From Ignavibacteriaceae bacterium (lineage in GTDB: Bacteria; Bacteroidota; Ignavibacteria; Ignavibacteriales; Ignavibacteriaceae), in the NCBI GenBank assembly GCA_031292465.1, contig JARLHB010000033.1, positions 1 through 33,206 on the forward strand: a stretch of 33,206 bases of DNA, given 5' to 3'. A program made the position numbers and the translations under genes. Numbering within the stretch: position 1 is the stretch's first letter; the number at the start of each line of letters is the position of its first letter. This document shows, in pieces, positions 1 to 33,206 of the stretch. Below the pieces are notes generated by a model. The model made no database searches, was not told the DNA's origin, and worked only from the letters and a program-made list of their open reading frames with translations.

Positions 1-239
1 AATAGCGAGAAGTTTTAAGAAATTTAAGCTGTCTATAATTGCTTAAAAGCTTATTATATAAATAGTTAAAATGGTGTTTTTAGTTTTAAGAGGAGCATCC
101 CTTAATTTTTAAGTTAAAATACGGAAATATTAACATTAAAGGTATTTGTAAGGCGTGTTTTATATGCTTGAGTCTTCAAACATTTTGAGACAAAAAGAAG
201 CGGTTCCACGAACCGCTTCTTATCTTATATATATAGGAA
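1..239. other. AT-rich intergenic stretch at left edge
   Basis: No reading frame of useful length and no tRNA-like fold is seen here. The only recognisable structure is the terminator hairpin at 195-221, which belongs to the minus-strand gene to its right. The rest is AT-rich spacer, probably the start of the intergenic region of the next gene to the left, which lies outside the window. Confidence 0.5.
191..221 (-). terminator. Rho-independent terminator of the alpha-2-macroglobulin gene
   Basis: A perfect 11-bp stem, AAGAAGCGGTT (195-205) with AACCGCTTCTT (211-221), closes a 5-nt loop. Read on the minus strand the stem is followed by a U tract (positions 197-191 read CUUUUUG-like). It lies 18 nt past the stop codon at 240. 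Confidence 0.85.
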
Positions 240-3200
240 TTATTCTTTAACAGTAATTTTTTCAGTACTGCTGTTTCCATAAATTTCGGGATAATACATT
301 AAATAGCCCTGCGCGGGATTAACGTTAATTTTCCCGGGTATTTCTGCCCGGATCATATAAGAGAATTCCATTTGGCTTTTAGTGTTCGTAACAAAAAACG
401 ATACTCTGTCGTCATGGTACTGTTTATCTGCATAGTACGGGTTAACAACGGGTATATATCGCTTCTTATTTTGGCTGGCCTCTTCATTCCGCTTAATTTC
501 ATAAATGCTTTCATCTTTAACCGCTTCAAAGCCGGAAGGCAGCATGTCCTCAAGTATAAAGTATTGAAGGTTATCCTCGTTTGATTCAACTTTAGTCTGA
601 ACAAAAAGAACCTGTCCCGATTTAACTTCGCCTTTAAGCGGCTCTTTTTCGTAAACAATTTTGTCGCCTTCATCAACAGGATTAAGTACAAAATAATTTC
701 TTGTAACAACAAATTTATTTTTATCCGCAGGTTTGTTTTGTCCCTGCGTATAGTATGTATTTAATCCTGAAAAATACAATTTACCCGTTCCGGTTTTTAC
801 AATCTTTATCTTATTTACACCCTGCTTTAATTCATCGTTGTTTAATCCGTTAAGTATTGTTGAAGGTATGTTCTCGTAAACATCATCTTTTGTAAAATGC
901 TTTTCAAATGACTTCTTATTATTAATATAGATAGAAGCAGTAAAATCTGGATTCAGTTCGTTTGTGGTTTTAAGATAATCCGTAAGTGCGAATATTACGG
1001 TTGAGGTTTCCTGCGTGGAATGCCATGAAAATCCCTGCTTCTGCTGAATAAGCCATCTTACTGCTTTGGAAATAAGCGGGGAATACTGCTTATCAAGCAT
1101 AAGCGCTTTAACTGCAAATGCAGTGCTTTGTACTTTATCTTCCTGCCAGGAATAATGCCATTCTTTACCTTTCCAATATGCATAACTATTTTCTTCGGTT
1201 GCCGATTTGCTTAATTTACTTAATGCCTCTTCTAAATTACCGGTGTCTTTAAAATTGTTAAAGGTAATTGCCAGCAGGGATAATGCATACGGATTTAATC
1301 TTTGTTTTAAAAGCTGTACTGCCATTTGTTTAACTAAAGAATCGTTAAACCTTCTATCCTGTTTTGCAATAGTTGAAAGTGAATAAAGCATAAATGCTTT
1401 TGTTGTGAAATTCAATTGCCTGTTATTTTTAAGCTGGGTAATCAGGCTGTTTATGCCATTATTAAATGAGTTTGTGTCAACATTATAGCCCGCCGCTTTT
1501 GCAAGGCTCATTCCATATATAACATAGGCAGTCATATACGGATGCGTCTCATCTACGGACCACCATCCCCACCCGCCGTCTTCATGCTGAAGGTTATAAA
1601 GCCTTTTTAAACCGGCATCAACCATTTTCGGAAGTTCAGCAATGGTTTTGCTTTTAAGCGGCGCATTAATTTCTTTGAATGTTTTTGCAGTTATAATTGT
1701 CGGCAAAAACCTGCTCATTGTCTGTTCAACGCATCCGTAAGGATAACCGGCAAGATCATCAAGCGCTTTTAAAATTGTACCTGCAAGCGACGGGGCTGCC
1801 GAGAATGAAAGCTTTGCAGTTTTCATATTTACACCTGAAGGTATGTTAAATTCCAAATTTGCAACCCCTTCATTAGTATTATCCCAAACAAGCGGTTCTG
1901 ATTTCTTAATACCTGCAGACTGGATGGGAATGTTTAATTCAACTGCATCTGATTCTTCATTTGTTAATGCTTCCGCCGTTATAGTTGCATTGCCGGCTGG
2001 TTTATTAACTTTTACAATCCAGTCTATGCGCGCGTCGGAATCTTTATCAACAACAATTTCACAGCTTCTGTTTGCCTTGCTGCCGGATGAAACTAATCCG
2101 GCTTGTTCTGATTTTGAATTTAGTATTTCAAGGTTTGAAACGTTAAAATTTACCTTTACTTTTTTGCTTTCACTTAAATAATTATGAACAATAGTTGAAA
2201 CAGAAATCTCATCGCCCTCCCTAAAGAAACGCGATGTCTCAAGCCGGACTATTAAATTTTTTCTTGTTATGGTTTTATCAGTGTTCTGACCTACTTTAGA
2301 ATCAGTGGTTATGCCTCTTACTGTTGCCTGCCAGGCAGTTAAGTTATCCGGCATTTTAAATTTTATTTCCGCTTTACCGTCTCCATCGGTTACAACATGA
2401 GCCTTCCATATAACCGCATCAACAAAATTAGTGCGCAGCTCAGGTTGTACAAATTGTTCAGAAGATTTTCCCATTGCTCTCGGAGCCGTAACCATAAGAT
2501 CTGCGGTAATGCTTTTCCCCCCTCCATTTCGCATACTGAAATATCTTTGGGGTACATTTTCAAGGTTGCCGATAAAAATATCTTTTACGGAGTCTCTGCC
2601 TGCAATTACATTTCCAACATCATGCATTGCTCCATAATTGAGCAAAACAAGAATGCTGTATTCCCCTTCTTTTATATTCTTAAACAGGAATTTACCCGAA
2701 GTATCCGCTTTTACCATGTAGAAGTATTTATCGTTATTCAGAAGAACATAGATGTTACTAAAGTCAAAACCCGGATAGTTGATTAGCCTGCCTGATAATG
2801 CAGAATTGCCGTCAGGACTGATATTTTTAATATCAATTAATTTGTCGATTAATGTAGTTCTGCGGCTTGCTCCGAAAGATGAACGGCCCTGCCGGGAATT
2901 ATGCAAAGGCATATATAAATATTCCGGGGAATAGAAAATGGATTTTATATCCTCTGCAGGATCTTCTTTTATAGCATAAATACTTTCATCAACTATTCCG
3001 AATGAGATTTCCGTATTAGGAACGGAATTACCTTTGCTGTCCGTAACTGTAACTTTATATACTGCTGTTTCTCCTGGTTTATATGTGCCGGAGGAAGGCT
3101 TTAAAGATATATTTAAGAATTTGCTCTTATCAAGTACATTTACAGCTTTGGAATAGTTATATATCTGCCCGTCTTTTATAAAAACAATGGCTATATTAAA

Positions 3201-5174
3201 ATTGGGTGAAAATTTTGCATCAGTAAGTTTCAGGTTTAATTCCAGTTTTTTCCCTTCAACATGCCGTACTTCATATCCGAGGAAGGAATTTTTTTCATAA
3301 GATATAAGAACGTCTGCATCATTTTGCGGCAGGGAAATAAAAGCGTCGAGGGTATCACCCAGAACGTAACTTTCCTTATCTGTAATTATTTCCGGGCTGC
3401 CGCCATTCCTGTATGCTTCATAATCTCCTATATAGAATGAACCCTCGGCAGTTATTTTCCGGCCTTTTTCATCATAAGCAATTACGGTGTAATTGTAATT
3501 GCCGTAATAGAGTCCCCCCGGCAAAAAAGAAATTTCTGCCTTGCCAAGTGAATCTGTTACGCCAGATAATGTATCTCCTATAGGCTTGTAATAAGTGCCG
3601 TCATCTTTTCTTTGTTCGGGGTAGTTGAAGGCTGCCTTAAACCTGGTACTTACTGGCTTGTCGGAAAAATCAAAGGCATTTACCCTTATATTTATAAGGT
3701 TCCCGGTTGAGGAGTAGTTCTTTTCAGGCGAAGTGGATATTGTAAAGCTTCCTCTTGTTATCCGTACAGTTGTCGTACCGGATACTGTATTCCTGGATTT
3801 GTCTGTTACTTCCGCAACTATTATATAATTGTAATCTGATTTTAAGTCACCATTTACAGGATAAACTAAATTGAATTTGCCGTCTTTATCAAGTTCACCG
3901 GACATCTGGGTGATAAGTTCGCTTGGATTATAATTTCTTCCGGCAAAGCTTTTGTAAAACCACGAATAATCCGATCCATACCACCACGGATGCCAAATAT
4001 TTTGTTTAAATATTTTAATATCAACATAGCCGGAGGTTACGGGCGACCCGAAATAGTAACCGGCAGAAATTGATGCTTTTATAGTGTCATTATAAGCGAA
4101 TGAATTTTTCCCTGTTTCAACCTTAACAAAATATTCCGGCTTTTTGTATTCCTCAACGGAAAAAGAGCTGTAATAATTCTGCCCGTTTCCGGTAATATTT
4201 ATTGAATACGATCCCGGGTCAGCGTCATTATCAAGAATAAGATCACCGGACAGAGTTCCATATTCGGTTGTTTTCAGTGTTTTTGAATATATATCTATAT
4301 CCTTTGGCGATTTAATTGTAATTGAAAATTCTTCTTCGGGCAAATTTATAAGCGCACCGTTTTTCCTGTCGCGCAAAACAGATTTAAAATATACATGCTG
4401 GCCCGGGCGGTAAACCGGCTGGTTTGTATAAGTGTATCCGATATAATTATTCTGCTCATATCCGGAATAAAAATACGGGCTGCTCAAAATGTTTTCACTG
4501 CCTGTGTTTGCAATTATAATAGTGTTGCTGCTGATGCTCTTTGTTGTACCGTCTTCTGTAAAAAGAAGCACGCCGTTTTTATCGGCAACTGCTTCACCGG
4601 GTTGCCCATCCGTATCAAATATTTTAAATTTTACACCGGTTAAAATTTTCCCGGATTTATTGTCTGTTACAACTGCCAGTATCTGTCCTTTACCGGTTTT
4701 ATATATCATTGTCAGGTTTGAAACTTCAACGCCGCAGTATGCAACACTGCTGTCTTTTACAGCCTGAATAATATAGTCTCCCGGGTCGTCTATTCTTCCT
4801 ATCTTAACATTATGGTTATCATTATTGCTGCTTGTATATATCAAATCATCCCATTCTTTTACTAATTTTGTATATTTTAGAATATCCTGCCCGTTCCTGC
4901 CCCAGATGTCAAAGTTATTGCCTGTATTTTTCATGTTTGCTGTAAGAACAAAATTATCGTAATCAATTACTTTAAATAACTTGAAGTGATAAACAGATTC
5001 ACCGGGGTAGTTTGAGAATAAATCAATAGTAATATCGTTTCCCGGCGAAAACACAGATGAATTGGAGAGGTTGAACCTGTAACTATTACCATCCTTTGTT
5101 TGAAATTGGCCGCCCCAAATGCAAGAGGCTGTTAATAAAATAATAATGCACAGATGTTTTTTAATAATAGTCAT
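240..5174 (-). CDS. Alpha-2-macroglobulin family protein, exported, thioester-containing
   Basis: A 1644-residue protein with a Sec-type signal (two lysines, then a hydrophobic stretch, residues 5-20) and macroglobulin-like beta domains filling most of the length. The family traps proteases: cleavage of a bait region exposes a reactive Cys-Gln thioester that cross-links the protease; bacterial forms are thought to defend the periplasm. The thioester motif is visible as GYPYGCVEQTMSRF with Cys1148 and Gln1151, CxEQ as in bacterial homologues, with Val where animal proteins have Gly. It is followed by an alpha-helical terpenoid-cyclase-like (TED) region with GGWGWW, then a C-terminal beta domain. 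Cys18 sits in a TASC context that is only a poor lipobox, so lipoprotein status is open. It has its own terminator (191-221), and the neighbouring gene ends in a strong terminator at 5322-5361, so it is probably monocistronic. No PbpC-type penicillin-binding partner is adjacent. Family assignment is firm; the target is unknown. Confidence 0.93.
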   Translation of the reverse strand: MTIIKKHLCIIILLTASCIWGGQFQTKDGNSYRFNLSNSSVFSPGNDITIDLFSNYPGESVYHFKLFKVIDYDNFVLTANMKNTGNNFDIWGRNGQDILKYTKLVKEWDDLIYTSSNNDNHNVKIGRIDDPGDYIIQAVKDSSVAYCGVEVSNLTMIYKTGKGQILAVVTDNKSGKILTGVKFKIFDTDGQPGEAVADKNGVLLFTEDGTTKSISSNTIIIANTGSENILSSPYFYSGYEQNNYIGYTYTNQPVYRPGQHVYFKSVLRDRKNGALINLPEEEFSITIKSPKDIDIYSKTLKTTEYGTLSGDLILDNDADPGSYSINITGNGQNYYSSFSVEEYKKPEYFVKVETGKNSFAYNDTIKASISAGYYFGSPVTSGYVDIKIFKQNIWHPWWYGSDYSWFYKSFAGRNYNPSELITQMSGELDKDGKFNLVYPVNGDLKSDYNYIIVAEVTDKSRNTVSGTTTVRITRGSFTISTSPEKNYSSTGNLINIRVNAFDFSDKPVSTRFKAAFNYPEQRKDDGTYYKPIGDTLSGVTDSLGKAEISFLPGGLYYGNYNYTVIAYDEKGRKITAEGSFYIGDYEAYRNGGSPEIITDKESYVLGDTLDAFISLPQNDADVLISYEKNSFLGYEVRHVEGKKLELNLKLTDAKFSPNFNIAIVFIKDGQIYNYSKAVNVLDKSKFLNISLKPSSGTYKPGETAVYKVTVTDSKGNSVPNTEISFGIVDESIYAIKEDPAEDIKSIFYSPEYLYMPLHNSRQGRSSFGASRRTTLIDKLIDIKNISPDGNSALSGRLINYPGFDFSNIYVLLNNDKYFYMVKADTSGKFLFKNIKEGEYSILVLLNYGAMHDVGNVIAGRDSVKDIFIGNLENVPQRYFSMRNGGGKSITADLMVTAPRAMGKSSEQFVQPELRTNFVDAVIWKAHVVTDGDGKAEIKFKMPDNLTAWQATVRGITTDSKVGQNTDKTITRKNLIVRLETSRFFREGDEISVSTIVHNYLSESKKVKVNFNVSNLEILNSKSEQAGLVSSGSKANRSCEIVVDKDSDARIDWIVKVNKPAGNATITAEALTNEESDAVELNIPIQSAGIKKSEPLVWDNTNEGVANLEFNIPSGVNMKTAKLSFSAAPSLAGTILKALDDLAGYPYGCVEQTMSRFLPTIITAKTFKEINAPLKSKTIAELPKMVDAGLKRLYNLQHEDGGWGWWSVDETHPYMTAYVIYGMSLAKAAGYNVDTNSFNNGINSLITQLKNNRQLNFTTKAFMLYSLSTIAKQDRRFNDSLVKQMAVQLLKQRLNPYALSLLAITFNNFKDTGNLEEALSKLSKSATEENSYAYWKGKEWHYSWQEDKVQSTAFAVKALMLDKQYSPLISKAVRWLIQQKQGFSWHSTQETSTVIFALTDYLKTTNELNPDFTASIYINNKKSFEKHFTKDDVYENIPSTILNGLNNDELKQGVNKIKIVKTGTGKLYFSGLNTYYTQGQNKPADKNKFVVTRNYFVLNPVDEGDKIVYEKEPLKGEVKSGQVLFVQTKVESNEDNLQYFILEDMLPSGFEAVKDESIYEIKRNEEASQNKKRYIPVVNPYYADKQYHDDRVSFFVTNTKSQMEFSYMIRAEIPGKINVNPAQGYLMYYPEIYGNSSTEKITVKE

Positions 5175-5321
5175 TAGATATACCCTTCATATTTTCAATT
5201 TTACGGCCTGTATCTAAATTTAATATAATTTTAATTCGGAATCATTGTAATGTTTATGGGATTATAATACCAATGTAGCGTTTTTGGATTTAGAATTAAG
5301 TTAGGATAAAAAAAAATGGTT

Positions 5322-5361
5322 CAAAAAAAAGTTCCCCCTGCAAAGGGCTTTACAGGAGGAA
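5322..5361 (-). terminator. Strong Rho-independent terminator of the Spy-like/ECF cluster
   Basis: On the minus strand UUCCUCCUG (5361-5353) pairs with CAGGGGGAA (5340-5332), with one G-U pair, and is followed by C and eight U. It lies 34 nt beyond the stop of the gene ending at 5396. Because the G-U pair becomes a C-A mismatch on the other strand, it is directional for the minus strand. Confidence 0.85.
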
Positions 5362-5395
5362 TGAGAGAGCGATGCGAGAATTTCGATTAAACTTT

Positions 5396-5971
5396 TTATT
5401 CCAGTATACTGATCAGGTCAAATATATCCAGATCTTGCAGGGAATCCATTTCATCATCATTCGGAATATTTGGATCAGTTACATCAGGTTCGTCATTATT
5501 AAGAAAATCAGGGCCGAATTGTGGATGGCCGGGCATTCCGGGTAATTGCGGGCATTCAGGCCTCATGCCTCTTTCTGAATTAGCAGGGCAGGGCATACTT
5601 GGAGGAAAACCATTCCCTATCATTCCGGGAGGCGGCATCATTGCAAATTGCTCATGATTTCCCTGCTCAGTTTTAAATTTTTCTGATTGTTCTTTATCCA
5701 GAATTTTTAAAATATCGTTTTCAGTCTCTTTCGAGATATACTCGGTGCTGTCTTTTAAGCTTTTCATAATTGCCATCATCTTGTCTCTAATTTTATCTAA
5801 TTGATCTTTTTTGTGTGTTAGTATCTTTTCTATCTTTTCTTTTTGATTATCACTTAAGTTAAGCTCATTCTGGATGTTGCCGTTACCCCTGTCCGGAGGA
5901 GGAAGCTGCTGGGCAAATGAAGAAGCAACCGGCAATGCTAATAAGAATAATATTGATTTAATGACCTTCAT
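5396..5971 (-). CDS. Secreted Spy/CpxP-like (LTxxQ) protein with Pro/Met-rich tail
   Basis: 191 residues. A clear signal peptide ends at about SFA|QQ (residue 20). The helical core carries two LTxxQ-like repeats, LSDNQKEKI (39-47) and LDKEQSEKF (91-99), spaced as in Spy/CpxP/ZraP-type periplasmic proteins, with many charged residues in between. Residues from about 110 on are rich in Pro, Met and Gly with two Cys, and the last 35 are very acidic. Spy-family proteins act as periplasmic chaperones or metal-responsive stress proteins; the repeat spacing supports the family but not a specific job. It lies 235 bp downstream of the membrane-anchored relative at 6207-6602 and is followed by the terminator at 5322-5361. 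It may be the effector of the adjacent ECF sigma system (inference). The ATG at 5971 is preceded by a weak AAGGAA. Confidence 0.7.
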   Translation of the reverse strand: MKVIKSILFLLALPVASSFAQQLPPPDRGNGNIQNELNLSDNQKEKIEKILTHKKDQLDKIRDKMMAIMKSLKDSTEYISKETENDILKILDKEQSEKFKTEQGNHEQFAMMPPPGMIGNGFPPSMPCPANSERGMRPECPQLPGMPGHPQFGPDFLNNDEPDVTDPNIPNDDEMDSLQDLDIFDLISILE

Positions 5972-6174
5972 TTACAGTTCCTTTTGTCTTTTGAATATTA
6001 GACAACGGCTTTCTTCTTTTTATTCCCTTTTAAAAATGTTTTTGCAGGTCAGAAAATTGTCCCCATTAATAAGATGGAAAGATCGTAGATTTGGCTTGTA
6101 TTAACGATTTATTCAATAATGAATAATAGGACAGGTCCCCTCCGTGTAAATTTGCATTGATGAAAGCAAGCAGT

Positions 6175-6198
6175 TCCCCGCCAATCGAATAACGGGGA
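6175..6198 (-). terminator. Hairpin after the CnrX-like gene, possible weak terminator or attenuator
   Basis: TCCCCG (6175-6180) and CGGGGA (6193-6198) form a 6-bp GC-rich stem with a 12-nt loop just past the stop at 6207. No U tract follows on the minus strand, so it would be an inefficient terminator or a processing/stability hairpin that lowers expression of the downstream Spy-like gene. The rest of 5972-6206 holds nothing else I can recognise. Confidence 0.35.
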
Positions 6199-6206
6199 CG
6201 CTAAAA

Positions 6207-6602
6207 TTATTGCATAGGCTGAGGCTGTGGGCGCGGAGGAGGTAAATTTTTAAAGTGGTAAATTTCATCTCTAAGCAGATTCTTTTGCTTATCTGATAAA
6301 AATGGTTTTATCTCTATTGTCATGGAATCCATTATTCCCATTCCCAGGTCCCTGTTCCTTTCCACTGTCTCATGAATTTTATCGTCGTATTTTCTTATGA
6401 TAGGATCTATCTTCTGCTTTTGTTCGGGGCTTAATTCCAGGATGTCATCCATTCTCTGGGACAAGCTAAAAGGCATATGGTTGCCTCTGTCCATAGGACG
6501 GAACTCCCGTTCCATAATAATACTGTGAAGGAAAAAACCGCTTATAATTCCTAACGAAAAGGTTAAAAGTATCAATAAAACCGATTTTGTTTTAATATCC
6601 AT
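6207..6602 (-). CDS. Membrane-anchored CnrX/Spy-like sensor-type protein
   Basis: 131 residues with one N-terminal transmembrane segment (about 6-27) and no obvious cleavage site, then a helical periplasmic domain with two LTxxQ-like motifs, LSPEQKQKI (57-65) and LSDKQKNLL (102-110), and a Pro/Gln-rich tail. Size, single anchor and helical hairpin match the heavy-metal-resistance/Spy superfamily, especially CnrX, the metal sensor that works with an anti-sigma factor and an ECF sigma factor in CnrYXH. Several Met and His residues (for example Met30, Met37, His42, Met43, His77) could bind metal, but no ligand set can be assigned by eye. It starts 8 nt after the anti-sigma stop, so it is co-transcribed with the sigma/anti-sigma pair. 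The sensor role is an inference from gene order and fold. Confidence 0.7.
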   Translation of the reverse strand: MDIKTKSVLLILLTFSLGIISGFFLHSIIMEREFRPMDRGNHMPFSLSQRMDDILELSPEQKQKIDPIIRKYDDKIHETVERNRDLGMGIMDSMTIEIKPFLSDKQKNLLRDEIYHFKNLPPPRPQPQPMQ

Positions 6603-6610
6603 AGATGCCC

Positions 6611-7033
6611 CTAATTATAAAATGAGAATAAATTTTTAAAATCATCTGCAAAAGATGTAGTCTGCTGTTTAATCCCGAACGCGCTCTGAAACGAAATGTT
6701 CCCTATCCTGCCGAAGTTATAGGTTAGTGTAAGAATTATAAATATTATAGTTGCAAACGCTAACCTTTTGAAGGCTGTATTCAGGGAATTGAAAAATACA
6801 TATTGATAATTCCCTTTTCCAGCCGGGGAATTTATTTTACGCATCAATTCATACTCAAAGTCCGGGCTGAATTCTTTCCTTCCGCTGTTCAGGACCATTT
6901 CACGCACGTAGGTTATATCATTTTTCTCTTTATTTAAGTCATGATTCTTTTCCAATTCAGAATTCAGATCCAGAGATTCATCCTTTGACAGTTTCCTGTC
7001 AAAACTTTCATATAGTAATTTTTTAATATTCAT
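6611..7033 (-). CDS. Probable membrane anti-sigma factor, no zinc motif
   Basis: 140 residues: a soluble, charged N-terminal part (about 1-80), one transmembrane segment (about 90-106) and a short periplasmic tail. It overlaps the sigma factor stop by 4 nt (ATGA at 7033-7030), the usual arrangement for an ECF sigma and its cognate anti-sigma factor. The N-terminal part includes a segment resembling anti-sigma helices (the DFEYELMRKI region) but contains no Cys and no HxxxCxxC zinc motif, so it is not a ZAS-type zinc anti-sigma factor. Family assignment rests on position, topology and size rather than a signature. Confidence 0.7.
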   Translation of the reverse strand: MNIKKLLYESFDRKLSKDESLDLNSELEKNHDLNKEKNDITYVREMVLNSGRKEFSPDFEYELMRKINSPAGKGNYQYVFFNSLNTAFKRLAFATIIFIILTLTYNFGRIGNISFQSAFGIKQQTTSFADDFKNLFSFYN

Positions 7034-7602
7034 TTATCATACCTGTAAGGTGTTAATAATTCTTTCAATATCTTTTGCCCGCGTGCAAGGCGGGATAAAA
7101 CGGTTCCTACCGGCACATTCAATATTTCAGCCGTTTCTTCAGTCGAATACTGGTCCATTAACCGTAAAATGACAACCGAACGGAGCTTTGGGCTTAATTG
7201 GGATATGCACTTGTCCACTACTTCTTTAGCCTCATAGTCATTCATGCTTTTCCTTGAAATATCATTAAATATTTCAGCCGGAGTTAAATTAAAAAACGAC
7301 TTGAAAATGTTTTTCTTCCGTCTTTTTAATTCATTCAATGACAAATTTATAGCAATTCTTGTTAAATAGGTAGAAAGCGCAGACTCGCCTTTGAAGTTTC
7401 CCATAGAATTATAAAACCTTATGAAAACCTCGTGCCCGATATCTTCTGCTTCCATCGACTCACCAAGCATACCAAATACAGTTGAAGCAATTTTTGATTT
7501 ATGCCTTTGGACAATTATTGAAAATGCCGCCTGGTCTCCAGATACGGATTTCAACACTAAATCCATGTCACTTAAATTTTCTAATTCAATTTCTATACTC
7601 AA
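7030..7602 (-). CDS. ECF (RpoE-type) RNA polymerase sigma factor
   Basis: 190 residues with the two sigma-70 parts of an ECF factor. Region 2 carries the AAFSIIVQRHKSKI and AEDIGHEVFIRFY segments; a linker follows; region 4 carries LSPKLRSVVILRLMDQYS and the helix-turn-helix VPVGTVLSRLARGQ. It directs polymerase to stress-type promoters and is probably held by the anti-sigma factor encoded directly downstream with a 4-nt overlap. The frame opens with TTG at 7602; an ATG at 7566 (Met13, MDLVLKSVSGDQ) matches the usual ECF N-terminus equally well and could be the real start. Neither has a convincing Shine-Dalgarno. It lies 84 bp after the lipoprotein gene, which may share its promoter. Confidence 0.92.
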   Translation of the reverse strand: MSIEIELENLSDMDLVLKSVSGDQAAFSIIVQRHKSKIASTVFGMLGESMEAEDIGHEVFIRFYNSMGNFKGESALSTYLTRIAINLSLNELKRRKKNIFKSFFNLTPAEIFNDISRKSMNDYEAKEVVDKCISQLSPKLRSVVILRLMDQYSTEETAEILNVPVGTVLSRLARGQKILKELLTPYRYDK

Positions 7603-7686
7603 TTATAGTATTACACAAAGGTTTTTAATTTTTTGCTTCACTGAAACTCCTGTAAACTTTTTCCCAAAAAATATTGGCAAGACATT

Positions 7687-8514
7687 CTATTTGCTTTGCG
7701 GGTTTTCCTGAGCCAGCTTTACATTAATCCAAAAATTAATTGGACTGTTGGAAAAAGCGTTTCTGCCCATACCTTCCGGAGGGAATCCGCCTCCGGGTCC
7801 TCCACCCGGGCCTTCATCATCGCCACCACCTCCGGGAGGCATATCAAAGCCGCCGGGAGAAGGCATATTGCCTGCTCTGTTTCCGGGAATAAATATCCCG
7901 CTTTCGGCACCTAATCTGAAAGAACCTCCCGGGTTCGCATTAAGCGCATAAGTTGTGCTGTTCCTTTGATTTAGAGGCATTTTCATTTCGTAAATTAATT
8001 TGCCATCCTTCAATGCCATCTTAATTTGTATGTCTTTCAATTCTGCAATTGGTATCTTTATTCTATTGTCATTAGTATTAATGATTTCTAAATCTGTTTG
8101 TCTTTTAAGGATGTTTTGCTGCATCCTTGACGGGTCAAACGGGTTACCGCCAGGTTTCATGTCTTCATCAGGGTTTGGCATTGCCGAATCCGTTATTCCC
8201 AGTGGGAAATGAATCCCAAACTTTTCGCTGCCGTTATTGCTGCTCTGAAACCACAGGGTTAGTCCGCCGCTTAATATCTTGTTTTCTACAACCGGATCAC
8301 TTGTGGTCAGGCATAAGTATAAATATTCATTGTCGTTAGCAATTCCTGCCAGGGCGTCAATTTTATCTAATGATATTAACGAGTTTCCCCAATCACTATT
8401 GTCTCCATCAATAACAATATTCTGTTTTCGCCATACGCTATTGATTTCGGTATCTCCACAGCCGCTTAAAAAGAGGCTGATTAAAACGAATAGGACTGTA
8501 CTTGTTTTTCTCAT
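7687..8514 (-). CDS. Surface lipoprotein with CBM9/DOMON-like domain and Gly/Pro-rich tail
   Basis: 275 residues from the ATG at 8514. The open frame extends to 8592, but starting at 8514 places a textbook lipoprotein signal (MRKTSTVLF, hydrophobic core, LSGC with Cys19) at the N-terminus. The next 150 residues look like a carbohydrate-binding-module-9/DOMON beta-sandwich: the opening IDGDNSDWGN pattern, then an EYLYLCLTTSD strand and a GLTLWF strand. After about residue 190 the chain becomes rich in Gly, Pro, Asp and Met, with a run of glycines, probably disordered and surface-exposed. Function unknown; the CBM9-like label is a fold-level resemblance. It lies upstream of the ECF sigma operon on the same strand, so it may be part of that stress response or its target. 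Confidence 0.65.
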   Translation of the reverse strand: MRKTSTVLFVLISLFLSGCGDTEINSVWRKQNIVIDGDNSDWGNSLISLDKIDALAGIANDNEYLYLCLTTSDPVVENKILSGGLTLWFQSSNNGSEKFGIHFPLGITDSAMPNPDEDMKPGGNPFDPSRMQQNILKRQTDLEIINTNDNRIKIPIAELKDIQIKMALKDGKLIYEMKMPLNQRNSTTYALNANPGGSFRLGAESGIFIPGNRAGNMPSPGGFDMPPGGGGDDEGPGGGPGGGFPPEGMGRNAFSNSPINFWINVKLAQENPQSK

Positions 8515-8829
8515 ATTTAATTGAAAATGTTGAACGTATTTTTCCTGAAAGTTAGACAATCTATCAGGCATTTTTATTCCATAAAATTTCAATATATCAG
8601 GAATTTCCCGGCTAAATTATTAAATATTACACTCATACATGTTCTATCATATTTATAAATATTCTATGACTATAATTAGTGCCTTCCCGGAAATACTTAT
8701 AAAACAATGGGATATGAAAAATTATCTTACAATAGCTGTTAATGAATATATATAGAATTATTTAAAGTATCATAACTATGTGCCGCCAGATACACCATTA
8801 AGGTTTTACCGTCATTCAATAAATCATCG

Positions 8830-9160
8830 TGCCGGGTATATGGATAAACAGGTTTTGTAAACACGGGTTCCCAATTTAATCTTGAGAATCCGAACTTTGC
8901 TTTCTTTTAATCTCCCGGACTAAGGACTGTAACTTGCCTCCAGGTTGTAAAACAAGTTTTACCAATTTCCCGCATGGGCGGTTCCGGGCCGTCTACAAAC
9001 CGGAGTTACGCAGTATGAAGGAGTGAAAACATGAAAAATGCGACCACATTACCTAATTAGTCGAATAGTTGGAATATCCTTTCCCGGGCTAAAGTTTCCC
9101 CAAACGGGTTGCAATAACTTTTCAGTAGCTATAACTTTGAGACGTTCTTAACGAACAAAC
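8830..9160 (+). promoter_or_regulatory. Candidate structured 5' leader RNA (riboswitch-like) of the RlpA-type gene
   Basis: This stretch is richer in G and C than other intergenic DNA here and contains several hairpins: GTAAAA/TTTTAC (8947-8952/8957-8962, loop CAAG), CGGTT (8979-8983) with AACCG (8998-9002), CCC (9083-9085) with GGG (9106-9108) enclosing GTTT-CCCC-AAAC (9094-9105), and GTTC/GAAC (9144-9147/9153-9156). RlpA-type and other cell-wall genes are classic targets of the c-di-AMP (ydaO) riboswitch, and a PgpH-like c-di-AMP phosphodiesterase is encoded at 25349-27559. Some segments recall the ydaO core (TCCCGGAC followed by GACTGTAACTTG at 8912-8936), but I could not align the whole conserved core, so ligand and class are open. 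Confidence 0.4.
9031..9060 (+). CDS. Possible 9-codon leader peptide
   Basis: ATG at 9031 to TAG at 9058 would encode MKNATTLPN. It is preceded by AAGGAG (9018-9023) with a 7-nt spacer, a better ribosome site than most genes in the window have. It lies inside the candidate structured leader of the RlpA-type gene. Such a short frame can arise by chance, so it is recorded only because of the ribosome site and position. Confidence 0.22.
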   Translation: MKNATTLPN

Positions 9161-9183
9161 TTAAAACTATTAGAACAGAAAGA

Positions 9184-9195
9184 GAGGTGTAGTTG
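9184..9195 (+). promoter_or_regulatory. Shine-Dalgarno that fixes the TTG start of the RlpA-type gene
   Basis: GAGGTG (9184-9189) lies just before the TTG at 9193, with 5 nt between GAGG and the start. An in-frame TAG at 9190-9192 immediately precedes the TTG, so no upstream start is possible. The resulting N-terminus is a complete signal sequence. Confidence 0.75.
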
Positions 9196-9687
9196 AGGTC
9201 ATTAATAAAGGTCCTTGTTATTTCGTTTATGATTTTACTGGTCGGTTTTACTATTGTCTCCAACGAGACAAGTGCTACGATTGAACCGGTAAGCATTGCG
9301 AAAGCAACCACCGTCAATAATGACGAAAGTGTAGTGAAAACTTCAATAGTTAACTATATAGATAAGGGGAGTATGCTTGCGTCATGGTACGGACCCCGGT
9401 TCCATGGTAAAACGACCGCGAATGGTGAAGTTTATAATCAAATGGCTTTTACTGCTGCCAGTAAAACTCTTAGGTTCGGTACTCTGCTGAAGGTAACAAA
9501 CCTAAGAAATGACAAATCCTGTATCGTAAGGGTGAACGATAGAGGACCTTATATAGGCGGCAGGCAGCTAGACTTATCCAGAGCAGCCGCTCAGTCACTT
9601 GGCGTGTACCATAAGGGAGTGGTTAAAGTGAAGGTTGAGCAGTTAAGCTTAAAAGGTGTCAACTTCCCGGTCATTAACTTGAATTAA
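9193..9687 (+). CDS. RlpA-like septal-ring/cell-wall protein with double-psi beta-barrel
   Basis: 164 residues starting at TTG (Met by initiation) with the GAGGTG ribosome site at 9184. Residues 1-23 form a signal sequence or N-terminal membrane anchor (Arg2, Lys6, then hydrophobic). After a linker, residues 61-152 are a double-psi beta-barrel of the RlpA family: ASWYGPRFHGKTTANGE (63-79), AASKTLRFGT, VNDRGPY with Asp116, and RQLDLSRAAAQSLG. RlpA proteins act in the periplasm on peptidoglycan; the Pseudomonas enzyme is a lytic transglycosylase for naked glycans, and the conserved Glu and Asp around GE(79) and DRGP(116) are present here. There is no SPOR domain, so septal targeting by denuded glycan is not indicated. 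It has a long structured leader upstream and a clean terminator downstream, so it is a single-gene unit. Confidence 0.88.
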   Translation: MRSLIKVLVISFMILLVGFTIVSNETSATIEPVSIAKATTVNNDESVVKTSIVNYIDKGSMLASWYGPRFHGKTTANGEVYNQMAFTAASKTLRFGTLLKVTNLRNDKSCIVRVNDRGPYIGGRQLDLSRAAAQSLGVYHKGVVKVKVEQLSLKGVNFPVINLN

Positions 9688-9690
9688 AAA

Positions 9691-9712
9691 ATCTAAGTTA
9701 TTTTTCTTAGAT
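9691..9712 (+). terminator. First of two tandem hairpins after the RlpA-type gene
   Basis: ATCTAAG (9691-9697) pairs with CTTAGAT (9706-9712) around an 8-nt T-rich loop, directly after the stop codon. It is weaker than the next hairpin and may act as a stability element. Confidence 0.4.
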
Positions 9713-9733
9713 ATTTAGTTCCAACATATTCCA

Positions 9734-9765
9734 GAAACCCCGCAACAGCGGGGTTTCTTATTTTA
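9734..9765 (+). terminator. Rho-independent terminator of the RlpA-type gene
   Basis: A perfect 10-bp stem, GAAACCCCGC (9734-9743) with GCGGGGTTTC (9748-9757), has a 4-nt AACA loop and is followed by TTATTTTAT. Confidence 0.88.
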
Positions 9766-9921
9766 TACCCGGTACCCTCACAAATTTTTCAATATAAATA
9801 CTTAAATTAGCTGTGAAAAAATTGGGAATTTTTCCCTGCGGGAGATTAAAAATATTAGTGATGTCTCCGGATCTTTTAAGAAAATATTTTACTTTTTAAC
9901 CCATAAATTGAAAAACTTATT

Positions 9922-10473
9922 ATGAAATTAAATCTCGGCTGCGGCAAAGATCTGAAAGAGGGATATGTTAACCTTGATATTGTTGATTATGGCGGCAATA
10001 CAATACATGATATTAACAAATTCCCGTACCCTTTTGATGATAATACCTTCGATGAGGTGTTTGCTTCCCACGTTCTGGAACATTTGGACAGCTTCCACAA
10101 GACTGTAACCGAGTTATACCGCATTATAAAACCAAACGGATTGCTTATAGTTTATGTCCCATTCTTCTTAAATACCAAGTACTTTGGCGAACCGGACCAC
10201 AAAATTCCATTCTCAATAAGATCATTTGATAACTATGAATATATCGGCAACCGGAAATTGAAGTTCTATGAAAAGTGGAAGCTTAACCACAGGACAAATT
10301 ACGAGGGCAAAGCGCAGTTTGAGGTTATAGAGAAAAAGTTTATTACTTCCCATTTTGTCCCGCTTAAATGGATGGATCCGATTCTTAATTTAGAGCCCGT
10401 AATTTATGAAAGATTCTTTGCGGGAATTTTTTCTCCTGAAGAAGTTTATTTTAAATTAAGAGTTATTAAGTAG
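9922..10473 (+). CDS. SAM-dependent class I methyltransferase
   Basis: 183 residues, a compact Rossmann-type methyltransferase. Motif I is LNLGCGKD (3-10) right at the N-terminus, followed by a strand ending in NLDIVD (acidic residue for the SAM ribose), the DNTFDEVFASHVLEHL segment (motif IV region, methyltransferase-11 type) and ELYRIIKPNGLLIVYVPFF (the LKPGG-like post-motif). The C-terminal part has no family-specific signature, so the substrate cannot be named; relatives with this short form are often near surface-sugar genes. It stands alone between the RlpA terminator and a palindrome that contains its stop codon. ATG start at 9922 with no evident ribosome site. Confidence 0.85.
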   Translation: MKLNLGCGKDLKEGYVNLDIVDYGGNTIHDINKFPYPFDDNTFDEVFASHVLEHLDSFHKTVTELYRIIKPNGLLIVYVPFFLNTKYFGEPDHKIPFSIRSFDNYEYIGNRKLKFYEKWKLNHRTNYEGKAQFEVIEKKFITSHFVPLKWMDPILNLEPVIYERFFAGIFSPEEVYFKLRVIK

Positions 10474-10497
10474 GAACTTGATTAATCAAGTTCCTAC
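10470..10497. terminator. 28-bp perfect palindrome shared by two convergent genes
   Basis: GTAGGAACTTGATT (10470-10483) is the exact inverse of 10484-10497. The plus-strand methyltransferase stop TAG (10471-10473) and the minus-strand DUF423 stop TAG (10496-10494) lie in mirror positions in the two arms. Neither side has a long U tract, but the position implies a bidirectional terminator or 3'-end stabilising hairpin. Confidence 0.7.
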
Positions 10498-10874
10498 GCC
10501 AAATTATTGCCTTTGGATTTTACCGTCTGTATTACTATTAACAACCAGCCAATCAAAAGGCTTACTCCGCCAAACGGAGTTATAATAGCCAATGCTGTAA
10601 TCCCTGTTAATGCATAGAGATAGAGTGAAAAAGAAAAAAGGACTATGCCTGCCAGAAAGAAAACAGCAGATGGATAAAACCGTTTAATATTGTTTAGCGA
10701 AATTGCTAATAAAACAGCAGAATGAATTAAATGATATAAAACTCCTGTTTTATATACGTCCATCATTTCCGGCAAGAGTGATGATCTAAGGCCGTGGGCG
10801 CCGAAAGCGCCTATGGCAACTGCCAGAAAGCCGGAGATTCCACTAATGATTAACCAAATTTTATTATCTTTCAT
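10494..10874 (-). CDS. DUF423 family small membrane protein
   Basis: 126 residues from the ATG at 10874, with four hydrophobic membrane helices. The family hallmark is at the N-terminus, where the first helix runs into AIGAFGAHGLRS, followed by a TGVLYHLIHSAVLL segment and a glycine-rich last helix (ITPFGGVSLLIGWLL). DUF423 proteins (YgdD in E. coli) sit in the inner membrane and have no agreed function. The frame extends upstream to a TTG at 10916, but those 14 extra residues are polar and unlike the family, so ATG 10874 is preferred. It converges with the methyltransferase and diverges from uvrB. Confidence 0.85.
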   Translation of the reverse strand: MKDNKIWLIISGISGFLAVAIGAFGAHGLRSSLLPEMMDVYKTGVLYHLIHSAVLLAISLNNIKRFYPSAVFFLAGIVLFSFSLYLYALTGITALAIITPFGGVSLLIGWLLIVIQTVKSKGNNLA

Positions 10875-11035
10875 GCTTGCTAAATCCGCTTTTTGATAAA
10901 ATGTAATCTGCGCCAATCCTTATAAAATATATTGAATGGTTAAGATAAAAATTACTAAATTAATAGTTTAAAAATCTGCGAAGATATTGATGTACGGCAA
11001 TAGCGGAGACATATATAATATAGATAGAAAGTCAT

Positions 11036-13048
11036 ATGGAAAAATTCGAGCTTCATTCTAATTACGAACCTTCGGGCGATCAACCTAAAGCTATAAAAGA
11101 GTTAACCGAGGGGCTTCAGCGCGGCGATAAATTTCAAACTCTGCTGGGAGTAACCGGTAGCGGAAAAACTTTTACTATTTCAAATGTTATCCGTGAAGTT
11201 AACAAGCCGACTCTTATAATATCACATAATAAAACTTTGGCAGCCCAGCTTTACTCAGAGTTCAAGTCTTTCTTCCCGGATAATGCTGTTGAGTTTTTTA
11301 TCAGCTATTACGACTATTATCAGCCGGAAGCCTATGTGGTTTCAAGAGACGTTTATATAGAAAAAGACTTTGCAATTAACGAAGAGATTGACAGGCTCAG
11401 GCTAAAGACAACCACCTCATTGATAGAGGGAAGAAGGGATGTTATAGTAATTGCAAGTGTTAGTTGTATATACGGAATCGGAGCGCCGCAGGAGTATGCT
11501 AACCAAATAATATTTTTGAAAAAAGGAATGACAATCTCCCGTAAAAAACTTCTCCGGGATTTAATAGATATTCACTTTGTAAGGAATGATATAGATTTTA
11601 CCAGAGGAACCTTCAGGGCAAGGGGAGATGTCGTGGAAATTATTCCCGCTTATCAGTACGAAGAAGCTGTCAGGATTGAATTCTGGGATGATGATATAGA
11701 AAAGCTTTCCGTTATTGACTCAATAACAGGTGATGTAATCCGGGAGGTTGAGTCTGTTCCGATTTATCCGGCAAAATATTTTGTTTCCAACCGGGACCAG
11801 TTGCAAAAAGCAATTTACGGGATTGAGCAGGATCTTGAAGAACGCCTGAATTATTTCAGGAAAGATGAGAAATACCTTGAAGCGCAAAGGCTTGAGCAGC
11901 GGGCTAAGTTTGATATTGAAATGATGAAAGAAATAGGTTATTGCTCCGGAATTGAAAACTATTCCCGGTATATGGATGGGCGCCCGGCGGGTTCAAGGCC
12001 GTATAATTTGTTCGATTATTTCCCTAAAGATTTTCTCCTGGTTATTGATGAGTCCCATGTTACTATTCCGCAGCTTAGGGCAATGTATAACGGCGATAAA
12101 AAGAGGAAAGAAACTTTAGTTGAATATGGATTCAGGCTTCCTTCAGCAATGGATAACCGTCCTATGAAATATGAAGAATTTGAAAAAATGCTTAACCAGG
12201 TAATATTTGTAAGCGCTACTCCATCAGACTATGAACTTGAAAAAAGCGAGGGAGTAATAGTTGAGCAGATTATCCGTCCTACAGGGTTGCTTGATCCGGA
12301 AATTGAAGTAAGGCCGATTAAAGGACAAATAGATGATCTGATCGGCGAGATTAGAATAAGGGTTGAGAAAAAAGAACGGGTACTTGTAACCACTTTAACC
12401 AAAAAGATGGCTGAAGATTTAGCCGACTACTTTGACAGGATCGGTATTAAAGTCCGTTATATTCATAGTGAAGTTGATGCCCTGGAAAGAGTTGAGATAT
12501 TACGCGACCTTAGAATAGGCGGCTTTGATGTGCTTGTCGGAGTAAACTTATTAAGGGAGGGGCTTGATTTGCCGGAGGTTTCGCTTGTTGCAATAATTGA
12601 CGCTGATAAGGAAGGTTTTCTTAGAAGCGAAAGATCGCTTATGCAGACTGCAGGAAGAACCGCACGTAATGTAAACGGCAGGGTTATTATGTATGCCAAT
12701 ATTATTACCGATTCCATGAGGAAAACCATTGATGAAACCAACCGCCGCAGAGCCATACAGACTGAATATAATAAAGAACATAATATAGAACCCCAAACAA
12801 TATATAAAAGCATGGAAGAAATCCTTTCCTCCACATCAATTGCAGATATGCGGAAGAAAGATGATAAGGAAGATTATTCATTTACCAAAGTTGCAGAACC
12901 GGTTCTTAAATATATGAATGCAGAACAAAAGCAGGATTTGGTAGAACAGCTTACTGACCAGATGCACCAGGCCGCAAAAGATTTGGAATTTGAAAAGGCT
13001 GCTTCGCTTAGAGATGAGATTAATAAATTAAAGAAGATGATAAAATAA
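11036..13048 (+). CDS. uvrB: Excinuclease ABC subunit B (UvrB)
   Basis: 670 residues, full length for UvrB, the damage-verifying helicase of nucleotide excision repair that takes over DNA from UvrA and recruits UvrC. Visible in order: Walker A GVTGSGKT (38-45), the beta-hairpin [11 protein letters not shown] (91-101) that inserts between DNA strands, the UvrB-specific domain, the motif II region [18 protein letters not shown], the C-terminal helicase motifs with [14 protein letters not shown] and [12 protein letters not shown], and the C-terminal UVR motif (about 635-668, [16 protein letters not shown]) that contacts UvrC. All key residues seem intact. It is a single-gene unit with its own bidirectional terminator. 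Leading bases AGAAAG give only a weak ribosome site. I did not find a recognisable SOS box upstream. Confidence 0.98.
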
Positions 13049-13081
13049 AAGGGCTATTCCGTAAAACGATAATAGCCCTTT
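13048..13081. terminator. Bidirectional terminator between uvrB and the TPR gene
   Basis: AAAGGGCTATT (13048-13058) pairs with AATAGCCCTTT (13071-13081), with a small inner CGT/ACG pairing in the loop. A and T runs on the two sides let it work for both convergent genes. Confidence 0.8.
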
Positions 13082-13110
13082 AAAGATCAGTGTGGATTTT
13101 TAGGAAATAT

Positions 13111-13881
13111 TTACTTCTTAGCAGTGTCCATTGCTTTTAATACCGTATCGGCAGCTTTCCCATATACAGCATCTGTTTTAGCTTTTTCAAGATATTCTTT
13201 TGCTTTCTTTGCATCATTCTTTTTCTGATAAGCAACGCCCATATAATAGTTAGGGCCGCCCTCGCTAATAGTCTTTTTATATTTCAAAGCATTCTGGGCT
13301 GCATCAATTGTTTTATCATACTGATTCAGCAGGAAATAATTTTTAGCTAAATTCAGATAAGCAAAATCATAATTAGTATGACTGACAGCTTTCTTTAAGT
13401 ATTCAATTGCTTTCTTGCTGTTTTTACCGGCAGCATTAGCCAGGTTAAAGTATGCAAGCGTTGTATTGTACTCAACATTAGCCTTTAGCACGGTATCTTT
13501 CGTGGTTTTTGAAACCTGCTGAAAATTATCCGCCGCATCCTGGTATTTAGCCTGTGCAAAATATACGCTGCCTAAATCGTTATATACTGCCTCAAAATCA
13601 GGTTTAGCTTTAATTGTATTTTTAAAATCGTTAACCGCTTCATCAAGATTGTTCAATTTTTCATGAGCTACGCCCAGCTGGTAATAAATTCTATAGTCTT
13701 TACTGGCAGCCAAAGCTTTTTGGAAATTAGTAACAGCGCCTGCGTAATCGCTTTTTTGCATTTTATCCAGGCCGTCATTAAATGGTTGAACTGCCGCTGA
13801 ATCCATAGTTTGTGCATAAGAGGCGAACGTAATAAAGAATATACCAATGAGGCAATAAAATAAGCGGGTCAATTTTTTCAT
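13111..13881 (-). CDS. Exported tetratricopeptide-repeat protein
   Basis: 256 residues with a signal peptide (two lysines, hydrophobic core, cleavage about SYA|Q at residue 23). The mature part is a run of about six TPR units, for example YRIYYQLGVAHEKLNNLDEA, FEAVYNDLGSVYFAQAKYQD, FAYLNLAKNYFLLNQYDKT and NYYMGVAYQKKNDAKKA. It has no catalytic domain, so it probably works as a protein-binding scaffold in the periplasm or at the outer membrane. Partners cannot be named from the sequence. It is a single gene ending at the shared terminator at 13048-13081; the 197-bp gap to truA holds its promoter but nothing else recognisable. Confidence 0.85.
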   Translation of the reverse strand: MKKLTRLFYCLIGIFFITFASYAQTMDSAAVQPFNDGLDKMQKSDYAGAVTNFQKALAASKDYRIYYQLGVAHEKLNNLDEAVNDFKNTIKAKPDFEAVYNDLGSVYFAQAKYQDAADNFQQVSKTTKDTVLKANVEYNTTLAYFNLANAAGKNSKKAIEYLKKAVSHTNYDFAYLNLAKNYFLLNQYDKTIDAAQNALKYKKTISEGGPNYYMGVAYQKKNDAKKAKEYLEKAKTDAVYGKAADTVLKAMDTAKK

Positions 13882-14078
13882 AAATATTTCCTTTTATTAT
13901 GATATAAAAACACAGAAGAGCGCGATTAATTTTATACCTTTAACAGGTACTGCACTCTCTATGAATTGTGGTTGACAAAAATACATTTTTACTAAAGGCC
14001 AGTGTAAGATAAATTTGTTATTAAAAAAAATCAATGTTTTAATTCATCAATTATGTGTTACTGGTTATAATTGTTCCA

Positions 14079-14885
14079 TTATTTGTGTCCCGAACGGCCG
14101 ATAAAGCTGGAAACCGGAAGTACAGGGGTTAATTCCTTTTTAGGGCTGTCCCCCTTGTAAAGCACCCGTTCAAGAAATAAACCCGATGGCGGGGCTGTAT
14201 ATTTGGCGGCTGAATTTGTTTTCCGGCTAAGCATTAATTTCAAATCATTGTCAGACATTTTACCACGCCCTATTTCCGCCAATATCCCTGTCATTCTCCT
14301 TACCATTTTCCAAAGAAAGTGGGAACCGGTAATGCGGATTAATATTAACTCGCCGTCTTCCTTCAGCGTTATATCTTCAATCAGCACTTTGGTCGATTTT
14401 TCTTCCTTATCTTCTTCAGCAAAGGAGGAAAAATCGTGCATGCCGAGAAATTCTTTAGCAGCGTCCTGCATTTTATTAAAATTAAGCTTGTCTTTAATCC
14501 ACCAGACATAATTTTTGCCAAAGGCAGTACGCCGGCGTGAAATCTGGTAGACATAACACCGGGATACAGCATCATGTCGCGCATGAAAATTTGGTGCAGT
14601 TTTTTCAATCTCTAAAATATTAATATCATGCGGCAGCTTATCATTAAATTTTAATCTCATTATTTCAGGGGCAAGCATTGTTTTAACTTCAAGATGGGCA
14701 ACCTGGCAAAGAGCGTGTACGCCGCTGTCTGTCCTGCCCGAACCCTGTATGTCTGCTTTGCCGCTTCCGAAAATTTCATCTGCCGCTTTAAGCAATGTTC
14801 CCTGGACTGTCCTTGAGTTCTGCTGTTTCTGCCAGCCGCTGTAGCGTGTTCCTTCGTATTCTATATAAAGTTTAAATCTCGGCAC
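14079..14885 (-). CDS. truA: tRNA pseudouridine(38-40) synthase TruA
   Basis: 268 residues. TruA converts uridines 38, 39 and 40 of the tRNA anticodon arm to pseudouridine. The N-terminal signature YEGTRYSGWQKQ (10-21) and the catalytic loop GSGRTDSGVHAL, with catalytic Asp53, are intact; the second half has the FHARHDAVSRCYVYQI and SHFLWKMVRRMTG motifs typical of the family. The last about 25 residues are an extra basic/proline tail after the usual end. The start is GTG at 14885, 3 nt after the queD stop, so it is the last gene of a queE-queD-truA unit. Confidence 0.95.
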   Translation of the reverse strand: MPRFKLYIEYEGTRYSGWQKQQNSRTVQGTLLKAADEIFGSGKADIQGSGRTDSGVHALCQVAHLEVKTMLAPEIMRLKFNDKLPHDINILEIEKTAPNFHARHDAVSRCYVYQISRRRTAFGKNYVWWIKDKLNFNKMQDAAKEFLGMHDFSSFAEEDKEEKSTKVLIEDITLKEDGELILIRITGSHFLWKMVRRMTGILAEIGRGKMSDNDLKLMLSRKTNSAAKYTAPPSGLFLERVLYKGDSPKKELTPVLPVSSFIGRSGHK

Positions 14886-14888
14886 CTA

Positions 14889-15311
14889 TTAAATCCTATT
14901 TATTTCTATTTCTTCTTCAGCGTAATCATCAGGAGTTTCACAAACACGGACTTTTACTTTACGAATATTGGAGGGAAGCTTTGTCTTTTTTATTTCATCC
15001 AAAAAATAACGCGTTATGTTTTCAACTGTCGATTGAAAATCAACAACAACTCTTTTTGAATTCATCCTTTCGAGGAATTCTATAACACTTGTATCTTCTT
15101 TATATACAAGGAATGCATGGTCCATTCTTTCTATAATAGGATCAATAACATCGCGCAGGTGGTAGTAGTCCATTACCATCCCGTTTTCCAACACGTCGCC
15201 TTCAATTTCAACTAACATTTTGTATGAATGGCCGTGAATATTTTTGCACTTCCCAAAATGTTCCGGAAGCCTGTGCCCCATTTCCCAATTAAATTCTTTT
15301 GCAATTCTCAT
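14889..15311 (-). CDS. queD: 6-carboxytetrahydropterin synthase QueD
   Basis: 140 residues of the 6-pyruvoyl-tetrahydropterin synthase family. In queuosine synthesis it converts 7,8-dihydroneopterin triphosphate to 6-carboxy-tetrahydropterin, the substrate of QueE, encoded directly upstream. Zinc ligands His13, His26 and His28 are visible (the latter two in IHGHSY), as are catalytic Cys22 and the downstream RMDHAFL and VRVCETPDDYAEEEIE segments that hold the catalytic His and pterin-binding Glu. It starts on a TAATG overlap with queE (shared base 15311). Length is close to the bacterial QueD norm. Confidence 0.93.
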   Translation of the reverse strand: MRIAKEFNWEMGHRLPEHFGKCKNIHGHSYKMLVEIEGDVLENGMVMDYYHLRDVIDPIIERMDHAFLVYKEDTSVIEFLERMNSKRVVVDFQSTVENITRYFLDEIKKTKLPSNIRKVKVRVCETPDDYAEEEIEINRI

Positions 15312-15949
15312 TATACACCTTTAGCTGTCGGTTCCCAAATATATTTATGCATTTGAAGCTGAAATCTTACATCAAGTTTATCTTCCAGTATCCAATTCAC
15401 CAGAGTAACCGGTTCAAGGCTGCTGAAAACAACAGAAAACAATATATGGCATATTTTGGTAAGCCCGTATTGCAGGAGTATGGCCTTCGTCCATTCATAA
15501 TCTTCCCGCGTACCCATAACAAATTTCACTTCATCTGTGGGTTTAAGGTACTTAATATTGTCATAAAAATTCTTTTTCTGCATTCCGCTGGAAGGGCACT
15601 TTAAATCCATAATAATCTTTACACGTTTATCTACTTCCTGTATAGGCAGGCTGCCCCCGGTTTCAAGTAAAACCTCATAGCCGCTATTGCTTAAAAGCCT
15701 CATAAGCTCAAGGCTCTCTTTCTGGAATAACGGTTCCCCGCCGGTTATTTCCACAAGCTGACAGTTGAATTTTTTAACTTCGGAAATTATTTCTTCAAAA
15801 CTCATGTCTTTCCCTTCATGAAAGGCATAAGCTGTATCACAATATGAGCAGCGCAGGTTGCAGTATGTTAGCCTTACAAATGTACACGGCAGGCCTGCTT
15901 TGGTGCTTTCTCCTTGTATAGAATGATAGATTTCGTTAATTTTTAGCAT
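15311..15949 (-). CDS. queE: 7-carboxy-7-deazaguanine synthase QueE (radical SAM)
   Basis: 212 residues. QueE rearranges 6-carboxy-tetrahydropterin to 7-carboxy-7-deazaguanine, the step after QueD on the way to preQ0 and queuosine. The N-terminal INEIYHSIQGES substrate loop (usually QGEG) leads into the radical SAM cluster motif CNLRCSYC (Cys30, Cys34, Cys37), a CxxxCxxC arrangement; the GGEPLFQ motif follows near residue 71. It heads a three-gene unit with queD and truA. QueC and QueF, needed to complete preQ1, are not in the window. Confidence 0.93.
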   Translation of the reverse strand: MLKINEIYHSIQGESTKAGLPCTFVRLTYCNLRCSYCDTAYAFHEGKDMSFEEIISEVKKFNCQLVEITGGEPLFQKESLELMRLLSNSGYEVLLETGGSLPIQEVDKRVKIIMDLKCPSSGMQKKNFYDNIKYLKPTDEVKFVMGTREDYEWTKAILLQYGLTKICHILFSVVFSSLEPVTLVNWILEDKLDVRFQLQMHKYIWEPTAKGV

Positions 15950-16009
15950 AAATTCTTATAAAATAGAGTGTTTTGACACTAATTAGATTATAAATTTACA
16001 AAAGTTAAA

Positions 16010-16041
16010 TTTGACATCAAACAGATGTTTCCATATATTTG
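16010..16041 (+). promoter_or_regulatory. Promoter of rpsT
   Basis: TTGACA (16011-16016), a 17-nt spacer and TATATT (16034-16039) form a near-perfect sigma-70 promoter. The same bases also read TTTG (16010-16013), 20 nt, TATATTTG (16034-16041), which matches the Bacteroidota consensus TAnnTTTG. The leader to the ATG at 16078 would be about 30 nt. Confidence 0.7.
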
Positions 16042-16077
16042 GGTTTAAATTTTTATAATCTATTAAGGTTTTTAGGT

Positions 16078-16344
16078 ATGGCAAGTCATAAATCGGCAAA
16101 GAAAAGAATTCGTACAAGCGCCAGGAAACGGATGGTTAATAAAATAGCCGGGTCTAAGATTAAAACCGTTGTAAAAAAAGCTCTTTCAACATCAGAAAAA
16201 GAAGAAGCAGAGAAATTATATAAAGAAGCAGTAGCTATTTTAGACAGAAGTACTACAAAAGGAAAGATTCATTTGAACACTGCTTCCAGAAAAAAAGCGG
16301 CATTGACGAAACACTTAAATAGCCTTACTACAACGGCTAAATAG
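16078..16344 (+). CDS. rpsT: 30S ribosomal protein S20
   Basis: 88 residues, very basic, all alpha-helical, with the classic S20 N-terminus MASHKSAKKRIRTSARKR and the C-terminal KGKIHLNTASRKKAAL segment. S20 binds 16S rRNA early in small-subunit assembly. The frame is open from 16039, but the family N-terminus and the predicted promoter at 16010-16041 place the start at the ATG 16078. It is a single gene, divergent from queE, with its own terminator. Confidence 0.97.
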   Translation: MASHKSAKKRIRTSARKRMVNKIAGSKIKTVVKKALSTSEKEEAEKLYKEAVAILDRSTTKGKIHLNTASRKKAALTKHLNSLTTTAK

Positions 16345-16374
16345 TTTTTTGTACTAACTTACCTTGTGTCACTC

Positions 16375-16410
16375 AAGGCTCTTCAATTTTTGAAGAGCCT
16401 TTTTGTTTTA
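16375..16410 (+). terminator. Rho-independent terminator of rpsT
   Basis: AAGGCTCTTCAA (16375-16386) pairs perfectly with TTGAAGAGCCTT (16390-16401) around a 3-nt loop and is followed by TTTGTTTTA. Confidence 0.9.
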
Positions 16411-16461
16411 AATAGTAGCCCATCTTACTACAGAGCAAAGTACTAAGCGTTTGTCCAATTC

Positions 16462-16489
16462 AAAAAAAAGCGATTCGGTGAATCGCTTT
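16462..16489 (-). terminator. Terminator of the eight-gene envelope operon
   Basis: AAAGCGATT (16467-16475) pairs with AATCGCTTT (16481-16489), loop CGGTG; on the minus strand the stem is followed by a U run (16466-16462). It lies 8 nt after the stop codon at 16497. Confidence 0.87.
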
Positions 16490-16496
16490 GCAACTA

Positions 16497-18002
16497 TTAT
16501 AAATCTTCTATTGCGTCAATCCCTTCCGGCAGAGGAAGGAAGAATTTAATTGGCTGAATAGAGCCGTCACGCTTAATAAGTTTTTCAACCCGTTTTTTAA
16601 TAATAACACTATGCTCTATCCGTACATCGTCTTCTACTATTGAACCGAAAATATAACTAGTTCCCCTTATTACCACGTTATTCCCAATTATTACAGGGAA
16701 TTCATCATTCCCGGTCATTGTTACGCTGGATTCGATAGTGGTATTATTGCCGATTGAAACATTACCTCTAATTATGTTGCCGGATAATACTTCAACTCCG
16801 TCTCCAATCGTCATTGACTGCCCGCGGAAACAGGATAAATGAACATTTGACCGTACAGTAACATTTTTCCCGAACTTAACGTTCCCGCTTACAGAAACAT
16901 TCTTGGAAAGCGCCGTACTGTAATTTAATTTTACGCCCTTGCCTATATGAGCGCCTTTGCCGATATAAATATCAAGCGGAATATTAAGCTTGTCCATTTC
17001 TATAATGTTCTCAACCACTGATTCGTCAATAAAGAAATCATCCGGGTCATCAATTTCAATTAAGTCTTTTACTTTTTCATAAATCGTTTTTCTTGCTATC
17101 GCTTCCATTTCTTTTAATACGGATTTATTGTTAAAACCCATAACAACATATGGCTCACGCGGACTGATTGCGCCTATTGTATAATGCTTTTTATTAAACA
17201 TAGAGATCAAATCAGTAATGTAGATCTCATTCTGGACATTGTTGCTTTCGATTGTATGTATAAGCGCGATCAGTTTTTTATAATCAAATGCATAAACGCC
17301 GGAGTTAAACTCATTATTTTCAATGAGCTCTTTTCTGCTGAATGAATACATTCTATTATTATATTGAACGCGGTAAGGCTTATCTTCCGGGAGAGAAAGG
17401 ATGTCTTTATGCTCACGAATCTCAATTACTCTTCCAAAGTCTTCACCTGAAGAATTGCCGTTCTCATCTTCGCGTTTAACGCGGATTATTCTGCCGTAAG
17501 CGTTTTCTTCGGGCTTTCCGTCAAAAATGCCGGTCAGTACCATCATATCGCTTTTGGTTTTGATAAACTCTTGGCGGAAGCTTTGTATAGTTTCCATATC
17601 GATTAATCCCATATCGCCGGGTAATACATAAATAATTCCGTCAAAATCTTTACCGTCTATGTTCTTAAGCCCGATTTGGACAGCATGCCCGGTACCGTTT
17701 TGAACTTCCTGGTATGCGAAAGAAGTTGAATCTTTCTTCCCGATCACTTCCAATACGTCTTTGGCTTTTATACCGACGACTATAATTATATTAAGATCTT
17801 TAATTGCGCTACTGCATGCATTGTAAACGCGTTCAACAGTTGGAATGCCCCAGATCTTATGAAGCATTTTTGATTTCTGTGATTTTATTCTTTTCCCGTG
17901 CCCGGCTGCAAGTATTATTGCCGCTTCCGGTATATCTAAATTTATCCGGGAAGAGTTTTTATCAATCAACTGATGTATTTCTTTATTTTCCTGAAATTCC
18001 AT
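16497..18002 (-). CDS. GlmU-like sugar nucleotidyltransferase with left-handed beta-helix
   Basis: 501 residues. Residues 25-275 are a GlmU-type nucleotidyltransferase: LAAGHGKRIKSQKSKMLH (31-48) for nucleotide binding, NGTGHAVQ (102-109), PGDMGLI with Asp130 as metal ligand, AYGRIIR, FNSGVYAF and NEIYITDLI. Residues about 345-466 form hexapeptide repeats of a left-handed beta-helix. The GlmU acetyltransferase residues (HLSYIGD- and NYDG-like motifs) are not visible, so this is probably a UTP-sugar-1-phosphate uridylyltransferase whose C-terminal helix has lost or changed acetyltransferase activity. There is also an extra segment at about 177-222 within the first domain. It is the last gene of the operon and shares one base with the stop of the O-antigen-ligase-like gene (TAATG at 18002). 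Sugar specificity is unknown. Confidence 0.8.
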   Translation of the reverse strand: MEFQENKEIHQLIDKNSSRINLDIPEAAIILAAGHGKRIKSQKSKMLHKIWGIPTVERVYNACSSAIKDLNIIIVVGIKAKDVLEVIGKKDSTSFAYQEVQNGTGHAVQIGLKNIDGKDFDGIIYVLPGDMGLIDMETIQSFRQEFIKTKSDMMVLTGIFDGKPEENAYGRIIRVKREDENGNSSGEDFGRVIEIREHKDILSLPEDKPYRVQYNNRMYSFSRKELIENNEFNSGVYAFDYKKLIALIHTIESNNVQNEIYITDLISMFNKKHYTIGAISPREPYVVMGFNNKSVLKEMEAIARKTIYEKVKDLIEIDDPDDFFIDESVVENIIEMDKLNIPLDIYIGKGAHIGKGVKLNYSTALSKNVSVSGNVKFGKNVTVRSNVHLSCFRGQSMTIGDGVEVLSGNIIRGNVSIGNNTTIESSVTMTGNDEFPVIIGNNVVIRGTSYIFGSIVEDDVRIEHSVIIKKRVEKLIKRDGSIQPIKFFLPLPEGIDAIEDL

Positions 18003-20071
18003 TAAGACTCCAATTTATTTTCAGTAATTTTTTTGTTTGAATAATATAAAGCAATATTTAATCCTAAGGTAAACCAGATAATTGTAATAATTTCATGATC
18101 GCCGAAATTATATTCAGTTAAGCCGGATACTAAGAAGGCGCAAAGGCCGCCAAGCGCACCGAGCGCATAGGAAGAAATAAATGGTTTATCTTTTGTCTCC
18201 CTATATATTTTTATATCAATCAGAATAATTTTTAAGATAATTAAACAAAAAGCCAGGAACCCGAAAAGCCCGAGCGTAACAAGTTCATGCACAAAGTTGT
18301 TGTGCATATGGCCCTGAATTTCTTTATCATAAGGATGCTTATACTGTATGTATAATTTAGCAAGGTCAATGTCACCCACTCCGAAAACCGGATGGTCTTT
18401 GAACATTTTGAAGCCCGCTTTCCACAGTCCGATTCTCCCTCTGTTCGAAGGATTATAAGGGTCAATAATACTTAACAGCCTGTTTGGTTTTGCATATGTT
18501 AAAATAATATTGTTGCCGAAACTGCCGATACTTTCCGGTGCTGAATCCAATTTATCTTTAAACAATACCTTTATAGTATTGTTTAAAGGATAATCGAGTT
18601 CATAAAAGTTTCCTTTGGAATCAGCCGCAAATAATTTATTATTAGAAAGCTGCCATGTAAAGGCCATTGAAATAGATTTGTTCCGGTCAAGTAAAGTCAG
18701 CGTGTCCGTGCTAATTGAAAAAAGGCTAAGCCCTTTTTTATCCGATATAAATAACTTACCGTCTATATAAAAGTAGCAGTCGATGTCAGAATTGTCCTGA
18801 TAAGTTACACAAGGTTTTCCTTCGGGAAGCCCGTTATGCAATTTATATGCGGAAATAACATCCGGTTGTTTAAATGTAATCAGATAGCTTGAGTCTGCGC
18901 TGATACTTGTGAATTTATTTAAATCAGGATATCTAACGTTATCTGCCGGATTCTTTGGATCTCTGAATACAGACAGCCCGCTGTCTATATCTTCTATATA
19001 CAGGTACTTCCCCAGTGCAAAAGAATTTGTAAAGCCGGGAGTGATAAATTCGTCTTTATATTCAAAATTATCCGCTGTCTTTTTAAGTGCAAAAAATCTT
19101 GAATCAATACAGGAAGCTACATAATAGTCATCATTCCATTTTGTTAAAGAATATACAGGGGATTTTACGTCTATTTTTTTAATATAGCTGGTATCATTAT
19201 AAACAACTATGCCGTTGTTAAAATCGCTTATATATTCTTTATCTCCATCTGTAATAACGCCGTAAGGCATCCCTTTAGTTTTTAGGCTGAATTCCTTTTT
19301 AAGGGTAGAATTATTAAAACTGTAGATTTCAATTTTGTGTACGTTCTTTGAATAAAAGAATGCAAATACAACCAATACGCATACCGGAATTAATACTTTC
19401 CATTGTTTCTTCATTAGAAGTATTACAAATATTCCTGCGGCTACTCCTATCCAGCCCGTCCTTTTATATGTTGATAGTAAAGCTGCGAGGGAAAGTAAAA
19501 ACCCAATTATCAGAAAAATTCTGTTTTTCAGGTTTACTTTTTCATTTATTGCAAATGCAAATAAGAACACTACGGTAAAACTTGTAATCTCACTTGCTGT
19601 AATGGGATATTGGAAAAGAGACGGCCCGGATTCTTTAATGTTGTATAATCCGTATATGAAATATTTATATGAGAAATACAGATATATTAAAATAGTAACT
19701 AATGACGCTCCGATATAAATTTTAAAATATCTCTTAATCCTTGTATAATCAGTACAGGCAGCCAATGTTGTATATATTATTGGGATTAAAAGAGCCCGTT
19801 TTGAAAAATACAAATAAGCCTGCGGGTTGTTCCCGGAAAACACTGCTGATAATAATTCCGCAAGCAGGAACCAAATGAATAAAAACTCCAGGCCTGTCTT
19901 TTTAAATTGATTTTCACGGGTTATAAAGTAACGGGCTAAGATGAGCACTAAAGCCCCGAAATATCCAAGTTGATTTACAAATATTGAATTTGAAATACTA
20001 AGCAGGAATAATATAATGAAGAAAGCAATAAACCTGTCTAATATTTTCACATTCTTTTTGTTTGGTTCCAT
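18002..20071 (-). CDS. O-antigen-ligase-like polytopic protein with inserted beta-propeller
   Basis: 689 residues. The first 240 are membrane helices of the WaaL/Wzy superfamily, ending with a TYKRTGWIG segment (201-209) and one more helix. Where the large periplasmic loop should begin there is a soluble insert, about residues 245-540. The loop then resumes with the family motifs NRGRIGLWKAGFKMF (543-557), DHPVFGVG and HNNFVHELVTLGLFGF (590-605), and the last helices follow. Without the insert the protein is about 395 residues, normal for the family. The insert has about seven units spaced 37-45 residues apart, each like ITDGDKEYISDFNNGIVVYN, IDGKLFISDKKGLSLFSI or SNNKLFAADSKGNFYELD, which suggests a seven-bladed propeller. 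WaaL-type enzymes join undecaprenyl-linked glycans to lipid A core (or proteins) in the periplasm. Its neighbours, an MsbA-type exporter and a core-type glycosyltransferase, fit this. Confidence 0.78.
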   Translation of the reverse strand: MEPNKKNVKILDRFIAFFIILFLLSISNSIFVNQLGYFGALVLILARYFITRENQFKKTGLEFLFIWFLLAELLSAVFSGNNPQAYLYFSKRALLIPIIYTTLAACTDYTRIKRYFKIYIGASLVTILIYLYFSYKYFIYGLYNIKESGPSLFQYPITASEITSFTVVFLFAFAINEKVNLKNRIFLIIGFLLSLAALLSTYKRTGWIGVAAGIFVILLMKKQWKVLIPVCVLVVFAFFYSKNVHKIEIYSFNNSTLKKEFSLKTKGMPYGVITDGDKEYISDFNNGIVVYNDTSYIKKIDVKSPVYSLTKWNDDYYVASCIDSRFFALKKTADNFEYKDEFITPGFTNSFALGKYLYIEDIDSGLSVFRDPKNPADNVRYPDLNKFTSISADSSYLITFKQPDVISAYKLHNGLPEGKPCVTYQDNSDIDCYFYIDGKLFISDKKGLSLFSISTDTLTLLDRNKSISMAFTWQLSNNKLFAADSKGNFYELDYPLNNTIKVLFKDKLDSAPESIGSFGNNIILTYAKPNRLLSIIDPYNPSNRGRIGLWKAGFKMFKDHPVFGVGDIDLAKLYIQYKHPYDKEIQGHMHNNFVHELVTLGLFGFLAFCLIILKIILIDIKIYRETKDKPFISSYALGALGGLCAFLVSGLTEYNFGDHEIITIIWFTLGLNIALYYSNKKITENKLES

Positions 20072-20073
20072 AA

Positions 20074-21942
20074 TTAATCCCTAAACTGCATTTCATAAAA
20101 TTTATTATACAAACCGTTTTCATCACGTATAAGTTCTTCATGTGTTCCTGTCTGTATTATTTTGCCTTTGTCGAGCACTATAATTCTGGTAGCGTTTCTA
20201 ATGGTGCTTAAACGGTGTGCAATAACAATAGAAGTCCTGTTAATCATCATCCTTTCAATAGCTTCCTGAACAAGTAATTCGGATTCATTGTCCAGAGCAG
20301 AGGTTGCTTCATCAAAAATCATTAGTTGAGGATTTTTTAATATTGCTCTTGCAATTGAAATCCTTTGGCGCTGCCCGCCGGAAATTTTTAAGCCTCTTTC
20401 ACCAATTACCGTCTCATAACCGTCAGGTAGTTCCATAATAAAATTATGTGCATTGGCAGTCTTGGCTGCTTCGATAATTTTATCGACAGGATAGTTATCA
20501 AGTCCGTATGCTATATTATTTTTTATTGATTCATTGAACAAAATAGTTTCCTGGGTAACAATACCCATTAATGCTCTTAGGTCCTGAACTTTTACTTTTT
20601 TAGTATCTATTCCGTCTACAAGAATCTGGCCGCCTGTAGGATCATAAAACCGCGGGATAAGATCGACTAATGTAGATTTACCACCACCGCTTGGCCCAAC
20701 GAGGGCTACAATTTCGCCCTTCCTCACCTCGAAATTAATATCATCCAATATCAGATCATCAGAATCATCATAATGGAATGAAAGATGTTTGAAAGCTAAA
20801 GCGTTTGTAAAGGTTTTTAATTCACCCGCATTATCTATGTCTTTAATTGCCGGCTCAGTGTCAAGGATTTCAAATATCCTGTCTCCGGCTGCGCTTGATT
20901 CCTGGATACGGTTATTAACTGTGCTCAACTCTTTTATCGGAGGCATTGTCTGGAATATAGCAAGAAGGAAGCCCATAAATTCTGCGGCTTTAAGAGTGTG
21001 AGACTGAAGGACAAGCACCCCGCCGTAATATATAATAACTGCGCCGACAATAACACTTAAAAACTCAGTGATGGGCGAGGATGAATTTCTAATCCTTACA
21101 ATTCTCAGCATCATTCTAAAATAGCTGTAAGTCTCTCTTTTGAATTTATTATTTTCATATCCTTCCATGCCAAAGGCTTTAACAATTTTAACGCCTGAAA
21201 TTGTTTCCTGAAGGATACTTGTTATGTCTGCCATCTTAGCCTGTATTGCAGTGCTGTGTTTTCTTAATTTAAGTCCAATGCCTGCAATAATTAACATAGA
21301 GAATGGAAGTACAATAAATGCAAGCAGCGTAAGCTTCCAGCTGATGCTTACTGCTATGCCGATAAATACAATAATTGTTAACGGTTCCCTGATAAGATTT
21401 AAAAACCCTGCCGAGATACTGCTTTGTACAACATTTACATCATTTGTAATCCGGGAAATTAAGTTCCCTACACGTTCCTGTTTAAAGTAACTCATCGGAA
21501 GCTGGTGAAGATGCTTATAAGCTGCATTGCGAAGGTCCTTCATAGAACCTTCCTCAACATAGGAAAGGAAGTAAGCCTGAAGGTAACCGAAAATATTCTT
21601 TAACAGGAAGGCAGCTACTACAAGAAAACAGACCCTTAACAAAGAATCGAGTTTATCTCCCTGGAGGACGAAATTATTGAATGAGTTGGAAAGGTTTTGT
21701 CCGAATTTTGTAATCCAATCCGGTAAAACACTGGTAGTATTGGCAACGGGAGACTGGGTTATTTGTACTTTAGTTTGCACGCTCTGTGTTTGCCCTTCCT
21801 GAAATAAAGTTTCAAGAAGAGGTATTGTAAGGTAAATTGAAAGTCCGTTAAAAACTGCAAACATGATAGTGCAAACAATGGAAATAGACAGATGTTTCCA
21901 GTATGGCTTAACAAAATTTAATATGCGTAAATAGGTTTTCAT
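20074..21942 (-). CDS. MsbA-type ABC exporter (lipid A/lipid-linked glycan flippase)
   Basis: 622 residues in the half-transporter layout: six membrane helices (about 15-340), then a nucleotide-binding domain with Walker A GPSGGGKST (416-424), Q-loop TQET, signature ISGGQRQR (520-527), Walker B LMIFDE (540-545) and H-loop His576. It resembles lipid exporters of the MsbA type that flip lipid A core across the inner membrane. A long insert of polar residues (about 48-92) separates the first two helices, a larger periplasmic loop than in E. coli MsbA. It starts 33 nt after the glycosyltransferase and ends 2 nt before the ligase-like gene, so function in envelope glycolipid export is likely; the exact substrate is not shown. 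Confidence 0.9.
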   Translation of the reverse strand: MKTYLRILNFVKPYWKHLSISIVCTIMFAVFNGLSIYLTIPLLETLFQEGQTQSVQTKVQITQSPVANTTSVLPDWITKFGQNLSNSFNNFVLQGDKLDSLLRVCFLVVAAFLLKNIFGYLQAYFLSYVEEGSMKDLRNAAYKHLHQLPMSYFKQERVGNLISRITNDVNVVQSSISAGFLNLIREPLTIIVFIGIAVSISWKLTLLAFIVLPFSMLIIAGIGLKLRKHSTAIQAKMADITSILQETISGVKIVKAFGMEGYENNKFKRETYSYFRMMLRIVRIRNSSSPITEFLSVIVGAVIIYYGGVLVLQSHTLKAAEFMGFLLAIFQTMPPIKELSTVNNRIQESSAAGDRIFEILDTEPAIKDIDNAGELKTFTNALAFKHLSFHYDDSDDLILDDINFEVRKGEIVALVGPSGGGKSTLVDLIPRFYDPTGGQILVDGIDTKKVKVQDLRALMGIVTQETILFNESIKNNIAYGLDNYPVDKIIEAAKTANAHNFIMELPDGYETVIGERGLKISGGQRQRISIARAILKNPQLMIFDEATSALDNESELLVQEAIERMMINRTSIVIAHRLSTIRNATRIIVLDKGKIIQTGTHEELIRDENGLYNKFYEMQFRD

Positions 21943-21975
21943 TCGAATCCGGGTTATAAAATTTAATACGGTCGT

Positions 21976-22719
21976 TTATTTATTTTTCTGTAATTCCCAA
22001 ATCTTCATATAAGTAAGGAATGTTGTAAATGAATCAATGAATGCGATGCAAAGGCCATGGACTCCGTCTCTGAATCCTTTAAGTGCAAAAAAAGTTTTGT
22101 AAAAAGAAGCTATGCCATGAGCGATAATTGTAAAGCCGTTAACTCTGCCTTTTGTTTTATATCTTTCCAATGCCTGCAGGGAAGAATAATGATTAATTTT
22201 TGATATAGCACTTTCAATTGTGTTATAAGTAAAATGAAGCATAGGGCTTTTCAATTTACCAGTATTTCCGTTCACAATAAATCCTTCATGTACAAGGCGG
22301 TCAGTAACCGATGTTTTACATTTTTTTAACAATCTTAACTGGGAATCTTTTTCCCATCCGCAGGTTTTAATAAGTTTATGTAAAAAGTAATTATTCCTCG
22401 GTATTGAATAACCGTCAAACGAATTTAAATCCACATTTAAGATTTCATGTTTTAGCTCTTCAGAAATCCTTTCATCTGCATCAAGGCTTAGAACCCATTC
22501 GTTATTTGCAAGGCTAAGCGCATAACTTTTCTGAGGTGCAAAGCCTTCCCATTTCTTTACGAAAAATTTATCGGTATATTTTTTTGCTATGTCAATGGTT
22601 TTATCAGTGCTTTCAGAATCCACAAGAATTATTTCATCTGCCCAGGAAACACTTTTTAGGCATTCCTCAATTTGCAATTCCTCGTTTTTCGTTATTATAA
22701 TTACGGAAATTTTTTCCAT
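21976..22719 (-). CDS. Family 2 glycosyltransferase, WaaE/KdtX-like
   Basis: 247 residues, a GT-A fold enzyme. ISVIIITKNEE (4-14) opens the nucleotide-sugar site, ILVDSESTDKT (31-41) follows, and LSLDADERI (78-86) contains the DxD metal motif (Asp80, Asp82). The NNEWVLSLDADE spacing, the GFAPQKSYAL segment and the hydrophobic C-terminal stretch match lipopolysaccharide-core beta-1,4-glucosyltransferases of the WaaE/KdtX group, which act at the cytoplasmic membrane face. Its place just before the MsbA-type exporter supports a role in core or lipid-linked sugar synthesis. Donor and acceptor are not known. Confidence 0.85.
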   Translation of the reverse strand: MEKISVIIITKNEELQIEECLKSVSWADEIILVDSESTDKTIDIAKKYTDKFFVKKWEGFAPQKSYALSLANNEWVLSLDADERISEELKHEILNVDLNSFDGYSIPRNNYFLHKLIKTCGWEKDSQLRLLKKCKTSVTDRLVHEGFIVNGNTGKLKSPMLHFTYNTIESAISKINHYSSLQALERYKTKGRVNGFTIIAHGIASFYKTFFALKGFRDGVHGLCIAFIDSFTTFLTYMKIWELQKNK

Positions 22720-22761
22720 TATACTAATAAAAATATTTGCTTAATAAATCCGTTCATTTAA

Positions 22762-23805
22762 CTATAGAATACCTTTTAAACCGCATCCATCCTGCAGGTG
22801 AATAGAATAAATTGGTTTCAGAGTTTTATAATTAATTATCTCAATAAATGAATTTTTCTGAAATCCTTTATCGAAGATAAGCAAGTCTCCCGTCGCGAAG
22901 AAATTTCTCACCGTTCCGGCATCCATAGTTTTAATTACTTTTTTACTATCTATAGAATAGATGAATATCTTTGAATTCTTTTCATTTCCTGTTTTTCCTT
23001 TTGTTGAAGGATTTGTGGTTGAAAAGAATAAATACTTATCATCCTGCGACCAGTCTGCCTGGTTTAATCTTTGGCTTGATGAAGAAATCAACTCTACTTT
23101 ACCATCAGAATTAGTTTGAAGATAAATAGATGTTTGCATTGAATCTACAGCAAAAATTGAATACTTGCTCCCGGGAGAGGTTGTTAAGCCAATTTTTTCA
23201 ATAATCTGCGGGTATCCTTCTTTAAGTATGTTAAACTTTTTAGACTTGCTTGAAACAGTTTTTCCTAAACCATTAAAGATAAATGTTTGCTGATTTACAA
23301 AATCAGCCGAATTCCTGTCAAATGTGTTTAAAATAACCCGGAATGTATTATCCTGTCCCCACATAGTAAAAACCTGCACCCCGTTGCCAATCTTTTTTAT
23401 AAATTTTACTTTTGATGAATCAAGGCTTATACGGTATAATTTTATTCCGCTTATATACGGCAGTATAGCTTTCTTGCCATAATCTTCGGCAGTAAGGAAA
23501 AAGAGAGACCTTTTATTTAGAGAATAAGACAGCTTAATTACTTTTTCTTTATTCTTTGACCAAAACTTAGTGATACTCTTTTCTAACTTACCGGACTTTT
23601 GAACCTGCGAAACAAACTTATAAATACCCGGATTTCCATCAATCATTCCGACAAAATAAAACTCACCCGTCGCAAATGAATTATTTGGTTTATAGTTACC
23701 GGCCGTAGTATCGTTTTGACCGGGTTCAGAATTAGTTTTCCTATTTTTACACCCGGAAATGAATAAAATACCAGTAATTAAAAAGATAAATATTTTACTA
23801 TACAT
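22762..23805 (-). CDS. Lipoprotein with WD40/TolB-like repeats, unknown function
   Basis: 347 residues with a lipoprotein signal (MYSKIFIF, hydrophobic core, ISGC with Cys19). The mature part is beta-rich with repeating strands of propeller type, for example GEFYFVGMIDGNPGIYKFVS, ADWSQDDKYLFFSTTN and SKIFIYSIDSKKVIKTMDAG. No catalytic motif is visible. TolB-like and PD40 repeat proteins usually bind partners at the envelope. The start overlaps the end of the M50 protease gene by 8 nt, so the two are translated in sequence. It sits in an operon whose ligase-like protein also carries a predicted propeller. Confidence 0.6.
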   Translation of the reverse strand: MYSKIFIFLITGILFISGCKNRKTNSEPGQNDTTAGNYKPNNSFATGEFYFVGMIDGNPGIYKFVSQVQKSGKLEKSITKFWSKNKEKVIKLSYSLNKRSLFFLTAEDYGKKAILPYISGIKLYRISLDSSKVKFIKKIGNGVQVFTMWGQDNTFRVILNTFDRNSADFVNQQTFIFNGLGKTVSSKSKKFNILKEGYPQIIEKIGLTTSPGSKYSIFAVDSMQTSIYLQTNSDGKVELISSSSQRLNQADWSQDDKYLFFSTTNPSTKGKTGNEKNSKIFIYSIDSKKVIKTMDAGTVRNFFATGDLLIFDKGFQKNSFIEIINYKTLKPIYSIHLQDGCGLKGIL

Positions 23806-24457
23806 TAAAAAAATTAGCGGTTTTTACAAACAAACTTAATACTAAGTTGATGAAATTCATAAAAAATGACCATAGGGGGCTGTATATGAAAAACATGAGT
23901 AAAATTGAACCGAAAATGCCCATTCTTAGGAGTTTTGCAGTAAGCTTGCCCGGGAATAAATCATATAAAATATGAGAACCGTCGAGAGGCGGGATTGGAA
24001 GAAGATTAAAAAAAGATAAAAATATGTTCAGAAATACTCCGTACCAGCAAAAATTTAAGATATAATGCTTATCGCCGGGAATTACCCGGGCAGAAATTAC
24101 AAATAAAATAAAAAATAGAACTGATAAGATTAAATTTGAAAACGGCCCGGCAAAGGACACAATAGCATCATCCTTTAAATCATTTTTAAAATTTGCCCTG
24201 TTTATTGGAACCGGCTTAGCCCAGCCTATAAGCGCAAACCCGGAAGTGAGGGAAGCTAAGGGCATTAAATATGTTCCGATAAGATCAGCATGTTTAAATG
24301 GATTTAAAGTAAGCCGCCCGAGAATTTTTGCAGTATTATCGCCTAACTTAGAAGCAGCATAAGCATGCGCAAATTCATGAACGCTGAGGGAAATAAAAAA
24401 AATGGGCAGGAATGTAACAAATGAAATTAGCTTTTCGCTTATCTGAATGCTCGGCAT
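23798..24457 (-). CDS. Site-2 protease family (M50) intramembrane metalloprotease
   Basis: 219 residues with several membrane helices. The zinc motif HEFAH (27-31) and the second metal-binding motif NLLPIPPLDG (151-160, with Asp159) are intact, so an active intramembrane zinc protease is expected. The short form without PDZ domain (like the Bacillus YwhC group) differs from RseP, which has PDZ domains and acts on anti-sigma factors. Substrate unknown; possible targets include membrane proteins of the same operon. It starts 4 nt after the xerD stop and overlaps the lipoprotein gene by 8 nt. Confidence 0.88.
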   Translation of the reverse strand: MPSIQISEKLISFVTFLPIFFISLSVHEFAHAYAASKLGDNTAKILGRLTLNPFKHADLIGTYLMPLASLTSGFALIGWAKPVPINRANFKNDLKDDAIVSFAGPFSNLILSVLFFILFVISARVIPGDKHYILNFCWYGVFLNIFLSFFNLLPIPPLDGSHILYDLFPGKLTAKLLRMGIFGSILLMFFIYSPLWSFFMNFINLVLSLFVKTANFFNV

Positions 24458-24461
24458 TAAA

Positions 24462-25352
24462 TTATCCTCTCGGGTGAAAATCTTTATGAACTTGTTTTAT
24501 ATATTCTCTGTCGATATGAGTATAGATTTGCGTGGTGGAAATATCTGCATGGCCAAGCATTTCCTGAACAGCACGCAAGTCTGCGCCGCCTTCCAGTAAA
24601 TGTGTAGCGAATGAATGCCTGAATGTATGCGGATGAACTTCTTTCTGTATCCCTGCTTCGGTAACATACCTGTCGACTATTTTCCAAATGCCCATACGGG
24701 AAAGTTTTGTACCGTGATTATTTAAGAATAGAATGTTTCCGCTTTTACTTTTCTTTTCAAGTGAAATACGGCTTTTCTTCAGGTATTGGTTTATCCATTC
24801 AATAGCGCTGCTGCCTATTGGAACAATCCTCTCCTTTGAACCCTTACCAAATACACGTATTACGTCCTCTTCAAGAAATAAGTCGGATAATTTCAAATTT
24901 ATAAGTTCTGAAACACGCACGCCGCAAGCGTAAAAAGTTTCGAGAACCGCTTTATCCCGTAATCCAAGCATTGTGCTGGTATCGGGCTTTGATAGTATCG
25001 CATCAACTTCATTAATTGAAAGCACCGACGGAAGGTTTTTTGCAAGTTTTGGTGTTGATACTTTTTCAATCGGATTTGCCGTTATATATTTATTTACTGC
25101 AAGGTAATTGAAAAAACCTTTTAAAGATGAATAGTACCTTGCCGCTGACCTGCTGTTCAGCCCTGCATTTTTGAGGGCTTTGAAAAATGCAATTAGATTG
25201 TCATACCCGATTTCGGATGGATCGGTTATCTTGTCTTCTTCCAAGAATTTTAGAAGAGACGAGATGTCGTTTCGGTATGATTGTATCGTATTTTCGGAAA
25301 GATTTTTCTCAAGCTTTAATACGGACAAGTATTCTTTAAGGAAGATATTCAT
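24462..25352 (-). CDS. xerD: Site-specific tyrosine recombinase XerD
   Basis: 296 residues, full length. The N-terminal SAM-like DNA-binding domain is followed by the catalytic domain with Arg146, Lys170, His242-x-x-Arg245, His268 and nucleophile Tyr277, all present with the same spacing as E. coli XerD. The end, GHADISTTQIYTHIDRE and a final HPRG, resembles XerD more than XerC. XerD resolves chromosome dimers at the dif site near the terminus, activated by FtsK. A stand-alone integrase role is unlikely because there is no att site, phage gene or flanking tRNA. The start overlaps the PgpH-like stop by 4 nt (ATGA), so it belongs to the operon. Confidence 0.93.
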   Translation of the reverse strand: MNIFLKEYLSVLKLEKNLSENTIQSYRNDISSLLKFLEEDKITDPSEIGYDNLIAFFKALKNAGLNSRSAARYYSSLKGFFNYLAVNKYITANPIEKVSTPKLAKNLPSVLSINEVDAILSKPDTSTMLGLRDKAVLETFYACGVRVSELINLKLSDLFLEEDVIRVFGKGSKERIVPIGSSAIEWINQYLKKSRISLEKKSKSGNILFLNNHGTKLSRMGIWKIVDRYVTEAGIQKEVHPHTFRHSFATHLLEGGADLRAVQEMLGHADISTTQIYTHIDREYIKQVHKDFHPRG

Positions 25353-27559
25353 TGTTCATCTGTATTATCTTCGATTCCTTTTTCCATTTCGTCCTGCTTG
25401 GGATAACGAATCCTTTTATGATACTGGCCGATTAATATATTAACAAAGGATTCCTTTATTTTGTGCAGATCGCTGAAAGTAATCGGGGAATCATCAAGCT
25501 GGCCGTTCTCTACACGGTTCTGAAGTATGCCTTCAACTAAATTTCCAACCTTAACCTGGTCAGGCTCCTTGATTGATCTGACGGCTGATTCACAGCCATC
25601 GGCAAGCATTACAATAGCCGTTTCTTTAGTATTAGGTTTAGGCCCCGGATATTTATATTCTTCTATATTTACTTTTTCTTCGCCGTATAATTTTTTCGCC
25701 TTCTCATAAAAATATGTCATTACCATAGTTCCATGATGCATTGGAATAAAATCAACAATTTCCTGGGGCACATAGTGATCTTTTGCCAATGCTATTCCTT
25801 CCCGGACATGCTTTGCTAATAATTCCACGCTTTCTTCAGGTGCAAGATTCTCATGAATGTTTTGGTTGTTTAATTGGTTTTCCACAAAATTTTGAGGAGT
25901 GATGGTTTTCCCGATATCATGGTAATATGCGCCAACCCTTGCAAGAAGAGGGTTAGCTCCAATTGTCTCAGCAGCAGTTTCAGCTAATGTTCCCATAGTC
26001 ATGGAATGATTAAATGTACCCGGCGCTCTTCTTGCAAGTTCTTTTAGCAAAGGCCTGTCGAAGTTTGAAAGTTCTAATAACGTTAGATCCGTGGTAATCT
26101 TAAATAATCGTTCAAAGAAAATCAACAATCCGTAAGTTAAAACCGGGCTTATTAAAGCATTGGTGCCCGCAAAAGCCGCTTCGGAAACCATTGAATCTAC
26201 CGGTGCAAACCTTTCAAATCCGAATGCTAAAATTGAAACCACATAACCAATGAAAATGAATAAGAATGACCTGAATATTTGAGACCTGTTTTTTATATCG
26301 CGCACAGTATAAACCGAAAGTGCGCATGCAAATAAGTTCATTACTGCAAAAGTATAATCGTTTCCTCTTAATGCTCCTGAAATTAAAACCATGATAACAG
26401 TACTGTAAAACCCGACTCTCGAATCGAATATTATAGTTATTAACATTGATGCAACGGGAATTACAATTAAAAATTGTAATGGCTCATCTATGGGTATTTG
26501 GTTTACAATAAATGTTACAAATGCTACGAACAAAAAATTAATTGCGATAAGGAGTATTTTCTGGTTATCATAAAATATTTTTTTCCTGAAAAGGAAAAGA
26601 TAAATTGTAAATAATGTAAGTAATGAACCGATATGAAGTATCTTCCCTAACAACTGAAGCAGTTTGCCTTCAACGCCTACTTCCTCTCCTTTTGCAAGCC
26701 TGAATGATTCAATTTTCAGCTTTGCATCTTTTGTCACACGGTCATGTTTTGCAATAATTCTCTCATTCTCATTTACTATTCCGTTATACCGGGAAATATT
26801 ACTTTTTGCCTGATCAATTTCTTCTTTAGTAAGCTGTTTGTTGTAGTAAATATCAGGGAAAATAAAATGCACTGAATATTCAACAAGCGCCTGCAGAGTT
26901 TCTTTAGGCTGATTTAACTGGTTTATGTCTTTTTCAATTAATGATTTTGCGCTATTCAGGCTATGCAGGCTGCTGAGCCGTTGTATTTTATCCGTATTGC
27001 CATTGCGTACTGCAATGCTGTCTCTTTGTATTTGTGAAGAATCTTTATCAATTATGCCGTTTTGATATATGTTTCTTACCTTATCGCGCGCTATTTCAAA
27101 GAACCGGTCAATATTAAGAGATCTGCCTGAATTCATTTCTCTCTCTTGTTTCCTAAGGCCTTTCAGTAAATTAAATGAGGAAGCGCTTAGAAAAGTCGGG
27201 TTAAAGTCCTTCATCGCACTGTTATCTAAAACACTGTCCAGGATTGAAATAAGATAGTTGTCGTATGATTTCAGGGAGTCCAGGGCGGCCTCTGAGCCGT
27301 TTTCTTTTAAAATGAAAACAGGGTAAACACTTTCAGCGGCCGTTTTTAATTGTTCGTTATAAAAATCGGGGTCCTTCAACACCGGGAAACTAAATGGCGA
27401 TATAAGATCATCATGAATCCAAATGGAACCTTCCGACACTCCGGATTCTATCGACTCACCTTTGGGAAACAATAGGGCAATAACTACTATTGTGCATAAT
27501 CCAATTAATAGTTTAACCCTGAAGCTGCTTCTTATTCTTGATTTTTTCTTTTCAGCCAT
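25349..27559 (-). CDS. pgpH: Seven-transmembrane HD-domain c-di-AMP phosphodiesterase, PgpH-like
   Basis: 736 residues. A first helix (17-32) leads to an extracytoplasmic 7TMR-HDED-type domain (about 35-300), then seven membrane helices (about 305-487), then a cytoplasmic HD domain. The HD ligands are visible: NHS with His518, HDIGK with His547-Asp548, His585 region, HHGT with His608-His609, and Asp654 in LADG. This is the layout of Listeria PgpH, which hydrolyses cyclic di-AMP to pApA. It implies c-di-AMP signalling in this organism, relevant to cell-wall and osmotic control; the synthase (DisA or CdaA type) is not in the window. It is the first gene of the operon. Its upstream region (27560-27700) has a dyad at 27610-27618/27659-27667. 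Confidence 0.9.
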   Translation of the reverse strand: MAEKKKSRIRSSFRVKLLIGLCTIVVIALLFPKGESIESGVSEGSIWIHDDLISPFSFPVLKDPDFYNEQLKTAAESVYPVFILKENGSEAALDSLKSYDNYLISILDSVLDNSAMKDFNPTFLSASSFNLLKGLRKQEREMNSGRSLNIDRFFEIARDKVRNIYQNGIIDKDSSQIQRDSIAVRNGNTDKIQRLSSLHSLNSAKSLIEKDINQLNQPKETLQALVEYSVHFIFPDIYYNKQLTKEEIDQAKSNISRYNGIVNENERIIAKHDRVTKDAKLKIESFRLAKGEEVGVEGKLLQLLGKILHIGSLLTLFTIYLFLFRKKIFYDNQKILLIAINFLFVAFVTFIVNQIPIDEPLQFLIVIPVASMLITIIFDSRVGFYSTVIMVLISGALRGNDYTFAVMNLFACALSVYTVRDIKNRSQIFRSFLFIFIGYVVSILAFGFERFAPVDSMVSEAAFAGTNALISPVLTYGLLIFFERLFKITTDLTLLELSNFDRPLLKELARRAPGTFNHSMTMGTLAETAAETIGANPLLARVGAYYHDIGKTITPQNFVENQLNNQNIHENLAPEESVELLAKHVREGIALAKDHYVPQEIVDFIPMHHGTMVMTYFYEKAKKLYGEEKVNIEEYKYPGPKPNTKETAIVMLADGCESAVRSIKEPDQVKVGNLVEGILQNRVENGQLDDSPITFSDLHKIKESFVNILIGQYHKRIRYPKQDEMEKGIEDNTDEQ

Positions 27560-27609
27560 TTGCCGGTAATTTAATAATTAACAAATAAATAGTCTTATAT
27601 ATCATGCTT

Positions 27610-27667
27610 ATTTACTGTCCATTGAACCGGACAATAAATGTTTATTTTTGCTAACTGAACAGTAAAT
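27610..27667. promoter_or_regulatory. Dyad upstream of the PgpH-like gene, possible operator
   Basis: ATTTACTGT (27610-27618) is repeated inverted as ACAGTAAAT (27659-27667). Between them lie GTCC/GGAC (27617-27620/27629-27632) and the palindrome AATAAA-TG-TTTATT (27633-27646). The dyad begins 50 bp upstream of the ATG at 27559. It could be a repressor site or an RNA hairpin in the leader; AT-rich DNA gives such repeats by chance fairly often. Confidence 0.35.
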
Positions 27668-27791
27668 TTACAATATTTCTATTTGTAAAATATAGTCCGC
27701 TACCCTAAATATATAAAAAGGGATACAAAGTAACATTATAAAATACTTGAATTTATTATTTACTTCTGCAGGTAAAATAATATAAATATTA

Positions 27792-28095
27792 ACCCGTTGT
27801 TCGAAATAGGTAATAAAAGATAGTCCTTTGCAAAACAATACATTATTGTAATTTTAGTAGCCCCGGGTGAAATGCTTGTAGTACAAATTCAAAACAGAGA
27901 ATATTAAAACCCCAGAGGGGTGACATGGTGCGCTACACCATGCCGCATCTATGATGCTCTTTGACTTTTACGGTATATAATTCAGCTACAAACATTTCGC
28001 GGCTATGCCGCTTGTTTTTTATGTAATATATAAGAACAAAGTACCAATGTTCAATTTAAATAATGCAAAAGAGATTTTAATTTCGAACAATGGGT
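27792..28095. repeat. ~304-bp nested inverted-repeat (MITE- or REP-like) element
   Basis: Outer arms ACCCGTTGTTCGAAAT (27792-27807) and ATTTCGAACAATGGGT (28080-28095) are inverse with one mismatch. Inside, TCCTTTGCA (27824-27832) faces TGCAAAAGA (28064-28072) and GAAATGCTTGTAG (27869-27881) faces CTACAAACATTTC (27986-27998), each with one mismatch. The centre has hairpins ACCCC-AGA-GGGGT (27909-27921), CATGGTG/CACCATG (27924-27930/27936-27942), GCATC-TAT-GATGC (27945-27957) and GCGGC-TAT-GCCGC (27999-28011). A CCCC(n)GGGTGAAATG motif occurs twice (27861 and 27910, the second with C for the third A). It codes for nothing and no clean target-site duplication is seen. Confidence 0.55.
27999..28020 (+). 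terminator. Terminator-like hairpin on the plus strand inside the repeat element
   Basis: GCGGC-TAT-GCCGC (27999-28011) is followed by TTGTTTTTT (28012-28020), a good Rho-independent terminator for plus-strand transcription, yet no plus-strand gene precedes it. It could end a small RNA made from the element or insulate against antisense transcription. Confidence 0.45.
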
Positions 28096-28106
28096 ATATA
28101 CAGTTT

Positions 28107-30266
28107 TTAAAGAAGGAATAAAGATAACAGCACTATTATTCCCATAACCATTCCTGTTGTAAGCATACCCAGTAAGGGAATCATAATAAGGCTTGCTAAT
28201 AATGAACCTGCACAGCCGCCAACTAAATCCGCCGAATAAAGCGATGATATTGTATCCTGATGAACTTTTACATTAAAAAAGCTTGCAAACGCAAAAATAC
28301 CTGCAACAAGAAACCCGGTTAAAAATAATAAAATCAGGTTCTCATATAATCCTGTAATTAGATTTCCGGTTATGACAAAGCCGAAATAAAGATTAATTAT
28401 CCCAAGAAGCAGTACAAGCCCGAGACCGGTAAAACGGAAGATATTTTTATTTATTCCTTTATGGTATAATCCATTAATAAAAGCCGCACCTGCAGTAAGC
28501 CCCGTCATAAACGCCGTAAGCAGTATTCCAATGTTCTGAAAAAGTATGCCGTTTATTGATTGATAATAGAGAATTAACATCGTTTCTAATATCATTCCCG
28601 AAAAACCGGCTATAAATACTAATATAATTCCGCTGAATGATGTACGGTACCTGATAAATAAAAAGAAGCATAGTAATAAAACTGATATTATTGCTATATA
28701 TATTTTACTCTCTTTAATTATTGTATAAACATGGCCGGGATTAAACCAGTTGAAATCGGGGAAAAATTTTGAAAGCCATATTGCCGTTGTGTATTGGTAA
28801 CAAACCGGCTGTACGTCTGTATTTATTTGTACATTGCCTGCTGAAAGGATATTTGCAATTTGATTATATCTATCGTTTGTGTACAAATACTTAATGTATA
28901 AAGGTATAACATATTTTGTCGGAATATTCCTGTCACTGAATCTTTTGGCCAGTACCTCAGGGCTTTTCTCAAGGGGCGTACCGGAAGCAGTAATAATACA
29001 TGTGGAACCGGGAAGGGCAACAACATCCTGAAATACCGATTTAAGGGTATTATAAATGCTCGCATTACGGCTTATCATTAGAGGTGTCCATAAATTCTCT
29101 GCTGATTTTAACCTTATTGCTGTAATCCCGTTATTATTTAAATGTTTATTGCATAATTCAAAAAATTCTTTTGTATAGAACCGGTTTGACTGTCCTGAAG
29201 AAGGCTCAGGCATACCGACTAATATTACATCATAATTTCCGCAGTATTTAAGATACGCTCTAGGATCCGATATAATTAGATTTACCCTTTTTGAATCAAG
29301 GGATTTATTTATTTCTTCCGGCAGAAATTTACGCACAGTATTGATTAATTTTTCATTTAGCTCCACATAGTCAATCTTAAGGGAATTATATTTTAGCAGT
29401 TCATAAATTGTTCCCTCAATCCCTCCGCCAAGTACAAGCACGGATTTAGGATCGGGATGCTGGGTAAGAACCATATGCACAAACTCTTCCGAAGCTGTAC
29501 TTTCGTTCTCAAACGAAAGGGCATCATTTTGAAAGACAGAAGTCTGCCCCAGATAAGAAGTAACAGTAACTCGGCTGTATGGAGTATCTTTCGATTCTAC
29601 CAGATAGGGATGATTAAGCTTTGTCATTAAATAGTCAATCGACGATGAATATGCAATTGCAGCTATAATCAGTATTATAAAATAGGTCGCCGTATAAATG
29701 AAATATTTCTCTTTGTTTCTTACCGCAAAATAGAACACCGGAGTGATGGATATAAAGCTGCAGATAAATACTGCATTTAAATTCTGTAAGCCGAATATTA
29801 TTAATATTGTAGATATAAGTCCCCCTGCAATTCCACCAGCGCTTTCTACCGCATAAGCTTTTGCCAATGAATTTTTACCTTTAATATAACTTCCCGCTGC
29901 ATGCTGGAACATAATTCCAAGCAAAAAACTGACTGGAAGGATAGCAATAGATATGCCTGCAATTTGCGGAAGGAACTGCAAATAAGCGCCCGGCACACCA
30001 CCGAATATTATTCTAACGCTTCGGATAAATAAAATATCAGCCGGTAAAAGAACTCCCCAGGCAAGAAAAAATATTTTAAGTGATTTTGGTGTTTTATAAA
30101 AGAAGTATTTACCGGTTAATGCTCCGGCTGCAGTTCCGAGCAGCCAGATGCCGAGGGCAATAATATAAATTAAATCAATTCCGTAGAATGCTACGTTAAG
30201 TTCTCTAAAGATTACAACCTGTCCAAGGATTGAAATAAAACCTATTATAAATAGATAAAAAGGCAA
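28107..30266 (-). CDS. Membrane protein with embedded spermidine-synthase-like domain
   Basis: 719 residues: about six membrane helices (1-205), a spermine/spermidine-synthase-type Rossmann domain (about 210-450), then about six more helices (520-719). The membrane halves share a repeat (AVESAGGIAGGLISTI near 139-154 and SADLVGGCAGSLLASL near 678-693), as in MFS-like duplications. The Rossmann part shows the nucleotide loop LVLGGGIEG (278-285), acidic Glu302, DPRAYL with Asp334, and NRFYTKEFF (361-369). The catalytic Asp of true aminopropyltransferases is replaced by GMPEPSS (351-357), so polyamine synthesis is doubtful. The TTG start at 30266 gives the family N-terminus with GFISILGQVVIFREL. 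It lies 11 bp after the Memo-AMMECR1 gene, so it is probably co-transcribed. Substrate unknown. Confidence 0.8.
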   Translation of the reverse strand: MPFYLFIIGFISILGQVVIFRELNVAFYGIDLIYIIALGIWLLGTAAGALTGKYFFYKTPKSLKIFFLAWGVLLPADILFIRSVRIIFGGVPGAYLQFLPQIAGISIAILPVSFLLGIMFQHAAGSYIKGKNSLAKAYAVESAGGIAGGLISTILIIFGLQNLNAVFICSFISITPVFYFAVRNKEKYFIYTATYFIILIIAAIAYSSSIDYLMTKLNHPYLVESKDTPYSRVTVTSYLGQTSVFQNDALSFENESTASEEFVHMVLTQHPDPKSVLVLGGGIEGTIYELLKYNSLKIDYVELNEKLINTVRKFLPEEINKSLDSKRVNLIISDPRAYLKYCGNYDVILVGMPEPSSGQSNRFYTKEFFELCNKHLNNNGITAIRLKSAENLWTPLMISRNASIYNTLKSVFQDVVALPGSTCIITASGTPLEKSPEVLAKRFSDRNIPTKYVIPLYIKYLYTNDRYNQIANILSAGNVQINTDVQPVCYQYTTAIWLSKFFPDFNWFNPGHVYTIIKESKIYIAIISVLLLCFFLFIRYRTSFSGIILVFIAGFSGMILETMLILYYQSINGILFQNIGILLTAFMTGLTAGAAFINGLYHKGINKNIFRFTGLGLVLLLGIINLYFGFVITGNLITGLYENLILLFLTGFLVAGIFAFASFFNVKVHQDTISSLYSADLVGGCAGSLLASLIMIPLLGMLTTGMVMGIIVLLSLFLL

Positions 30267-30277
30267 TGTTGTAATCT

Positions 30278-31816
30278 TTATTTAAATTCCGATTCATCAA
30301 AAACTTCAGCCTGAAAAGTGGAAAGCTGTGCTCCTTGTTTCCAATCTCCTGCCTGAAGTCCGGCTTTTCTGCAGAGATTGTCAAGCAGTTCTTCTTTATT
30401 CCAGCCCTGCTCGGTTGCTACCTGGGGCAGAAATACGGCCTGCTTGCCGCTTTTTCTAATAACAACTCCGTCTCTTCCCAGAATTATTTCAGCGTCGCTT
30501 TTAATAGGTTTGTAAGGTGTTAATGCAGAAATCTCAATAGTTACCTGAGAAAGTTCATCTTTGGAAAGGGGATTGAACCTTTGATCATTGAAAGCTGCCT
30601 GTAAAGCCATTGAACCGACAACTTCGCATAACGGCAAATCTTCACGCATATAACCTATACAGCCGCGCAGGTCTTTGTGTTTTCTTAAAGTTACAAAAGC
30701 GCCGATATTCTTTTCAGCATTAGCGGAAAATCCGCGTGCAAGCGGAACCGTTTCAGATTCCAGATATTGCGTAATAGACAGCCGGGCAAATGATAGAAGC
30801 GCTTTCTTGTCCTGGTCATTTAATTCAAAGCTTTTTTCTTCGGGTGAAGGGTTGTTAAAGACATAGTTCTTAGGCGGCTGGCTGTTTACAGAAAATATAA
30901 CTGAACCATACCCGACAACCTTTTGGCGGTTGCCGACAAGAGTACTTCCTGAGTTTGCATAACTTACTATAGTTCCGCAGTCAGCGCCTAATTCTTTTGA
31001 AGCAGCCATAGCCGCTATTACCGGACCTTCCCCGCATGCGCTTGTAGCAAGGTTTGCTATCCCTTCTGTAGGCTGCTTTTCTGCAATTAGTTCAAACTTT
31101 TTAAAATCAAGAGATGCTGCCGCCTCAAGTGTATTCTTATCCACGTGTTCTGCATCTTCATAGGCAGGATAATGTGAAAGATCCGAACTGGCTACAATTA
31201 ATGCATTCTTATCCTTAACAACTCTTGCAAGCGCTTTGCCGAATTTTACGCACATTTCATAATCAGGCGTGCCGATTACAACCGGCAGAATTTTTACATC
31301 AGGAAATAAATGCTGAATGAAAGGGAGCTGGACTTCTATAGAATGTTCCTGCGTATGAACAGATTCATAAAATACACAGTCATTATCAACTTCTACCATT
31401 TCTTCAGCAGTCTGCGTATCAATTTTTGAAATGCCAAGCGGAGTTTGAAACCCTGAACCGGGGTAAAACGATATCTTGTTAAATCCGGCTGTTGTATGAT
31501 TTGTGCCAAGTATAACTATCAAATCATATTTATAATTTTTTGCCTGGTTATAAGAATCGGCGATAATTTGTCCGGCATAAATGTATCCTGCATGTGGAGC
31601 TATTAAAGCGATCGGCTTGCCGGTATTTTCGGTAACTGCATTATTCAAAAAGTACTCTATAGATTTAAGAAGTTTTGATGAGTCTGCCGGGTAAAACTGT
31701 CCGGCGAAAGCAGGTTTACGGATTTGCCCGTTGGAATCGTTCCCGCTGCATTGTACGTTTCCAGTAACACTTAATGATGTCATAATTATTACCAAATAAA
31801 AATATTTTTTAAGCAT
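30278..31816 (-). CDS. Exported Memo-AMMECR1 fusion (AmmeMemoRadiSam proteins B and A)
   Basis: 512 residues. An N-terminal signal sequence (MLKKYFYLV plus hydrophobic stretch, residues 4-19) is followed by a Memo domain (about 34-312): PHAGYIYAG with His75, GTNHTTAG with His107, SSDLSHYP with Asp212/His215 and SACGEGP with Cys261. His75, His107 and Cys261 correspond to the metal-binding His, His and Cys of human MEMO1. After a short linker comes an AMMECR1 domain (about 333-509) with the diagnostic LRGCIGYM (383-390) and FNDQRFNPLS. In the AmmeMemoRadiSam system these two are usually separate genes next to a radical SAM gene; here they are fused and apparently exported. The radical SAM gene lies upstream on the same strand. 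The system's reaction is unknown. No proper lipobox (residues NVQC). Confidence 0.9.
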   Translation of the reverse strand: MLKKYFYLVIIMTSLSVTGNVQCSGNDSNGQIRKPAFAGQFYPADSSKLLKSIEYFLNNAVTENTGKPIALIAPHAGYIYAGQIIADSYNQAKNYKYDLIVILGTNHTTAGFNKISFYPGSGFQTPLGISKIDTQTAEEMVEVDNDCVFYESVHTQEHSIEVQLPFIQHLFPDVKILPVVIGTPDYEMCVKFGKALARVVKDKNALIVASSDLSHYPAYEDAEHVDKNTLEAAASLDFKKFELIAEKQPTEGIANLATSACGEGPVIAAMAASKELGADCGTIVSYANSGSTLVGNRQKVVGYGSVIFSVNSQPPKNYVFNNPSPEEKSFELNDQDKKALLSFARLSITQYLESETVPLARGFSANAEKNIGAFVTLRKHKDLRGCIGYMREDLPLCEVVGSMALQAAFNDQRFNPLSKDELSQVTIEISALTPYKPIKSDAEIILGRDGVVIRKSGKQAVFLPQVATEQGWNKEELLDNLCRKAGLQAGDWKQGAQLSTFQAEVFDESEFK

Positions 31817-31898
31817 AATAAAATATGATTTAAATTATTAAATAATCCATCCTATTGTGTGAATAGATTATTATTATCTAAGTATTTAGCCCACAACG

Positions 31899-31977
31899 AC
31901 CTCCCCTTGCCATTGGCATCCCTATGGGATAATCCCCTCCTTAGTAAGGAGGGGAACGGCTTTAGCCGGGGGTGGTT
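31899..31977. repeat. ~79-bp palindromic intergenic element
   Basis: ACCTCCCC (31899-31906) pairs with GGGGTGGT (31969-31976) at 7 of 8 positions, closing a cloverleaf-like structure with TGCC-ATT-GGCA (31908-31918), CCCCTCCTTA/TAAGGAGGGG (31934-31943/31945-31954) and CGGC-TTTA-GCCG (31957-31968). It is much richer in G and C than the flanks and has no coding potential. Its form is that of a dispersed REP-like repeat of this lineage; the copy number cannot be judged from one window. It lies between the radical SAM gene and the Memo-AMMECR1 gene and may influence their shared transcript. Confidence 0.6.
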
Positions 31978-32033
31978 AAATAGTAAGTCAACAATATTAA
32001 TTTCTAATCCATACAATCGGTTAATCCTATTAC

Positions 32034-33206
32034 TTACTGCCAAACTCCGGCAATTAAATGTTTACAGTAATCGCATCTTCCTTTTGATATTTTTTTATCG
32101 AGCACAAAAAAATTAGACCTTTTAATTATTTCTTTTCCGCAATTGGGGCAATAAGTATTATTACCGGGATGCCCGGGTACATTCCCTACATAAGCATAAT
32201 GAATGCCTTTCTTCATTGCAGTGTCCCTTGCAAATTCAAGAGTAGAAACAGGCGTGGAAGGAAGATTAATAAGCTTATAGTCCGGGTGAAATCTTGTAAA
32301 GTGAATGGGCACGTCAGGCCCAATTTCCCCGGCAATCCAATCGGTTAAATTATTAAGCATATCTTTGGAATCATTTAACGTAGGCACTACTAAGTTTACA
32401 ATTTCCAGGTGGACTTTAGTTCTTGAAATTTGTTTTATACTGTTTAACACAGGCTTCAATTCAGCGCTGCAAACATTTCTGTAAAAATTTTCGCTGAAGC
32501 CTTTCAAATCAATTTTTATTGCGCTTAAAATATTACACATATCCGTAAGAGGGGCGCTATTCATAAAACCGCAGCTTACCAAAACCGACCTTATTTTCTT
32601 TTCTCTTCCGCGTTTTGCTATGTCTAATAAATATTCTGTAAATACAGTCGGTTCATTATACGTAAATGCTATTACCGGGGTACTCTGCGAAGCAGCGGAT
32701 TCAACTATTGTTTCAGGCGAAACAAACTGTGTTGAAAAATCTTCAGGCTTTGATTGTGAGATCTGCCAGTTCTGGCAAAATTTACATGCGAGGGGGCAGC
32801 CTGCAGTTGAAAGCGAATAAGCTTCGGAGCCGGGCAGGAAGTGATAGAATGGTTTCTTCTCAATCGGGTCTGTATGAATTGCGGCCGGGTGTCCGTAAAC
32901 AAGGCTTTTCAGTTCTCCGTTAATATTCATCCTTGCCCTGCACTTGCCGCGTTCCCCGCTTTTGATAAAACAGCCCTGGGCGCAAAGCAGGCATCTTATA
33001 GTTTCTTCTTTGTGGTTATGCTGTTTTGAAAAATCTACATCCCGCGTAGAATGGCAGTTTGTACAGTCTGCATTTTTAGAGGCAGTTGAAACCCAATACC
33101 GTGCAGCGGGTGCATTTTGCAGTATAGCTTCTTCTATAATTGAATCAATAAAGTGGCCGGCTTTGGCAGATGTTATGGATTTTAATGTTGCCGGATGTGA
33201 AAGAGC
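32034..33206 (-). CDS. AmmeMemoRadiSam system radical SAM enzyme (partial, 5' end outside window)
   Basis: 390 codons are visible; the frame stays open through the right edge at 33206, so the start is not in the window. An ATG at 32930 is internal: the 92 codons before it are open and contain conserved family sequence. Visible order: an N-terminal region with CTNCH (visible residues 48-52), a four-Cys segment CLLCAQGC ... GKC (Cys72, 75, 79, 89) typical of this family, DPIEKKPFYHFLPGS, the radical SAM motif CPLACKFC (Cys137, 141, 144), FTYNEPT, and a C-terminal zinc-ribbon-like pair CPNC and CDYC ending in HLIAGVWQ. The enzyme is the third partner of Memo and AMMECR1; its substrate is unknown. 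The CxxCH motif looks like a heme-c site, which is odd for a SAM enzyme expected in the cytoplasm. Confidence 0.92.
   Translation of the reverse strand, partial: ALSHPATLKSITSAKAGHFIDSIIEEAILQNAPAARYWVSTASKNADCTNCHSTRDVDFSKQHNHKEETIRCLLCAQGCFIKSGERGKCRARMNINGELKSLVYGHPAAIHTDPIEKKPFYHFLPGSEAYSLSTAGCPLACKFCQNWQISQSKPEDFSTQFVSPETIVESAASQSTPVIAFTYNEPTVFTEYLLDIAKRGREKKIRSVLVSCGFMNSAPLTDMCNILSAIKIDLKGFSENFYRNVCSAELKPVLNSIKQISRTKVHLEIVNLVVPTLNDSKDMLNNLTDWIAGEIGPDVPIHFTRFHPDYKLINLPSTPVSTLEFARDTAMKKGIHYAYVGNVPGHPGNNTYCPNCGKEIIKRSNFFVLDKKISKGRCDYCKHLIAGVWQ

Follow-up and report, generated by a model that had tools for sequence, protein, structure and literature searches.

A predicted seven-bladed β-propeller directly before the catalytic loop of an O-antigen-ligase-type protein in Ignavibacteriales

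The 33,206-nt stretch of DNA analyzed here (the window; contig JARLHB010000033.1 of an Ignavibacteriaceae bacterium, assembly GCA_031292465.1) encodes an O-antigen-ligase-type (Wzy_C) membrane protein that carries a predicted seven-bladed β-propeller, putatively of the LVIVD type, directly before its catalytic periplasmic loop. The gene (18002–20071, minus strand, as are all features given below) starts with ATG and encodes 689 residues, of which residues 244–528 (18488–19342) make up the propeller. This architecture is well supported, and the fusion is a fixed feature in much of the order Ignavibacteriales rather than a curiosity of a single genome. In the reading that we favor, and hold at about an even chance, the protein is a lipopolysaccharide (LPS) O-antigen ligase whose LVIVD-type propeller, inserted once, handles the glycan substrate beside the active site. 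Computation brought out the architecture, an apparent single gain, the conservation of the fusion, the catalytic residues, the linkage to msbA, the periplasmic topology and a conserved propeller face.

Wzy_C is the sole Pfam domain found in the protein at E-values up to 1 (75.3 bits versus a gathering score of 31.7, E = 5.6e-21), and the match is split over two stretches. In a genome-wide scan, profile halves 2–60 and 75–149 flank an insert of ~290 residues; it is because of this insert that a general Pfam search yields two half-matches in propeller ligases. The last third of the protein matches the profile of WaaL (PDB 7tpg, E = 2.7e-6). In this profile alignment, from which positions were counted, R546 aligns with R265 of WaaL, and H588 and H590 with H311 and H313. 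The predicted protein resembles Cupriavidus WaaL (PDB 7tpg/7tpj) in having twelve helices and a large periplasmic catalytic loop after helix 9, and the R546/R265 and H590/H313 positions are kept. Unlike WaaL, whose 7tpg chain has 413 residues, it carries a seven-bladed insert of ~285 residues before the catalytic arginine. A histidine base in WaaL has been noted by a recent review (PMC12203961). An IctB identity was rejected, as TIGR00947 scored 40.8 bits against a curated cut-off of 366.4.

Predicted membrane helices 1–9 (AlphaFold2 secondary structure and positive-inside pattern) occupy residues 1–240 (19352–20071), and helices 10–12 (AlphaFold2 model) residues 592–688 (18008–18298). R204, in the loop between helices 7 and 8 (19460–19462), is Arg in 51 of 54 relatives, Lys in two and Met in one; we take it to be the counterpart of the known WaaL arginine. 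The insert is followed by a return linker (residues 529–545, 18437–18487; family pattern KRSRLxSIxDPYxPSN), in which D537 and N543 are invariant and R531 is present in 52 of 54 sequences, and by the catalytic periplasmic loop (residues 541–591, 18299–18451). The first-pass annotation had located the insert directly before this loop, and the loop motif R546-W550 ... H588-H590 does come right after it. Invariant in the family are R546, H588, H590, N591, N592 and E653, with R546, H588 and H590 counted in 54 of 54 sequences.

Conservation of the WaaL histidine and arginine positions also bears on whether the protein might be a polymerase (Wzy) instead of a ligase, with the propeller aiding chain-length control. 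Pfam Wzy_C covers ligases and polymerases alike, most relatives carry further Wzy_C genes and Wzz families are present, all of which would fit a polymerase. However, this gene lies in an msbA operon, not in a polysaccharide cluster, and is present in a single copy per genome across the order; we regard a polymerase as quite improbable.

The structure of the whole ligase was predicted with AlphaFold2 from 54 aligned full-length relatives, all taken from named genomes. The resulting model (pLDDT 90.9, pTM 0.85) has 12 membrane helices arranged around the insert: nine helices come first, followed by 28 β-strands (residues 244–528), by the catalytic loop and by the remaining three helices. Modeled alone, the insert again displayed 28 strands, or seven times four (pLDDT 94.6, pTM 0.90). 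Foldseek searches against PDB with either the whole ligase or the insert alone returned β-propellers as best matches (RCC1, beta-TrCP, WD40, BamB, Tako8), those for the insert alone having E-values of about 1e-10 and TM-scores (query) of up to 0.65. The insert profile, too, matches the designed propeller Tako8 (E = 7.3e-6). Pfam LVIVD (PF08309) was matched in 15 of 54 inserts (best E = 2.8e-13), while the window's own insert gave no match at E 0.1. Judging by the Pfam and Foldseek matches, the insert shares with LVIVD, YncE and BamB the propeller fold, a ~42-residue repeat and the DxDSGL motif; those propellers, however, are free-standing or surface proteins, whereas this one is embedded in a membrane glycosyltransferase. 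The earlier proposal of a seven-bladed propeller, made of about seven units at residues ~245–540, is thus borne out by both the 28 predicted strands and the fold matches.

Blades were assigned from the strand order in the predicted secondary structure. Six of them are complete and four-stranded (269–300, 306–342, 348–381, 389–425, 432–464 and 470–507), and blade 7 combines N-terminal strands C/D (244–264) with C-terminal strands A/B (514–528). Because blade 7 is built from both chain ends, the entry and exit of the insert are neighbors within one sheet. With both ends on this blade, the propeller would therefore stand on the loop and leave the ligase fold undisturbed. Both junctions lie on the top face, defined by the usual convention as that of the BC and DA loops. 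From the chain topology and pTM we infer how the propeller may pack on the ligase. The numbers of Lys and Arg per loop fit the positive-inside rule with the insert outside, in agreement with the periplasmic placement proposed for it in the first-pass annotation.

How well is the insert conserved? Its length is held at 278–296 residues across the 54 sequences of the family, but in sequence it has diverged more quickly than the ligase portion (median identities of 25.6% and 50.8%, respectively). All 30 relatives aligned first have it, including those from single-contig genomes G013 and G037, and it is therefore neither an assembly nor a chance artefact; the 77 genomes described below, single-contig ones among them, likewise rule out chance or misassembly. 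Conservation is higher in the top-face loops than in the bottom-face loops (1.81 versus 1.43 bits, shuffle p about 0.02); of the 30 insert positions with the strongest conservation, 16 fall in the former. The signal stems from blades 7/1 to 3, with motifs TxGR, SDYENG, PSP, LDTR, SPG and DxDSG. By family consensus, the corresponding top-face BC loops in the window are SDFNNG of blade 1 (residues 282–287, 19211–19228; family SDYENG), IDSR of blade 2 (residues 322–325, 19097–19108; family LDTR), which contains D323 and R325, and the LVIVD-like DIDSG of blade 3 (residues 361–365, 18977–18991; family DxDSGL). The loop residues D323, R325, D361, D363 and G365 are near-invariant. These residues and the constant length make it highly improbable that the propeller is mere structural filler that binds nothing specifically, even if its faster divergence and its dispensability in sister species would agree with that.

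The conserved face is the side of the ligase junction, and this matters for a second explanation, according to which the propeller is a docking scaffold. It would bind MsbA, an Lpt component, Wzz or an envelope lipoprotein and so couple ligation to flipping or export, leaving the glycan untouched. Propellers often serve as scaffolds that bind proteins, and the bacterial protein closest in fold is BamB, itself a scaffold in the BAM complex; the linkage to msbA is also tight. On the other hand, a conserved face turned to the ligase speaks against docking, as does the lack of a neighbor specific to the propeller form: the operon lipoprotein and msbA also accompany propeller-free ligases. We consider docking less likely than glycan binding, but a serious rival to it.

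The genomic context is as follows. Located 2 bp upstream of the ligase gene is a gene for an MsbA-type lipid A-core flippase (20074–21942; TIGR02203, E = 1.7e-159, under its curated cut-off), and msbA directly precedes the ligase in 55 of 73 named loci as well as in Kryptonia. Further upstream are a Pfam-assigned family 2 glycosyltransferase (21976–22719), whose homolog directly follows the ligase in many relatives, and a lipoprotein of the ligase operon with weak propeller matches (22762–23805). This lipoprotein had been put forward in the first-pass annotation as a docking partner of the propeller. The idea did not hold up, since the homolog occurs upstream of msbA with both ligase types and in a Kryptonia genome, and is thus not specific to propeller ligases. 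Downstream, with a 1-bp overlap, lies the gene for a GlmU-like nucleotidyltransferase/hexapeptide protein (16497–18002; ORF, Pfam and NCBIfam). This protein has 501 residues, falls under every NCBIfam GlmU cut-off and follows the ligase in part of the order. WaaA and Wzz families were present in all six genomes tested; these bacteria are therefore equipped for long-chain LPS.

Elsewhere in the window, a 1644-residue bacterial alpha-2-macroglobulin with MG2, bait region, A2M, TED and bMG10 domains is encoded at 240–5174. A Memo-AMMECR1 fusion protein and a radical SAM protein are encoded side by side at 30278–31816 and 32034–32930, which we take to be the AmmeMemoRadiSam arrangement. A 719-residue protein (28107–30266) has a spermine/spermidine synthase domain at residues 258–413 only, with no Pfam match in the rest of the sequence.

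How widespread is the fusion? A search for it elsewhere, advised by the first-pass annotation, detected the propeller ligase in 77 of 164 genomes and 39 of 68 genera of the order Ignavibacteriales, one per genome, and within the order the propeller is confined to this ligase. The sequenced isolate Stygiobacter electus 09-Me is among the carriers (L075). The frames are of ~690 residues; shorter ones exist, some of them at contig ends. Of the 97 nearest genomes, about half contain full-length relatives. Matches spanning the insert in the named collection come nearly all from Ignavibacteriota (Ignavibacteriaceae, Melioribacteraceae) or from MAGs with more general labels (Bacteroidetes, Chlorobiaceae, unclassified bacterium), and strong matches among 297 genomes of the phylum come from Ignavibacteriales only. 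Among the matches listed for 99 genomes of the phylum, Wzy_C matches split at the insertion site in ~690-residue frames were likewise restricted to this order, and no other Wzy_C proteins with an insert at the same site were seen. The insert is thus not a common feature of the family, in line with the first-pass annotation. A 534-residue frame in G137:C7 has a partial Wzy_C match (77–148).

Homologs of about 380–404 residues that lack the insert, yet can be aligned to the sequence on either side of it, are found in Kryptonia, Krumholzibacteriota and some other lineages. We built a tree of the ligase part with the insert columns removed (a quick method, with SH-aLRT values and without bootstrap). 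In this tree, the propeller-bearing proteins group into a single clade (SH-aLRT 99) adjoined by Kryptonia (92). The Kryptonia homologs (L096, L097 and L101) also lie beside msbA; their sequences align before and after the insertion point, and the complete insert-free copies have 380–388 residues. Since there is one propeller clade beside insert-free Kryptonia, one gain suffices, and the tree supports the view that the propeller was probably gained once. No free-standing close relatives of the propeller were detected, weaker matches (E = 3e-15 and up) being in generic propeller proteins. The nearest non-ligase relatives (G102:C20:15854-16468, G111:C32:15454-16062 and G097:C1:27379-28002; E = 3e-15 to 2e-11) reside within ~1180-residue proteins elsewhere in the phylum, and from sequence similarity these proteins are a possible source family of the insert.

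We also located msbA in genomes of the order that have no propeller ligase and read the next gene. In eleven genomes (G001, G007, G008, G009, G010, G011, G024, G030, G065, G077 and G078) the msbA slot is taken by a propeller-free Wzy_C ligase (L142–L144, L146–L150, L157, L158 and L160), whereas in others, such as G040, G083, G080 and G092, no ligase directly follows msbA. The slot ligases of G001, G007, G010 and others, which come from the same genus, share the Wzy_C family with the propeller ligase, and several are then followed by a GlmU-like gene, but they differ in having a WHND histidine motif, a length of 385–430 residues and no insert. Ten of the slot ligases were complete and included in the tree, where all of them group in a distant, separate clade. 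This WHND-type clade joins the tree by a long branch, its separation from the fused clade being independent of the exact join. Their position rules out that propeller-free ligases of the same genus are recent losses of the insert. It follows that the slot was refilled by ligase replacement and that the insert was not trimmed. The common slot in these eleven genomes suggests that both kinds of ligase share one job. The propeller is not indispensable to the function of the msbA slot, since related species do without it.

Taken with the conserved arginine and histidines, the msbA linkage makes a lipid A-core:O-antigen ligase the best reading of the protein's probable activity. Such an enzyme, WaaL-type and of the GT-C fold, would move finished polysaccharide from undecaprenyl diphosphate onto lipid A-core, the acceptor being supplied by flipping through the neighboring MsbA. 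Having entered once, after membrane helix 9 and ahead of the catalytic periplasmic loop, in an ancestor of the order, the propeller would bind part of the polysaccharide donor or of the core acceptor and would position or select the bound substrate beside R546/H590. Substrate handling thus appears to be the most likely role of the propeller, presumably through glycan binding. Glycan binding is favored because the conserved face is on the ligase side, no neighboring gene is peculiar to loci with the propeller form, and there is a precedent in PorZ. This propeller protein of type IX secretion binds anionic LPS (A-LPS) via its polysaccharide (PMC8545088). PorZ, whose propellers are also seven-bladed, is a precedent in function; it is not a membrane enzyme but a protein of its own at the cell surface, with a CTD and two propellers. 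Against glycan binding, propellers bind proteins as often as glycans. A more specific version, in which the propeller reads the glycan within the active-site loop and admits only the right chains or core acceptors as a form of quality control, is one that we offer tentatively.

O-oligosaccharyltransferases belong to the Wzy_C superfamily. Together with protein binding by propellers, this would be compatible with yet another scenario, namely that the glycan is transferred to protein, by O-oligosaccharyltransferase activity or by attachment to exported proteins, with the propeller recruiting the protein acceptor. PorZ may be cited here as well, since it ties propellers, A-LPS and protein modification together in type IX secretion (PMC8545088). 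However, neither PglL_A nor Wzy_C_2 was matched in Pfam at E-values up to 1, by which a PglL-type enzyme was rejected, the closest solved relative is WaaL, and the msbA linkage points to lipid A-core. A protein acceptor is accordingly improbable.

We found no description in the open-access literature of an O-antigen ligase or Wzy fused with a β-propeller. The parts are of known kinds, but their combination, the position at the catalytic loop and the order-wide conservation are, as far as we can see, undescribed. Little is understood of donor and acceptor choice by O-antigen ligases, in which the catalytic loop is usually lean. The presence of a soluble domain in this loop across an order suggests that the loop tolerates large insertions. 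Moreover, propeller and propeller-free ligases occupying one gene slot constitute a natural comparison, which makes substrate choice testable.
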